From Gemmatimonadota bacterium (GTDB taxonomy: Bacteria; Gemmatimonadota; Gemmatimonadetes; Longimicrobiales; Gaopeijiaceae): a stretch of DNA of 64,000 nucleotides. Location of the stretch: the NCBI GenBank assembly GCA_028873845.1, contig JAPPNO010000035.1, positions 32,902 to 96,901 of the forward strand. Direction: 5' to 3'. Below, piece by piece: positions 1 to 64,000 of the stretch (within the stretch, counting starts at the first letter, position 1; the number at the start of each line of letters is the position of its first letter). The position numbers were made by a program, and so were the translations under genes. The notes under the pieces are model-generated. The model had not been told where the DNA came from, searched no databases, and saw only the letters and a program-made list of their open reading frames with translations.

Positions 1-3000
1 GCCACTTGCCCTCGCCGCTGATCCGTTCGATGCACCCCACGAGCCACGGGATGCGCAGCTCCTCGGTCACCCAGTAGTACACGCGGGCCGCGGCCACCGG
101 GTCGGTGTCGCTGTCGCGCGCCAGGCGCAGGATTTCGAGCAGGTGGTCCAGGAAACGCAGCGCGACCAGGTTGCGCACGAACTCCTCGTCCCCCACCTGC
201 GGCATGAGCGCGGCCACCCGGTTCTGGAAGTTCTCCCGGTCCTGGCCGGCCACGATCTCGTGGAATTGCTCCCGCAGCGCCTCCAGGCCCTCGAGGCTCT
301 CCTCGATCAGCGAGCTGGTGGGCTCCTCGGGGTCGCAGTTGGCGAGCACCCAGCGGGTGGTCCGCTCCAGCACGCGCGCCAACCCCATCGTCCAGCGGTA
401 GGTCACCGCCGCCGACATGCCCTCGCCGGAGCGGATCCTCTCCAGAAGCGCGTCGTGTCGCGTGAGTCTGGCCGAGACCAGCCAGGCGCGCCCGATCTCC
501 ACGGCGTCCCGGCCGGTCTCGCGCACCAGGCGGCCGATGAACGCCGAGCCCATGAGGTCGACCAGGTCATTGGTCAGCTGGCAGGCGACGATTTCGCGGC
601 GCAGACGGTGCTGGACCGCCAGCTCGCGCGGGACCGCCTCGACCGCCTCGGGCGGGAAGTAGCCGAAGAAGTAGCTCTGCGCGGAGGGGTCGTCGGGGAG
701 ATCCGAGGCGAGGAGAGCCGCCTTGAGGTGCAGCTTGGCGTAGGAGAGCAGGACGGACAGTTCCGGCCGGGTGAGGGACTGGTTGGCTTCCTTGCGGGCC
801 GTCAGCTCGTCCCAGGAGGGGAGGCCCTCGGCGTCGCGGTCGAGGAGGCCGATGCGGCTCAGGTCGCCCATGAGCGCCCAGCAATGGTCCATGCCGCGGC
901 GGGCGCGGTACTCGTCCAGCGAGATGGCCTGGCAGCCCGTCTCGTTGTCGTGCACGACGAGCCCGGCGACGGTGTTGGTCAGGCGCTCCAGCAGTGCGTT
1001 TCGCTCGTCCCGTGTGACCAGTCCCGCGTTCATGGCCTGTTTCAGGAGGATCTTGAGGTTGACCTCGCGGTCGGAGAGGTTCACGCCCCCGGAGTTGTCG
1101 AGCGCGTCGGTGTTGATGCGGCCGCCTCCGAGCGCGTACTCCACGCGCGCCGCCTGGGTGAACCCGAGGTTGCCGCCCTCGCCCACCACCTTCGCGCGCA
1201 GATCCTTCACGTCGATGCGCACCGCGTCGTTCGAAGCGTCGCCCGCGTCGGCGTGGCTCTCGGCGTTCGCTTTCACGTACGTGCCGATCCCGCCGTTCCA
1301 GAGCAGGTCGACGGGCGCGGCGAGGACGGCCCGGATGAGGCTCTCGCCGTCCAGGGTGGTCGAATCGGGACCGAGGCCGAGCGCGGTGCGGGCCTCTTCC
1401 GTGAGGTCCACGGACTTGGCGCCCCGCGGCACGATCATCCCGCCCGGCGACAGCCTGTCCCGGTCGTAGTCGTCCCAGGTGGAACGGCCGAGATGGAAAA
1501 GTCGGTCACGTTCCCGGAATGAGACCTCGGGGTCCGGATCGGGATCGATGAAGACGTGCCGGTGGTCGAAGGCGGCCACGAGGCGGATATGGCGCGACAG
1601 CAACATCCCGTTGCCGAAGACGTCGCCGCTCATGTCGCCGATCCCCGCCACCGTGAAGGGCTCCTGCTGGATGTTGCGCCCCATCTCCTGGAAGTGCCGC
1701 TTCACCGACTCCCAGGCACCCTTCGCCGTGATTCCCACCTCCTTGTGGTCGTAGCCGTGCGAACCCCCGGAGGCGAAGGCGTCGTCGAGCCAGAAGTCGT
1801 ACTCGGCGGCAACCGCGTTGGCGGTGTCCGAGAAAGGGGCGGTCCCCTTGTCGGCGGCGACGACCAGATACGGGTCGAAGCCGTCGTGGCGGATCACGCC
1901 GTTCGGCGGCGTGTCCTCTCCGTCGAGGTTGTCGGTGATGTCGAGCAGACCCCGCATCAGGGTGCAGTACTGCTCGCGCGCCTCGTGCGCCATGGCGTCC
2001 CGCTCGGGGAGCGAGCGGAGGCAGACGAACCCCCCCTTCGACCCTCCCGGCACGATCACCGCGTTCTTCACCACCTGCGTGAGGACCAGTCCCATCACCT
2101 CGGTGCGGAAGTCGTCGGGACGGTCCGAGTGACGGATCCCACCGCGCGCCACCGCCGCCCCCCGCAGGTGAATCCCCTCCATTCGCGACGACCGCACCCA
2201 CACCTCGTACATGAGCCGGCTCCTCGACACCGCCTCCAGCCGTTCCGATTCGAACTTGAAGGAGATGTACGGCACGCCCCCCGATCGGACCGTCGGGGTG
2301 CGCCCGCCGCCCCGGTAGTAGTTCGTCCGTATCGTGGCCTCGATGACGGTCTGGTAGGCGCGCAATGCGCGGTCGTAGGCCAGCGAAGTGACACCCACCA
2401 GCTCGTCGCTGATGCGTTCCCTCAGTTCGGCCACCTTCGCCCCGCGCTCCTCCCGGCTGCCGCCCCCATCCGGATCGAAGCGTGCCTCGAAGAGCCGGAA
2501 GAAGAGAAGCCCGATCTTCGGGTGGTCCTTCAGGGCGGCGCGCAGTACGTGCCGGCTCGGTACGGCACCGATCTGGAAGGCGTAGTGCGCGTATGCACGC
2601 AGCACCTCGACTTCGCGCCACGCCATCCCGGCGCGCCGGACCAGGCGGTTGAAGGAGTCGTTGGTCGCGTCGCCCGCACGCACGGCGAGGATCGCTTCCG
2701 AGAGGACGCCGCCGAGCGCGTCCACGTCGATGCGGTCCCCGGCCGAAGTCTGCACGTCGAAGCTGTAGATCGACGACTCGGCCTCGCCGCTTCCCTCGCG
2801 GAGTTCGAAGAGGGAGACCGCGATCACCCGGAGGCCGCAGTTCTCCAGAACCGGCATGAAGTCCGACAGGATGATCCGGTGCTCGCGGATGTAGACCTTC
2901 AGGTCGAACTTGCCGCCGTGCGTGGTGTCGTCGAAGAAGAGGACCGACTCCATGCGCCCCTCCGCCTTCATGGCCTCCAGCTCCGTGATGTCGCGCACCG

Positions 3001-4636
3001 CCGACGCCGCCTCCGTCGCGGCCCTGTATTCGGGCACGAAAGCGTTGGCGTAGTGCCGCGCCATGCTCAGAGCCTCTTCGGCCGGGCGCACTTCGCCCAG
3101 CAGATCCGCCACCTCGTCCTGCCAGGACCGCGTGAGGCTCGTGACCGTGGCCTTCAGGTCCGGCCATTCGATCTCGGCGAGGCGATCGGGCGGGCCGCCC
3201 AGGTAGAAGTGGAGGCGCGCCTGGTCGCCCGCGCCCATGGCCAGGTGGTAGTTCAGGATCTCGGCCTTGTAGCGCCGCACCAGCACGCCCTCGAACTCGC
3301 GCCGGAAGGTGCCCGAGAAGCGCGTGCGCGGCATCACCACCATGATCGACACCCCCCGCCCCAGCGCGTCGCGGCGCACCGAGACGAAGACCTCCGACGT
3401 GTTGTAGCGGATGAGGATCGTGCGGATGTCCTTCGCGATCTCCTCCGCCGAGGCGAGGAACAGCTCCTCCTTGGGCAGGGAGCTGAAGATCGTGATGATC
3501 TCCTTGTAGTCGTGCGATCCTTCCGCAGCGCCCGCCCGCTCGATGATCTCCACCAGCTTCTGCCTCAGGATGGGGATGTCCTGCGCGGGCTCGGAGTAGG
3601 CGGCCGAGGTGAAGAGCCCCAGGAAGCGGTGCTCGCCGGCGACGGTGCCGTCGCGCCGCAGCTTCTTTACGCCGATGTAGTCCATGCGCGCCCGTCGGTG
3701 GACGGTCGATTCGGCGTTGGTCTTGCTGATGATCAGGACCGGACCCGCGAGCGCCCTCTCCCGCATCTCGTCGGACATCTCGCTGATGAAGACGGGACGC
3801 GCGTAGTTCGACCGATCTTCGTCCTGGAGGATGCCCAGGCCCGAACCCGGGTCGACCGTGACCGCGTCCTCGCCCCCCGGCTCGACCGGCTGGAAGGTGT
3901 AGGAGCGGTACCCCAGGAAGACGAAGCCTCCGTCGCGCAACCAGCGCAGGAAGGCCTGGATCTCGCGGAACTCGTCCCTGCGCTCGCTCACGTCGCGCAT
4001 GCGGAAGCCCAGCTCGGACACGACGTCCCCGATCTTGTCTACCATGAGGCCGAAGTCGTCGGTGGCCTTGACCACGTCCTCCAGGCGGCGCGCCGTCTCG
4101 TCCCGCAGCGAATCGCGCACCTCCGGATCGGCAACCTGTGCGACCTCGGCGTAGACCATGGACTCGGTGCGGGTGCGCTCGCCGGGGGGAAGCAGATCGA
4201 TGATCCGGCCGTCGTCGTCGCGCTCGACCGTCATGAGCGGGTAGACGAAGTGTGCGATCTGCAGGTCTTCGGAAGAGAGGAACTCGCGGATCGTGTCCAC
4301 GATGAAGGGACGCTCCGACACGTTGGTTCGGACGATCGTGACCGGCGCGGTCCAGCCGCCCCCCTCCTGGTCGGGATTCACCACCTCGACATCGACCCGG
4401 TCCGGACGGCTCCGGTCCAGGAAGTCCAGCGAATCCAGGCACATGCGGGCCAGGTCCTCGGTCGCCCGCTCCTCCAGCAGTTCGGCCGTGGCCTTGCCAA
4501 GGAAGAGGGGGACGAAACTCTCGATCAGGCGGTAGCGGCCGTCGTCGACCGAGTCCCGAAGGGCCTGGAGCACTTCGTCGGTGACGGCCGGATCGGCCGC
4601 CGACCGGGAGGCACCGTCTGGTTGGATTCTGTCCAC
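1..4636 (-). CDS. NAD-specific glutamate dehydrogenase, large (about 1600 aa) type; 3' end lies outside the window
   Basis: Reverse-strand frame (absent from the ORF track because it has no stop in the window) reads ...AAFDHRHVFIDPDPDPEVSFRERDRLFHLGRSTWDDYDR... and near the edge RVYYWVTEELRIPWLVGCIERISGEGKW, typical of large NAD-GDH. GTG at 4636 is the likely start (VDRIQPDGASRSAADPAVTDEVLQALRDSVDDGRYRLIESFVPLF). Confidence 0.88.
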   Translation of the reverse strand, partial: MDRIQPDGASRSAADPAVTDEVLQALRDSVDDGRYRLIESFVPLFLGKATAELLEERATEDLARMCLDSLDFLDRSRPDRVDVEVVNPDQEGGGWTAPVTIVRTNVSERPFIVDTIREFLSSEDLQIAHFVYPLMTVERDDDGRIIDLLPPGERTRTESMVYAEVAQVADPEVRDSLRDETARRLEDVVKATDDFGLMVDKIGDVVSELGFRMRDVSERRDEFREIQAFLRWLRDGGFVFLGYRSYTFQPVEPGGEDAVTVDPGSGLGILQDEDRSNYARPVFISEMSDEMRERALAGPVLIISKTNAESTVHRRARMDYIGVKKLRRDGTVAGEHRFLGLFTSAAYSEPAQDIPILRQKLVEIIERAGAAEGSHDYKEIITIFSSLPKEELFLASAEEIAKDIRTILIRYNTSEVFVSVRRDALGRGVSIMVVMPRTRFSGTFRREFEGVLVRRYKAEILNYHLAMGAGDQARLHFYLGGPPDRLAEIEWPDLKATVTSLTRSWQDEVADLLGEVRPAEEALSMARHYANAFVPEYRAATEAASAVRDITELEAMKAEGRMESVLFFDDTTHGGKFDLKVYIREHRIILSDFMPVLENCGLRVIAVSLFELREGSGEAESSIYSFDVQTSAGDRIDVDALGGVLSEAILAVRAGDATNDSFNRLVRRAGMAWREVEVLRAYAHYAFQIGAVPSRHVLRAALKDHPKIGLLFFRLFEARFDPDGGGSREERGAKVAELRERISDELVGVTSLAYDRALRAYQTVIEATIRTNYYRGGGRTPTVRSGGVPYISFKFESERLEAVSRSRLMYEVWVRSSRMEGIHLRGAAVARGGIRHSDRPDDFRTEVMGLVLTQVVKNAVIVPGGSKGGFVCLRSLPERDAMAHEAREQYCTLMRGLLDITDNLDGEDTPPNGVIRHDGFDPYLVVAADKGTAPFSDTANAVAAEYDFWLDDAFASGGSHGYDHKEVGITAKGAWESVKRHFQEMGRNIQQEPFTVAGIGDMSGDVFGNGMLLSRHIRLVAAFDHRHVFIDPDPDPEVSFRERDRLFHLGRSTWDDYDRDRLSPGGMIVPRGAKSVDLTEEARTALGLGPDSTTLDGESLIRAVLAAPVDLLWNGGIGTYVKANAESHADAGDASNDAVRIDVKDLRAKVVGEGGNLGFTQAARVEYALGGGRINTDALDNSGGVNLSDREVNLKILLKQAMNAGLVTRDERNALLERLTNTVAGLVVHDNETGCQAISLDEYRARRGMDHCWALMGDLSRIGLLDRDAEGLPSWDELTARKEANQSLTRPELSVLLSYAKLHLKAALLASDLPDDPSAQSYFFGYFPPEAVEAVPRELAVQHRLRREIVACQLTNDLVDLMGSAFIGRLVRETGRDAVEIGRAWLVSARLTRHDALLERIRSGEGMSAAVTYRWTMGLARVLERTTRWVLANCDPEEPTSSLIEESLEGLEALREQFHEIVAGQDRENFQNRVAALMPQVGDEEFVRNLVALRFLDHLLEILRLARDSDTDPVAAARVYYWVTEELRIPWLVGCIERISGEGKW

Positions 4637-4769
4637 GGGCTGCTGGCTGTGCGGGAGGCGTGTGAAGCTGGCGGGAACGGGACGGCGCCCAACGTTAAAC
4701 GGCCCCCCGCCTTCACCGCCAGACGTTACCTTTGAACGGTCGGCTCCATCCCACCCTCCGAGTCCCCCG

Positions 4770-6023
4770 ATGCGCATCCTACACATCGCGGATGTTCACC
4801 TCGACACCGCCTTCGCCGGGCGGTCGGACGACACGCGCAACCGGTTGCGGCAGGCCTCCCGCGACGCCCTCGAACGATCCGTGGAAACCGCGATCGCGGA
4901 ACGCGTCGACGCCATACTCATCGCCGGCGACCTCTTCGACCGCGCACACCTCTCCTTCGCGACCGAGCGCTTCCTGCTGGCGCAGCTCGGGGCGTTGGGC
5001 GATGCAGGGATCCAGGTGGTCTACGCGACGGGCAATCACGACCCCGGCAACGCCGTGCGCGCCGGCGGCTTCGAGTGGCCCGGCAACGTCACCGTGATCG
5101 ATGGCGAGGAGCCGGTCGTGGTGCCGGTCGCGGGCCCCGACGGCAGCACGGCGGGGTACGTCACCGGTGTGGGCCACGCCACGAGCCGCGTCGGCGTCGA
5201 TCTCTCCCGACTCCTGATCCCCGTGCCCGACACCCCCCTCCCCCAGGTCGCGCTCCTGCACACCCTGGTGACATCGGTCGCCGGCAAGGGTGCGCACCAG
5301 CCCTACGCTCCCTCCAATCTCGAGCACCTGCGCGGCTCAGGCTTCCACTACTGGGCGCTGGGACACGTTCACCAGCGCCAGGAACTCTCCGCCGATCCCC
5401 CGGTCCACTACTGCGGAAACCCCCAGGGGCGCGACGCGCGCGAGACGGGCCCGAAGGGCGGCCTGCTGGTGGACCTGGGCGATCCCGGCCACCCGGTCGT
5501 CGAGTTCCGGGAGTTCTCGCGGGTGCGCTGGGAGCGGCTGGAGGTGGCGGGACTGAAGGGCGCGCACACCCTGGACGACCTGCTGACCGAGGTGGCGGTC
5601 TCGTGGGACCGGGCGCGCTCGGACGATCCCGGCTCCGGGGACACGGAGTGGATGGTGGCGGTGGACCTCGCGGGACCGTCGCCCCTGTGGCGCCAACTGC
5701 GCGATCCGGAGGAGCTTGCGACGATCGCGGACGAGGCGGTCGAGCGGCTCGGTGCCCTCGGCTGCGAAGTCCGCGCGCGCAAGGTGCATTCTCCCGCGCT
5801 GGTGGCGGACCACGCCGGCCGCCAGGATGCGCTGGGCGCGGCGCTGAGCCTCTGTGCGGAGGTCCGGGCCGGAAACGACCGGCTCGGTCTCGCGGACACC
5901 GATCTGGCCGGCTACGACCCGGAGCGCGACGGCTCGCTGGACGCCTACCTCCACCGCATCCTCGATGGCGCCCCCGAAGAGATTCTGACCCGGATGCTCA
6001 CCTCCGAAGGCGGCCTCGAATGA
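4770..6023 (+). CDS. Metallophosphoesterase / DNA repair exonuclease, SbcD/YhaO-like
   Basis: MRILHIADVHLDTAF...GDLFDRAHLS...YATGNHDPGNA...LLHTLV...YWALGHVHQRQ: all canonical Mre11/SbcD motifs present. ATG at 4770 inside the 4581..6023 ORF. Confidence 0.88.
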   Translation: MRILHIADVHLDTAFAGRSDDTRNRLRQASRDALERSVETAIAERVDAILIAGDLFDRAHLSFATERFLLAQLGALGDAGIQVVYATGNHDPGNAVRAGGFEWPGNVTVIDGEEPVVVPVAGPDGSTAGYVTGVGHATSRVGVDLSRLLIPVPDTPLPQVALLHTLVTSVAGKGAHQPYAPSNLEHLRGSGFHYWALGHVHQRQELSADPPVHYCGNPQGRDARETGPKGGLLVDLGDPGHPVVEFREFSRVRWERLEVAGLKGAHTLDDLLTEVAVSWDRARSDDPGSGDTEWMVAVDLAGPSPLWRQLRDPEELATIADEAVERLGALGCEVRARKVHSPALVADHAGRQDALGAALSLCAEVRAGNDRLGLADTDLAGYDPERDGSLDAYLHRILDGAPEEILTRMLTSEGGLE

Positions 6024-8506
6024 GGTTCGAGTCCATTCGGGTCGCGCGCTACGGCTGTCTCGCCGACCTCTCCACCGGCGATTCGCCCCTGCCCTCTATC
6101 GTCGTCGTACTGGGCCCGAATGAAAGTGGAAAGTCAACTTTGTTTGACTTCTTGTCAACTTTACTTTACGGTTTTCGTCCTGCCACCCGTGACCGCCACC
6201 CGTTTACGCCATGGACGGGCGGTAATCCCGAGGGGTGGGCACGCCTCCGCATGAACGACGGCACCGCGCACGAGATCCACCGCCGTTTGCTGTCGACCGG
6301 GCGTGGCCGCCTGACCGTGGACGGCCGGCACGAGAGCATCGACAACCGGCCCGTGCCCGGGGCGGAACACGTGAAACGCGTCGTTTTCCGCCAGGTCTTC
6401 GCGCTGACCCTGTCCGAGCTGGCGGGGCTCCAACGGGAGAGCTGGGAGCTGGTGCAGGACCGCCTGGTGGGCGCCATGGCGGCGCCCGACCTGCGGTCCG
6501 CGCGCCGCGTCGCGGATGAACTCGAGGCCGAGGCGGCCGGACTCTGGCGCCCGGACCGGCGCGGCCGTCCCGTTGCCCGGATCCTCAGGGACGAGCTGCG
6601 CACGCTGAACGACCGGCTTCGCGACGCAATGGAGCGCGACCGGGAATTGCGGGAGAAGGTGGCCCGGATGGCCAGGGCCGAGGCGGATCTGGAAGCGCTG
6701 CGCGAGGAGAGGGCGCGCGAACGCGAGCGCCGCGGTGTGATGGAGTATCGTCTGAACCGGCTGCTGCCCGTGCGGCGCGCGCTCGGGCGCATCGAGGAGT
6801 TGCGGCGCGAGGCCGGACGCGCGGAGGAGTTGGCCGGGCTGGTTGCCGATCCCGGCGCGAGACTGGAGGAGCTGCGGCGCGCGGTCCGCGGCGGAGGGGA
6901 GGGGGTGGACGATGCGGTGGCCTTCGCAGACGGCGAATCGGACGACGCGCGTGCCCGCCTGGCCGAACAGGGCGGCCGCCTGTTCTCGGTCCCGTGGGAC
7001 GAGATCGACCACGAACGGCTCTTGACCGTATCCGTGGACGATCTGCGGGACATGGTGAATGTGTACCGGAGGAAGCGGGAGCAGCGGCGCATCGCAGAAG
7101 AGGGTCTGCGCGAGGAATCCCTTTCCGGCCTGCGGCAGGTGGCGCCGTCGGGCCGGTGGCGGCTGGCGTCGGGTTTGGCGGGACTCCTGGCGGGCGGGGG
7201 TGCCGCGGCGGTGGCGCGCTGGTTCCCCGGCCTGCTTCGCCCCGTGCCGGCGGTCGAGATGAGTCCCGGGATCGTCTTCCGGGCGGGTCTCACCGTGGCC
7301 GCGCTGGGCCTGCTCGGCCTGATTCTCTGGCTCGATACGCTGCGGCACCGGCGTCGGTACCGGAAGGCGTTCGAAAGCGCCGAGAGGGGGCGGCGCACGG
7401 AGCTGATGGGGCTCACCGAGAGCGAGGACGTGGCAAGGCGCGCAGTCGCGCAGTCCCTGAACGGGCTCCCCGTGCGGAACTCGTTGTTGAGAGACCCGGA
7501 CCACGATCTGCCGGCCGCGTTCGAGAAGTTGGCGGTGGCACTGGCGGACAGGCGCAACCGAGATCGGGCGGCACGGCGGGAGTTGGAGCGCACGGCCAAC
7601 AGGATGGAAGCGGCGGAGTCCGGGCAGGATGCAGCCGAGGTAGAGCTGGCTGAACTGGAGGACCGACTGCGTGGACTGGGAAACGGCGACGCGGAGCGGG
7701 GAGCGCAATCGGTTCGCCGGCGTCGCGAGGCCCTCGACCGAGCGCGCCAGTTGCGGGACGAGCTCGAACGCGAGCACCCCGCGCTCGCCGAAATCGAAGG
7801 CGAAATCCGCGCCGCCGACGAGGCCGGTGAGCGGTGGGAGTCGCTGGTGGATTCCCTGGACGCCGCCGCCGTCCGCCGCGACGAGAGAAACCGGCAGGCC
7901 GAGAAGCTGCAAGGCGAAATCGGCACCCTGCACTCCGGGATCCGCTACCTGCAGGAGGGGGAGACAGCGGACCGCTTGGCGGGCAGGATCGAGGCGCTGA
8001 AGGTCCGGATCCGCGACGCGGAGGAGAGTCGCGACCGCGCCTTCGTGCTGGCGCGCATCGTGCGCGAGGCCGACCGCCGTTTCCGCGACAACCGCCAGCC
8101 CGACCTGCTGTTGCGCGCGGCAACGCACCTCCGGTACATCACCCGCGGCCGCTACGACGGGATCGAACTCGGCGGCCCAGGCGACGAGTCGCTGTACTTG
8201 GGGGGCCCGGCCGCTTCCGAACCGAGGCAGGTCGGACAATCCCTCTCGCAGGGGACCAGGGAGCAGGTCTACATGGCGCTCCGCCTCGCGATCATCGACC
8301 AGTTGGACGCCGACGCTGAAACGCTGCCCCTGTTCATGGACGAGATCCTGGTGAACTGGGACGCCTGGCGCCGGGACCGGGCCTTCGAGCTGCTGGAACG
8401 GGTGGCCGAGGATCGCCAGGTGTTCCTCTTTACCTGCCATCCCGCAATGGCCGCGGAGCTGGAGGACCGGGGGGCCAGGGTGATCGCGCTGGGGGTCTCC
8501 GGCTGA
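6020..8506 (+). CDS. AAA ATPase, YhaN-like SMC/Rad50-type protein
   Basis: ATG at 6020 overlaps the upstream TGA (ATGA). Walker A GPNESGKSTLFDFLSTLLYG, long coiled coil, central hydrophobic hairpin (LASGLAGLLAGGGAAAVA...AGLTVAALGLLGLILWL), signature-like LSQGTREQVYMALRLA and Walker B LPLFMDEILVNWD. Confidence 0.88.
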   Translation: MRFESIRVARYGCLADLSTGDSPLPSIVVVLGPNESGKSTLFDFLSTLLYGFRPATRDRHPFTPWTGGNPEGWARLRMNDGTAHEIHRRLLSTGRGRLTVDGRHESIDNRPVPGAEHVKRVVFRQVFALTLSELAGLQRESWELVQDRLVGAMAAPDLRSARRVADELEAEAAGLWRPDRRGRPVARILRDELRTLNDRLRDAMERDRELREKVARMARAEADLEALREERARERERRGVMEYRLNRLLPVRRALGRIEELRREAGRAEELAGLVADPGARLEELRRAVRGGGEGVDDAVAFADGESDDARARLAEQGGRLFSVPWDEIDHERLLTVSVDDLRDMVNVYRRKREQRRIAEEGLREESLSGLRQVAPSGRWRLASGLAGLLAGGGAAAVARWFPGLLRPVPAVEMSPGIVFRAGLTVAALGLLGLILWLDTLRHRRRYRKAFESAERGRRTELMGLTESEDVARRAVAQSLNGLPVRNSLLRDPDHDLPAAFEKLAVALADRRNRDRAARRELERTANRMEAAESGQDAAEVELAELEDRLRGLGNGDAERGAQSVRRRREALDRARQLRDELEREHPALAEIEGEIRAADEAGERWESLVDSLDAAAVRRDERNRQAEKLQGEIGTLHSGIRYLQEGETADRLAGRIEALKVRIRDAEESRDRAFVLARIVREADRRFRDNRQPDLLLRAATHLRYITRGRYDGIELGGPGDESLYLGGPAASEPRQVGQSLSQGTREQVYMALRLAIIDQLDADAETLPLFMDEILVNWDAWRRDRAFELLERVAEDRQVFLFTCHPAMAAELEDRGARVIALGVSG

Positions 8507-8508
8507 GG

Positions 8509-9603
8509 GTGCCGGGCCGGCAGGGGCGCGGGGGGGTTCCGGCGGGGATGGGTGACGGGGAATGGACGCCCGACGCAGGACGTGGCCGGACGGACAACCG
8601 CAGAGTACCTTTCAGCGGCAACAACCCGGGATCATTACGGGCGGTCTACCAGGGGGCCGTGCCGGCCGCCACGCGCCGTGTCTCACCCGGGAGGAGCCTG
8701 ACACTGAACAGCACCGGATCCGACCTCTCTCGGGGACTGCCGCGGGGCAGGCTCCGAAGGGTCGCGGAGTGGGCGGGATCGGCGGCGATCGTGCTGGCGG
8801 GACTCCTTGGCAGCGTGATCGACGCGCGCGGCCAGTGGGTCGAGGAGCCCGGCAAGGGATGGATTACGCTGGCCATGTATCACCAGGATACGCGGGAACG
8901 CTTCGACCCCCACGGCGACGCGGAGAAACTCTCCTTCGAGGGGCACGCGATCGCGACCTCGTCGTTCCTGACCCTGGCCCTGGGCATTGTCGAAGGGGTG
9001 GACATCTGGGGCCAGGCTTCCTTTCACCGGCTCCGCTACGACGATGCTTCGGCCGAGCGCCTGTCCACCGGGCTCGGCGACACGCGGCTCTGGTTGCGCG
9101 CCGCACCCCTGAAATGGCTGGGGTCGCGGCTGCCATTCGCCATCCGGGCCGGGTTCAAGGTCCCGGTGGGGGATTTCGACAATCTGGGTGTCGACGAAGT
9201 ACCTCTCGGGGACGGACAGCGCGACTGGGAAGTGATCGCCGAGCTCGGACACTCGTTCTGGCCCCGTTCCGTCTACGTGTCCGGGTGGCTGGGGCACCGG
9301 TGGCGTGAAGAGAATGCGCAGTCGGGGAGGGACTTCGGCAACGAGGTGTTCTACTACGCCCAGATCGGGGGACAGCTGGGCCGGGTGGGATACAAGCTGG
9401 CCGTGGACGGGTGGAACGGAGCAGCGGCAGGCGGCGCGGGGGCTCCGGGCGCGGGTTTCGAGCGGGACCTGGTGCAGTTGCTGCCGGCCCTCCAGTACGA
9501 TGCCGGGGTCGGGCAGTTCGAAAGCGGTGTGCGTTTCGCCCTGGGCGGGAAAAACGTCACGGCGGGCACCTCATTCGTGTTCCGGTTCTTCACCAGATGG
9601 TAG
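8509..9603 (+). CDS. Putative outer-membrane beta-barrel protein (start uncertain)
   Basis: Signal-like AAIVLAGLLGSVIDARGQW followed by alternating amphipathic segments (GKGWITLAMYHQDTRERFDPHG..., IRAGFKVPVGDFDNLGVDEVPLGDGQRDWEVIAELG). Confidence 0.6.
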   Translation: MPGRQGRGGVPAGMGDGEWTPDAGRGRTDNRRVPFSGNNPGSLRAVYQGAVPAATRRVSPGRSLTLNSTGSDLSRGLPRGRLRRVAEWAGSAAIVLAGLLGSVIDARGQWVEEPGKGWITLAMYHQDTRERFDPHGDAEKLSFEGHAIATSSFLTLALGIVEGVDIWGQASFHRLRYDDASAERLSTGLGDTRLWLRAAPLKWLGSRLPFAIRAGFKVPVGDFDNLGVDEVPLGDGQRDWEVIAELGHSFWPRSVYVSGWLGHRWREENAQSGRDFGNEVFYYAQIGGQLGRVGYKLAVDGWNGAAAGGAGAPGAGFERDLVQLLPALQYDAGVGQFESGVRFALGGKNVTAGTSFVFRFFTRW

Positions 9604-10395
9604 CTGTTTGACGGGACGAATCCGCTCCCGCGCCAGCGTGTAGAACATCTTCGCCCCGACGCGCACCGACATCCCCAGACGCCCGGAGATCTTCGACCGG
9701 CCTCCGCTGCGCGGCAGGTGCGGCGCGTCGACTTCCTCGATCGCGAGGCGATGGCGCACCGCGCGGAGCTGCATCTGGAGCGTCCAGCCCCAGTCGCGGT
9801 CGTCCATGGCGAGGCGTTCCAGCGCGTCGCGGCGGATGGCGCGAAACGGCGGCAGGTCCCGGAAGCGGTGCCCGAAAAGCAGGCGGGCCGTGACCAGGAC
9901 CACCCTGTTGCCCCAGCGGGCGTGGGCGCGACGATTCCCCATGCCGCCGTCGGGCGCCACGCGCACGCCGAGCGCGAGGTCGGCGCCCCGAGCCAAGGGT
10001 TCGAGGACGATGGGGAGCCGCTCCGCATTCTCGGGGTGGTCCGCGTCCAGGAAGACGATGGCGGCGGGAGGGGTGGCAAGCGCCGACAGGTGCCGGATGC
10101 CGGCCAGGCAGGCGGCTCCGTATCCGCGCCGCGCCTCCCGGACGACCGTTGCACCGGCCGCGCGCGCGATCGCGGCGGTGTTGTCGGTGGATCCGTTGTC
10201 GGCGACGACCACCGAGTGGAGGCGGCTGATGGGCAGTGCCTCGAGGACGGCCGGAATGGCCTGCTCCTCGTCAAGCGCGGGGATCAGGACGGCGGTGCGG
10301 GAAAGCGGGTCGCCACGCGGAGGCCGGCCGGCCGGGTCACGCGTCGGCCGGTCTGAATCGGTGGGCCCGACCGGGTCGGACGGCGGGTTTGTCAT
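9571..10395 (-). CDS. Glycosyltransferase family 2 (dolichyl-phosphate-mannose-synthase-like)
   Basis: TAVLIPALDEEQAIPAVLEALP...VVVADNGSTDNTAAIARAAGATVVREARRGYGAACLAGI...IVFLDADHPENAERLP. ATG at 10395 inside the 9571..11211 ORF. Confidence 0.85.
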   Translation of the reverse strand: MTNPPSDPVGPTDSDRPTRDPAGRPPRGDPLSRTAVLIPALDEEQAIPAVLEALPISRLHSVVVADNGSTDNTAAIARAAGATVVREARRGYGAACLAGIRHLSALATPPAAIVFLDADHPENAERLPIVLEPLARGADLALGVRVAPDGGMGNRRAHARWGNRVVLVTARLLFGHRFRDLPPFRAIRRDALERLAMDDRDWGWTLQMQLRAVRHRLAIEEVDAPHLPRSGGRSKISGRLGMSVRVGAKMFYTLARERIRPVKQLPSGEEPEHE

Positions 10396-10515
10396 GATGC
10401 TCGAATCCGGTACCGCAACTGACCGCTGGCGCCGCAATTGGCAGGTGGTTCGGCCAAAGCTTAACCTTCTCCGGGAGACGAAGGCAAAATCTCCGCCCAT
10501 GGATGCTTCCAGAGG

Positions 10516-12015
10516 GTGAACCCTTTGGCCCCGTCGCAGACGCCCTCCCTTCATCGAACCGGCACGAACATCACCAGCAAAGACCGGCCGGCGGCTCCTG
10601 CGCGGGAAGCGGCGCTCTCGCCCATCTTCCCCGTTCTCGCGTTCGGCCTCCTCGAGGTCGCCGCTCTCGCCTCGTTCGGGTGGATGGACGGGATTGCGCT
10701 GCCACTGCCCCGCCTGCTGTTGCCGGCCGCCGCATTCCTCTGCTACGTGGCGGCCGGGCTCGGCGTAAACCGCGTTTCCGTTCCTCCCCTGGTTCTCGTG
10801 TGGGGACTCGGCATTGTCGCGCGACTTGCCCTGCTTCCCCTCGCCCCCGAGCTCTCCGACGACATCCATCGCTACCTCTGGGACGGCCATGTCCTCCGGG
10901 AAGGAGTCAATCCCTACGCCCATCCGCCCAACGACGAGGCCCTCGCGGCGCTCCGGACCGGGTGGCACGGAGAGATCAACCACCCCGACGTTCCGACCAT
11001 CTACCCACCGCTGGCGCAAGTGCTGTTCGCACTGGTCAATGTGGTCGGCGGCACCATCCTGGCGGCCAAGCTGGTCTGGCTCTGCTTCGACCTGGGATGC
11101 GCGGCGCTGCTGCAACGGATCGCCGCCCGCACCGGACGGAACCCGGCCAGGGTCCTGCTCTGGTACCTGTGGTCGCCGCTCCTGATCGTGGAGACGGCGT
11201 GGAGCGCGCACTACGACGCGGTGGGGCTCTTCTTCGTGACGGCGCTGATCGGGGTGGCGGCGTGCAGACGGGACGACGGGCGGACGGGCTCACCCGCGCG
11301 GCCGCCGCAGCCGGACCCGCCCTCCGCCGGACGCTTCCTTCGAGCCTGGAAGCGCCCCGCCACCCTCGGCTCGGTCCTGGGCCTGGCCACCCTGGTCAAG
11401 TTCGCGCCCGCCGCCGTCCTTCCGCCGCTGGCCCGGCGCTACGGCGTTCGCGCCGTGGTCGCCTTCGCGGCGGTGTGTGCCGTCCTCTACCTCCCGTTCG
11501 CGGGTGCCGGCGTCTCCGCGCTGACCGGAGGCCTGCGCACGTATGCGCGGCACTGGTCGGCCAACGAGGGGGCCTTCTCCCTGGTCCTGCAGCTGGTGGG
11601 GGATCCGGTGCGGGCCCGTGCGGCTGTTGCCGTACTGGTGTTGGCGGTCGCCGGCTACACGGCGTGGCGGCGATTCCCCGTCGAGCGGGCGCTGTTGTGG
11701 GTCCTGGGCGCCGGGCTGCTCCTGTCGCCCACGGTTCATCCCTGGTACGTGCTCTGGGTCCTCCCGATGGCCGCGCTGCGGAGCCATCCCCCCTTCCTGC
11801 TCGCGGGTGGCCTCGCTTTCCTCGGGTACTGGGGACTTGCCTCGTACGAGGCCGCCGGGGTCTGGCCGCAGCCCGGCTGGAACCGCGCGGCCATGTGGAT
11901 GCCGGTCTGGGGATTGATTCTGTGGCGCCTCGTCCCGGCGGGTGCCGGCCGCGCGCGGTCCGCCGATGCCAAGCGCCAGGAACCCGCCCGCGAAGAGAGC
12001 CACGAAGGGGAGTGA
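10516..12015 (+). CDS. Multi-TM glycosyltransferase (GT87/DUF2029-like)
   Basis: Multiple TM segments, PELSDDIHRYLWDGHVLREGVNPYAHPPND...NHPDVPTIYPPLAQVLF motif typical of lipid-linked sugar transferases. Confidence 0.8.
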   Translation: MNPLAPSQTPSLHRTGTNITSKDRPAAPAREAALSPIFPVLAFGLLEVAALASFGWMDGIALPLPRLLLPAAAFLCYVAAGLGVNRVSVPPLVLVWGLGIVARLALLPLAPELSDDIHRYLWDGHVLREGVNPYAHPPNDEALAALRTGWHGEINHPDVPTIYPPLAQVLFALVNVVGGTILAAKLVWLCFDLGCAALLQRIAARTGRNPARVLLWYLWSPLLIVETAWSAHYDAVGLFFVTALIGVAACRRDDGRTGSPARPPQPDPPSAGRFLRAWKRPATLGSVLGLATLVKFAPAAVLPPLARRYGVRAVVAFAAVCAVLYLPFAGAGVSALTGGLRTYARHWSANEGAFSLVLQLVGDPVRARAAVAVLVLAVAGYTAWRRFPVERALLWVLGAGLLLSPTVHPWYVLWVLPMAALRSHPPFLLAGGLAFLGYWGLASYEAAGVWPQPGWNRAAMWMPVWGLILWRLVPAGAGRARSADAKRQEPAREESHEGE

Positions 12016-13374
12016 GGCCCAGTATCCGGCCGCCAGCGCCAGCAATCCGCCCAGAACCATGTATGCTCCCGCACCGACCCCCAGCGCGCGACCCGGGGCC
12101 GGCCCGCCCGGGGTTTGAAGACGCCATTGCGGGGACGCGCCGGTCTTCGGAGTCCTCTCGAACGGGTCCCGGACGGGTCGGAATCCACGGAACACCGCTC
12201 GAGTGAGCAGCGCCGAGAGTCCCGCCCCCAGCACCAGCGCGCCCACCGCCCTCCGAATCGCCGTTTCCCAGGAGCGGCCCCTCCGCCGCGCGGCGGTCAG
12301 GTAGTACACGATGAAGGGGCCGGCCGCACCGGCGAACAGGGCCAGGTCGAGCCACCAGAGCGCGTCCATGTCCAGTTGCCGTCTGGCGAACGCGGCCGGG
12401 ACGATGAGGAGTGCGAGTGCAAAGGTCAGGGGGTAGGCGAACTGGCCGCAGAGATGCACGACGGCTTCGAACTTGACGACGGGACGAAGGCGGCTGCCCA
12501 GCAGGCGGGGAAGGAGTTTCCGCGCGGCTTGAACGCCGCCCTGGGCCCAGCGCCTCTGCTGCACCAGGAGCGCCGCGGGTGTGCGCGGGAGTTCGGCGGG
12601 AACACCCACTTCGTCGCGCAGAACGAAGCGCCATCCCGCCATCTGCGCCCGGTAGCTGATGTCGAGGTCCTCGGTCAGCGTGTCGTGATGCCATCCACCC
12701 GCGTCCTCTAGTGCCTTTCTGCGCCACAGCCCCGCCGTCCCGTTGAACTTGAAGAACCGGCCGCCGCGGTATCGGCCACGCTGCTCCACCAGGAAGTGTC
12801 CGTCCAGGAGAAGCGCCTGTGCGCGCGTCAGCCACGATTCGTCCTCGTTGAGGTGCTCCCAGCGGGCCTGCGCCATGCCGACCCGGGGATCGGCCATGGA
12901 CGGCAGGAGTTCTTCGAGAAGGCCTGGCTGGGGGACGAAGTCGGCGTCGAGGATGAGGATGTAGTCGCCGGTGGCCAGGTCGAGACCCTTGGCGAGGGCG
13001 CCCGCCTTGTACCCGTGGCGGTCGGTGCGGTGGAGGACGGTGATGTCGATGCCTCGCCGGCGCCATTCGTGGGCGCAGTGGCGGGCGATGGCGGTGGTAT
13101 TGTCGGTGGAGTCGTCGAGGACCTGGATCTGGAGGAGGTGGCGGGGGTGGGAGAGCCTGCAGGTAGCGTCGATGAGGCGCTCGACGACGTGCTCTTCGTT
13201 GTAAATGGGGAGCTGGACGGTGACGGTGGGGTGGGGCGGGGGTGACGACAGGCTGTCGGGCGCCTGACGGCGGGACAGGAGAAGCAGGCTGATCCGGTGG
13301 GCCGCGAAGGGAAGGAGGAGGGCGAGGACGGCGCCGTAGAGAGCGACCGCGACGACGCTGAGGAGGTCGGTCAT
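11290..13374 (-). CDS. Membrane-bound processive glycosyltransferase family 2 (cellulose-synthase-like); true C-terminus uncertain
   Basis: VTVQLPIYNEEHVVERLIDATCRLSHPRHLLQIQVLDDSTDNTT...LILDADFVPQPG...QQRRWAQGG plus C-terminal TM helices; recognisable domain ends near 11950 but no stop until 11290. Confidence 0.82.
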   Translation of the reverse strand: MTDLLSVVAVALYGAVLALLLPFAAHRISLLLLSRRQAPDSLSSPPPHPTVTVQLPIYNEEHVVERLIDATCRLSHPRHLLQIQVLDDSTDNTTAIARHCAHEWRRRGIDITVLHRTDRHGYKAGALAKGLDLATGDYILILDADFVPQPGLLEELLPSMADPRVGMAQARWEHLNEDESWLTRAQALLLDGHFLVEQRGRYRGGRFFKFNGTAGLWRRKALEDAGGWHHDTLTEDLDISYRAQMAGWRFVLRDEVGVPAELPRTPAALLVQQRRWAQGGVQAARKLLPRLLGSRLRPVVKFEAVVHLCGQFAYPLTFALALLIVPAAFARRQLDMDALWWLDLALFAGAAGPFIVYYLTAARRRGRSWETAIRRAVGALVLGAGLSALLTRAVFRGFRPVRDPFERTPKTGASPQWRLQTPGGPAPGRALGVGAGAYMVLGGLLALAAGYWASLPFVALFAGGFLALGIGGPRAAGTRRDEAPQNQSPDRHPHGRAVPAGLRPDPGGLVRGKSPVPEESEATREQEGGMAPQRGHREDPEHVPGMNRGRQEQPGAQDPQQRPLDGESPPRRVAGDRQHQYGNSRTGPHRIPHQLQDQGEGPLVGRPVPRIRAQASGQRGDAGTREREVEDGTHRREGDHGANAVAPGQRRKDGGGRELDQGGQAQDRAEGGGALPGSKEASGGGRVRLRRPRG

Positions 13375-13574
13375 TCGGGCGGGTCAGGATGAGTTGACTC
13401 GAATCCGCGGCACCGGAGCACCGGGAGCGGAGGGTACCTGGGAAAGGTAGGGTCGCTGCGGTGGCGTCCACAGAGGTAGAAGACCGATCCGCGCCGCGAG
13501 GTGACCCGGCGCATCCAGGCGCAGCGGGCGCAAAGGCCGACTTGCGGGGCGCGGCCGCCGGGTTCAGACGTCAT
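13371..13574 (-). CDS. Small Cys-rich (zinc-ribbon-like) conserved hypothetical protein, 67 aa
   Basis: MTSEPGGRAPQVGLCARCAWMRRVTSRRGSVFYLCGRHRSDPTFPRYPPLPVLRCRGFESTHPDPPE; CxxC plus two further Cys; ATGA overlaps with both neighbours. Confidence 0.65.
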   Translation of the reverse strand: MTSEPGGRAPQVGLCARCAWMRRVTSRRGSVFYLCGRHRSDPTFPRYPPLPVLRCRGFESTHPDPPE

Positions 13575-14314
13575 TCGACGTCCGCCACGATCCCGATGAA
13601 CGCGCGCTGCCGGCCGATATCGCCGCGCCGGTGTGAAAAATATCTCCCGTCGCCGCACAGCGTGCATTCGGTACTCACGCCGACCCGTCCCGGCCGGACA
13701 CCGGACGCGGTCGCGCGGCGCTCGATGACCCGTCTCAGATCGACGAGCGCCGATCCCGCCCGAGTCCGCTCTCCAAGCGCCTGGAGGACCTCGGGTCCCA
13801 CTTCGTAGCATCCGCCGCAGATGGCCGGCCCGAGATGAACCGACAGGTCCCCCGGACTGCTTCCGAAGCTCGTGCGCATCACGCCGATGCCTTCCTCCAC
13901 CACTCCCGCCGCCACCCCGCGCCACCCCGCGTGGAGCAATCCGACCACCTCGCGCAACGGGTCGGCGACGAACACCGGCACACAGTCGGCGGTCGTCACG
14001 GTCAGCAGGACACCCGGGCGAGCGGTCACGTGCCCATCCGCTTCGCCCGCTACAATCGCGCCCTCGGGCACGTCCACATGCGCCCGCGTGAGCGATCCGT
14101 GTACCTGCCGGCTGCGCACAACCGATCGCCAGCGCCGTCCCGCACCCGCAGTGAGCGCGAGCATGTCCCGGAGGGGCGGAACGCCCGGATCCGCCAGAGC
14201 GTCGGGTATGCCGGACCCGGCGCCGGAGCCGAGGGGGCCCGCATCGGATCCCGCATCCGTGCGCCGGGTCGTGCCAGCACGCAGCCACGGGAAGCTGGTC
14301 ACCCATTCCGACAC
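13571..14314 (-). CDS. pgeF: Peptidoglycan editing factor PgeF / laccase-domain protein (YfiH family)
   Basis: VVRSRQVHGSLT...EADGHVTARPGVLLTVTTADCVPVFVADPLREVVGLLHAGWRGVAAGVVEEGI...HLGPAICGGCYEVGPEV; GTG start at 14314 proposed. Confidence 0.88.
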   Translation of the reverse strand: MSEWVTSFPWLRAGTTRRTDAGSDAGPLGSGAGSGIPDALADPGVPPLRDMLALTAGAGRRWRSVVRSRQVHGSLTRAHVDVPEGAIVAGEADGHVTARPGVLLTVTTADCVPVFVADPLREVVGLLHAGWRGVAAGVVEEGIGVMRTSFGSSPGDLSVHLGPAICGGCYEVGPEVLQALGERTRAGSALVDLRRVIERRATASGVRPGRVGVSTECTLCGDGRYFSHRRGDIGRQRAFIGIVADVE

Positions 14315-14396
14315 AGACGTTACGGGAAAACGCCGGGTGCTCACCGGGCCATCATCGGTCCACCGCGAACGCTTCGCCGCCTGAAATCCGCAACAT

Positions 14397-15068
14397 TCAT
14401 CCTCGGCCCTTCCGGTCGAGAAGCCTGATCGCGCCCAGGGTGGCCCCGATGCGCACGCCATAATAGACGATCACCCCGGGAATGAACCCCACCCCGTAGG
14501 AGAGGGAATCGTCCATCGCCGCCACCGTGAGCCAACCCGTGCCCAACCCCAGCCCTGTTCCAAGAAACGCCGACGCGAACGATACCCCGGGCGACACTCC
14601 GGCCAGGCTCGTTGCCAGTGCCGTCAAGGATGGCGAAAGAGCAAGGTAGGAGGTCCAGGCCAAAGCCTCGGCCTCGGTCCTTGACGCGAGACCAAGGCCG
14701 ATCAGGTCTCCCGCCGCGATCCCGAGGATCGATGCCAGGGTCGTGCGACGGGGCGCGGCATCCGACGTATCGGCTTGCGCGGCCTCCCGGGGCGAAGATG
14801 GTAACCATGCGGTGGCCAGCGTTGCACCGTCCGCCTGACGCGGCCGGGCGACGCTCAGAACCGCCTGCGGATCGAAGCCTCGGCCGGCCTGGCCAGCAGT
14901 GTGAAACGGACTCCGCTTCACCTCCCCGATCGCCGCGCCGAGCGCCGCAAGCGACCATCGCCGGTTTTCGAGCCCACTCTGCGCATGCCCCTCGGCCGGG
15001 AAAGCCGCCAACGCCGCCGACGCGACCGCCAGCAGCGCGACCGCTGCCTTTCCTCGAATCCGATTCAT
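14397..15068 (-). CDS. Hypothetical secreted/membrane protein
   Basis: N-terminal signal MNRIRGKAAVALLAVASAALAAFPAEGHAQ and C-terminal hydrophobic Gly/Ala-rich segments. Confidence 0.5.
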   Translation of the reverse strand: MNRIRGKAAVALLAVASAALAAFPAEGHAQSGLENRRWSLAALGAAIGEVKRSPFHTAGQAGRGFDPQAVLSVARPRQADGATLATAWLPSSPREAAQADTSDAAPRRTTLASILGIAAGDLIGLGLASRTEAEALAWTSYLALSPSLTALATSLAGVSPGVSFASAFLGTGLGLGTGWLTVAAMDDSLSYGVGFIPGVIVYYGVRIGATLGAIRLLDRKGRG

Positions 15069-15247
15069 GCGAATCTCCCGTTGCCGGTGGAGAGTGCAAA
15101 CTCACGCGGGGTCCTGGGGTCCATCAAGAGCCACGGCTTCAATCCGACGATGACCAGTCCCTTCGGCGCGGGTAAACCCTCCGCCCGGCATGCACCCTCC
15201 GCCCGGCTCTCCCCCCGCGCCGAAAAGGTACTAGCTTTCACCACACC

Positions 15248-18124
15248 ATGAGCAGTTACTTCGACAGCCAGAACGCGGCCTACGTCCAGGCACTCTACGA
15301 GGACTTCACCCGGAACCCGGAGGCCGTGCATCCGGAGTGGCGCGAGTTCTTCCGGACGCGCCGCGACGAACTCCGGAACGCCGGTCTGCAGGTCGTGGAC
15401 GGACGGCCTGCCGCGGCCCCGGCCAGAGCACCCGACCCCGCACCGGCCGCGCTTCCCACACCTGCCCCCACCAGGACACCCGACCCCTCTCCGCCCACGG
15501 CTCCCACGGCGCCAGCGCCCTCCGCACCCCCCACCCCCGACTCCCGCCTCCTCTCGCTCGTCGCGCGCGCATCGAACCTCCTCCAGGCCTTCCGCGAGCA
15601 CGGCCACCAGGCCGCGCGCATCGACCCTCTCGGGAGCACGCCCCCGGGCCACCCCCAGCTCGACCCCGCCTACTTCGGCACCACCATGGACGAGCTGGAG
15701 GAGATCCCCACTTCGGTGCTCTTCCCCGAAGGCGGCGAAGCGCCGCTCGCCTTCACCCTCGACCGCCTGAAGGCCATCTACGGCGGCGACCTCGGCTACG
15801 AGTTCGAGCACCTCGAGGACCCGGTCAAGGTGGCGTGGCTGTGGGAACAGGTGGAGCGCGGCACCCACTTCGACGGTTACTCCGACGAGGACCGCCTGCG
15901 GACGCTCGACCGCCTCACCCAGGTGGAGGGTCTGGAGCAATTCCTGCACCGTGCCTACCTGGGGCAGAAGCGCTTCTCGATCGAGGGGATCGACATGCTG
16001 GTCCCGATGCTTGACGAGGCGATCGAACTGGCGGCGGCCGAGGGCGCGACCGAGATCGTCATCGGGATGGCCCACCGCGGCCGCCTCAACGTGCTGAAGC
16101 ACATCATGGGGGTGTCGTACGCGGAGATCCTCGCCGAGTTCGAGGAGGGCGCGGCGCCGGGAAGCGCGCTCTGGGTGCCCGATCCCGGCACGGGGGACGT
16201 GAAGTACCACCACGGCGCCACTGGGGACTATCCGCTCCGCTCCGGGGACACGGTCCGGGTGACCATGGCCCCCAATCCCAGCCACCTGGAGTTCGTGAAC
16301 CCGGTCATTCTGGGTATGGCGCGGACCCAGCAGTACGTGGACCGAAACGGCGGCCGCGAGCGGGACCCGGCGCTCGTCGTCCCCATCCTCATCCACGGCG
16401 ATGCAGCCTTCGCCGCCGAGGGCGTCGTGGCCGAGACCCTCAACCTGGCCCGCCTGCACGGCTACGAGGTCGGGGGCGCCATCCACATCATCGGCAACAA
16501 CCAGGTGGGCTTCACCACCGACCCCGGCGACGGCCGCTCCACCCGCTACGCCAGCGACCTCGCCAAGGGGTACGACATCCCGGTCATCCACGCCAACGGC
16601 GACGCCCCCGAGGAATGCCTGGCCGCGGTGCGTCTCGCGATGGCCTACCGGGCCCGCTTCCACGCCGACACGGTGATCGACCTGATGGGCTACCGGCGCC
16701 ACGGCCACAACGAGGCCGACGAGCCCGAGTACACGCAGCCCGTCCTCTACGGCTGGATCAGCCACCATCCGACCGTGCGCATGCAATGGGCCGGGGAACT
16801 CGTCGCGCGCGGACTGATCGGCGCGGAGGACGCCGACGAGCGGGTCCGCGCAATGGCCGACAGGCTTCGCGCGATCAAGGACGGGCGCAAGCCGCCTCCC
16901 GAGGACTCCGCGCCGCCCTGGCAGGTGCCCAGCTACAGCGCGGTGGACCAGGAACTCCAGCGTGACACGGGCGTCTCCGTGGAGCGCCTCGAGCGGATCA
17001 ACCAGGCGCTGCTCACGGTTCCCGACGGCTTCACCGTGCATCCCAAACTGGTCCGCCAGCTCGCGCGCCGCGGCAAGGATTTCGGACCCGACTTCCGGGT
17101 GGAGTGGGGGCACGCCGAGGCTCTGGGCATCGGATCGCTCCTGGAGGACGGCGTCCCGGTCCGGCTCACCGGCCAGGACTCGCAGCGGGGCACCTTCAGC
17201 CATCGCCACCTGGTCCTGAACGACGCAAAGACCGGTGAACTGTACTCGCCGCTGGCGGAGATCCCGGACGCGCGCCTGGAGATCTACAACTCGCCGCTGA
17301 CCGAGGCGGCCACGATCGGCTTCGAGTACGGGGTGGCGGTCGCCGCGGACCGCGATCTGGTCCTCTGGGAAGCGCAGTTCGGGGACTTCGTCAACGTCGC
17401 GCAGGTGATGATCGACCAGTTCCTGTCGGCGGGGTGGTCCAAGTGGGGACAGCGTTCGCGGCTCACGCTGCTGCTGCCGCACGGATACGAGGGCCAGGGG
17501 CCGGAGCATTCGAGCGCGCGCCTGGAGCGCTTCCTGCAGCTCTGCGGCGAGGACAACATGCGAGTCGTCTATCCGACCACGCCGGGCCAGTACTTCCACC
17601 TGTTGCGCCTGCAGGCCTTCAGCGAGCCGGAGCGCCCGCTGATCGTCATGTCTCCCAAGAGCCTGTTGCGGCATCCGCGGGCGAGGTCTTCTGTGCGGGA
17701 GCTGGCGGAGGGCCGCTTCCGGAAGGTCATCGACGACGACTCGATCGACGCGGAGGAGCGGGTGCGGCGCCTGATTCTGTGCAGCGGGAAGGTCTACTAC
17801 GACCTGGCCGGGGCGGAGGAGCGGGCCGGAGCGGAGGACGCGGCGATCGCGCGGGTCGAGACGCTCTATCCGTTCCCGGCCCGGGAGATTCATGAGCTGT
17901 ACGAGCGCTACGCGAATGTGGAGGCGGTGATCTGGGCGCAAGAGGAACCGATGAACATGGGGGCGCTCACCTACATCCTGCCGCGGTTGCGCGGTGTGCT
18001 GCCACACGAGGTCCGCCTGTTGCACGTGTCGCGCCCCGAGCGGGCGAGCCCGGCCGAGGGGAATCCACACAATCACGCGGTGGCGCAGCGCGAGGTCGTG
18101 GCCAAGGCGCTGACAGCTCGCTGA
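15248..18124 (+). CDS. sucA: 2-oxoglutarate dehydrogenase E1 component
   Basis: Full-length E1: SSYFDSQNAAYVQALYEDFTRNPEAVHPEWREFF..., EIVIGMAHRGRLNVLKHIMG, HGDAAFAAEGVVAETLNL, IDLMGYRRHGHNEADEPEYTQP, LLLPHGYEGQGPEHSSARLERFLQLC. Confidence 0.96.
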   Translation: MSSYFDSQNAAYVQALYEDFTRNPEAVHPEWREFFRTRRDELRNAGLQVVDGRPAAAPARAPDPAPAALPTPAPTRTPDPSPPTAPTAPAPSAPPTPDSRLLSLVARASNLLQAFREHGHQAARIDPLGSTPPGHPQLDPAYFGTTMDELEEIPTSVLFPEGGEAPLAFTLDRLKAIYGGDLGYEFEHLEDPVKVAWLWEQVERGTHFDGYSDEDRLRTLDRLTQVEGLEQFLHRAYLGQKRFSIEGIDMLVPMLDEAIELAAAEGATEIVIGMAHRGRLNVLKHIMGVSYAEILAEFEEGAAPGSALWVPDPGTGDVKYHHGATGDYPLRSGDTVRVTMAPNPSHLEFVNPVILGMARTQQYVDRNGGRERDPALVVPILIHGDAAFAAEGVVAETLNLARLHGYEVGGAIHIIGNNQVGFTTDPGDGRSTRYASDLAKGYDIPVIHANGDAPEECLAAVRLAMAYRARFHADTVIDLMGYRRHGHNEADEPEYTQPVLYGWISHHPTVRMQWAGELVARGLIGAEDADERVRAMADRLRAIKDGRKPPPEDSAPPWQVPSYSAVDQELQRDTGVSVERLERINQALLTVPDGFTVHPKLVRQLARRGKDFGPDFRVEWGHAEALGIGSLLEDGVPVRLTGQDSQRGTFSHRHLVLNDAKTGELYSPLAEIPDARLEIYNSPLTEAATIGFEYGVAVAADRDLVLWEAQFGDFVNVAQVMIDQFLSAGWSKWGQRSRLTLLLPHGYEGQGPEHSSARLERFLQLCGEDNMRVVYPTTPGQYFHLLRLQAFSEPERPLIVMSPKSLLRHPRARSSVRELAEGRFRKVIDDDSIDAEERVRRLILCSGKVYYDLAGAEERAGAEDAAIARVETLYPFPAREIHELYERYANVEAVIWAQEEPMNMGALTYILPRLRGVLPHEVRLLHVSRPERASPAEGNPHNHAVAQREVVAKALTAR

Positions 18125-18135
18125 ACCACCAGCCC

Positions 18136-19347
18136 ATGCTTACCGCCGCCGAGGTCGTTGCCGCGCGTGACCGGATCGGTTCCCACGTGGTAACGACGGG
18201 GTGTCCGGAGTCGTTCGCGTTGCGCGGGGTGACGGGTTGCCCGACCTACCTCAAGGCCGAGCTGAGACAGCAGACGGGGTCGTTCAAGGACCGGGGGTCG
18301 CTCAACAAGCTGATGCAACTGGGCGATGCGGAGCGCGACGCCGGGGTGGTCGCGGCCAGCGCCGGAAACCACGCCCAGGCGCTCGCCCGCCACGCCGCGC
18401 GGCTGGGGATCCCCTGCACCATCGTCATGCCCAACAACGCGCCGCTGATCAAGGTCAGCAACACGCGCGCGAGCGGGGCGCGGGTGATCCAGACGGGGGA
18501 CACGCTTTCGGACGGCATGGCGGTGGTCGACCGCCTGGTCACCGTGGAGCGGCTCACGCTGGTGCACGCCTTCGACGATCTGGCCGTGATGGCGGGCCAG
18601 GGGACGATGGGGCTGGAGATCCTCGAACAGGTCCCCGAAGTGAGCGTGATCGTGGTGCCGGTGGGGGGCGGGGGGATGATTTCGGGGGTCGCCACGGCGG
18701 TGAAGGCGGCCAAGCCCGGTGTCCGCGTTGTCGGCGTCGAGGCCGAGGCCTCGCCCGGGGCGGTCAAGTCGCTGGAGGCCGGGGCGCCCGCCCACGTGGA
18801 GATGTCCGACACGCTGGCCGACGGGATCGCCGTGAAGCGGATCGGCGACCTGACCTGGCCGCACCTCGAAGCCCTGGCGGACGACGTGGTGCTGGTGAGC
18901 GAAGAGGAGATCATCCGCGCAATCTTCTTCCTGCTCGAGCGCGAGAAGCTGGTGGTGGAGGGGGCGGGGGCGGTGGGCGTGGCGGCGCTGCTCGAAGGGA
19001 AGATACGGCTGGGGGCGGGCGACTCGATCGTCTGCATCCTGTCGGGGGGCAACATCGACATGAACATGGTGTCGCGGATCATCGACCGGGGTCTGTGGGC
19101 GGACGGAAGGCTGGCGAGTCTGTCGGTTGTGGTGAGGGACCGTCCCGGCTACCTGAACGAGGTGACCGGGGTGGTCGCGATCGCGGGGGCGAATGTGCTG
19201 CACATCGAGCATACGCGCGCGTTCGGGGACATCGCCGTCGGCAAGGTCGGGATCGAGATGAAGATCGAGACCCGGGGGCGGGAGCATGTGGCGGAGATCG
19301 TGGCGCAGCTCAGGGAGCTGGGACACCGGGTTGACGAGGTGGGGTAG
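18136..19347 (+). CDS. ilvA: Threonine ammonia-lyase with C-terminal ACT-like domain
   Basis: YLKAELRQQTGSFKDRGSLNKL (PLP lysine), VAASAGNHAQALA, VPVGGGGMISGVA, SGGNIDMNMVSRIIDRGL; ACT-like VVRDRPGYLNEVTGVVAIAGANVLHIEHTR. Confidence 0.93.
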   Translation: MLTAAEVVAARDRIGSHVVTTGCPESFALRGVTGCPTYLKAELRQQTGSFKDRGSLNKLMQLGDAERDAGVVAASAGNHAQALARHAARLGIPCTIVMPNNAPLIKVSNTRASGARVIQTGDTLSDGMAVVDRLVTVERLTLVHAFDDLAVMAGQGTMGLEILEQVPEVSVIVVPVGGGGMISGVATAVKAAKPGVRVVGVEAEASPGAVKSLEAGAPAHVEMSDTLADGIAVKRIGDLTWPHLEALADDVVLVSEEEIIRAIFFLLEREKLVVEGAGAVGVAALLEGKIRLGAGDSIVCILSGGNIDMNMVSRIIDRGLWADGRLASLSVVVRDRPGYLNEVTGVVAIAGANVLHIEHTRAFGDIAVGKVGIEMKIETRGREHVAEIVAQLRELGHRVDEVG

Positions 19348-19351
19348 GCGC

Positions 19352-20668
19352 CTACCCTTCCCCCCCCACCACCCCGTACCGCTTCAACGTCGCCTCCATC
19401 GTCGGCCGCCGCAGCCTCATCCGGCTGTCGTCCAGCAGGTACGAGAACACGTACCCCGCCCCCAGCATCAGAATCCCGATCAGGAAGCAGTACATCACCG
19501 CCCGGTCCGGGTAGGTGTCCTTCAGGTATCCCACGTACATCGGCCCGATGATGCCCGCGGCGGACCATGCCGTCAGCACGGTCCCGTAGATCTTCGACAT
19601 GTTCTTCGACCCGAATACGTCGACGATGAACGACGGCATCGTCGCGAAGCCGCCGCCGAAGCAGAGCAGGACGTAGCACACCAGCGCGGAGAAGATCCAG
19701 GGGTCGTTCTCGGTCATGAGAAATCCGAAGACCACCATCTGGCTCGCGAGCAGGATGCGGAACACGCGCACCCGGCCCAGACGGTCCGAGAGGAGGCCCC
19801 AGAACAGCCGTCCCACCCCGTTGCACAGCGAGCTGACCGCGATCAGCGTGGCCCCGTACTGGGCGAGCCTGGCCGGGTCTATCGACGGGTCCGCCAGTCC
19901 CCACACCTCCTGCAGCAGCTCGGACTGGAAGCTGATGACCGAGATGCCCGCGGCGATGTTGAAGAAGAACACCGTCCACATGATTCCGAACTGGGTCGTG
20001 CGCATGTAGGGCGCGGCGGGCTCCGTCTTCGGAGGCCCGGCCGACCCCGGGCCCCGCGGCGGGCCGGCCGTCAGGGTCTCCGGCGGGTCGCTCAGGACCA
20101 GGCTGGACGGAATCAGAACGCACGCGAAGAAGATCCCCAGCCAGAGGAAGACGACCTGGAGGTCTCCGGCCGCCCGCACGACAAGGAAGGGCGCCAGTCC
20201 CTTGCTGAGGAGGAACGCGCCCACCCCGAAGCCCATCACCACGATCCCGGTCACCAGTCCCTTGCGGTCGGGATACCACTTGGCAGCGGTGGCGACGGGC
20301 GTCACGTACCCCATCCCGATCCCGGCTCCGCCGACGACGCCGTATCCCAGGTAGAAGAGCCAGATCGAGTCCATCGAGAGCGCCAGGCTGCCCAGCAGGT
20401 AGCCGGCGGAGAAGAGGACGCTGCCGGTAACCGCGAGGAACCGCGGGCCGAGTCTGGGCAGCGCCTGTCCGGCCACCGCCGCCGACACCCCCAGCGTGAA
20501 GATGGTGATGCTGAAGGCGGCGGCGGTCTGGCTGAAGGTCCAGCCGACGTCCCGCACGAGCATGGTCTGGAAGAAGCTCCAGGCGTACACCGTTCCCAGG
20601 CAGACCTGCAGCACGGTGCAGAAGAGCGCGATGACGCTCCTCGGGGTCCGGCTGCGGTTCCTTGCCAC
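19352..20668 (-). CDS. MFS transporter, OFA (oxalate/formate antiporter) family
   Basis: 12-TM pattern; LQVCLGTVYAWSFFQTMLVRDVGWTFSQTAAAFSITIFTLGVSA...GYGVVGGAGIGMGYVTPVATAAKWYPDRKGLVTGIVVMGFGVGAF. GTG start. Confidence 0.86.
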   Translation of the reverse strand: MARNRSRTPRSVIALFCTVLQVCLGTVYAWSFFQTMLVRDVGWTFSQTAAAFSITIFTLGVSAAVAGQALPRLGPRFLAVTGSVLFSAGYLLGSLALSMDSIWLFYLGYGVVGGAGIGMGYVTPVATAAKWYPDRKGLVTGIVVMGFGVGAFLLSKGLAPFLVVRAAGDLQVVFLWLGIFFACVLIPSSLVLSDPPETLTAGPPRGPGSAGPPKTEPAAPYMRTTQFGIMWTVFFFNIAAGISVISFQSELLQEVWGLADPSIDPARLAQYGATLIAVSSLCNGVGRLFWGLLSDRLGRVRVFRILLASQMVVFGFLMTENDPWIFSALVCYVLLCFGGGFATMPSFIVDVFGSKNMSKIYGTVLTAWSAAGIIGPMYVGYLKDTYPDRAVMYCFLIGILMLGAGYVFSYLLDDSRMRLRRPTMEATLKRYGVVGGEG

Positions 20669-20669
20669 C

Positions 20670-21437
20670 CTAGCCGCGGCTCCCCGCCCGTTCCCCGGAA
20701 TCTTCCGGCGGTGCCGCCGCGAACCGGATCAGGCGCGCCATGTCGCCCACCTCGTCGTCCCGGACCAGGACCGCTTCGTCCGGCGATTCGTCTCCGGCAC
20801 GCGCCCGGGCCAGCTGTGCCACGTAGCCGAGCAGGTCGGTGAGCGGCTTCGAGGCCAGGTTCACGAGCCAGATCGAGGCCAGCACTCCCACGACGAGGAT
20901 GATGCACAGCAGGGCGATCTGCTGGCCCATCGCGCGGCGGATCTTCAACCCCAGCGTCTCGAGGTCCATCCCGACGTGAACGGTTCCCGCCACACCCGAC
21001 AGGATCGGGCTCCCGACCTCGACGAAGTCGCCCATCCCCGCGATGCTCCGGTCGACCGGTTCGGTGGCAGTCGGATCGCTCGCCAGGATCTGCTCCGGGA
21101 TGCCGGGCACGAAGGTGTGGGCCAGGAACTCGCCGGTGTCGCTGGTGATGTAGATGTAGCGGATGCTCTGGATCTGCACGAACTGGTCGATGAGCGACTG
21201 CAGCGTGGCCAGGTTGCGGTTCAACAGGATGTCGACGCTGGAATCGGCGATGTTCTTGGCGATGCTCTCGCTGTTGCTGATGTACTCGTCGCGCAGTTCA
21301 CGGGAGACGGTCCGGATCGAGAGGGCCGAGATCGCGAGAACGACCACTGCGAAGAGGGAGAAGAATCCGAAGCGGGTCTTGCGGAAGAGCTTTCGGACCG
21401 TCAGCTCGTCCGCGTGCTTGCCGGTACCCGGTCTCAT
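20670..21437 (-). CDS. Membrane sensor: periplasmic (Cache-like) domain + TM + HAMP, no output domain
   Basis: TM FGFFSLFAVVVLAISALSI, periplasmic NSESIAKNIADSSVDILLNRNLATLQSLIDQFVQIQSIRYIYITSDTGEFLAHTF..., second TM QQIALLCIILVVGVLASIWLV, HAMP ASKPLTDLLGYVAQLARARAGDESPDEAVLVRDDEVGDMARLIRFAA, then stop. Confidence 0.75.
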   Translation of the reverse strand: MRPGTGKHADELTVRKLFRKTRFGFFSLFAVVVLAISALSIRTVSRELRDEYISNSESIAKNIADSSVDILLNRNLATLQSLIDQFVQIQSIRYIYITSDTGEFLAHTFVPGIPEQILASDPTATEPVDRSIAGMGDFVEVGSPILSGVAGTVHVGMDLETLGLKIRRAMGQQIALLCIILVVGVLASIWLVNLASKPLTDLLGYVAQLARARAGDESPDEAVLVRDDEVGDMARLIRFAAAPPEDSGERAGSRG

Positions 21438-22792
21438 GACAGACCGAACCTGGCTTCCCAGTCGTCGAGCGCTACGAAACGGTCACCCTCCGGTACCGTG
21501 TAGTAGACCGTCTGCAGTCCCTGCCGGCGGTTCGGTCCGTAGCGCACGCGCTCGCCGACCCCCAGGTCGTAGTTGCGCACCTGGAAGACGGCCTCCTCGA
21601 TTCCGGATCTCTCCGGCCGGTCGCCCATCCGCCGAATGATCTCGGTGATCATCTTCGCGTTCACGAAGCCTTCGAGACTCACGAAGCTGCGCGGGACCGT
21701 TTCGTACGGCTCGCCTTCGGCGATCCGGTCCACCTGCCCGGTGGTCGGGGGCGGGGGATTGTAGCGTTCCATCGCGTCATGGTACTCGCGCACCGCCGGG
21801 AGAGAAACGTCCTCGTAGCTGGGGACGACCTGCGAGTTCACCAGCCAGCGGGTATGCGAGTCGGGGTCCTCGTGGTTCTCCCGCATGAGGCCGAGCAGGT
21901 TTTCGCTTCCCACGAAAGATACGTTGGCAACGGGAATGTGCAGTCCCAGGATTTCCGCGTCGCGGGCGAATGCGGCACAGGCCTGGTAGGCACCGATGCA
22001 GATGACGGCGTCCGGGGACCGCGACTGCAGAATCTCCACCGCCGCGCGCATGCTCGTGCCGAACTGGGTGCCGCGCGTGTAGGTGGCCTCGCCGGCGATG
22101 GTCTCGCCGTGGGCCGCCAGCGCCTCGCGCACGCCCGCCCAGCCGCTCCGGCCGTAGGCGTCGTTCTGGTAGAAGACCGCAACCCGCCGGCGCCCGATAT
22201 CGAGGAAGTTGTTGACCAGGCCGGCGGTCTCCTGGCGGTAGGACGCACGCAGGTTGAAGGCGTACTCCCCGTAGGGCGGCTCGCGCTGGGGCTCGGCCCC
22301 GGTGAAGGGGAAGAAGAGGTAGAACTGCTGGTCGCGGAATTTCTTGAGCACCGGGAGCGCCCGTGTCACGGTCGGCGTGCCGACATAGTTGAAGAGCAGG
22401 AAGACGCTCTCGTCCTGCATCAGCTCGATGGTGTTCGCCACGCAGGGGTCCGGCTGGTATCCGTCGTCGAGAAGCTTGAGCACGACCCTGCGGCCGTTGA
22501 CCCCGCCGTTCTCGTTGACCTGGTTGAAGTAGGCCATCGAGCCGCGGTAGAGCTCGGTGCCGAGGGCCCGGGAGGGACCGGAGAAGGCCGCCGACACGCC
22601 GAGGACGATCTGGTCCTGCCGGACAGGTCCCCGGAAAAAGGGGCCGAAGACGGTCGTCGCGGACAGCCGTCCCGCCAGCGGTGCGCCGAGCACGGCTGCG
22701 AGTCCCGAGCGGATCATTGACCGACGACTGATACCGCGACCGCGGTACCCGGACACCCCCTTCCGCCCTCCCCCCCCGTTCGAGGTTTTCAC
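21434..22792 (-). CDS. ABC-type branched-chain-amino-acid-like substrate-binding protein with twin-arginine-like leader (start uncertain)
   Basis: SRRSMIRSGLAAVLGAPLAG leader; QIVLGVSAAFSGPSRALGTELYRGSMAYFNQVNENGGVNGRRVVLKLLDDGYQPDPCVANTIEL is the periplasmic-binding type 1 (LivJ-like) fold. Confidence 0.85.
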   Translation of the reverse strand: MKTSNGGGGRKGVSGYRGRGISRRSMIRSGLAAVLGAPLAGRLSATTVFGPFFRGPVRQDQIVLGVSAAFSGPSRALGTELYRGSMAYFNQVNENGGVNGRRVVLKLLDDGYQPDPCVANTIELMQDESVFLLFNYVGTPTVTRALPVLKKFRDQQFYLFFPFTGAEPQREPPYGEYAFNLRASYRQETAGLVNNFLDIGRRRVAVFYQNDAYGRSGWAGVREALAAHGETIAGEATYTRGTQFGTSMRAAVEILQSRSPDAVICIGAYQACAAFARDAEILGLHIPVANVSFVGSENLLGLMRENHEDPDSHTRWLVNSQVVPSYEDVSLPAVREYHDAMERYNPPPPTTGQVDRIAEGEPYETVPRSFVSLEGFVNAKMITEIIRRMGDRPERSGIEEAVFQVRNYDLGVGERVRYGPNRRQGLQTVYYTVPEGDRFVALDDWEARFGLS

Positions 22793-22952
22793 CAGGATTG
22801 TCTCCAGATCGATGGACGGGTCGAGAAACGGGCGATCGAACTTCCTGCTGCGAAGGCTCCACAAAGCTAGCATTCCGGGCCCGAATCCGCACCGGCACGT
22901 CCCCGGCCACCCGCCAAACGCCTCCAAGTTGGTCCGCCGCTTCACTTGCGGC

Positions 22953-23927
22953 CTACCAAACCATCACGATCTTTCCGAAGTTCCGGTTGGCCTCCATTCG
23001 CAGATGCGCATCCGCCGCCCTCGAAACGGGAAAAACCCTGTCGACCACCGGAAGCAGCCACCCGTCCAGGAAGCCCGGCACCACCTCGGCGCTGAACTCC
23101 TCTGCGAGCCCGGCCTTCTCCTCGACCGCGCGCGCCCTGAGCACCGTTCCGAAAAGCCGTGCCCGCCGCGCCATCAGCGCCCGCAGGTCGATCTCCGCCC
23201 GGCTGCCCCCCGGAACACCCACCACCACATGCCGCCCGCCCACCGCGATCGCAGCCTGGTTCCGGGCCAGGTACGGCGCCCCCACCAGGTCCTGGATCAC
23301 GTCCGCCCCCAGTCCGTGCGTCTCCTTCATGACCGAGCGCTCCCACGCTCCCCCACCGTCCAGCCCCGCGTCGAGGCCCATCCCGCCGGCCCGTACCAAC
23401 TTGGAGGCCGTGCGCGAAGTTCCGATCGTGTACGCGCCGGCCCGCCGGCCCAGTTGCATGGCCGCAATCCCCACACCGCTGCCCACCGCGTGGATCAACA
23501 GGGTTTCTCCGCGCCTCAGCGCCGCCTGCCGGAAGACCGCGTCGAAGGCGGTCATGTACGCCTCGGGAATCGCCCCGGCCATCGACCATGGCATCCCCTC
23601 GGGCACGGCCACGGCCACCCGTTCGTCGACGGCCACGCGCTCCGCGTATCCTCCCCCACCCACGATCCCCATCACCCGGTCGCCCGGCCGCCAACGCGTC
23701 ACGCCACCGCCGACTTCCTCGACCACACCGGCAAACTCCAGCCCCGGCACCTCGGACTCGCCCGGCGGCGCCGGGTAGAGACCCCGGCGCTGAAGCAGGT
23801 CGGCGCGGTTGACCCCGGAAGCCTTCACCTTCACCAGGATCTCGCCGTCGGACGGTTCCGGGTCGGGCACGTCAGCCAGCTGAAGCACTTCCGGGCCGCC
23901 GAATTCGGGAATGACGATGGCGCGCAT
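22953..23927 (-). CDS. NAD(P)H-quinone oxidoreductase, zinc-independent MDR (PIG3-like) family
   Basis: MRAIVIPEFGGPEVLQLADVPDPEPSDGEILVKVKASGVNRADLLQRRGLYPAPPGESEVPGLEFAGVVEEVG; ATG at 23927. Confidence 0.92.
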   Translation of the reverse strand: MRAIVIPEFGGPEVLQLADVPDPEPSDGEILVKVKASGVNRADLLQRRGLYPAPPGESEVPGLEFAGVVEEVGGGVTRWRPGDRVMGIVGGGGYAERVAVDERVAVAVPEGMPWSMAGAIPEAYMTAFDAVFRQAALRRGETLLIHAVGSGVGIAAMQLGRRAGAYTIGTSRTASKLVRAGGMGLDAGLDGGGAWERSVMKETHGLGADVIQDLVGAPYLARNQAAIAVGGRHVVVGVPGGSRAEIDLRALMARRARLFGTVLRARAVEEKAGLAEEFSAEVVPGFLDGWLLPVVDRVFPVSRAADAHLRMEANRNFGKIVMVW

Positions 23928-24056
23928 GGGTCCAATATACGACGGCCGGCCCGCGGGACGGTCCTCCTGGGAACCGCCGCCTGATCGCCGGGAAAACGGG
24001 CCGAGGACCGCCGGGGGTGTGGCGCAACCCGCACCTCCGGTTACACTATCCGACCC

Positions 24057-24830
24057 ATGAAACTGCCCCTTGACCTCGACCGACCCGTCGTCTTCTTCGA
24101 CCTCGAGACCACGGGCCTCAACCTCTCGCGCGACCGGATCGTCGAGCTCGCCGTGCTCCGGGTGTCGCCCCAGGGCGACGTCTTCGAGCGCGTGCGCCGG
24201 TACAACCCGGAGATTCCGATCCCCGCCGAGGCCGCGGCCGTGCACGGGATCACCGACGATGTCGTAGCCGATGAGCTGCCGTTCCGCAGGACCGCAAAGT
24301 CGCTCGCCCAGCTGCTGGATCCGTGCGATCTGGCGGGCTTCAACATCCGCGACTTCGACCTGCCCATCCTGCTGGCCGAGTTTCGGCGCGCGGGCGTCAC
24401 CTTCGATGTCAAGGGGCGCCGCCTGCTCGACATGAAGGTGATTTTCCACCGCGAGGAACCGCGCGACCTTTCCGCCGCGGCGCGCTTCTACCTGGGCCGC
24501 GACCACCAGGACGCGCATACCGCGCTCGGGGACATCCGCACCACCGCCGCGGTCCTGACGGCCCAGCTGGATCGCTACGGGCAACTTCCGCGCGACGTCG
24601 CCGGACTGCACGCCTACTGCGACGAGTGGCGGCCCTTCGTCACCGAGTTCGACAAGTGGTTCTCGGAGAAGGGTGGCGAGCTCGTGTTCAACCGGGGGAA
24701 GCACAAGGGCACTTCGCTCGAGGAGGTGGCCCGGACCTCCCCCGACTACCTGGAATGGATGATGCGCGCCGACGACATGCCGGATGAGGTGCTGGAGGTG
24801 GTGCGTACGGCCCTGGGCGCGAGGGCCTGA
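24057..24830 (+). CDS. 3'-5' exonuclease (DnaQ fold) with ExoX-like C-terminal GKHKG segment
   Basis: VVFFDLETTGLNLSRDRIVELAVLRV...HGITDD...LAGFNIRDFDLPIL...DAHTALGDIRTTAAVL; C-term VFNRGKHKGTSLEEVARTSPDYLEWMM. Confidence 0.88.
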   Translation: MKLPLDLDRPVVFFDLETTGLNLSRDRIVELAVLRVSPQGDVFERVRRYNPEIPIPAEAAAVHGITDDVVADELPFRRTAKSLAQLLDPCDLAGFNIRDFDLPILLAEFRRAGVTFDVKGRRLLDMKVIFHREEPRDLSAAARFYLGRDHQDAHTALGDIRTTAAVLTAQLDRYGQLPRDVAGLHAYCDEWRPFVTEFDKWFSEKGGELVFNRGKHKGTSLEEVARTSPDYLEWMMRADDMPDEVLEVVRTALGARA

Positions 24831-24891
24831 TAGTCCGGTGACGAATCGCAAGGTATGTTACACGCCTCGCACCCCGGGTCGGCACTCGTCA

Positions 24892-24933
24892 AATGTATAC
24901 CATGGATGACATAATGTAATGTTTGCTTTACAT
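24892..24933. promoter_or_regulatory. Shared AT-rich dyad element, copy A (near start of sortilin-like gene)
   Basis: aatgtataccatggatgacataatgtaatgtttgctttacat; 34/42 positions identical to copy B at 37353-37394; contains ACAT-A-ATGT dyad. Confidence 0.55.
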
Positions 24934-27837
24934 CATCGTCTGGCCGCCAGAACAACGGTCCTCGTCACCCTGGCCCCCGGAACGCTCGTCTTCGCCGCTC
25001 CGGCCTTCGCCCCGATATCCGCCCAGCAGGCCGTTACCGAAGCCGACCTGGCCGCCTTCCGGCCCCGCCATGTGGGCCCCGGCGTGACGGGCGGCCGCAT
25101 TCACGATGTCGAAGCCCTCCCATACGACCCCTCGACGCTCTACGTCGCCACCGCCTCGGGCGGACTCTGGAAGAGCGTCAACCGCGGCATCACCTGGACG
25201 AACCTCTGGGAGCACATGCCGGTCAGCACCTTCGGCGACCTGGCCATCGCGCCCTCCGATCCGAGCATCCTCTACGCCGGCACGGGCGAGCAGCAGAACC
25301 GGCAGAGCACCTCGTGGGGCAACGGCGTCTACCGGTCGGACGACGCGGGCGCGACCTGGCGGCACCTGGGCCTGGAGGAGACCCGTCACACGGGACGCGT
25401 GCAGGTCCACCCCACCGACCCCGACATCGTGTACGTGGCGGCACTGGGGAACCTGTGGCGCTCGTCGCCCGACCGGGGCGTCTACCGCTCCCGCGACGGC
25501 GGCGACAGCTGGGATAAGGTGCTCTACATCGATGAGCATACCGGCGCCGTGGACCTGGCCATCGATCCCTCGAACCCGGATGTCCTCTACGCGGCCATGT
25601 ACCAGCGGCAGCGGCGCACCTGGGGATTCAACGGCGGCGGACCAGGCAGCGGAATCCACAAGACCACCGACGGCGGCCGGAGCTGGCGCGAACTCACCAA
25701 CGGGCTTCCGGAGGGGGACAAGGGACGCATCGGGATCGCCATAGCCGAGTCGAACCCGCGGGTACTGCACGCGCTCGTGCAGCACGACACCGGATCGGGC
25801 GGATACCGCAGCGAAGACGGCGGCGAGAGCTGGGAGAAGGTCAACGACCGGAACATCCGGCCCATGTACTATTCGCACGTCTTCATCGATCCCACCAACG
25901 AGGACCGGGTCTACACGCTGGCCACATCGGCGCACCGGAGCGAGGACGGCGGGCGCACCTTCGTGGAGATCGCCGAGCGGCCCACCTACGACGTGGGCGT
26001 GCACGCCGACCATCACACCATGTGGATCGACCCCGGCGACCCCGAGCACTTCTACCTGGCCGGCGACGCCGGACTGCACGAGACGTACGACATGGGGGCG
26101 ACCTTCCGCCGCATCAACAACCTCCCCATCGGGCAGTTCTACGGGATCACAGTGGACGACCGCGACCCCTACCGGATCTACGGGGGCATGCAGGACAACC
26201 ACTCCTGGATGGGTCCGTCGAGGACCCGTTCCTGGGAGGGGATCGTGGACGACGAGTGGCGGCAGAGCGGCTTCGGCGACGGGATGTACCAGCAGGCCGA
26301 CCCGGACGGGCGCACGATCTACATCAACACGCAGAACGGGGGCTGGACGCGGTTCGACAACGTGACGGGGGACATGATGAGCCTGCGGCTGAGCGCGCCC
26401 GAGGGCGAGGAGTCCTACCGGTGGGACTGGGTGTCGCCCAGCCTGGTCTCGCGGCACGACCCGAACGTGGTCTACCTCGGGGGGAACCGCCTCTTCATCT
26501 CGCGGGACCGGGGCGACAGCTTCACCCGCACCGAAGACCTCACGCGGCGGCAGGACCGCGACACGCTCGAGATCATGGGGGTGCGCGGCGCCGACATCGC
26601 GCTGTCGCGCAACGACGGGACCTCGTCGTACGGCGAGATCGTCACCATCTCCGAATCGCCCCTGGATCCGGCCGTGCTCTGGGTGGGCACCGACGACGGG
26701 AACGTCCAGGTGTCGGCGGACGGCGGCCGCAGCTGGAACGAGGTGTCCGGCGGTGCTCCCGGCCTGCCCGACGGCACCTACGTCAGCCGCGTCCTCGCAT
26801 CGGCCGACGCCCCCGGCACCGCCTACATCACCTTCGACGCGCACCGCGACGGCAACTTCCGTCCGTACGTGTACCGCACCGAGGATTTCGGCGCCGCCTG
26901 GACGCCGCTGCACGACGGTCTCCCCTCCGGCTCGATCAACGTGATCGTGCAGCACCCCGACAACCCGGCCGTGCTCTTCCTCGGCACCGAGCACCACGTC
27001 TTCGCCAGCACCGACCGGGGCGCCTCCTGGGCCCGCTTTCCCGGCCTCCCGACGACCGCCTACGACGACATGGTCGTCCACCCCCGCGAGAAGGACCTCG
27101 TCCTGGGGACGCACGGCCGCTCGATCATCATCCTCGACGATGTCGGTCCGCTGGCCCGCTACGGCGGCACCGGCGCCGACGCCGTGGCGCTCTACGACAC
27201 CCGCTCCGGCACGATCATGAACTACTGGAAGGACACCTCGTACCGCGCCCAGTCCACCTTCATGGGCGAAAACCCGTTGGACGGGACGCTCGTCACCTAC
27301 CGGCTGGGACCGGGCTCCGGTCCGGCCCGGCTGACGGTGCGCAACGCCGCCGGCGACGTCGTCCGGGAACTGGCGGTGCCTGCCGAGCCCGGACTGCACC
27401 GGATCAACTGGGACCTGCGTCACGCGCTTCCGGGTTCCGAAGCCTCCGCGTGGACCGCGCACGCCCCCACCGTGGTCCCCCGCACCCTGGCCCGGCGCGG
27501 CCCCTTCGTGTCGCCCGGAATCTACACGCTGGAACTGTCGGCGCGCGGCACCACCGCCACGGGAACGTTGAGCGTGGCCGGCGATCCCGACCTGCCCCTC
27601 ACGGTGGAGGACTACCGCGAGCGCGAGGCCTTCCTCCTCGAAATCCTCGAACTGGCCGGCCTACTCGGCGAGGCTCGCAACGACGACGCCTCCAACTACC
27701 GCCGCCAGCTCATGCAGCTCTACAGCGCGATCAACGGCGGCGGCGTCCGGCAGGGCACGCTACATCCCCCGACCACCACCCAGCGCCAACAAATGGAACG
27801 GATCAGGCGAGCGCTGCGCCGGATGGGGGTGGCCTGA
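24919..27837 (+). CDS. Secreted sortilin/VPS10-like BNR-repeat glycosyl-hydrolase-like protein
   Basis: Signal peptide, then repeated SxDxGxxW/BNR units (GLWKSVNRGITWTNLWEH, VYRSDDAGATWRHLGL, VYRSRDGGDSWDKVL, IHKTTDGGRSWRELT, YRSEDGGESWEKV, VSADGGRSWNEV, FASTDRGASWARF). Annotated start may be too far upstream since it lies in the AT-rich element. Confidence 0.87.
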   Translation: MFALHHRLAARTTVLVTLAPGTLVFAAPAFAPISAQQAVTEADLAAFRPRHVGPGVTGGRIHDVEALPYDPSTLYVATASGGLWKSVNRGITWTNLWEHMPVSTFGDLAIAPSDPSILYAGTGEQQNRQSTSWGNGVYRSDDAGATWRHLGLEETRHTGRVQVHPTDPDIVYVAALGNLWRSSPDRGVYRSRDGGDSWDKVLYIDEHTGAVDLAIDPSNPDVLYAAMYQRQRRTWGFNGGGPGSGIHKTTDGGRSWRELTNGLPEGDKGRIGIAIAESNPRVLHALVQHDTGSGGYRSEDGGESWEKVNDRNIRPMYYSHVFIDPTNEDRVYTLATSAHRSEDGGRTFVEIAERPTYDVGVHADHHTMWIDPGDPEHFYLAGDAGLHETYDMGATFRRINNLPIGQFYGITVDDRDPYRIYGGMQDNHSWMGPSRTRSWEGIVDDEWRQSGFGDGMYQQADPDGRTIYINTQNGGWTRFDNVTGDMMSLRLSAPEGEESYRWDWVSPSLVSRHDPNVVYLGGNRLFISRDRGDSFTRTEDLTRRQDRDTLEIMGVRGADIALSRNDGTSSYGEIVTISESPLDPAVLWVGTDDGNVQVSADGGRSWNEVSGGAPGLPDGTYVSRVLASADAPGTAYITFDAHRDGNFRPYVYRTEDFGAAWTPLHDGLPSGSINVIVQHPDNPAVLFLGTEHHVFASTDRGASWARFPGLPTTAYDDMVVHPREKDLVLGTHGRSIIILDDVGPLARYGGTGADAVALYDTRSGTIMNYWKDTSYRAQSTFMGENPLDGTLVTYRLGPGSGPARLTVRNAAGDVVRELAVPAEPGLHRINWDLRHALPGSEASAWTAHAPTVVPRTLARRGPFVSPGIYTLELSARGTTATGTLSVAGDPDLPLTVEDYREREAFLLEILELAGLLGEARNDDASNYRRQLMQLYSAINGGGVRQGTLHPPTTTQRQQMERIRRALRRMGVA

Positions 27838-28431
27838 CTACCAGCTTATCCGCGTCGGGAACCCCACCAGGACCTCGAACGACTCGTCGAGGTGCGCCTC
27901 CATGCGCTGGTCGCGCCGGTACCGCCCCTCGATATTGAAGACCGAGCCTCCCACCACCGGCGACAGCCCGGCCCCCCACCCGTAAACCACGGAATCCCCG
28001 CCCAGCCATTTGCGGGTCTCCGTGTCGTAGGTCCGGTTGGCGATCGGATAGGCCCTCCCGAAGAATCCGATCAGGTAGGGCTGCGTCGGAACGTCGATCC
28101 TGATCCCGCCAACACCGGTCGTCAGGTAGTCGATCTCGAGGCTGGTCTCGGTGTTGACAGCCAGGATGGATCCGGCGCCCCCGACGAATGCGGCAATCCT
28201 CACGGGGGCGGAGACGGGGAGCCAGATCTCCGCGACCGCCCGCATGCCGGCCATGGGCGACACCGGAAGCCGCATTTCGCGCGGGTTGTCGGCGACGCCC
28301 GCGTAGGGAAGCACGACAAGGCTGACGTTGAGGCCCCCGGACTCCTCTTCCGTCTCCTGCGCCGCCACATCGGCAGCGGTCGGCAACACGGGACCGAGAA
28401 CCATGAGAACTGCGATCGCGAATCGGGACAT
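27838..28431 (-). CDS. Hypothetical secreted / outer-membrane protein
   Basis: Signal peptide MSRFAIAVLMVLGPVLPTAADVAAQ, beta-strand rich, ends in aromatic (RISW). Confidence 0.52.
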   Translation of the reverse strand: MSRFAIAVLMVLGPVLPTAADVAAQETEEESGGLNVSLVVLPYAGVADNPREMRLPVSPMAGMRAVAEIWLPVSAPVRIAAFVGGAGSILAVNTETSLEIDYLTTGVGGIRIDVPTQPYLIGFFGRAYPIANRTYDTETRKWLGGDSVVYGWGAGLSPVVGGSVFNIEGRYRRDQRMEAHLDESFEVLVGFPTRISW

Positions 28432-28450
28432 CACACTGTTCCTCCATTGG

Positions 28451-29866
28451 TTAGCGCCACCAGCCGAAACCACCTCCGAACCGGTTGTTAACCACGTTAT
28501 TGTAGATCGAACCGAACTGGAAGGAAAAGCCCACCTCAATGCCGTAGTTGAAATCCTGGGCCCGCTGCTGGAGGTTCAGCAATGCCTCGGCGTCGGTGGC
28601 TCCTTCCGCCGAGAGGTAGATCTGGTCGTTGACCCAGGAGATGTTCGCCTCGCCGCTGACGCTCAGGCCGCGTGCGATGCGGAACTCCAGGTCTCCGCGC
28701 ATGGAGATGTTGTAGAGGTCCGTGTCGTGCAGAAAATGCGATCCCTGCAGGCGGATCGAGGCGTCGCCCCACTGCTGGCGCTGGGAAAGCTCGATTTCGA
28801 GGGCCTGTTCCCAGCGCGTTTCCTCCAGGTACCCGTGCACGGTCTTCTCGATGTAGCGGCGGTACGCGGGGCCGATCTGGTAGAATACCGTGAACGAGCG
28901 CCGTGTGGCCTCCTCGTAGGGGAAGAAGCTGTATTCGAGCGCCGGTGTAAACTCGATCCGGAAGGTCTGGTTGAAGCGGACGATCTTGCGGGCCTCGCCC
29001 TCGATCCCGATCGACCAGTGATCGGCCAGCGAGTAGGCGATCAACTCGCTGAACCCCCAGTCGGTGCGCTGGTCCACGAAGGTCGAGTCGTCGGCCAGAT
29101 CGATCTCCCGGCGATTGTATTCCAGATTCGCCCGGAAATTCATCTTCCAGGTGGGGGTCACGCGCGAAGCGCTCCAGTTTCCGTTGACCTGGTTGGTGCG
29201 CCGGGTCTGTTCCCCGTTCAGCTCCGTGCGCCCTCCGAGCCGGAAGACCCAGAAGTCCCACGGGTCGTCGACTTCCGTCTGTGCCACGACGCGCTCGGCC
29301 GGATCGAGTTCTCCGGACTCGCTGTTCACCAGGTCGGCGATATCCTCGAAATCCTCCGCGGTGTCGAAGAAACCGCTCAGGGTGGCGAAGTGGAGCAGGC
29401 CCACGCCGATGGTGCGGACGAGTTCGTCGAGCGTCTCGCGGTCCGTGGCGGTGGGCGGGGCCTGATATGCGAGCTGGTGGTCGTACTCGAGGTCGCCCCG
29501 GCCCATGAAGTGCAGCTGGTACTCCCGCCCTCCGGCACCCGTCGTCTGGCCCGTCATGATGACGTGGACGTCCGCGCTCTCGGGCACCCGCACCCAGTTC
29601 ACCCAGGTGACCTCCGTACGGAAGTACTCGCGGTTGCAGCCCCGGGTCGCGCAGTCGAGGAAGACGCTGGGCCGGTCGCCGTTCACGCCCCCGGTCTGCT
29701 GCGCGGCGAGGGCACCGGTCGTGCACGCCAGCGCGGCCAGCGCGAGGAACACCGCGCAACCGCGGACCCCCGGGGCCTGGACGCGGTGGGCAGTCGCCGT
29801 GCGGGTCAGCACGGTCGCGGCCCGCCCGCCATCAGCGGCGATGGGCCGGCCATCGGCCATTGTCAT
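28451..29866 (-). CDS. Conserved hypothetical outer-membrane protein
   Basis: Signal ALAALACTTGALAAQQ; DCATRGCNREYFRTEVTWVNWVRVPESADVHVIMTGQTTGAGGREYQLHFMGRGDL followed by beta-barrel-like strands to the C-terminus. Confidence 0.6.
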   Translation of the reverse strand: MTMADGRPIAADGGRAATVLTRTATAHRVQAPGVRGCAVFLALAALACTTGALAAQQTGGVNGDRPSVFLDCATRGCNREYFRTEVTWVNWVRVPESADVHVIMTGQTTGAGGREYQLHFMGRGDLEYDHQLAYQAPPTATDRETLDELVRTIGVGLLHFATLSGFFDTAEDFEDIADLVNSESGELDPAERVVAQTEVDDPWDFWVFRLGGRTELNGEQTRRTNQVNGNWSASRVTPTWKMNFRANLEYNRREIDLADDSTFVDQRTDWGFSELIAYSLADHWSIGIEGEARKIVRFNQTFRIEFTPALEYSFFPYEEATRRSFTVFYQIGPAYRRYIEKTVHGYLEETRWEQALEIELSQRQQWGDASIRLQGSHFLHDTDLYNISMRGDLEFRIARGLSVSGEANISWVNDQIYLSAEGATDAEALLNLQQRAQDFNYGIEVGFSFQFGSIYNNVVNNRFGGGFGWWR

Positions 29867-30065
29867 CTATTTGTAATTCCTCTTGCTCGTGTGTTCGGAT
29901 GGGCCTGGACAGGCATCCCGCTCGCTCCATTCACGGTCCGTGGGCCGATCCCTCACCAAAGACACGCCCGCACACCGCATCGTTGAGGCGCCAACCCATT
30001 GCCCCGCCCGCGCCCGCACGACACACTCCCTGCGACACACATCACCGCCTACGGGAGATTCCAAA

Positions 30066-30458
30066 ATGCTCTTCGCCGCTCACTCCGGCCTTCGCTTCCT
30101 GGTACTGCTGGCCGGTCTATTCGTAGTCCTCTACGCGCTGGTGGGATTCTTCGGCAAGCGCGAATACTCGGCCGCGATGGGGCGTCTTGCCGCCGTCTTC
30201 ACGGGACTGCTGCACCTCCAGGTGCTGACCGGGATTGCGGTGCTCTTCACGCGGCCGTTCTACAACAGCATCATCGGCCATCTCTTCCTCATGCTGCTGG
30301 CCGCCGCCGTCGCCCAGCTCACCAGCAGCGTGGTCCGGCGCCGCCCCCGGGAAGAGAAGACCTACGGACCCCACCTGGTGGGGGCGGCGGTGGCGCTCGG
30401 GCTCGTGGCGGCGGGGATCCTCGCGATCGGGCGTGGGGTGTTGCAGAGTACGATGTAG
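30066..30458 (+). CDS. Small integral membrane protein (about 4 TM), hypothetical
   Basis: MLFAAHSGLRFLVLLAGLFVVLYALVGFFGKREYSAAMGRLAAVFTGLLHLQVLTGIAVLF... Confidence 0.62.
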   Translation: MLFAAHSGLRFLVLLAGLFVVLYALVGFFGKREYSAAMGRLAAVFTGLLHLQVLTGIAVLFTRPFYNSIIGHLFLMLLAAAVAQLTSSVVRRRPREEKTYGPHLVGAAVALGLVAAGILAIGRGVLQSTM

Positions 30459-30685
30459 GGGAGGGTGGACGGAGCCGCCCGAGCAGCGGGGGGATTCCGT
30501 CCACGCGCTGGCACCATCTCCCCGTCTCGCCGAACCAGCAGTCCCTGAAATCCCTCCGCAAGGCCGGGCCAATCGTGTCCCGCGGGCGCACTGCCAAGAA
30601 AGATCCGTCCGCCAGAATACCGATTAAGATTGGAATGAGCGTCGGCCGGCTTGCGGACATTCCGATGTCTGGCGCCCGGTCGCCG

Positions 30686-31510
30686 TTACTGCGGGTCCCC
30701 GGTTGTCGCGGTCTCAATCCCTCTCCAAAACCCCGCACGGACTTCATGCTTGGCATCTTCGGAGAGCGGGTCCTCGAAGCGGGCCGCGGCGTTCTTCACC
30801 AACCAGATGTCGATCGGCTGCGGAATCCGCGGCCGACCTGCGAGGATTCTGGAGACTGCCTCCGGGTCGAGGTCACCTCGCGTAGCTCGACCATAAGCCT
30901 CGCCAAACTCGGTCGGGCTCGCATTCTCATCGACGGCGAGGGAACGAGTCAGGTGGGGTCGTCCGATACTCTCGTCGGTATGCGACAGGAATCTGGTGCA
31001 ATCCGAGCGCGCCAACGTGATGATGTCATCGGCTTCCCGAAGGAGCGTCGCTGCCTGATTGGATTGGCCCGGTCGCGGTTCGATCCCGAGGAGAATCACT
31101 GCAACGCCAAACTCCTGCGCCTCGACAACCCCCTCTCGTACATCCTCGTCTCCGCTCATGAGGTAGACCGTGCTCACCGCCCGGTTCCGCGAGAGAACGA
31201 TTAGATCCCGAACGATTCGCGAGTCAACTCCCTTTTGGCCGTGCTTGGACAGACGGCCCAGACGAAGCTTGACGCCTTGCTGCCCACCGATTTGGAGCTG
31301 ATCGCTGGTCGGCACGGCATCAGGAGCCCCGTCGTACCAGTAAGTTCTCAAATGCGCTTGGTCGCAGTGGTTGCCGCAGCGTTCCCTCAGAAAACGGGTT
31401 GCCTTCTCGGCATCGAGATTCAGGTCACGACGCGCGCTCGTGCCGAAACAGAGGCTCCCGGCGGCTGCGAAAAGATAACCAGCGTCAACGAAGATCGCGT
31501 ATCGATCCAT
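30686..31510 (-). CDS. NYN-domain (LabA/DUF88-like PIN-fold) protein
   Basis: MDRYAIFVDAGYLFAAAGSL...RTYWYDGAP...KGVDSRIVRDLIVLSRNRAVSTVYLMSGDEDVREGVVEAQEFGVAVILLGIEP: conserved NYN Asp positions. Confidence 0.75.
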   Translation of the reverse strand: MDRYAIFVDAGYLFAAAGSLCFGTSARRDLNLDAEKATRFLRERCGNHCDQAHLRTYWYDGAPDAVPTSDQLQIGGQQGVKLRLGRLSKHGQKGVDSRIVRDLIVLSRNRAVSTVYLMSGDEDVREGVVEAQEFGVAVILLGIEPRPGQSNQAATLLREADDIITLARSDCTRFLSHTDESIGRPHLTRSLAVDENASPTEFGEAYGRATRGDLDPEAVSRILAGRPRIPQPIDIWLVKNAAARFEDPLSEDAKHEVRAGFWRGIETATTGDPQ

Positions 31511-31548
31511 CCCACCCCTAAGGAATAGTAGAGAGGCCGAAGTAAAAT

Positions 31549-31891
31549 GGGGCCCCCGCTAAAAGGCGGAGACCCCAATAACAGGGCCGGAGAGGCCCCA
31601 GTCAAGACTCGTTGCTGCCAACTACACTATGTCCCGTGCACAGGCTCCGCAAGACCAGACGCGCTCTTCGTTCGGCGGGCAGCCCGGCAGACGCCTCGAA
31701 AAAGGCTTCTCCGGTCCACCGCCCGCGCCAGCGGGCGAGGGCCTGATAGGACCGGAGAGCGGGTCGGCACCCTCCTGCCGACTAGTCTCTGGATCCTTCC
31801 GTTTCTGCGTGTCCCTCCCCGCGACCCCTGCGGTTCACAGGACTTGCTGCGGGGACGACACACCAAGTGATACACGCATCTCGCAACGTGT
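31549..31891. other. Candidate structured non-coding / leader RNA region (multiple perfect or near-perfect hairpins)
   Basis: GGGCC(31584-88)/GGCCC(31594-98); CTCCGGTCC(31709-17)/GGACCGGAG(31749-57) enclosing CGCCCGC-GCCA-GCGGGCG(31720-37); GTCGGCA-ccctcc-TGCCGAC(31763-82); CCCCGC(31817-22)/GCGGGG(31849-54) enclosing CCTG/CAGG; ACACG/CGTGT near 31873-31891. No convincing coding frame. Confidence 0.35.
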
Positions 31892-31893
31892 GA

Positions 31894-32499
31894 CTAACTC
31901 GTTGTCCCATAGGGGCTTGTGCGGACCGCCTGCTGTTTCTGCCACAATTCCCGCCACTGCTCGCACTGCCTTTCGCGCAGGCCAGGCATCAACTCATCCA
32001 GAGTCTCGGGGCTGATCGTGTCCAGGGCCTCCACGATCGGCATCAGGCGTTCCATCGCCGCACGGATCGAATCGCGCTCGGCTGGAGTCATCGCTTCCCA
32101 CCGCCCCGCCGCCGCGGCCGCGATGGAATCCGGATCCATTGCCTCCACCTCCGCCAACAGACCGTCCGACCACTCATCCACCCACTCAAAGGCTTCCAGG
32201 AGACGCCGTTCCATCAACTCGTCGAAGTCCTCGCGGTTTGACACCACTTCGTCCACCAGAACCTCGCCACACATCACCATGCGGAACCGCACCGGTCCAT
32301 CACCGTTTTCGAGACGCTGGACGGCGGTGCTGTCTTCCGCGGTGAATTCGGGTTCGGGCCCGGACAGATCCATGACCACTTCCAACACGGGTATGGCAGC
32401 GTCCTGGCGCGCACTGCCGCAGCCCCACGCAACCAATACCGCGCCCACACCGACCACATACAACATCCCCCTTCGGACAAACCGTACGCCAGCCCGCAT
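31894..32499 (-). CDS. Hypothetical lipoprotein
   Basis: Signal/lipobox-like VGVGAVLVAWGCGSARQD; acidic soluble remainder. Confidence 0.52.
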   Translation of the reverse strand: MRAGVRFVRRGMLYVVGVGAVLVAWGCGSARQDAAIPVLEVVMDLSGPEPEFTAEDSTAVQRLENGDGPVRFRMVMCGEVLVDEVVSNREDFDELMERRLLEAFEWVDEWSDGLLAEVEAMDPDSIAAAAAGRWEAMTPAERDSIRAAMERLMPIVEALDTISPETLDELMPGLRERQCEQWRELWQKQQAVRTSPYGTTS

Positions 32500-32583
32500 G
32501 GCCGCTCCTCTCTTGGCACTTCCCTTCGCGAGAGCCGGGGACGGGAGGACGGCGGCTCGCCCTCCCGCCCCGGAATCTCCGCG

Positions 32584-33867
32584 CTACAGGTTGTCGTTCG
32601 TGTCGATCTCGCTGCGAGCGATCGGGAAGCACAGGTCCTGCTGGATCAGGTGCGAACCCTCGTTCTGGCTCCCCGACGGCACCTCCAGCGGGTGCCGGTC
32701 GCCCGGCGCGTTATCCCGGTTCCAGCGGAAGAAGTCGCCCAGGCGGCGCCCTTCCAGCCACAGCACGATGCCTCGCTCGCGCTTGAGCGCCGTCCAGGTC
32801 TCGAGCGCGTTCGACGCGGTGGCCGCCTCCACCCCCGCCGCCTCGCGCAGACCGTTGATTCTGCCCATGGCTCCCCGCCAATCCCCAGCGATGAGCATCG
32901 CTTCGGCCTCGATGAGCCGCATCTCGGCCCCCTTCGAGAGCGGGATGTCCGCCCCCGGCTCGGGGTATTTCGTCTGCGGCCACCACGGTACCTGGCCGCA
33001 GCACTGGACCGCGGCGTCGCCGGTCTCGTCGGTGACCCGGAAGGGCACCCGGGGGTCGCCGTTCGGGTTGTTGTCGCTCAGGCTGTATTCCTCGTACTTG
33101 GTGAACTTCTGGGTGTGCGCCTTGTAGGGTTCTGCCTGGCTCGCGAACTGGATCCGGTTGTGGGTCGTCGTGCCTTCCGTCGAGTGATAGGGCATATGGA
33201 ACACGAAGTCGTCCGGCACCGTCGTGGCGTCGGCGACCGCTCCGTTCCAGTCACCCAGGAACGCCTTCACCGAAGCGCGCGCCGCGGTGGCCGCCATGGC
33301 CACCTCGCTCGACCCGTGGGCACGGGCCTGGTCGAAGCGGGCGATGGCCCGTTCATAGTAGACGCTACGCGGCTCCCTCGGCCCCCCGTCGATCACGGCG
33401 TCGCAGAAATTCTCGGCCAGCAGCCGGTAGGCGTACCCGGCCCAGAGGTACGCCCGCCCCAGCATCTCCGGATCTTCGGCACCAGCCTCCTCGATCTTCG
33501 AGATCCCGTCGTCACCCCACCAGCGCGCCCTCTGAGAGAGATTCCAATGGGTGTTGACGGTCTCGTAGTCGAGTTCGCCGTTCTGCCATTCGACCTGGAT
33601 GCCGAAGCTGCCCGTCGAACCGGACGGGTGGATTTCGCGGGTGATCGCCGCACCGGTGTACCCGACCCAGTTGTGCGCCTCGGACGCCGCCCGGCCGATC
33701 CCCTTCACGATCGCGGCCTGCGCCTCGGCCTTGAAGAGGAAATCCTCCTGCACGCGGCCCGGGTTGATGACCGAGACGTCGCACGCCGAAAGCAGCACGG
33801 CCGGCATGAGTACCAACAGTCCGCCCCGGCCACTCTCCCACGCTCTTTCAATCGATATGCTCTTCAT
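32584..33867 (-). CDS. RagB/SusD family nutrient-uptake lipoprotein
   Basis: Lipobox LMPAVLLSACDV; ...ERGIVLWLEGRRLGDFFRWNRDNAPGDRHPL...CFPIARSEIDTNDNL typical SusD C-terminus; downstream of SusC. Confidence 0.86.
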   Translation of the reverse strand: MKSISIERAWESGRGGLLVLMPAVLLSACDVSVINPGRVQEDFLFKAEAQAAIVKGIGRAASEAHNWVGYTGAAITREIHPSGSTGSFGIQVEWQNGELDYETVNTHWNLSQRARWWGDDGISKIEEAGAEDPEMLGRAYLWAGYAYRLLAENFCDAVIDGGPREPRSVYYERAIARFDQARAHGSSEVAMAATAARASVKAFLGDWNGAVADATTVPDDFVFHMPYHSTEGTTTHNRIQFASQAEPYKAHTQKFTKYEEYSLSDNNPNGDPRVPFRVTDETGDAAVQCCGQVPWWPQTKYPEPGADIPLSKGAEMRLIEAEAMLIAGDWRGAMGRINGLREAAGVEAATASNALETWTALKRERGIVLWLEGRRLGDFFRWNRDNAPGDRHPLEVPSGSQNEGSHLIQQDLCFPIARSEIDTNDNL

Positions 33868-33882
33868 TCGTCGTGCCCTTTC

Positions 33883-36882
33883 CTAGAAGACGACCTGCAT
33901 GGACAGGGTGTAGTAGGCCGGGGGCGGAACGTGCTCCGTCATGCTGCGGACGCGTGTGTTGTAGCCGACGTTGCCGCCGACCTCAGGGTCGAGGGTGCGC
34001 ATGAGCGGGTCCACCCAGCGGAAGAAGTTCCGCCCCGATACCGTGACGTTGGCTCGCGCGGCCCCCATCCGGTTGGCCCACGCGTCGGGCAGCGGCGCCT
34101 GCAGGCTCACTTCGCGGATCTTGAAGAAGTCGGCCGGCTGGATTGCGAAGTCCGACTGGTACCACTGCACGTTGCAGCGGGCCCTCTCCTCCGCCGTCAG
34201 GGCGTTGGGCCCCCGGGTCTCCTCCGTATTGTAGGCCTCGAAACACCCCGCCCACCTCACCGAGCGGCGGGTCGCCGCGGCCTGCGGGCCGTTGAACATG
34301 AAGGCGCCGCCCTGGTATTCGCTCCGAGCCGTCAGGGTGACTCCGTACGGAAGCCCGAAGGTGGTGCCGAAGCTGGCGATGGTGGTCGCCTGGTTGGGCC
34401 CGTGAATGCAGTCCTGCTCGATGATCGGATCCGCAAGCTCGTCCGGGTTCGTCACGCAATCGGAGCGGATCACCGGCGCCGGCTGTCCCTCGATGACCCA
34501 GCCGAAGCCCCCGATGCTGAACTCGGTCGCGCCTCCGAGGGTGTCGACGTTCGAACCATGCGCCGCCAGGCTGGCGGAAAGATCCCAGCTCCAGGTGTCG
34601 TTGCGCACGACGCTGACATTCAGCCCGACCTCGAGGCCGCGGTTGGTGAGCTGGCCGATGTTCGCCAGCTGCGAACCGATGAACCCCTGGGAGGGAATCT
34701 GGCGGACGCTGAAGAGAGCGTCCGAGGTCTTCTGATGGAATACGGTGACGTCCATCGCGATGCGATCGTCCAGGAACGACCCCTCGAATCCGGTCTCGAA
34801 TTCCGACGTGGTCTCCGGGCCGATGTCGGCGTTGCCCACGTTGCTGGGCAGGAATGCCGGCTCTCCGCCCCATCCCGCCGCGCTGAAGGTCCTGACGGCA
34901 TCGAAGGCGCCCGGGGCGCGGCCCGCCTGTCCCCATGCCATCCGCAGCTTCATCGTGCCCCAGCTCTCGGGCCAGAAGTCCTCATCCGACACGATGTACG
35001 CGCCCGAGGCCTGCGGGTACCACTTCACCCCGAAGTCGCTGCCGAAGGCCGAATTCCCGTCCACGCGGAAACCGACCGTGAGGAAATACCTGTTGGCCCT
35101 CTCGAAGACGTTCTGGGCGAAGAACCCGGCCGTGACGACCCGTGTGCGGTCCTCGAATCCCAGCGTGTTGCCCGCATTGTCGACATCCGGGTCACCGGGT
35201 CCGGGGAAGTTCTCGCCGTATGCGGTCGTGAGTTCGCGGCGCTCGGTAATGCTCTGCCCGCCGAACGAGAAGCGTGACCCGATGTTCGCGGGAAGTTCCA
35301 GGTCGAACGAGCCCACGTAGTCCACCGTGAGGGTGCTGAACTCGAACCGCGACGTGGAGAGGATCCCGCTCGGTGCCCGGATGAAGCCGAAGGGCCGCAG
35401 GTTGCGGTTGTCCTGCTGCGCCAGGTCGTAGCCCAGGCTGAGCTGGTTGGTGAAGCTGCCGAAGGGTGAGAAGGTCGCCGTGAGTCCCGTGATCAGGTGG
35501 TCGATCTGGGTGGTCAGCTCCTGGTCGAGGAAGGGGTTGATGGCGTTGAACGACTCGTCGTTGAGGTAGTTCCGGTCCCTGCGGAAGGTGTTGAGCGTCA
35601 TGCCGTGGGCGTTGTTGCCGCCGGCCGTGTGCGAGAGCTGGTCGTTCGTGTACGACGTGTTCCACTGGACGTCGAGATTGTCCAGGGGGGTGAAGCTGAA
35701 GTTGCCCCGCAGGATCACCTTCTTCTCGTTGTCGTTCTGCAGCACGCCGTCGTCGTTTTCGTAGGAACCCGACACGAAGTACCGCACGTCGCGGGCGCCG
35801 CCGCCCACGTTGACCGCGTATTTCTGCTGGTGCGCGCCGATGTCGCTGAAGAGCCCGCTGTCGCAGGGTTGCCCCTCGACCACGATGGGGTCTTCGCAGC
35901 TGGGCTTGTGGCCGCGCAGCCACGGGTTGATGAAGAGGAAGTCCGAGCGGCCGCCCGACAGCGAAGTAGGGTTCTCGGACGGCGGCCTGAGCGAGGGATC
36001 GGGACCGAAGGTGAGGTTGCGCGCGAAGCCCTGCTCCACCTGGCCCGTCCAGGTGGCCTCGCCGACGCTTCCCCGCCTGGTGAAGATCTGGATGACCCCC
36101 GCCGAGGCCTCGGTGCCGTAGAGGGTGGTCGCGGCGGCCCCCTTGATGACCTCGACCCTCTCGATGTCCTGCGGATTGATGTTGTTGAGGGGACTGGAGA
36201 TGTCGTTGTTGCTGCGTCCCGAATACCCGACCGGGGGCACGTTCTTTCCGAATCCCTCGCTGCGGACCCGCACCCCGTCGATGTAGATCAGCGGCTGGTT
36301 GGACTGCGTCATGGAGACGTTGCCGCGCAGGCGGATCATGGCGCCGCCGCCGGAGCTCGCCGAACTCTGCGTGATCGACATGCCGGGTACCCGGGCCTGA
36401 AGCAGGGCGTCGACGTTGACGGGCGGGCCCACGACATCCCTGGCCACGTCCAGCTGCGTGACCGCGTTGCCGACCTCGCGCCTTCGCGCCGCGCCCGCCG
36501 TGCCCGTGATGACGATTTCGTCGAGGCCGAGCGCCTGGGCGGCCATGGCGAAGTCGTGCTCGGTCGAGCGGCCGGGCACCACCGTGATCTGCGCTTCCAG
36601 GGCCGCGTACCCGATTCGCGAAGCGCGTACGGTGTATTCCCCCGCGGGTACGTTGAGGATGACGAAGCGGCCGTTGTCCCTCGAGAGCGTTCCCAGGCTG
36701 GTCCCGGCCAGGACGATCTGCACCGAGCCCACCGGCCGCTGGCTCGCCGCATCGATGATCGTCCCGGTGATGGCCCCATCCTGCGCCGCGGCCTCTCCGG
36801 GCAGCGCCAGCGCCGCGGCCAGAACGGCGGCGGCCACCCGGACCCCGATGGCACGGCCGGCTGCGAATGGACGAATGGTCAT
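33883..36882 (-). CDS. SusC/RagA family TonB-linked outer-membrane protein
   Basis: Carboxypeptidase-like N-domain GAITGTIIDAASQRPVGSVQIVLAGTSLGTLSRDNGRFVILNVPAGEYTVRASRIGY, plug VDALLQARVPGMSITQSSASSGGGAMIRLRGNVSMTQSNQPLIYIDGVRV, barrel end SMQVVF. ATG at 36882. Confidence 0.93.
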   Translation of the reverse strand: MTIRPFAAGRAIGVRVAAAVLAAALALPGEAAAQDGAITGTIIDAASQRPVGSVQIVLAGTSLGTLSRDNGRFVILNVPAGEYTVRASRIGYAALEAQITVVPGRSTEHDFAMAAQALGLDEIVITGTAGAARRREVGNAVTQLDVARDVVGPPVNVDALLQARVPGMSITQSSASSGGGAMIRLRGNVSMTQSNQPLIYIDGVRVRSEGFGKNVPPVGYSGRSNNDISSPLNNINPQDIERVEVIKGAAATTLYGTEASAGVIQIFTRRGSVGEATWTGQVEQGFARNLTFGPDPSLRPPSENPTSLSGGRSDFLFINPWLRGHKPSCEDPIVVEGQPCDSGLFSDIGAHQQKYAVNVGGGARDVRYFVSGSYENDDGVLQNDNEKKVILRGNFSFTPLDNLDVQWNTSYTNDQLSHTAGGNNAHGMTLNTFRRDRNYLNDESFNAINPFLDQELTTQIDHLITGLTATFSPFGSFTNQLSLGYDLAQQDNRNLRPFGFIRAPSGILSTSRFEFSTLTVDYVGSFDLELPANIGSRFSFGGQSITERRELTTAYGENFPGPGDPDVDNAGNTLGFEDRTRVVTAGFFAQNVFERANRYFLTVGFRVDGNSAFGSDFGVKWYPQASGAYIVSDEDFWPESWGTMKLRMAWGQAGRAPGAFDAVRTFSAAGWGGEPAFLPSNVGNADIGPETTSEFETGFEGSFLDDRIAMDVTVFHQKTSDALFSVRQIPSQGFIGSQLANIGQLTNRGLEVGLNVSVVRNDTWSWDLSASLAAHGSNVDTLGGATEFSIGGFGWVIEGQPAPVIRSDCVTNPDELADPIIEQDCIHGPNQATTIASFGTTFGLPYGVTLTARSEYQGGAFMFNGPQAAATRRSVRWAGCFEAYNTEETRGPNALTAEERARCNVQWYQSDFAIQPADFFKIREVSLQAPLPDAWANRMGAARANVTVSGRNFFRWVDPLMRTLDPEVGGNVGYNTRVRSMTEHVPPPAYYTLSMQVVF

Positions 36883-36999
36883 ATGGCAACTCCTCGGCCA
36901 CTGGTTGTGCGCGGGGGCTCGCACCGGGTATTTCCCGGCCGGCCGCCCCGCAGGCATTCCCCTGACTGAACTGCACGCCTCGTCTCCAAGTCCCGCTCC

Positions 37000-37344
37000 T
37001 TACGGCAGTATGTCAATTTCGATCCGCGCCTCGGCAACCCCGTCAACGACATCCTCGGCCCTCCCCGCGACCGTGAACGTTCCGGCCTCCGCATAGGTGT
37101 GACGAACAGACCCCGACGCAGTCTGCGCCCCTCTCGCGCGCACGGAATCCGCCGCCCCATCCCCCCATTCGAAGATAACCCCGACCAGCTGTCGTCCGGT
37201 CACCTCGTAGTGAACCGAAAGCTCCTGGTTCACCCGCCCGCCGCCGGGTCCGGTGAGCTCGATCGACAGAGGCGTGCCGACTTCCTCCTCGGTCCAACAC
37301 GCGGTTACTGCGAGGCCGAGAAGCACCGCGCTGCTCAACCGCAA
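37000..37344 (-). CDS. Small PKD-like putative lipoprotein (start uncertain, possibly TTG)
   Basis: LSSAVLLGLAVTACWTEEEVG lipobox; VIFEWGDGAADSVRARGAQTASGSVRHTYAEAGTFTVAGRAEDVVDG is PKD-like. Confidence 0.48.
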   Translation of the reverse strand: MRLSSAVLLGLAVTACWTEEEVGTPLSIELTGPGGGRVNQELSVHYEVTGRQLVGVIFEWGDGAADSVRARGAQTASGSVRHTYAEAGTFTVAGRAEDVVDGVAEARIEIDILP

Positions 37345-37352
37345 CGCGGTAC

Positions 37353-37394
37353 AATGTATACTACAGATTACATAATGTAATGTTGATATTACAT
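37353..37394. promoter_or_regulatory. Shared AT-rich dyad element, copy B (upstream of lipoprotein-SusC-SusD cluster)
   Basis: aatgtatactacagattacataatgtaatgttgatattacat; contains perfect 7-1-7 dyad ATTACAT-A-ATGTAAT and matches copy A at 34/42 positions. Confidence 0.55.
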
Positions 37395-37479
37395 TTTGGA
37401 CCGGTAAGCGCCATGATCCATGGCCAGCCGATCGTCGGCCGATGCACTTGAGCGTGTTCGCCACGGGCTTTCCCGGGTG

Positions 37480-38019
37480 CTAGCGCAGGACGAAACCGAG
37501 GCGGATGACCACCGCCCCATCCTCGCTCGGCGGGTCCGGGCGATTGGTGCCTCCTCTGCGCGCTCTCCCGACCTGGTCCCAGACGACCGCGCCCACCACC
37601 ACCCCCGCAATCCCCACCAGCGCATAGGTCCGCCCTCGCGCCAGCGAGCGCAACTCCACGTCGGCCAGTCCGGGGGCCGGGATCCGGAGCCGCTGACTGT
37701 ACGAGTCCACGCGGATCCCTTCGGCCACGGTCATCACCGGAACCTCGAGCAGCACACCCCCGGTATCGGCTTCGACGACCGTTCCCTCGACGGTGCGCTC
37801 ACCCGGAGGAAGGAACTCCTCGAACTCCCGGAGCTGGTCCTGAGCAAGCAGCGTGCGCACGCGGTCGCCGGCGTTCAGCTCGGCCAGGCTGCTGGGCGCA
37901 TAGTGGTGGCAGGCTCCGGCCAGGAGCGGGAAGAGGACGGCAGCGAGGAGCCCGCGGGCAAATCCGCGAATGCCGTGGGGGCTGTGTCCACGGGCTCCCG
38001 AGGTACGGATCCGGGTCAT
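37480..38019 (-). CDS. Hypothetical lipoprotein
   Basis: MTRIRTSG...FARGLLAAVLFPLLAGACHHYAPSSLAEL lipobox; ORF closes with GAVVIRLGFVLR. Confidence 0.52.
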   Translation of the reverse strand: MTRIRTSGARGHSPHGIRGFARGLLAAVLFPLLAGACHHYAPSSLAELNAGDRVRTLLAQDQLREFEEFLPPGERTVEGTVVEADTGGVLLEVPVMTVAEGIRVDSYSQRLRIPAPGLADVELRSLARGRTYALVGIAGVVVGAVVWDQVGRARRGGTNRPDPPSEDGAVVIRLGFVLR

Positions 38020-38161
38020 CACGGTCTGTAACCTAGCAAACCGGGGTTGAAACCGCCCGGCCACCGGGAGCAGGGGGGCGCCGGGCCGCGAGGCGGCATG
38101 AAGCGCGAGGTGGCGGCCACGGCGGAAATCCGCGGCCCAATCCGTTAGACTGAACCTCGAC

Positions 38162-39334
38162 ATGAACGACCGCGACCCAAACGGCAAACCGGGGCTGCTC
38201 GCCTTCGTGATGGGGGGCGGCGGCGCGCGCTCGGCCTACCAGGCGGGGGTGTTGCGGTACCTGTCGCGCCGCTTTCCGGATCTCGAGATCCCGATCATTA
38301 CCGGGGTCAGCGCGGGTGCCATCAATGCAGCCCACCTGGCCGCGCACCACGGCACCTTCCGGCAGGCCGCCGATGAGCTGACCCAGCTCTGGGCCGAGCT
38401 GACGGTCGACAAGGTCTTCCGCACCGACCTCGGGTCGCTTCGCAAGCACCTGTTCCGCTGGAGCCGGCAACTGCTTTCCGGAGGGAAGGGCGGCCGTCTC
38501 AAGGTCCGTGGTCTCCTCGACACGCAGCCGCTCCGCGAATACCTCACCGAAGCGATGCATGCGGTGGACGGCGAGCTGACGGGGATTCACTACAACCTGG
38601 CCACGGGCAGGCTCAGGGCCGCCGCACTGAGCACGACGAACTACTCGACCGGGCAGTCCATCCTCTGGGTGCAGGGCCACGATGTCGAGGAGTGGGAGCG
38701 TCCCAACCGGCGGTCCCGGCTCACCACGCTCTCGGTGGACCACGTCATGGCCTCGGCGGCGCTCCCGATCGTCTTTCCGGCGGTGCCGATCGGCGGGCAC
38801 TGGTACGGCGACGGCGGTATTCGGCTCACGGCGCCGCTGTCGCCGGCGCTGCACCTGGGCGCCGACCGCATCCTGGCCATCAGCACCCGCAGGGCGCGTT
38901 CCCACCGCGAGGCGGATCTGCCTACGGTGACCGGCTATCCGCCGCCGGTCCAAGTCGCGGGCGTACTGCTGAACGCGATCTTTCTCGACCTGCTGGACGA
39001 GGACTCACTGCGGCTTTCCCGCGTCAACGAGCTCCTGGAGGGGCTGGAATCCGAAGAGCGCCGGGGGATGCGGCCCATCCGGCTCCTGACGCTGCGGCCG
39101 TCGGTGGACCTGGGGCGGCTGGCCGGCAAGTTCGAGCCGCAGCTGCCCAGGGCGATCCGCTACATGACCCGGGGACTCGGTACAAGGCACACGGAAACGC
39201 CGGACTTCCTCAGCCTGATCATGTTCCAACCGGACTATCTGAGCGAACTTATGAGGGTGGGTGAGGCCGACGCCGAGGCCCGGGAGAGGGATCTCGCGGA
39301 GCTGCTGGAGCCCGGCGGTGCGCCCGCACGGTAG
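38162..39334 (+). CDS. Patatin-like phospholipase family protein
   Basis: FVMGGGGARSAYQAGVLRYL oxyanion motif, IITGVSAGAINAAHLA (GxSxG), WYGDGGIRLTAPLSPALHLGADRILAIS (DGG). Confidence 0.9.
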   Translation: MNDRDPNGKPGLLAFVMGGGGARSAYQAGVLRYLSRRFPDLEIPIITGVSAGAINAAHLAAHHGTFRQAADELTQLWAELTVDKVFRTDLGSLRKHLFRWSRQLLSGGKGGRLKVRGLLDTQPLREYLTEAMHAVDGELTGIHYNLATGRLRAAALSTTNYSTGQSILWVQGHDVEEWERPNRRSRLTTLSVDHVMASAALPIVFPAVPIGGHWYGDGGIRLTAPLSPALHLGADRILAISTRRARSHREADLPTVTGYPPPVQVAGVLLNAIFLDLLDEDSLRLSRVNELLEGLESEERRGMRPIRLLTLRPSVDLGRLAGKFEPQLPRAIRYMTRGLGTRHTETPDFLSLIMFQPDYLSELMRVGEADAEARERDLAELLEPGGAPAR

Positions 39335-39440
39335 AGGAAGCAGGCCCAAAACCCGTATCTTTCCGGCCCGGCGGGGTTCGGGCGCGCGGCGGAGGCAGGT
39401 CCCGGGGGATTGAATTGAACAGGAAACCGAGGAGGGCACC

Positions 39441-41390
39441 GTGAAGACGAGCGCCACTGACAACCACGGCAGGATGAGTGACGCCCGGGAGTCACGGGAA
39501 GTCGCCGAAGGGGCGCGGCAGGACAGGTGGGAAAAGCGCAGCTTCATGAAGGAGCTCTTCGGCGGCCGCCTGTCGCTGGACCTCGTGCATCCGCATCCGG
39601 CCCAGGACCCCGGGGAGGCCGCCAGGGCCGCCCCGTTCCTCGAGAGCATTCGCCGCTTTGCGGAGGAGCATGTGGACGGCGACGCCTTCGACCGCGACGG
39701 ATGGGTTCCCGACTCCGTGCTGCGGGGCCTGGCCGAGCTGGGCGCCTTCGGGATCAAGATCCCGCGGGAATACGGAGGCCTGGGACTGTCGCAGACATCC
39801 TACAACCGGGCTCTCGCGCTCGTCGCCAGCCGATGCGCCTCCACGGCGGCGTTCCTCTCCGCGCACCAGTCCATCGGGGTCCCCACGCCGCTGGTCCTCT
39901 TCGGTACCGAGGAGCAGAAGCGCAAGTACCTTCCCCGCCTTGCCGGGGGCGAGCTGTCGGCCTTCGCCCTGACCGAACCGGATGTGGGGTCCGACCCGGC
40001 CAACATGTCCACCTTCGCCGAGCTGTCGCCGGACGGAACGCACTACATCCTCAACGGAGAGAAGTTGTGGACCACGAACGGCCCCCGCTCCGACCTGCTG
40101 GTGGTCATGGCGCGGACCGCGCCGCGCGAGGGCGTGAGGGGGAAGCGTCCGATCAGCGCCTTCATCGTCGAGACGGCGTGGCCGGGGGTTGAGATGGGAC
40201 ACATCTGCCGGTTCATGGGACTGAACGGCATCTCCAACGGTGTGCTCCATTTCCGCGAAGTGAAGGTCCCGCGCGAGAACCTGCTGTGGGGCGAGGGACT
40301 GGGGCTGAAGCTGGCGCTCATCACGCTCAACACGGGCCGCCTGGCGCTTCCGGCCTTCTGTGCCGCCGCGGGCAAGGGGCTGGTGCACGCCTGCCGCAAG
40401 TGGGCACGGGAACGCGTCCAGTGGGGTGCGCCGATCGGGAAGCACGACGCCGTCGCCCAGATGCTGGGACGAATGGCGGCGGAAACCTATGCGATGGAAG
40501 CCGCCGTGGAGCTGGCCGCCGCCATGTCGGGCCTCGGCACGCTGGACATTCGGCTCGAAGCGGCCACCGCCAAGCTGTGGCACAGCGAGAAGGCCTGGGA
40601 CCTCGTCAACGATGCGGTGCAGATCCGGGGAGGGCGCGGCTACGAGACCGCCGACTCCCTGAGGCAGCGCGGCGAGGATCCGTTCCCCGTCGAACGGGCG
40701 CTCAGGGACTCGCGCATCAACCTCATCTTCGAGGGATCGAGCGAGATCATGCGCCTCTTCATCGCCCGCGAGGCGGTGGATGAGCACCTGACCGTGGCCG
40801 GCGCGGCCATCGATCCGCGCCTGCCGGTCACCACTCGCGCGGCAGCCTTCCTCAAGGCCGGACTGCACTACGCGTTCTGGTATCCGCGCAGGTGGCTGGG
40901 ATGGGGACGCTGGCCCCGTTACGGCTCCTTCGGCCCCCTGGCCGGACATGTGCGCTTTGCCAACCGCAACTCACGGAAACTCGCCCGCACCCTCTTCCAC
41001 GCGATGGTCCGCTTCGGGCCCAGGCTCGAACAGCGGCAGGCGGTGCTGGGCAGGCTCGTGGACATCGGCGGCGACCTGTTCGTCATGACGGCCGCTTGCG
41101 TGCGCGCCGCCAAACTCGTCCGCGAGGAACCCGGCGACCGGACCCCCGAGGAACTCGCCGACGCGGCCTGCAGGCTGGCACGCCGGCGCATCCGGGCCAA
41201 CTTCCGCGCCGTCTTCCGCAACGACGACACCGATCTGTACAAGGTGGCCCGCGGCGCCATGGCCGACCGCTATGCGTGGCTGGAGGCGGGGATCGTGGTC
41301 GAGCCCGCCGGGACCCCGCCGGCAGCCCCGCCCACCCCACCCCGGCCCCAGACGGAGCCTCACCGGGTCGCCGAGCCCGTACCCGGCTGA
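39441..41390 (+). CDS. Acyl-CoA dehydrogenase family protein
   Basis: ELGAFGIKIPREYGGLGLSQTSYNRAL...LSAFALTEPDVGSDPANMST...EKLWTTNG...IRGGRGYETADSLRQRGEDPFPVERALRDSRINLIFEGSSEIMRLFIAREAVDEHL; GTG start preceded by gaggagg. Confidence 0.92.
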   Translation: MKTSATDNHGRMSDARESREVAEGARQDRWEKRSFMKELFGGRLSLDLVHPHPAQDPGEAARAAPFLESIRRFAEEHVDGDAFDRDGWVPDSVLRGLAELGAFGIKIPREYGGLGLSQTSYNRALALVASRCASTAAFLSAHQSIGVPTPLVLFGTEEQKRKYLPRLAGGELSAFALTEPDVGSDPANMSTFAELSPDGTHYILNGEKLWTTNGPRSDLLVVMARTAPREGVRGKRPISAFIVETAWPGVEMGHICRFMGLNGISNGVLHFREVKVPRENLLWGEGLGLKLALITLNTGRLALPAFCAAAGKGLVHACRKWARERVQWGAPIGKHDAVAQMLGRMAAETYAMEAAVELAAAMSGLGTLDIRLEAATAKLWHSEKAWDLVNDAVQIRGGRGYETADSLRQRGEDPFPVERALRDSRINLIFEGSSEIMRLFIAREAVDEHLTVAGAAIDPRLPVTTRAAAFLKAGLHYAFWYPRRWLGWGRWPRYGSFGPLAGHVRFANRNSRKLARTLFHAMVRFGPRLEQRQAVLGRLVDIGGDLFVMTAACVRAAKLVREEPGDRTPEELADAACRLARRRIRANFRAVFRNDDTDLYKVARGAMADRYAWLEAGIVVEPAGTPPAAPPTPPRPQTEPHRVAEPVPG

Positions 41391-41407
41391 GGGCGCGCGC
41401 ATTGCCC

Positions 41408-42289
41408 ATGGCACGTCCACTGCTCCTCTTCGTCCTCCTGTGGACACTCGGGCTGCTCCTCCTGGGCAGCATCGTTCACGCCGTAGGAGCCAGCCTCGCC
41501 TGTCCCGACTGGCCCACCTGCTTCGGCACGATGCTCCCCGAGATGACCGGTGGCGTTTTCTGGGAACACCTCCACCGCCTCTGGGCCGGCGCATTGCTGG
41601 TCGTTTTCCCCGTGGCGGTGATTCTCACGCGCCGCGCGTATCCGGATCGGGTGATGCTCTTCCGTCTCGGCCTGGCCGGAATCGGGCTGCTCCTCGTCCA
41701 GTCGGTCCTGGGCGGCCTCACGGTGATCTTCCAGCTGCCCGATGCCATCTCCACCTCCCACCTGGCGCTGGCCTTCCTGTTCCTGGCGCTGGCCACGGTG
41801 ATCCTGGTCCGGACCGGACCCGAAACCGACGACTACCGCGACGCCGGCTCCGGGAGGCGTTTGGTTCGGCGTGCCGGGCTCGTGGTGGCCGGCATCGTGT
41901 TCGTCCAGTCGGTCGTCGGGGCGCTGGTTCGCCACACCGACGCCGGGATGGCATGCCCGGACGTGCCGCTGTGCCTCGGCCGGGTCATCCCGCCACTCGA
42001 GTACCCGGCGGTGCAGCTCCATTTTCTGCACCGCGTTCTCGGAATCGTCGCGGCGGCGGTGACGCTCCGCTACGCCTGGCTCGTGGTGGCACGTACCCGG
42101 GTGCCCTTCGCGAGAAGGACGGCGACGGCGCTGGCGGCGGGGGTGGTCTTGCAGGTTCTCCTGGGGTTCGCTTCGGTGGCGGGCCGGCTTGCACCCCCCT
42201 ACGTGTCCACGCACACGCTCCTCGCCGCCATGCTCCTCTCGCTTGGAGTGGCCATGGCCGCCCACGCCTGGCCGTCCGCACCCCGATGA
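41408..42289 (+). CDS. ctaA: Heme A synthase (COX15/CtaA family)
   Basis: LGSIVHAVGASLACPDWPTCFGTMLPEMTGGVFWEHLHRLWAG...QSVVGALVRHTDAGMACPDVPLCLGRVIPPLEYPAVQLHFLHRVLG. Confidence 0.9.
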   Translation: MARPLLLFVLLWTLGLLLLGSIVHAVGASLACPDWPTCFGTMLPEMTGGVFWEHLHRLWAGALLVVFPVAVILTRRAYPDRVMLFRLGLAGIGLLLVQSVLGGLTVIFQLPDAISTSHLALAFLFLALATVILVRTGPETDDYRDAGSGRRLVRRAGLVVAGIVFVQSVVGALVRHTDAGMACPDVPLCLGRVIPPLEYPAVQLHFLHRVLGIVAAAVTLRYAWLVVARTRVPFARRTATALAAGVVLQVLLGFASVAGRLAPPYVSTHTLLAAMLLSLGVAMAAHAWPSAPR

Positions 42290-42717
42290 CCGCGGAGACA
42301 GCCGGCCAGGCACTGGCAGCGGTCAACGCGGCGCTCAACCTGACCTGCACCGTGCTGCTCCTTGCCGGTTTCCGCCTGATTCGGCGCGGGGAAGTCAGAA
42401 AACACCGCCGCTGCATGGTCGGCGCCGTGACGGCTTCCGCCCTCTTCCTCGTCCTGTACCTGGTGCGGTTTTCGCTGACCGGAACGCACACCTTCGAGGG
42501 GCCCGCGACGGTGCGGCGCATCTACCTGGTGATCCTGTTCAGCCACATGGTCCTGGCCGCGGCGGTCGTGCCGCTGGTCCTCCGGCTTCTCCACCTCCTG
42601 AGGCACCGCAGGTTCAAGGCGCACGGACGGCTGGCACGGTGGACCCTCCCGGTGTGGCTCTATGTCTCCGTTACCGGGCTCTTCGTCTACTACATGCTCT
42701 ACCACGCGTACGGTTAG
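42286..42717 (+). CDS. DUF420 (YozB/CtaM-like) membrane protein
   Basis: ATGA overlap with CtaA; LNLTCTVLLLAGFRLIRRGEVRKHRRCMVGAVTASALFLVLYLVRFSLTGTHTFEGPATVRRIYLVILFSHMVLAAAVVPLVL. Confidence 0.85.
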   Translation: MTAETAGQALAAVNAALNLTCTVLLLAGFRLIRRGEVRKHRRCMVGAVTASALFLVLYLVRFSLTGTHTFEGPATVRRIYLVILFSHMVLAAAVVPLVLRLLHLLRHRRFKAHGRLARWTLPVWLYVSVTGLFVYYMLYHAYG

Positions 42718-42811
42718 CGCTGGCAGTCGGACGACAGGGGGATTCCGGTTCTCGGGACGCGTGTCCGCGGTCACAGCCGCCGGTGAGTCCGCCGGCCGGC
42801 TGCCGGCCCGG

Positions 42812-43414
42812 CTACTCCTTCAGCGACCACTTGCAGACACGGTCCCCCCGCGTCTCGCAACTGTGCTTGACGACCTTCAACTCCCCGCCCACCCCCTTCC
42901 ACAACGCACGCTCGCAGAATCCCGTGACGAGCGCGCAGGCGTCCCCGCCCGGGTCCATCTGCACCAGCGGCGACACCGACACCTCGAGCGAGAAGGTGCC
43001 GGACACGAAGCCGCCCATCCGCTGGCCGAACAGCCTGCGCAACGTGCGCGAGGTCGCGCGCCTCACCATGCGGAAGCGCATGACCCGAGGAAGCCACCAC
43101 TTCCGTCGCGGAATGTGCTCCTCCGCCAGACGGGTCCCCATCTCGAAAAAGACCTTCGCCGCGTCGGGGCGCTTCTTGACCAGGCGGGTGAAGTCCGCCA
43201 GTTCGTCGTCGGACAGCTTCCTGCCCTGGCGCGCATACTCCCGGTACAGCTCGATCTGCCGCTCCACCACCTCGCTCAGTCCCAACCTGCGCGGGATGGT
43301 GCGGGCAACCACCTCGTTTTCGAGGGTCTCGCCGGGCCGGTCCACCGATCTGAGCGCCTCGAGCAACGAAAGGGCGACCTGGGCGGCCACGCGAGGTTTC
43401 CGAACTTCGCTCAA
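42812..43414 (-). CDS. Hypothetical protein with V4R-like C-terminus
   Basis: FSLEVSVSPLVQMDPGGDACALVTGFCERALWKGVGGELKVVKHSCETRGDRVCKWSLKE; RGDxxCxW ending resembles 4-vinyl-reductase/V4R domains. Confidence 0.5.
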   Translation of the reverse strand: MSEVRKPRVAAQVALSLLEALRSVDRPGETLENEVVARTIPRRLGLSEVVERQIELYREYARQGRKLSDDELADFTRLVKKRPDAAKVFFEMGTRLAEEHIPRRKWWLPRVMRFRMVRRATSRTLRRLFGQRMGGFVSGTFSLEVSVSPLVQMDPGGDACALVTGFCERALWKGVGGELKVVKHSCETRGDRVCKWSLKE

Positions 43415-43665
43415 TTGCGGATCTCGTTCCTGTCGCTGTCGACGTACGTGCCCAGGTCACCCGGCCCGTACTGGAATCTGACCAAACGACACCGGTCGGA
43501 GCAAACGGTCACGGTGGTGCCGGCCTCCGATTGCCCCCCCACCACTCCCCTTTCTACCTTCCGGTGCAGTGCAAGATCCCTTGCGGTCCCGCTGCCCGCG
43601 GAGCGCTCTCCATCGGAGCTTCGCCCGCCACTGTCCCTCCACCCCGCCCCCAACCCACTGAGTCC

Positions 43666-44802
43666 TTGAAGCGATACGCGGCCTTCGACCCGCCCGAATA
43701 CCGGAACTGGCAGCCCGACGCCGCCCTGGTGCGCGAGTACCGCCACCGGATCCACGAAGATCCGGAGCGCGCCGCGGTTGTGGAGCAACTCCCGGCCGAC
43801 CGTCTGCTCGGCATCTACCGCGGCCTCCTCCTCACGCGCCTGCAGGACATCGGGCTCAAGCGCTGGGTGCGCCAGGGAGTCATCAGCAAGGCGTGGCTGG
43901 GCGTGGGAGAAGAGGCGGTGACCGTCGGGTGCGTCGCCGCACTTCACCCGGATCGGGACGTGGTCATCCCGATGATCCGCAACGCCGGGGCGGGTCACAT
44001 GATGGGACTTCCGCTGGTGCACGGCTTCACCTCCTACCTGGCCACCGCCAACAGCCCGAGCGCGGGACGGGACTTTCACTACGGCGATGTCGCACGCGGC
44101 GTGATCCAGCCGGTCAGCCACATGGGCACCAGCGTGCCGGTCGCGGCCGGTGCGGCGCTGGCCTTCAGGAATCGCGGCGAAGACCGCGTCGCGCTCACCT
44201 GGACGGGTGACGGAGCGACGAAGACCGCAGCCTGCCACGAGGGCCTGGTCTTCGCTTCCCGGCTGAGCGTGCCTGCGATCGTCGTGATTCAGAACAACCA
44301 GGTCGCCCTGGGTACGCGCGTCGACCAGCACGGCGCCGGCAGGCCCGAGGACACCCCCGGAGCCCACGGCATCACCCCACTCGTCTGCGACGGCAACAAT
44401 GTGCTCGACGTCTTCGCGGCCACCGCCCTGGCCAGAAGGCGGTGCGTACGCGGCGATGGCCCGGCCGTGGTCGTCGCCGAGACCTTCCGCATGGGCGGCC
44501 ACGCCACCCACGACGAGCGGGAAGCGCGCGACACCTTCGCCGCCGAACTCTTCGAACACTGGGGGCGCCGCGATCCCGTCGGCCTCTTCGAGGCGTACCT
44601 GCTGGAGGAAGGCGTCCCCCCCGCCACGCTCGCCGGCGTGGAGGCCGACGCCACCGAAGCGGTCGAGCACGCCGCCGAGCAGGCCCTCGCATCGCGCGAC
44701 GATCTTCCGCCGCCCGAGCACGCCCTTTTCGAGGGAATCTCCGAGGGTGGTGTGCTTCATGGTCTGGAGGCGCGGCTGGCGGCCCGTGCCCGGGAGGAAT
44801 AG
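43666..44802 (+). CDS. Thiamine-diphosphate-dependent 2-oxoacid dehydrogenase E1 alpha subunit (start uncertain)
   Basis: LLGIYRGLLLTRLQDIGLKRWVRQGVISKAWLGVGEEAVTVGCVAAL...VAAGAALAFRNRGEDRVALTWTGDGATKTAACHEGLVFAS...PAIVVIQNNQVALGTRVDQH (ThDP GDG...NN motif). Confidence 0.88.
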   Translation: MKRYAAFDPPEYRNWQPDAALVREYRHRIHEDPERAAVVEQLPADRLLGIYRGLLLTRLQDIGLKRWVRQGVISKAWLGVGEEAVTVGCVAALHPDRDVVIPMIRNAGAGHMMGLPLVHGFTSYLATANSPSAGRDFHYGDVARGVIQPVSHMGTSVPVAAGAALAFRNRGEDRVALTWTGDGATKTAACHEGLVFASRLSVPAIVVIQNNQVALGTRVDQHGAGRPEDTPGAHGITPLVCDGNNVLDVFAATALARRRCVRGDGPAVVVAETFRMGGHATHDEREARDTFAAELFEHWGRRDPVGLFEAYLLEEGVPPATLAGVEADATEAVEHAAEQALASRDDLPPPEHALFEGISEGGVLHGLEARLAARAREE

Positions 44803-44812
44803 GATTCACGCC

Positions 44813-45463
44813 ATGTTCGAGAATCTGCGCCGCGCCTTCCGGGAAGCCGTCGACAACTTCAACAGGGAGGTCGACCGCGATGCCGTGCCCGAGGCGGTCG
44901 ACAAGCTGCTCAAGGGGATGCAGCGGGAGGCCGTCGATGCGAAGGCCGCGCTGGAGGGGCTGAAGAAGCAGCTCGCCGTCGCGCGGGAGCGTTCCAGCGC
45001 CGAGGCGAACAACGCGGAGGTCTGCAGGCGCCGCGAGGCCATGGCGCGGGACATCGGCGACAGCGACACGGCCGAGCTGGCCGCCACCTACGCCGAGAAG
45101 CACGACGCCCGCCGCAAGGTGCTCTCCGACAAGGCGAAGGCCATCGAGGCCGAAATCCGCCTGCAGGAGGCGGAGTACACCGAGATGATGTCGCAGATCA
45201 GGAAGGCACGCGCCAACCGGGACCGGCTCGCGGCCACCGCCGGGCGGACGCGGACGCGCGACTCGCTCGGCGGGGCCGACGACCTCTTCGGGGAGCTCGA
45301 CCGGATGGCCGAACGTATCGGCGACAGCGAGGCGGCCGGGAGCGCGGAGGAAACACTTTTCGACGACGCGCGGGACTTCGACGAGCAGCTGGGCGCGTCC
45401 CGCCGGGAGGAAGCGATCGACGCCCGCCTGGAGGACCTGAAGCGCCGCATGCGCAAGGGGTAG
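44813..45463 (+). CDS. PspA/IM30-like coiled-coil protein
   Basis: MFENLRRAFREAVDNFNREVDRDAVPEAVDKLLKGMQREAVDAKAALEGLKKQLA...; continuous helical heptads. Confidence 0.72.
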   Translation: MFENLRRAFREAVDNFNREVDRDAVPEAVDKLLKGMQREAVDAKAALEGLKKQLAVARERSSAEANNAEVCRRREAMARDIGDSDTAELAATYAEKHDARRKVLSDKAKAIEAEIRLQEAEYTEMMSQIRKARANRDRLAATAGRTRTRDSLGGADDLFGELDRMAERIGDSEAAGSAEETLFDDARDFDEQLGASRREEAIDARLEDLKRRMRKG

Positions 45464-45507
45464 GAACCCCTCGTGCGGATGTCCCTCCGAACCGCTAGAT
45501 TCGGGAC

Positions 45508-45786
45508 ATGGAAAACTGGATCGGAGTTGCAGTCTGGATCGTGATGGGCATGGCGATCGGCCTCGGGATGAAGGTGGTCGTCAAGCGCCCCGATACCACC
45601 CCGGGGCATACCCGCGTTCTGTGCGTGCTGGGCGCCTTCGCCGCGGTGATCGGCGGCATGCTGGGCGTGGGCATTCTCGAGTTCGACCATCCGGTGGCGC
45701 TCAGCTTTGGCGGGATGGCGGGTGCGGTAGGCCTGGCGGTCCTCATGACCTGGGTCTACCGCTGGGGCATCAAGGGTCTCACCTGA
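45508..45786 (+). CDS. Small membrane protein, GlsB/YeaQ/YmgE-like
   Basis: MENWIGVAVWIVMGMAIGLGMKVVVKRPDTTPGHTRVLCVLGAFAAVIGGMLGVGIL; 3 TM. Confidence 0.55.
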   Translation: MENWIGVAVWIVMGMAIGLGMKVVVKRPDTTPGHTRVLCVLGAFAAVIGGMLGVGILEFDHPVALSFGGMAGAVGLAVLMTWVYRWGIKGLT

Positions 45787-45814
45787 GCCTCCCACGCCCC
45801 ATCCGCCACGCGCC

Positions 45815-47194
45815 ATGACCCGCCCCGTCGAATACGCCCACCGGGAACGCGCCCGCTTCTACGACGAACTGTGGGACTTTCTGCGCATTCCTTCCGTCTC
45901 GGCCAAGTCCGAGCACGACGGAGACACGGAGCGGGCTGCCGGCTGGGTGCGCGGCCAGCTGGAGCGCGCCGGCCTGCAGGCCGAGACGATTCGCACGCCC
46001 GGCCACCCGGTCGTGCTCGGGGAATGGCGGGGAGCGGGCCCCGAAGCGCCGACCGTCCTCATCTACGGGCACTACGATGTGCAGCCGCCGGAACCGCTGG
46101 ACCTGTGGGACAGCCCCCCTTTCGAGCCCGCCATCCGCGACGGCCGCATCTACGCAAGGGGCTCCGCCGACGACAAGGGACAGCTGTTCCTGCACATCAA
46201 GGCGCTCGAGGCGCACCTGGCCACGCGCGGCCGGCTGCCCGTCAACGTCGTCGTTCTGGCGGAGGGCGAGGAGGAGGTGGGCTCGCCCAACCTCGTACCC
46301 TTCGTCAGGGCGCACCGGGAACGGCTCGCGGCGGAGACGGTGGTCATCTCCGATTCGGCCATGTTCGCCCCCGGTGTTCCATCGCTGCTGTTCTCGCTGC
46401 GCGGTCTGGCCTACTTCGAGATCCACGCACGGGGGCCCCGTTCGGACCTCCACTCCGGTGCCTACGGCGGCGCGATACCGAACCCCGCGAACGCGCTGGC
46501 GCGGGTGATCGGAACCCTTCACGACGAGACGGGGCGGATCGCCATCGCCGGCTTCTACGACGACATCGACCCCCCTTCGCGCGAGACGCTTGAAGGGATC
46601 CGATCACTCCCGTTCGACGCCGAGGCGTACGCGCGCGAGGTGGGCACGGTCCCCGCCGGCGGCGAGCCGGCCTATTCGCCGCTTGAGCGCCTGTGGACCC
46701 GCCCCTCGTGCGATGTGAACGGCATGCTGTCCGGCTATACGGGCGAAGGGGCCAAGACCGTGCTCCCCGCGAAGGCGATGGCCAAGGTCAGCTTCCGCCT
46801 GGTCCCCGGCCAGTCGCCGGATCGGGTGAAGGTGCTGCTGGAAGCGCACCTGGCGAAGGTGGCGCCCGCCGGGGTGGAACTCACCCTGGTGGAGTTGCAC
46901 GGCGGCCGTCCCTGGCGCGCCCAACTGGAGGGGCCGCTCTTCGAGGCCGCCTCGCGGGCGCTGGAACGCTCGTTCGGAGCGCGCCCGGTGCTCGCCGGCG
47001 AGGGCGGCACGATCCCCATCGTGGGGGAATTCGAGGAGATCCTGGGGGCGAATTCGCTGCTTCTCGGCTTCGCCCTCCCGGGCGCCAACATGCACGCCCC
47101 CAACGAGTGGTTCGCGACCGACTGCTTCGAAAAGGGGATCGATACGCTGATCCACCTGTACGACGAGCTGGCTGCAGGAAGCAATCCCGGGTAG
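45815..47194 (+). CDS. M20 family dipeptidase
   Basis: VLIYGHYDVQPPEPLDLWDSPPFEPAIRDGRIYARGSADDKGQLFLHIKALEA...EGEEEVGSPNL...SLRGLAYFEIHARGPRSDLHSGAYGGAIPNP. Confidence 0.94.
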   Translation: MTRPVEYAHRERARFYDELWDFLRIPSVSAKSEHDGDTERAAGWVRGQLERAGLQAETIRTPGHPVVLGEWRGAGPEAPTVLIYGHYDVQPPEPLDLWDSPPFEPAIRDGRIYARGSADDKGQLFLHIKALEAHLATRGRLPVNVVVLAEGEEEVGSPNLVPFVRAHRERLAAETVVISDSAMFAPGVPSLLFSLRGLAYFEIHARGPRSDLHSGAYGGAIPNPANALARVIGTLHDETGRIAIAGFYDDIDPPSRETLEGIRSLPFDAEAYAREVGTVPAGGEPAYSPLERLWTRPSCDVNGMLSGYTGEGAKTVLPAKAMAKVSFRLVPGQSPDRVKVLLEAHLAKVAPAGVELTLVELHGGRPWRAQLEGPLFEAASRALERSFGARPVLAGEGGTIPIVGEFEEILGANSLLLGFALPGANMHAPNEWFATDCFEKGIDTLIHLYDELAAGSNPG

Positions 47195-47309
47195 CCAGAG
47201 GTGCTGACGGCTCACCTCCGTGCAGCGCCGTCCGATCCGGCGGGGTTCAGTCCTGCGGACCGAGCCGCCGGGCGCCCCTGGAGTAGCGCCCCGCCCACAG
47301 TGCAGTGGG

Positions 47310-50270
47310 CTACCTCCTTCTCAAAGCCGAGCGGTCCGGCAATCCGAGACTGATCGCCGCATCCAGCCCCTCTCCCGGACTCGGAAGCGAAAAGGAACCG
47401 CGCAGGATTCTGCGAATGCGTCCGCTGTTCCTGTCGGTGAAGATCCCGATGGGGCGGTTCGTGGTGCGGTCCAGCGTGTCCCACCCGTCAGGGCCGGTCA
47501 ATGTGATGCGCGAGAGCGAGTCGGCCCACGCCGGATTGACGGGAAGGCTGAACACGAAATGCCCCTGGCCCGATTCGGCTTCGACCGACGGGGCAAAACG
47601 CAGCGAGAAGAGACGCGCGCCGTCCGGCCCCAGGCCCTCGATCCTGTAGGGCCCGTCGGTGTGCGGCAGCGACACCGGTGCATCCAGCACCACCGCGGGT
47701 TGAAGAGCGGTCCCCACCGCATCTGCCCGCCCCCAGAGAATGAGCGTTGTCGTCCGCTCCGCCCGGGCCAACGGGGTCCCCCTCCCAAGCGCACTCGCCC
47801 TCACCCGGTACTCCAGCGCTTTCACGAAACTGAAATCGCTGACCCAGCTCGGGTAGCAGTAGGACATGATGTCCGACTGGGCAGGACGTACGAGTGCCCC
47901 TTCCTCCAAATCGTATCCCCAATACCCGATGCGCCCGCCTCCATGCGGGTAGTCCGGATCGGAGCCGCCAACCCCACAGGGCGCGTGACCCAGGTCGATG
48001 TTGTGGCCGAGTTCATGAGTAATCACCTGGCTGTGGATCTCGGCAACGCCTGCCCACCCGGGCTGGTAGGCAGCCCCGCCCTGCACCGGTGGCATCAGGC
48101 CCATGTAGTGTCCCGACCCGCCATCGGTCGTCCGAAGGAGTTCGATCTCTTCGAGCAAAGAGAAAATGTTCTGGAAGATCACCTCATACGATGTCACATG
48201 AGGCTCCCGTACGCTCAGAACCACGCTGTCGACCGGCAGCAGGAGCCGGGTTTCCTTCAGAAGTGCACTTTCGGCGGTGATACCCTCCATGGCACGGATC
48301 ACGGACGAATCCGGATTCGTCGCCGAGATCATTGGAATCAATGTCAACTCGAACTGCGGCATCTCCCGCACGTCCAGCACCGCCCGGCCCGTCTCCGGGA
48401 ACCTGAGCCGGCTGCCCTCGTCCAACGGCAACTCGCCCCGGGGATCCACCTTCACAACCAACTCCAGGCCCGGCTGCAGGATCCCACCGGGGATCAACGC
48501 CTGGTGTACTCCCTCCACCCGACCCTCATCCACTTCGGTGCCTATTCCCCGGGCGCCATCGGTGGCCATGTCGGCCGTGTACACTTCCACTCCATCCCGG
48601 AAAAAGGTCGCACGGGCTTCGGAATCGAAGAAGTTCCACTCGTCGGCGACCGCGAAAACCCGCAGCAGGGCGTCGCGCCCGGCCACCAGCGGCACACTTG
48701 CCCGGGGATCCTGGATTGCCTGATTCAGATACACGACCGGGACGGACACCGTGATCGCTTCGGGATTCACGCACTGATCGCCCCGCACTTCCCCAATGTC
48801 GTCAAGCCAGCCCTGAAACCCCCGGTCAAGGGGCGCGCACAGCCCTGAGCCCTGGAAGCTGAGGGATTCCAGATCCAGGTGGGTCATGTTCGGCGGGAAT
48901 CTGCCCGCCAGACCAGGATTCCCACTTACGTCCAGCTCAGCAAGTTCGCGCAGGTAGGTCAACTCCACCGGAAGTTCGCCCACCACCTCGTTGGCCGCCA
49001 GGTAGAGCCCGGTGACCCGCCCATGGCCGTCCGCATCCACCCCCTCCCAGGTGCTCGCCGACTGATCCGAAAGCCAGCCGTCGCGACGCGACCAACCGTC
49101 GCCGCCCATGGCGTGGTAGAGGGCAGTCAGAACCAGCTTATCGTGTTCCTCTGGCGGACACTCCTCCGATAGCGCCCATGGAATCCCTTCCATCCACTCC
49201 GCGAAACCGGCGGAACGCGGCGCACAGAGGTCGGTGTTCGGGAAGATCAGCTCATTGAGTTCAAGCCTCGTAAGACCGTCCGGAAGGAGTCCCGCAAGGT
49301 CGTTTGCCGCCACATTGAGCTTGCGCAGAGATTCCGTGAACTCGCCCGGCAGGCCTCCGACAAGCGAATTGGACCCCACGGCGAGCACTTCCAGCAGGGG
49401 GAGAGCAGTCAGCTCCGCGGGTATGGGTCCCGACAAGAGATTGTCTCCCACCTCAAGAATCCGGAGCCTGGGCAGTTTGACCGCCCCGGACAGGAGTTCG
49501 CCCGACAGCGCGTTCCCGCTGAGATCAAGATGCTCGAGCAGCTCCAGCTTACCCAGCCAGTCAACGCTACCGCTCAGTTGATTCCGATACAGGATAAGAG
49601 ACTCGAGGGATGCAAGGTCGCTCAGAGTCTCTGGAATCCCACCGGTCAGATCGTTCGACGCCATGTTGAGATAGTTCAGGCTCCCCAGCTCACCCAGCTC
49701 GGACGGGATGGTTCCCGATAGTCCATTGCGTGCCAAGTACAACGAGGTCACCGAGCCTCGCACTGTGGTTCGGACTCCAGCCCAGCTGTGAAGAGGCTGG
49801 CCGCTCAACCAGTTCGTGTTGTCGTCCCAGTTGTAGCCGTCTGTCGCGTGAAAGAGCGCGGCCAGCACTCTCTCTTCCGGGTCATCGCTGACGAAGATCG
49901 ACGCTTGCCCCGAGGCCTCGCCGGCCTGGGCCGTGATTGTCGCGTTTCCCATACCCGCCCCTGTCACAACACCGCTGGCATCCACCGTCGCCACGCTGGT
50001 GTCGGCGCTGGACCAGCTGAATTGTGCATTCGAAATCTCGCTTCCCTCGGCGTCGAATGCCCTTGCGTCCAACTGCACCGTGCCCCCGGAGCTCGTCAGC
50101 ACAGCCGACGACGGCGCGACGGTCACTGTGGCCGGTATCGGCCCCGTCGGCCGGTCAGTTTCGGCAGGGTTTTCGCATGCGCCCCCTGTGAACAGGGACA
50201 GCACCGGCAACCACCTGAGGCATGAAGCCCCCCGCACGGCCCCGTCGGGCAACCTCGTCACTTTCGTCAT
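47310..50270 (-). CDS. Secreted protein: Big2-like domain + plant-type leucine-rich repeats + metzincin-type zinc metallopeptidase domain
   Basis: Big2-like VTVAPSSAVLTSSGGTVQLDARAFDAEGSEISNAQFSWSSADTSVATVDASGVVTGAGMGNATITAQ; LRRs GTIPSELGELGSLNYLNMASNDLTGGIPETLSDLASLESLILYRNQLSG...; zinc motif HELGHNIDLGH. ATG at 50270. Confidence 0.85.
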   Translation of the reverse strand: MTKVTRLPDGAVRGASCLRWLPVLSLFTGGACENPAETDRPTGPIPATVTVAPSSAVLTSSGGTVQLDARAFDAEGSEISNAQFSWSSADTSVATVDASGVVTGAGMGNATITAQAGEASGQASIFVSDDPEERVLAALFHATDGYNWDDNTNWLSGQPLHSWAGVRTTVRGSVTSLYLARNGLSGTIPSELGELGSLNYLNMASNDLTGGIPETLSDLASLESLILYRNQLSGSVDWLGKLELLEHLDLSGNALSGELLSGAVKLPRLRILEVGDNLLSGPIPAELTALPLLEVLAVGSNSLVGGLPGEFTESLRKLNVAANDLAGLLPDGLTRLELNELIFPNTDLCAPRSAGFAEWMEGIPWALSEECPPEEHDKLVLTALYHAMGGDGWSRRDGWLSDQSASTWEGVDADGHGRVTGLYLAANEVVGELPVELTYLRELAELDVSGNPGLAGRFPPNMTHLDLESLSFQGSGLCAPLDRGFQGWLDDIGEVRGDQCVNPEAITVSVPVVYLNQAIQDPRASVPLVAGRDALLRVFAVADEWNFFDSEARATFFRDGVEVYTADMATDGARGIGTEVDEGRVEGVHQALIPGGILQPGLELVVKVDPRGELPLDEGSRLRFPETGRAVLDVREMPQFELTLIPMISATNPDSSVIRAMEGITAESALLKETRLLLPVDSVVLSVREPHVTSYEVIFQNIFSLLEEIELLRTTDGGSGHYMGLMPPVQGGAAYQPGWAGVAEIHSQVITHELGHNIDLGHAPCGVGGSDPDYPHGGGRIGYWGYDLEEGALVRPAQSDIMSYCYPSWVSDFSFVKALEYRVRASALGRGTPLARAERTTTLILWGRADAVGTALQPAVVLDAPVSLPHTDGPYRIEGLGPDGARLFSLRFAPSVEAESGQGHFVFSLPVNPAWADSLSRITLTGPDGWDTLDRTTNRPIGIFTDRNSGRIRRILRGSFSLPSPGEGLDAAISLGLPDRSALRRR

Positions 50271-50483
50271 CGTCCGTCGCGCTCCTTGCAAAACCACATC
50301 TCCGTCTCCAACCGTGTTGCCCGTTTCCCAGGGCGCACATGCTCGGCCAGTGACCCGCATTGCTGAATTTCCGGGAGTTCTTCCGGTATCCGCAATACCC
50401 GGTATGCATTGCCGACCCGGCCGTCCCATGCCAAGGCATGACAGAACCGGTCGTTGACAAGCGCCGTCAACTGCCTTGCCTGC

Positions 50484-51989
50484 CTACTCTTGCGATCGAC
50501 CCACCATCCACACTGCATGCAGCAGCGCCCGTGCCTTGTTCATCGTCTCATTGAACTCGGCCTCCGGATCCGAGTCCGCCACCACCCCCGCCCCCGCCTG
50601 AACATGCGCGCGGCCATCTCTCACGATCATCGTGCGGATGGCAATGGCCGTATCCATCTGCGCCCCACCCCACCCGAGGTGACCCACCGCCCCCGCGTAC
50701 GGTCCACGCGCCGTGGGCTCCAGCTCGTCGATGATCTCCATCGCGCGCACCTTCGGCGCTCCCGACACCGTCCCCGCGGGGAAGCACGCAGCGAGCACAT
50801 CCAGCGCGGTGAGCCCTTTTCGTACACGCCCCTCCACCTGGCTGCAAAGATGCATGACATGTGAGTACCGCTCCACGGCCATCAGTTCCGGAACGGTCAC
50901 GCTGCCGTACTCCGAGACCCGCCCTACGTCGTTGCGCCCCAGGTCCACCAGCATCCGGTGCTCGGCCAGCTCCTTCTCGTCCCGGACAAGCTCCTCGGCC
51001 AGATCCCGGTCTTCGGCGGGGGTGTCCCCCCTCCTGCGCGTCCCCGCGATGGGCCGCACCGTGACCACCCCGTCCTCCATCCGCACCAGGACCTCCGGCG
51101 ACGAACCCACGATGCCCAGGCCGTCGAGTTCGAGGAAATACAGGTACGGCGACGGGTTGATGGTGCGCAGCGCCCGGTAGAGATCGAAGGGATCCTGCTC
51201 AAAACGGGTCGTCAGGCGCTGGCTGAGGACCACCTGGAAGGCGTCGCCCGCGGCGATATAGTCCTGTATCCGCCTCACCCCGGCGACGAAGTCGTCCCGA
51301 TCGAAGTTGCTGTCGCACGCGATATCCGCCGCGTTGGTCCCCGGCTCAAGCGGCAGGGGGGCGGGGACCGACCCCGACCGGAGCTCTTCCACCACCTCCG
51401 CCAGGCGGCCCACGGCCTCCCGGTAGAGAAGCTTCAGCGCGCCCCGATCGGTCGCGTTGCCGATCTTCAAGGTGGTGATCGCCCTGGCCCGGCCGTGCAG
51501 GTTGTCCACCGCGATCACCACATCGGAGAACATGACCATCGCCGTGGGCAGACCATGGTCGTCGGGCGGGCCGGATCCCAGCCGCTCCATGCGCCGGACG
51601 AGGTCGTAGCCGAAGTAGCCGACGGCGCCGCCCCAGAAGCGGGGGAGCCGCGGATCGGGGCGGGGGCGGGCTTCGGTCAGACGCGCGTGCAGGTCGGCCA
51701 GGGGCTCGTCGGTGGGGTGCGGACGCCACCCGTGCTCGGGGCACCAGACGGAAACGTCGCTACCTTCCAGCATCCATGCTTCGCGCGGCCGGCTTCCCAG
51801 GAAGCTGTAGCGAGCCCATTGTTCACCCCCCACCACGGATTCGAGGAGGAAGCCGAATGTGCCGCCCCGCAGTTTGTGATACGCGGTGACGGCCGTGTCG
51901 GAATCGAAGAGGAACTCGCACCACACGGGAATGCGGCTGCCGGGTGCGGCACCCTCCAGGAAGGATTCGAAGGTGGGTTCGACGTTCAA
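50484..51989 (-). CDS. trpE: Anthranilate synthase component I
   Basis: YSFLGSRPREAWML...GGAVGYFGYDLVRRME...GDAFQVVLSQRLTTRFEQDPFDLYRALRTINPSPYLYFLELDGLGIVGSSPEVLVRMEDGVVTVRPIAGTRRRG...DLGRNDVGRV...FPAGTVSGAPKVRAMEIIDELE. Confidence 0.96.
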   Translation of the reverse strand: MNVEPTFESFLEGAAPGSRIPVWCEFLFDSDTAVTAYHKLRGGTFGFLLESVVGGEQWARYSFLGSRPREAWMLEGSDVSVWCPEHGWRPHPTDEPLADLHARLTEARPRPDPRLPRFWGGAVGYFGYDLVRRMERLGSGPPDDHGLPTAMVMFSDVVIAVDNLHGRARAITTLKIGNATDRGALKLLYREAVGRLAEVVEELRSGSVPAPLPLEPGTNAADIACDSNFDRDDFVAGVRRIQDYIAAGDAFQVVLSQRLTTRFEQDPFDLYRALRTINPSPYLYFLELDGLGIVGSSPEVLVRMEDGVVTVRPIAGTRRRGDTPAEDRDLAEELVRDEKELAEHRMLVDLGRNDVGRVSEYGSVTVPELMAVERYSHVMHLCSQVEGRVRKGLTALDVLAACFPAGTVSGAPKVRAMEIIDELEPTARGPYAGAVGHLGWGGAQMDTAIAIRTMIVRDGRAHVQAGAGVVADSDPEAEFNETMNKARALLHAVWMVGRSQE

Positions 51990-52074
51990 TTGACAGGAAT
52001 GGGGGAGGTCCGGTTGGGAGAGACCGGATACCTTTCAAGGATCCTCGAAGAAAGTCAACGAAGGAGAGGTGCCG

Positions 52075-54453
52075 ATGCGGCCCCACACACAGACTCCCCG
52101 GAGCACTCCGGACGGTTCGCCTCCCTACGGGTGGGCGGCGGCCGCGGCCGCCGCGGTGGGCCTGCTCTACGCAGTCACACTCGCGCCGACCACGGCGTTC
52201 TGGGACACCAGCGAGTACATCGCCACCGCGCACATCATGGGAATCCCCCATCCCCCCGGGAATCCCCTCTTCATCATCCTCGCCCGCACCTGGGACATCC
52301 TGCTGGGGATCTTCGGTCTCTCGACCGCCGTCAAGATCAACCTCTTCTCCGCTCTCATGGGCGCGCTGTCCCACGGCCTCTGGTTCCTGGTGGTCCACCA
52401 CATCCTCAAGCACTTCTCGGACGACCGGCGCTTTCGCCTCATCGGCGCCTTCGCCGCGGTGCTGGTCAGCGCGACCGCGTTCACGGTCTGGAACCAGTCG
52501 AATGTGAACGAGAAGGTCTACACGGTGTCGCTCCTCACCATCGCCCTGCTGTCGTGGCTCGCCTTTCGCTGGCAGGAGCGGATCGGCAAGGCGGGCGACG
52601 ACAACCTCCTTGTCCTCATGGCCTTCGTCCTGGCTCTCTCGGTGGGGAACCACCTCATGGCCTTCCTGGCGGCGCCGGCGCTCCTGCTCTTCGTCCTGCT
52701 GGTGCGGCCCCGCTGCCTTCTCAACCCGCGCCTGTACCTGTTCGGGGCACCCGCCATCGTGCTGGGCCTTTCCGTCCACCTCTTCCTGCCCATCCGCTCG
52801 GACCTCGGGCCCATCATCAACGAGGCCCAGCCCACCTGCGAGAGCATCGGCGCGGCGGTGGCGAGCGTCGTCACCTACGGCAATGCCGGTTGCGAGGATC
52901 TGTCGGACGCGCTGGCGCGGAAGCAGTACGACAAGCCCCCGCTGACCACCCGGCAGGCACCCCTCGTCTCCCAGGCCGGAAACTGGCTCCAGTACTTCGA
53001 CTGGCAGTGGGCCCGTGCGCTGTCGCCCACCGACGTGCTCTTCGGCCGGGCACGCATCCCCCTCACGGCGCTGTTCATCGGGCTGGGCATCTTCGGTCTC
53101 CTGGAGCACTATCGCCGGGATCGGGTCAGCTGGGTCTACATGATCTCGCTTTTCGGAGTCCTGTCGGCCGGCCTGGTCTACTACCTGAACTTTAAGTACG
53201 GCTACTCGATGCCGCTTCCCGAGGAAAACGAGCTCCGACAGCTCATGGAGGAAAAGAACGCGCGCACCACCATGGATCTGCGCGAGGTTCGCGAACGCGA
53301 CTATTTCTTCGTCGTGGGCTTTTCGGTCTGGGGGCTCATGGCGGGGATCGGGATCGCGACCCTCTGGGACCGCGTCACCCGCATGTCGGGCCGCTCGCTG
53401 GCCGCGACCTCACCGGTGCTCGGCCTGGCGCTCATCCCCCTCGTTCTGAACTTCGGCTGGGCCGGCCGCGCCGGGGATCACACCGCGCGCGACTGGGCCT
53501 ACAACCTCCTCATGAGCGTCGAGCCGTACGGGGTCCTCTTCACCAACGGCGACAACGACACCTTCCCGCTGTGGTACGTGCAGGAGGTCGAGGGAATCCG
53601 CCGCGACGTGACGGTGGCGGTGACCTCGTACCTGAATACGCCCTGGTACGTGAAGCAGCTCCGCGACCTCACCCGCCCCTGCCAGCCCGGCCAGGATCCG
53701 GACGCGGACCCAACCCTCATCCTGTGCCAGCGCCCCTACACGGCAGAGAACACCGACGCCATGTACACCCACGACCCCGCCGAGGCCGAGGCCGCCGGCA
53801 AGTTGCCGATCCTGCTGGCCGAACCGGTGCGGGTCCCCTCCCGGGGCATGTTCCGCGACGACCTGTCCGACGCAACCGTCGAGCAGGTGGCCGGCCTCTA
53901 CCCACTGTTGCAGGAGAGCCAGTCCTACAACCTGGGTCCGCTGACCGCAACGTTGGCGGGTGGCCAGAACCTCTTCCCCTGGCACCAGTTCACACTCGCC
54001 GCGATCGCGAATTCGCTGGGCGACCGCCCCGTGTATTTCGCATCGGCCGTCACTCCCGCGGCGACCTTCGACATCATGCGGCACATCGTGCGGCAGGGTC
54101 TCGCCTTCCGGCTCTGGCCGGACAACCCCGAGGAAATCGGCCCTGCCGTCCTGCCCAACCAGGACAGCACCGAGAATCGTCTGGTGCTGGGAGCCTGGGT
54201 GGACATCGCGCGCACCAGGCTCCTGGCCGACAGCGTGTTCGAGCATCACTCCGGGATTCCCGGGGAATGGGACTACTGGCCGGACCGGTCCACGCGGGGG
54301 ATTCCGAACTACTACTCCTGGATGTACCAGGCCCTCGGTCTGGACAGGGGACTCCGGGCGGATCCGGAGGCGTGGGCCCGGCTCGAAGCCCTCAGGAGGG
54401 CCTGGGTGGACCTCGCCAATTCGCTGGAACCCGCCAGCCGCCCCGAGCAATGA
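52075..54453 (+). CDS. DUF2723 family multi-TM protein (O-mannosyltransferase-like)
   Basis: LLYAVTLAPTTAFWDTSEYIATAHIMGIPHPPGNPLFIILARTWDILL... DUF2723 hallmark; ATG at 52075 preceded by aaggag. Confidence 0.9.
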   Translation: MRPHTQTPRSTPDGSPPYGWAAAAAAAVGLLYAVTLAPTTAFWDTSEYIATAHIMGIPHPPGNPLFIILARTWDILLGIFGLSTAVKINLFSALMGALSHGLWFLVVHHILKHFSDDRRFRLIGAFAAVLVSATAFTVWNQSNVNEKVYTVSLLTIALLSWLAFRWQERIGKAGDDNLLVLMAFVLALSVGNHLMAFLAAPALLLFVLLVRPRCLLNPRLYLFGAPAIVLGLSVHLFLPIRSDLGPIINEAQPTCESIGAAVASVVTYGNAGCEDLSDALARKQYDKPPLTTRQAPLVSQAGNWLQYFDWQWARALSPTDVLFGRARIPLTALFIGLGIFGLLEHYRRDRVSWVYMISLFGVLSAGLVYYLNFKYGYSMPLPEENELRQLMEEKNARTTMDLREVRERDYFFVVGFSVWGLMAGIGIATLWDRVTRMSGRSLAATSPVLGLALIPLVLNFGWAGRAGDHTARDWAYNLLMSVEPYGVLFTNGDNDTFPLWYVQEVEGIRRDVTVAVTSYLNTPWYVKQLRDLTRPCQPGQDPDADPTLILCQRPYTAENTDAMYTHDPAEAEAAGKLPILLAEPVRVPSRGMFRDDLSDATVEQVAGLYPLLQESQSYNLGPLTATLAGGQNLFPWHQFTLAAIANSLGDRPVYFASAVTPAATFDIMRHIVRQGLAFRLWPDNPEEIGPAVLPNQDSTENRLVLGAWVDIARTRLLADSVFEHHSGIPGEWDYWPDRSTRGIPNYYSWMYQALGLDRGLRADPEAWARLEALRRAWVDLANSLEPASRPEQ

Positions 54454-54490
54454 GAGCGGCTGAGGCACCGGGCTGACCACGCACGCTGAT

Positions 54491-55972
54491 CTACCCCCCG
54501 AGCCAGACGGACCCGAGCCCCGACCTCTGCCGGCGAATGCGGCCCTCCCGCCGCGTTCCGTCCAGCCTGTAGATCAAGTCGAAGTACTCCGGCACCGAGG
54601 TCGCGACCTCCGGGGGGGCGTGCACCAGCACGACGGGGATGCGCCGCGCCAGACCGGCAAGAGCCGCCACTGCGCGGGGCCGATCCTCGCGGTTCAGCCG
54701 GGCGAGGTTGTCGGGCAGGATCATCGAGTCCGGCCTGACGCCCGCACCCGCCGCCAACTCGACCAGGGCGATCCGCGCCGCCACCTCGAGCACCGCAACG
54801 TCCTCGCCACCCCGCCCCCCACCCCTCGACCAAACGGCGAACAGTTCCGGAAACGCTCCCACCAGCCGCCCCCCGGTGAGTGCCACCACCTTGCCGTGAA
54901 TCCTGGCCCGCACGCGCCGGCCCGTCTCGGCCAACAACCTCGTCCTCCTCTCATCCCCGGCCGCACCGGTTCTCTTGCGGTTCCCATCCGCCTTGTCGTC
55001 GCTCCCACCCCCGCGCAACCGGGCCGACAGCTCCAACAGGTCATCGAGCCGCTGCCTGGCAGCCTCCACCTCCGACCCCTGCACCTTCCGGCGGGCCAGT
55101 TCCTCGGCCAGGCTCTCCGTCTCCGCGCCCAGCACCATGGCCCGGTTTTCGCTGGCCTGCAGGTCATCGGGCTTGCCCTCGAGCTGGTCCCGGCGACGGC
55201 GCCACCAGCGTCCGTCCTGCACCACGGACTCCCATTCCTCCCTGAGTGATTCCCGCACCGGCCCGGCGCGGTCTCCGAGCTCCCTGCCACACCTGCCGCA
55301 CCGACCGCCGTCCCCCGCCTCGTCCGTGCTCTTCAGCTGCCCGCGCAGTTCGCGTTCCCGGTCGCGATACAGCAGCAGGCGGGTCTCGGCGTCCTGGCGC
55401 TCGCGCACCCACGCCATCGTGCCGGCCTCCGCGTCGCCGCGGGCTATCGCAGCCTTCTCACGTGCCTCACGAAGTCGCGCCTCAAGTCCCCCGACCTCTT
55501 CCCGCAGCCGCGTCAGGCGTTCCACCCGGCTGCGCGCGTCCCGCGCAAGTCGCGCCACCACCGCATCCGCCGGGCCACCTGCCGATCCCTCTCCCCCACC
55601 GCCACCCCCGCGCATCTCAGCCGCCCCAACCGGGCCCACCAGCAACGCCGCCGCCGCTGCCAGCCAGGCCGTCGCGGGCCCGTCGCCGAACCAGAGCGCT
55701 CCGTACTCCTCGCGCCGAAGTCCGTGCCTCTCCAACACGGCCTCGAGGTGCGCTTCGAAGCCTGAAGTCCCGACACCGATCGGCCCCTCCGGCCCCTCCA
55801 CCACCGGTCCGGGACCGCGGTGACCGCCCCGGCTGCCGAACGCCGTTCGCAGGCCGGCCAGGAACTCATCCCACAACGGATCACGCCCGCCCACAAACCC
55901 CACCAGACCCCGGGCACCGCGCAGGTCCAGCACCGGACCGCGCGACCCCGCCTGCAGCGACGTAATCCTCAT
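54491..55972 (-). CDS. Rad50/SbcC-like zinc-hook coiled-coil protein with degenerate ATPase motifs
   Basis: Head GARGLVGFVGGRDPLWDEFLAGLRTAFG (no GxxxxGK[ST]), coiled coil with CGRCG hook, C-terminal SRGGGRGGEDVAVLEVAARIALVELAAGAGVRPDSMILPDNLARLNRED (Walker B DE replaced by PD). ATGA overlap with upstream SbcD-like gene. Confidence 0.75.
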   Translation of the reverse strand: MRITSLQAGSRGPVLDLRGARGLVGFVGGRDPLWDEFLAGLRTAFGSRGGHRGPGPVVEGPEGPIGVGTSGFEAHLEAVLERHGLRREEYGALWFGDGPATAWLAAAAALLVGPVGAAEMRGGGGGGEGSAGGPADAVVARLARDARSRVERLTRLREEVGGLEARLREAREKAAIARGDAEAGTMAWVRERQDAETRLLLYRDRERELRGQLKSTDEAGDGGRCGRCGRELGDRAGPVRESLREEWESVVQDGRWWRRRRDQLEGKPDDLQASENRAMVLGAETESLAEELARRKVQGSEVEAARQRLDDLLELSARLRGGGSDDKADGNRKRTGAAGDERRTRLLAETGRRVRARIHGKVVALTGGRLVGAFPELFAVWSRGGGRGGEDVAVLEVAARIALVELAAGAGVRPDSMILPDNLARLNREDRPRAVAALAGLARRIPVVLVHAPPEVATSVPEYFDLIYRLDGTRREGRIRRQRSGLGSVWLGG

Positions 55973-57012
55973 CGGCCCACCGCGCGCACGCCCACCCGCG
56001 CCCTCCCCCCGGCACGCGAAGACCTCTCACCCGCCGCCGCCACCTCGCGCCACGCCCCCGCCCCGCCCACCCCATGCGACGCGCCCTGCCCCGGAAGCGC
56101 GTCCACCCTCAGCTCCGCGACCCGGCGGCGCACCCCGGCGAGCACTTCCCGGTCGAGCGCGGCCAGGTCCTCGTCGGACAGCCCGCGCACCGGAACCCGC
56201 AGAAGCTTCCCGTCGATCCCCCCCGGCACGCCCGCCAGCGCCTCGCCCAGCCGGCGCGCCACGGTCGCCGTGCCTCCTCCCGTCGCCTCGATCGGAGCCA
56301 GGCTCACGGCGGCGCGCGCTTCGACCGGCCAGAAGGTCACCTCGCCCGACTCGAGCTGAGCGGTGACGAACCCCTTGTCGATCGCCGATTCCTCCCACGG
56401 ATCGGTACCGACCCTCTCCAGGGAACCGCAGTAGCAGGCCCGCTCGGCCACCGGCGTGTAGACGTGCCTGGAGCCCAGGGCGACGTAGTCCCAGCCGCGG
56501 CGCGCGACGGCCGGCGCATGCGAGCGTCCCGATGCCAGCGCCGCGTGCGCCACCAGGACGTTCCATTTCGCCGCCGGGTCGGGGGAGACGCTCAGCGAAC
56601 GGGAGACCATGACCGCCGGGTGGGGAAGCAGGGTGACGGACAGCTGTCCGCCGTACAGGCCGAGGCGGCGCACGGTCGTCGTGGCCACCTCGACGCCGGG
56701 CAACGCGCCGATGACCATGATCGGCCCGCGCGCGCCCGCCTCCAGGGGAATGTCACGGAGCCCGGCGGCCACGGCGACCACCACCTCCGGAAGGCTGTCG
56801 CGCAGCTTCCTGACCGCCCTGGAAAAGGTGGCGATCGGCGGCGCGGTCACCTCGGGATGGTCGAACACGTCGCCGGCGACGACCACCAGGTCCGGGCCGA
56901 GTTCCGCGATCCGTGCCAGCGCGCTCTCGAAGGCCCGGAGCACATCCCCCGCCCGCCCCGGCCCCGCCCCGGCGTATCCCAGGTGCAGATCCGACAGGTG
57001 GGCCACCTTCAC
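55969..57012 (-). CDS. Mre11/SbcD-like metallophosphoesterase with degenerate active-site motifs (GTG start at 57012 or 57075)
   Basis: VKVAHLSDLHLGYAG (DxH kept), VVVAGDVFDHPEV (GDxxD kept), VVVAVAAGLRDIPLE (GNHD -> GLRD), WDYVALGSRHVYTPV (GHxH -> GSRH), YCGSLERVG. Confidence 0.78.
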   Translation of the reverse strand: MKVAHLSDLHLGYAGAGPGRAGDVLRAFESALARIAELGPDLVVVAGDVFDHPEVTAPPIATFSRAVRKLRDSLPEVVVAVAAGLRDIPLEAGARGPIMVIGALPGVEVATTTVRRLGLYGGQLSVTLLPHPAVMVSRSLSVSPDPAAKWNVLVAHAALASGRSHAPAVARRGWDYVALGSRHVYTPVAERACYCGSLERVGTDPWEESAIDKGFVTAQLESGEVTFWPVEARAAVSLAPIEATGGGTATVARRLGEALAGVPGGIDGKLLRVPVRGLSDEDLAALDREVLAGVRRRVAELRVDALPGQGASHGVGGAGAWREVAAAGERSSRAGGRARVGVRAVGR

Positions 57013-57083
57013 CTCCCGCAGCGCCGTACCGGTCCGGCGCCCCGCCGCCCCCGTTGCTCGTGCGCGCCCGTCCACGGATTGAC

Positions 57084-58409
57084 TCAGACGTCGTCGTGGC
57101 CGCGCGGACCGCCGGCCCCGCCGAGCATTTTCAGCCCGGCGACCGGCCCCGGTGCGGTCGCCCCCGGATCGAGACACCACACTTCGTCCCCGCGGGGCGC
57201 CAGGCGGGGCGGCCCCGGGACGGCGGCAGACGCGGCCGCGTACCGCGCCACCCCCCACCCCGCCGCAGCCGCCGATTCGGCCAACTCGGCCGGAAGACCG
57301 TGCCGCCGCGCCCGCACCCAGACCCTCCCGGCCCCGGCCTCACGCAACCCGGCCAGCAGTACACCGCCGGCCAGACCCTCCCTCAACCCGCGCCCCGCGG
57401 TCTCCCAGTCCACGACCACCGTGTGCCCCGGCGCTTCGGGGACCGGAGAGTCCGCGAGCGATTCCGATTCCCACTCGAAGCCCTCCCTCACCAACGCCCT
57501 CACCTCGGCATCCGGCTCGTACAATCGCCACCCACCCTCTCCCTCCCTGGCAAACCAGCTCCCCGCACCCACGAACAGCACAGGACCGGTTCCGTCCAGC
57601 GTGCCGGCGACACCCAGTCGCCAGTCTCCGGCCGGGGGGGGATCGACGATTCGGTCCCGTCCACCGTCCCAGAGGACCTTCACCTCGGTTTCCGGAACCG
57701 CGGTGTGCCACGCCTCGAAGAGCAGCCCCGGCCGGCTGGTTTCGTGCAAAACCACGCGGCGGCGCGGCACGCGGTCGAAGATCCAGCCCTGGCAGCGCGC
57801 TCCGCCCGACGCGAACACCGCCGCCGCGAGGAAGGCCGTCACCGCCAGTACCGGGCGCCCCAGAAGCAGGTGGACCAGCGCGACGCCCGCCGCCACACCG
57901 GTCAAGGCTCCCGCCAGGACCTGCTTTCCGGCACCCAGCGATGCGGCGAAACGCCCCAGGCGTCCCCAAACCCCCCCTGCGAAGTACGCCGGCAGCGCAC
58001 CCGTAACCGCCAACCCCAGGCCCTGCGTGACCGACGTGGCGGCGAACCCGCCCATCAGCTCCCACAGTCCGGTGAACCCCGACCCGCACAGGAGCGCCAC
58101 CAGGAGCCCGACCCACCACCGCACCGCTGTGCGAACGCCCTGGTGTTCGTCCCCGGCCCTTCCTATCCGGAGACCGGCGGCAAGCGACAGCAGGGCCACG
58201 CCAACCAGAACGGAGGCCGCGCGGACCAGCCCCTGCGAGTCGCCGAGCAGCAGTTCCACCACGGACCCCTGCCGCTCGGGATTCATGATCTCGCGCGCGA
58301 GTCCCTGCGAGTCGTAGAGGAGCACCCCGGCCCCGGTCACCACGGCCGTGGCGACGGCGGCGCCCACCAGGAGTGAGGGCACCCAGATGACACGCCGGGC
58401 GCGATTCAC
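57084..58409 (-). CDS. Hypothetical multi-TM protein with C-terminal soluble region; first gene of the Mre11/Rad50-like operon
   Basis: MNRARRVIWVPSLLVGAAVATAVVTGAGVLLYDSQGLA... several TM helices then soluble part (VLHETSRPGLLFEAWHTAVPETEVKVLWDGGRDRIVDPPPAGDW...); stop lies 8 nt before the alternative GTG start of the next gene. Confidence 0.6.
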   Translation of the reverse strand: MNRARRVIWVPSLLVGAAVATAVVTGAGVLLYDSQGLAREIMNPERQGSVVELLLGDSQGLVRAASVLVGVALLSLAAGLRIGRAGDEHQGVRTAVRWWVGLLVALLCGSGFTGLWELMGGFAATSVTQGLGLAVTGALPAYFAGGVWGRLGRFAASLGAGKQVLAGALTGVAAGVALVHLLLGRPVLAVTAFLAAAVFASGGARCQGWIFDRVPRRRVVLHETSRPGLLFEAWHTAVPETEVKVLWDGGRDRIVDPPPAGDWRLGVAGTLDGTGPVLFVGAGSWFAREGEGGWRLYEPDAEVRALVREGFEWESESLADSPVPEAPGHTVVVDWETAGRGLREGLAGGVLLAGLREAGAGRVWVRARRHGLPAELAESAAAAGWGVARYAAASAAVPGPPRLAPRGDEVWCLDPGATAPGPVAGLKMLGGAGGPRGHDDV

Positions 58410-58619
58410 CGGCGCCCCCTGTGCGAGTTCATTGCGACCGAAGGGGCTCTTCCGCAGACTCCCGGTTGCGCGTTCATGGGGGATTCTACCCTCTCGGGGG
58501 ACCGGGGACCAACCCGCGCTGCGAACGACGGGCCCGGCCGGCCGGCCGCCACGAGCAAGTGCGAATCCTCGCAGCCCGGCGCCCGGCCGCGTCCGCTCGA
58601 ACCCGGCCGCTACGCCGGT

Positions 58620-59522
58620 TCAGCGTTCCTGCAGCTCCTCGAGAATCGTCCCGTAGCTGTCGTAGCGGGCCTTCTGGATCCTTCCCGCAGCCACCGCATC
58701 GAGGATCGCGCAGCCAGGTTCGTGGATATGGACGCAGTCGTTGAAGTGGCAGTCGCCCAGGAAGGGCCGGAAGTCGGCGAAGCATCGGTCCAGGTCGGCC
58801 CGCGACACATCTCCCAGGCCCACCTCGCTGAACCCCGGAGTGTCGGCCACGGCCCCGCCTCCTTCCAGAGGGATCAGCCGGCTCGAGACGGTGGTGTGCC
58901 TCCCGGCCCGCGATTTCCTCCCCACTTCGCGGGTCCGCAGTCCGAGCCTCGGGTCAACCGCGTTCAACAGGGTCGACTTCCCCACCCCCGACGGCCCCGC
59001 CAGCGCCGACGACCCGGCCCGCACCACCGCGCGAAAGCCCTCCATGCCCTCGCCCGTCACCGCCGACGTCTCCACGACCGCGTACCCCGCGACGCGGTAT
59101 CGCTCCGCCAGCGCGGCCGCCACCGCACGGCCCCGCGCCAGGTCCACCTTGTTCAGCACGACGCACGCCTCCATCCCTCCCGCCTCCCCCATCACCAGCA
59201 TCCGGTCGATCACCCCGGGGTTCGGTGCCGGGTCCGCAACCGACGCCACCACCACCAGTCGATCCAGGTTGGCGGCCACCACCTTGGCCACGCGGCCACC
59301 CGCCGTGCGCCTCGCCAGGTACGTCCGCCGCGGCCGCACCGACTCGATCACATGACCGCCTCCCCACGCTTCCACCACCCCCACCCGGTCCCCGATCACC
59401 ACCTTGTCGCGAACGTTCCCCGACCGTTTCAGCCGCCCCCGCACCGTCGCTTCCACGGTGCCGCCGCCGGTGCGCACCGTGTACGTGCCGCCCGTGGCCT
59501 CGATCACCTGGCCCGCCGTCAT
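58620..59522 (-). CDS. rsgA: Ribosome small-subunit-dependent GTPase A
   Basis: Circularly permuted GTPase: VVLNKVDLA, ALAGPSGVGKSTLLNAV, ADTPGFSEVGL, zinc motif CFADFRPFLGDCHFNDCVHIHEPGCAI. Confidence 0.95.
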   Translation of the reverse strand: MTAGQVIEATGGTYTVRTGGGTVEATVRGRLKRSGNVRDKVVIGDRVGVVEAWGGGHVIESVRPRRTYLARRTAGGRVAKVVAANLDRLVVVASVADPAPNPGVIDRMLVMGEAGGMEACVVLNKVDLARGRAVAAALAERYRVAGYAVVETSAVTGEGMEGFRAVVRAGSSALAGPSGVGKSTLLNAVDPRLGLRTREVGRKSRAGRHTTVSSRLIPLEGGGAVADTPGFSEVGLGDVSRADLDRCFADFRPFLGDCHFNDCVHIHEPGCAILDAVAAGRIQKARYDSYGTILEELQER

Positions 59523-59540
59523 GCGGCCGCCGCCCGCAAC

Positions 59541-59580
59541 GAAAACACCCCCGCGACGGCAATGCCGCCACGGGGGTGTC
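59541..59580 (-). terminator. Rho-independent terminator after the sigma factor gene
   Basis: Minus-strand ACACCCCCG ... CGGGGGTGT (perfect 9-bp stem, 59545-59553/59571-59579) followed by TTT. Confidence 0.7.
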
Positions 59581-59633
59581 CGCACCTGTGCATCCTCAGG
59601 CTGCGCCCGTTCCGGTCCGGACGCCGGCCTCCG

Positions 59634-60536
59634 CTACGCCGCGAAGGACTTCAGAGCCTTGCCCTTGTCCCCTTCGCGCAGACGCTTGAGGGCGCGGTCC
59701 CGAAGCTGCCGGATCCGCTCCCGGGTGACCCCCAGGATGTTCCCGATCTCCTCCAGGGTGTGCTCGCGCTCCCCCTCTAGGCCGAAGTACAGCCTCAGCA
59801 CCTTGGCGTCGCGCGACTCCAGCGACCCCAGCGCGTTGGCCACCGCCTCGGTGAGGAGACGGTTCTCGACCTCCAGCTCGGGCTCGGCGGCCTCTTCGGT
59901 GATGAAGCGCTCCACGAGCTGCGAGTCCTCGCTGTCGCCGATCGGCGCGTCCAGGCGGATCTCCGCCGCGTTCAGAGTCTGCAGCGATTCCACGAGCTGC
60001 GGCGTGAGGAAGGTCGCCTTCCCCAGCTCCTCGCTGGTCGGGTCGCGCCCCAGCTCCTGCTTGAGACGCTCCTTCTCGCGGAAGATCCGGGCGAGGTCCG
60101 ACGCGCGGTTGAGCGGCACGCGCACCGGACGCCCGTGGTTCGCCAGCGAAGCCAGGATGGCCTGCCGGATCCACCACACCGCGTAGGAGATGAACTTCAC
60201 TCCCTGCTCGGGATCGAACTTCCGGGCCGCGGTCACCAATCCCACGTTCCCCTCCTGGATCAGATCCGTGAGCGAGACGCCCCGGTTCTGGTACTTCTTC
60301 GCGACGCTGATGACGAAGCGCAGATTGGCCTTGGCGAGCGCCTGGATCGCCTCCTCGTCACCCTTCTGGGCACGCGCGCCCAGGATCTTCTCCATATCCG
60401 GCGTGATCAGCTCGTGACGGCTGACATCGCGCAGATACTGATCCAGCGCGGTCTGCTCGTCCAGGCTGGCGTCGAATCCGGTAAGCGGGTTCACCCGCCC
60501 CTTCGGGCGCCGACCCCGCCGTGCTTTTGTGGCCAT
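59634..60536 (-). CDS. rpoD: RNA polymerase primary-type sigma-70 factor
   Basis: LITPDMEKILGARAQKGDEEAIQALAKANLRFVISVAKKYQNRGVSLTDLIQEGNVGLVTAARKFDPEQGVKFISYAVWWIRQAI...LEEIGNILGVTRERIRQLRDRALKRLR. Confidence 0.94.
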   Translation of the reverse strand: MATKARRGRRPKGRVNPLTGFDASLDEQTALDQYLRDVSRHELITPDMEKILGARAQKGDEEAIQALAKANLRFVISVAKKYQNRGVSLTDLIQEGNVGLVTAARKFDPEQGVKFISYAVWWIRQAILASLANHGRPVRVPLNRASDLARIFREKERLKQELGRDPTSEELGKATFLTPQLVESLQTLNAAEIRLDAPIGDSEDSQLVERFITEEAAEPELEVENRLLTEAVANALGSLESRDAKVLRLYFGLEGEREHTLEEIGNILGVTRERIRQLRDRALKRLREGDKGKALKSFAA

Positions 60537-60609
60537 GGTTCTCTCTCGATTCCTCAAGTGCGGGCCGGTTCACACACCTGCCGCACGTGTGTAGCGTGTA
60601 CAGCCTTTA

Positions 60610-60638
60610 ATCGTAAGGTTGCAGTCTCCGTTTGTCAA
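60610..60638 (-). promoter_or_regulatory. Sigma-70-type promoter upstream of the sigma factor gene
   Basis: Minus strand TTGACA (60638-60633) - 17 bp - TACGAT (60615-60610), about 75 bp before the ATG at 60536. Confidence 0.65.
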
Positions 60639-60724
60639 AGACACCTTCGGTGCCCATTTCGTTGTCCGCGGTGCCGCGGACGCTATTCCAAGTACCCCTC
60701 GCCGCCGTTTGGTTCCCCGGCGTT

Positions 60725-62056
60725 TCATACGGGAACCCGTACGGGGCCGGCGGCATTCGGTTTTTCGGGTCTCCCCACCCCGGCGAGTCTGTTCAGCAAC
60801 CACCCGGGCGACACCTCGCGGCGTTCGAAGGTGAAGAGGCGGAGCACCCGCGCCGTGCGGTACAGTTCCTCCGCCAGACTGGGCAGATCGATCAGCCCCG
60901 GAATCCCCTCGCGCCCGAGCCGTATCACCTGGCCACCCCTCTCGACCAGTACGTCGAGCTGGAACATCGCCTTCTTCACGGGGAAATCGAGGATCACCTC
61001 TCCGGGGGCGAGCCCCAGCTCGGCGGCGATCCCGTCCTCCCAGCGCCGTTTTGCCGGTGTGTCGCCGCTTACCCAATCGGGCAGCGTCGTATCTTCGAGT
61101 TGCCAGGCGGGGATTTCGGTTGCCCGTTTCGGCAGCCGGCGCTCGCGGAGCGCGGGGAGCCAGTGGCGTTCCAGGCGGCTCGCGGCAGAGCTCCGGCCCG
61201 CGCGGGCACGCCGTGCGAGTTCGTAGAGCAGTTCCTCGTCGGTGGGGCCGATCAGCTCGAGCGGCGACACCAGACCCACTTCGACCGCGGTCTCCACGAT
61301 CCGCTTGTAGAGACCGGTGGCGGCCCTCACGCCGTGGTGCCAGTAGACCGTCCGGAACATCTGGTATTTCGAAAAGAGGAGCGACTCCAGCGTGCTCATC
61401 GCCTTGTCGTGCAGCCCGACTTCCCACCTGCCGGTGACCGGGTCGCGCAGCAGGGCCAGACCCTGCAGGAGGCGCTCGACGTCGACCTCTCCGTACGGCA
61501 CCCCGCAGAAGCGGGCGTCGCGCCGCAGGTACTCCATCTTGTCCAGGTCCAGGCTGCCGCTCACAAGGCCGCGGAGCGCGTTGCCGCCCTCCCCCATGAT
61601 GATGCGGTAGATCTCGTCGGCGGCCCCCGGGCCCAGCGGCTCCAGGGCCGCCTTCAGGGGGTCCGACTCGAAGAAGCGCGCGCTGATCTCCTGGTGGTCG
61701 CCCGCGATCCGCTCGGGTTCGAGTTCCTCGAGCGCGTGCGAGAAGGCGTAGTGGCCGATGTCGTGGAGAAGGGCGGCGTAGGGGATGAGGCGCGCGTCGT
61801 GCCAGACGTGGTCGGGGACCGGCGGACCCGACTTGAGGATCGCCAGAGCGCGCACTGCCAGGTGGTAGACGCCCAGAGCGTGATCGAAGCGTGTGTGGGT
61901 GGCCCCCGGATACACCAGGTGCGCCAGGCCCAGCTGACGGATGTAGCGGAGACGCTGAAAGGCCGCCGTGTCCATGATGGCGACTGCGACGGCGTCCATC
62001 CGGATCGTGTTCCAGACCGGATCACGTATGACGAGCGAACGGCCATGCCTCTGCAT
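60725..62056 (-). CDS. HD-superfamily phosphohydrolase
   Basis: VWNTIRMDAVAVAIMDTAAFQRLRYIRQLGLAHLVYPGATHTRFDHALGVYHLA...YAALLHDIGHYAFSHALE...DLDKMEYLRRDARFCGV. Confidence 0.92.
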   Translation of the reverse strand: MQRHGRSLVIRDPVWNTIRMDAVAVAIMDTAAFQRLRYIRQLGLAHLVYPGATHTRFDHALGVYHLAVRALAILKSGPPVPDHVWHDARLIPYAALLHDIGHYAFSHALEELEPERIAGDHQEISARFFESDPLKAALEPLGPGAADEIYRIIMGEGGNALRGLVSGSLDLDKMEYLRRDARFCGVPYGEVDVERLLQGLALLRDPVTGRWEVGLHDKAMSTLESLLFSKYQMFRTVYWHHGVRAATGLYKRIVETAVEVGLVSPLELIGPTDEELLYELARRARAGRSSAASRLERHWLPALRERRLPKRATEIPAWQLEDTTLPDWVSGDTPAKRRWEDGIAAELGLAPGEVILDFPVKKAMFQLDVLVERGGQVIRLGREGIPGLIDLPSLAEELYRTARVLRLFTFERREVSPGWLLNRLAGVGRPEKPNAAGPVRVPV

Positions 62057-62164
62057 GGAAGGCCACAATAGGGCACGGGGCGGGACAACGCAATGTGAAT
62101 TTGGGACTGGTTTTGCCGAACCGCTCGTTGACCCGACCCGAATAAACCACGAAATTGCGGTCCC

Positions 62165-63268
62165 ATGGCGACTTCCGCACTCCGAGAGAGGGTCCGCGCC
62201 CACGCCGAGGACCGCCCCGGCGTCTACCGCTGGCTGGGTCCGGGCGGAAGGATCCTCTACGTCGGCAAGTCCGTGAGGCTGAGGTCGCGCCTCCTTTCGT
62301 ATTTCCGGGAGGAGACGGGCAAGACGGCCCGGCTTGTGGCCGAGGCCGAGGACGTCAACTGGGACCTGAAACCGAACGAGTTCGCCGCGCTCATCCGCGA
62401 AATGCGCCTCATCCGCGCGTGGCAGCCCGAGTACAACGTCCAGCACAGGCGCGACCGCCGTTACGGGTTCATCAAGATCACGCGGGAGCCCGCGCCGCGA
62501 CTGGTCCCGGTCACACGCCTCCACAACGACGGAGCGAGCTACTACGGGCCCTTCGCGCAGACGGGCTGGCTCGCGCACGCGGTCCACGACCTCTCGCTGG
62601 CGACCGGACTGCGCGACTGCCCCGCCCACACCCCGATCCACTTCGGCGACCAGCTCGAGATCTTCTCGGGTGGCAGGGTGCCCCGCTGCATCCGCGCCGA
62701 CACGGGGACCTGTCCCGCGCCCTGCGCCGGCCGCTGCACGACGGCGGAGTACGATCGCCGCCTGCGTCTGGCCCGCGCGTTCCTCGAAGCGCGCAGCCGC
62801 GCGCCGCTGGCCGAACTGGCGGAATCGGTGAAGCAGGCTGCCGCCGACCTTCGCTTCGAGTACGCGGCCACCATCCGCGACCGCATGGAGACGCTGGAGA
62901 AGCTGTGGAACCACCTCTCCGGGTTCCGCGGGCAGGTCGAGAACCTGAACCTCGTCTACCCGGTCTCGGGGCATGGAGGGGACGACCGCATCTACCTGAT
63001 CCGGCGCGGGAGGCCGTGCGCGGAGATGCCGTGGCCGAAATCGGACCGGGCGCGGCGGCGGGCCGACGAGGTGGTGGAGGATGTCTTCCGGCCGGTGCCG
63101 GCGGACCGGGACGGGACGCTGGATGGGGACGCGGCGGCCGAGGTGCTGCTGACGGTGTCGTGGTTCAACTGGCGGCCGCGGGAGAGGGGGAGGGCGGTGG
63201 CGCCGGAAAGGTGGCTGGGTGGGGTGTTGGCGGGAAAACGACGGTCGGGGAAGCCGGCTGAAGGGTGA
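62165..63268 (+). CDS. UvrC-like N-terminal-half protein (GIY-YIG + UVR-like region), Cho-like
   Basis: RPGVYRWLGPGGRILYVGKSVRLRSRLLSYF...EFAALIREMRLIRAWQPEYNVQHRRDRRYGFIKI...SYYGPF...RCIRADTGTCPAPCAGRCTTAEYDRRL...YAATIRDRMETLEKL; ends without UvrC RNase-H/HhH half. Confidence 0.85.
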   Translation: MATSALRERVRAHAEDRPGVYRWLGPGGRILYVGKSVRLRSRLLSYFREETGKTARLVAEAEDVNWDLKPNEFAALIREMRLIRAWQPEYNVQHRRDRRYGFIKITREPAPRLVPVTRLHNDGASYYGPFAQTGWLAHAVHDLSLATGLRDCPAHTPIHFGDQLEIFSGGRVPRCIRADTGTCPAPCAGRCTTAEYDRRLRLARAFLEARSRAPLAELAESVKQAAADLRFEYAATIRDRMETLEKLWNHLSGFRGQVENLNLVYPVSGHGGDDRIYLIRRGRPCAEMPWPKSDRARRRADEVVEDVFRPVPADRDGTLDGDAAAEVLLTVSWFNWRPRERGRAVAPERWLGGVLAGKRRSGKPAEG

Positions 63269-63325
63269 CGGAGTGGAACAACCGCCATTCGCAGCGCCGG
63301 GAGACCGCCTGCCGATGCCCACGAG

Positions 63326-63451
63326 ATGCACCGGCTCTACCTGGTCAAGGGCGCGCGGGCCACGACCGCGATCGAGGGGAACACGCTGAGCGAGGAGCAG
63401 ATCCGGGCGCAGTTGGACTCTATGCGCGCCTTCCGGCCCGCGCAGGCATAG
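63326..63451 (+). pseudogene. Remnant of a Fic-family protein N-terminus
   Basis: MHRLYLVKGARATTAIEGNTLSEEQIRAQLDSMRAFRPAQA* : the IEGN-containing N-terminal segment of Fic proteins followed immediately by a stop; no HPFxxGNGR downstream. Confidence 0.5.
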
Positions 63452-63645
63452 CCTGTGGACAGGTAAACGGGTGTTCGATTGACATGACGCCAGGCGGGGA
63501 GCGGAGTCAATCGAGCCGAGGCGTCCCAATCGAGCATGCGGCTGTCCCTTGATTTGCCGCGGCGGCGGGCGGGCGGTTTGACTCCGGTCCGCGTCTCCCC
63601 TGCATCGCGGTTCCGTAGTCGTCGGCTGGCGGCAGCCCCCTGCGG

Positions 63646-63805
63646 GCATGAGTGTCCCAAATCGCGGATCCCCAGGCCCATCCGGGCATGAGCGTCCCAA
63701 ATCGCTGGTGCGCAGGCCCATCCGAGCATGAGCGTCCCAAATCGCTGGTCCGCAGTCCCATCCGAGCATGAGCGTCCCAAATCGTCGAATCACAGGCCGA
63801 TTTAA
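63646..63805. repeat. Tandem repeat, 4 units with exact 40-bp period
   Basis: Units start at 63646, 63686, 63726, 63766; consensus GCATGAGCGTCCCAAATCGCTGGTCCGCAGGCCCATCCGA; first 19 bp nearly invariant. Confidence 0.92.
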
Positions 63806-64000
63806 CTATGTACGGTTTCAGAATCGTGCTTTCGCGAGGTCCGGGACCACCCTCCAGGATGCCCCCCAATGGCCCTCAGAAGCCCCAGGATCGAGTCCGA
63901 GCCCCCCGTGACCCATTTGTGTTGGCTCCACCCCCGGTTTTCGCTTCCTGAGCCGTCCTGAGAGGCGGAAATCACGCCGCGTATATTGTAGCAGGCGGGC

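Follow-up and report, generated by a model that had tools for sequence, protein, structure and literature searches.

A cluster of three genes lies on the minus strand at positions 54491 to 58409 of the window, which is the whole stretch of 64,000 nucleotides that was analysed. The genes mem, D and C and the overlap of the last two had been described in an earlier note and were confirmed from the open reading frames. The features are as follows, with fractions giving the number of orthologs that carry a residue.

57084..58409, minus strand: mem, a multi-TM protein with an eroded spermidine-synthase-like C-terminal domain; ancestral neighbour
55969..57012, minus strand: D, an SbcD/Mre11-like pseudonuclease of 347 aa with a GTG start; Pfam match Metallophos, 2.9e-7
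56983..56991, minus strand: D motif I (D8-L-H10), metal-1 ligands, kept; D 42/42, H 41/42
56860..56874, minus strand: D motif II (G47-D48-V-F-D), bridging ligand (D49 of P. furiosus Mre11), kept; 41/42
56752..56763, minus strand: D motif III, G-L-R-D instead of GNHD; metal-2 Asn and catalytic His lost; N 0/42, H 0/42
56464..56475, minus strand: D motif V, G-S-R-H instead of GHxH; metal-2 His lost (first His 2/42), metal-1 His kept (second His 41/42)
55969..55972, minus strand: ATGA overlap of the D stop and the C start
54491..55972, minus strand: C, an SbcC/Rad50-like pseudo-ATPase of 493 aa with a shortened coiled coil
55859..55909, minus strand: degenerate Walker A of C, GLVGFVGGRDPLWDEFL, which aligns with GLTGIIGPNGAGKSTIL; Lys 0/37
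55286..55300, minus strand: zinc hook of C, CGRCG, kept; CxxC 37/37
54692..54727, minus strand: degenerate Walker B of C, SMILPDNLARLN; Walker B Asp 0/36

The start of D is most likely the GTG at 57012, with GGGAGG ahead of it. The stop codon of mem (57084-57086) is located 71 nt upstream of this start because of an insert of about 71-72 nt (57013-57083). The near relative L001 lacks the insert, and its mem and D overlap as TGATG. D scored 36.3 bits on TIGR00619 (SbcD), below the curated cut-off of 77.65 bits; the intact homolog L112 scored 80. A profile of the D family (A1) matched solved Mre11 at 2.4e-22, indicating an Mre11-type phosphoesterase fold. The structure model of D, built on a five-sequence alignment, was of low confidence (pLDDT 46), and the fact that its top 48 Foldseek matches against PDB were all Mre11/SbcD is supportive only.

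A protein search for D in 96 genomes of the host family of Gemmatimonadota gave strong matches (better than 1e-20) in 77 of them. Active-site residues, numbered as in P. furiosus Mre11, were counted in 42 D orthologs. It is established that the ligands of Mre11 are divided between metal 1 and metal 2. The metal-1 ligands were kept, Asp8 in 42/42 and His10, Asp49 and His208 in 41/42 each. Neither the metal-2 ligand Asn84 nor the catalytic His85, the essential proton donor of Mre11 (PMC4996933), was present in any of the 42, and Arg was found at the place of His85 in 40. Of the other histidines named together with His208 for Mre11 (PMC3175470), His173 was present in 22/42 and His206 in 2/42; both count among the metal-2 and catalytic residues. 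The dimetal site with its catalytic His (DxH, GD, GNH, H, GHxH) is incomplete in the D family. The window D reads SDLHLG, GDVFD, AGLRD at the GNHD place and GSRH at the GHxH place, and the ortholog alignment confirmed the earlier reading that DxH and GDxxD are kept while the other two motifs are altered. Ligand loss in D is selective: metal 1 is kept, and metal 2 and the catalytic residues are gone.

Column-by-column alignment with intact orthologs showed that the places of Walker A, Walker B and the nuclease motifs are homologous. At the Walker A place the window C reads GFVGGRDPLWDEF. The Walker A Lys (0/37), the Walker B Asp (0/36) and the H-loop His (0/36) are missing from the C orthologs, and the signature Gly-Gly of the ATPase is also lost from the C sequence. 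The look of a Walker B motif is partly kept in other genera (e.g. LVVEEPFDRLD), more than in the clade of the window. No ATPase domain was found in C by Pfam, and its best family matches, to models of Rad50, cover the coiled coil and the hook. The Cys pair of the zinc hook was present in 37/37 and showed the top conservation among the C regions compared. The same alignment bore out what had been noticed in the window alone, that C has neither Walker A nor Walker B and that its CGRCG hook persists. In the C model (pLDDT 61, four-sequence alignment) the helical hairpin around the hook was mostly confident; fold matches, to JetABC, SMC, Lamassu and Rad50, were weak.

Weaker relatives in other families were found by a phylum-wide profile search. 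D was fully intact (GNHD, LGHYH/LGHHH) at 19 loci in six families, GNHD being present in 19/19. C was found at 18 of these loci and was intact in 18/18, with about 815 aa and the motifs GPNGxGK[ST], SGGEED, Walker B DE, an ITH/ISH H-loop and a CxxC hook. Loci of the same order share the flanks rpoD, rsgA, mem, DUF2723 and trpE where these were covered by the fetched stretch and found, individual neighbours not being seen at some loci. The flanks were not seen in the more distant families f4 and f5, so homology there rests on sequence. An intact pair of ancestral type survives in related families, syntenic where compared.

These SbcD-SbcC pairs of related Gemmatimonadota families resemble D-C in their homologous proteins and hook apex, and in gene order and flanks where compared. 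They differ in being intact, whereas the pair of the host family has lost both active sites and has shorter arms, with D and C often in one frame. The distance from P-loop to hook is about 200 residues in the window C versus 381 in the measured intact pairs. Mean identity of the hook region is 53% within the family versus 44% among intact relatives, the latter for the subset of intact C with the hook located; that of the ATPase C-lobe is 29% versus 57%. Constraint on C has shifted towards the hook and away from the ATPase lobe, opposite to what the intact pairs show, and is only moderate outside the hook.

The kept metal-1 site, with Arg for His85, might belong to a changed enzyme with a different, single-metal phosphoesterase activity, and the retention of D8, H10, D49 and H208 in 41-42/42 and of Arg in 40/42 speaks for it. 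Metallophosphoesterases of the Mre11 fold, however, normally need a dimetal centre and a His. No replacement for the missing metal-2 ligands was seen, the ATPase has lost its active site as well, and His85 is essential in Mre11 (PMC4996933). Such an activity seems unlikely.

The degenerate D sequences group in a single clade (support 100/99), and the tree requires one change. The 42 D and 37 C orthologs, which span at least 24 genera within the host family, share the catalytic losses. Private decay of the window copy was ruled out, as the losses are common to all sampled family orthologs. The active-site losses and the shortening of the coiled coil predate the diversification of the host family. 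Pairwise dN/dS (NG86, window sequence as reference) was 0.15-0.26 for D, 0.26-0.42 for C and 0.25-0.42 for mem, and for comparison 0.14-0.20 for trpE and 0.25-0.46 for rsgA, with rough values for more distant pairs owing to high synonymous divergence. The degenerate D evolve under purifying selection.

Across the family the genes follow the order HD-rpoD-rsgA-(insert)-mem-D-C-DUF2723(reverse)-trpE, though lineages differ. At 24 of 40 loci a single open frame holds both D and C; at the other 16, the window among them, the two lie in different, overlapping open frames. The same locus is present in the closed single-contig genomes G025, G067, G022, G004 and G040, which rules out an assembly or frame error.

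Slow decay, with D-C as a redundant SbcDC relic drifting to loss, would agree with the absence of D-C from genus g12, G008, g15, G245 and G279 and with the divergent lobes of C. However, the analysed loci, which cover at least 24 genera, all have open frames, dN/dS stays far below 1, the hook and the metal-1 site are near-invariant and D and C share a frame at many loci (24/40). We regard a drifting relic as very unlikely. The earlier note had taken the joint degeneration with intact frames as a mark of repurposing, not decay, and this holds well because the losses are joint, the frames intact, and the state is fixed family-wide under purifying selection. In a member of the window's own genus, D-C has been cleanly deleted from its place between mem and DUF2723 (L138 of G245, about 5962-6110). 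D-C is not essential, because it has been lost from some lineages, cleanly in G245.

Similar dead pairs were searched for in the host phylum and in plasmid and phage collections, and the plasmid and phage collections contained no relative of D-C. A mobile or viral origin is unsupported, there being no phage or plasmid match and the chromosomal synteny being conserved. A known defence system was ruled out, since D, C, mem and the fused form all gave no PADLOC match to a known defence protein. No gene of the neighbourhood points to a partner of D-C.

No curated family matched mem, and an NCBIfam K-ATPase match (E 1.4) was rejected as chance. In the mem homolog L114 (9345-11063) the C-terminal part matches spermidine synthase 3gjy at 2.7e-13; the corresponding part has eroded in the clade of the window and is missing in several genera. 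mem is the third eroding enzyme of the D-C gene cluster.

It had been suggested that the complex is possibly membrane-linked; in that case mem would bring D-C to the membrane, and the whole cluster would be one functional unit. Synteny supports this in part. At 34/40 loci mem lies directly upstream of D, abutting or overlapping it, and in families f2 and f3 it also precedes intact pairs, in the same order. At 6/40 loci, however, no TM-bearing mem candidate was found directly upstream, and the C-terminal domain of mem is missing in several genera. Moreover, mem persists without D-C: it stays between rsgA and DUF2723 in G245, has no adjoining D-C in genus g12, and lies beside rsgA in G279, where D-C was not found. 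mem is independent of D-C because of this persistence; it is an ancestral neighbour, which also precedes intact pairs and stays where D-C was deleted. The link of mem to D-C is weak, and a membrane complex is distinctly unlikely.

Other Mre11-Rad50 genes were found in the host. An intact canonical SbcCD lies on another contig of the window's genome (L129, G000:C98, 537-5100); its SbcD has GNHD and its SbcC, of about 1060 aa, has GDTGAGKS and LSGGE. On the plus strand of the window, at 4776-8506 and about 50 kb from the dead pair, is an intact metallophosphoesterase-ATPase pair with GNHD and GPNESGKST and a start/stop overlap near 6020, which we take to be of the YhaO/YhaN type. It resembles D-C in that a metallophosphoesterase adjoins a coiled-coil ATPase, but both motifs are intact and it belongs to a separate family. 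A further SbcD-like protein (L071, GNHE) is encoded on a short contig of the same genome (G000:C26). Elsewhere in the window, 47310-50429 on the minus strand encodes a large, possibly cell-surface protein with Ig-like and LRR-like repeats and an HELGH zinc-peptidase motif.

With intact SbcCD and YhaO/YhaN-like pairs in the same genome, the dead pair might enter mixed complexes with either of them as a regulatory subunit and modulate them. However, in 65 of the 77 D-C genomes no second SbcD passes the TIGR00619 cut-off, so the dead pair does not just accompany a canonical SbcCD, and the aligned SbcD-like paralogs L070 and L071 are distant from D (24-28% identity). A regulatory subunit of this kind is highly improbable.

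The reading we prefer, with a probability of about 0.58, is that D-C arose from a working SbcD-SbcC (Mre11-Rad50) pair and became a neofunctionalised pseudoenzyme, which would serve as a hook-based scaffold or tether. The protein would retain the Mre11 core fold, in which one structural metal may remain. The Rad50-like head attached to this core would be frozen, its short arms carrying a functional zinc hook at their ends. The complex would use neither ATP switching, ATP-driven opening included, nor DNA cutting. It would dimerise through both the Mre11 core and the hook and may tether or scaffold DNA or a protein partner. Mre11-Rad50, known in bacteria as SbcDC, repairs DNA breaks; the retention of the dead complex in its original chromosomal place suggests that it took on a new role. 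The more specific picture is of a Mre11-Rad50 complex that does without nuclease and ATPase and is fixed in the family as a zinc-hook tether or scaffold, its Mre11 core holding a single metal and having Arg for the catalytic His. This picture is offered tentatively, at somewhat less than even odds. Of the structural or regulatory complex proposed earlier, the loss of catalysis stands; the role is favoured by the shift of conservation to the hook and may be of this kind. The locus had also been put forward as a candidate undescribed system. The doubly dead pair was upheld; a system unrelated to known ones was not, and the locus is best described as a derived SbcDC.

Eukaryotic replicative polymerase B-subunits are a known case of a nuclease turned scaffold (PMC4996933). 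Like D, they have a Mre11-related phosphoesterase fold, lost the nuclease motifs and became a scaffold, but lineage and partner differ, the partner being a DNA polymerase there and a zinc-hook Rad50-like protein, itself ATPase-dead, here. Fusions of Mre11 and Rad50 are also known, Mimivirus R555 and others (PMC3175470), and many family members, those with D and C in one open frame, may share with them a nuclease-like domain N-terminal to a Rad50-like one in a single chain. In R555, however, the motifs for ATP binding and most of those of the nuclease are kept, and known fusions occur sporadically, in connection with viruses and plasmids, whereas D-C is chromosomal, family-wide and dead. A limited literature search found no description of an inactivated SbcCD or of a family-wide doubly dead SbcDC, and the latter is what would be new relative to the known fusions and inactivated scaffolds.

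The labels 'SbcD' or 'DNA repair exonuclease', transferred to D genes, would mislead on activity. Possible structural roles of Mre11-Rad50 that are independent of catalysis are hard to test, as mutants of active complexes are confounded. D-C is a natural separation-of-function protein in which both activities are gone, the hook and one metal site are kept, and intact relatives can be compared. It is a prokaryotic parallel to the conversion from nuclease to scaffold that has been proposed for the eukaryotic polymerase B-subunits. If D-C is indeed a tether, natural evolution can separate the structural side of Mre11-Rad50 from both of its catalytic activities.
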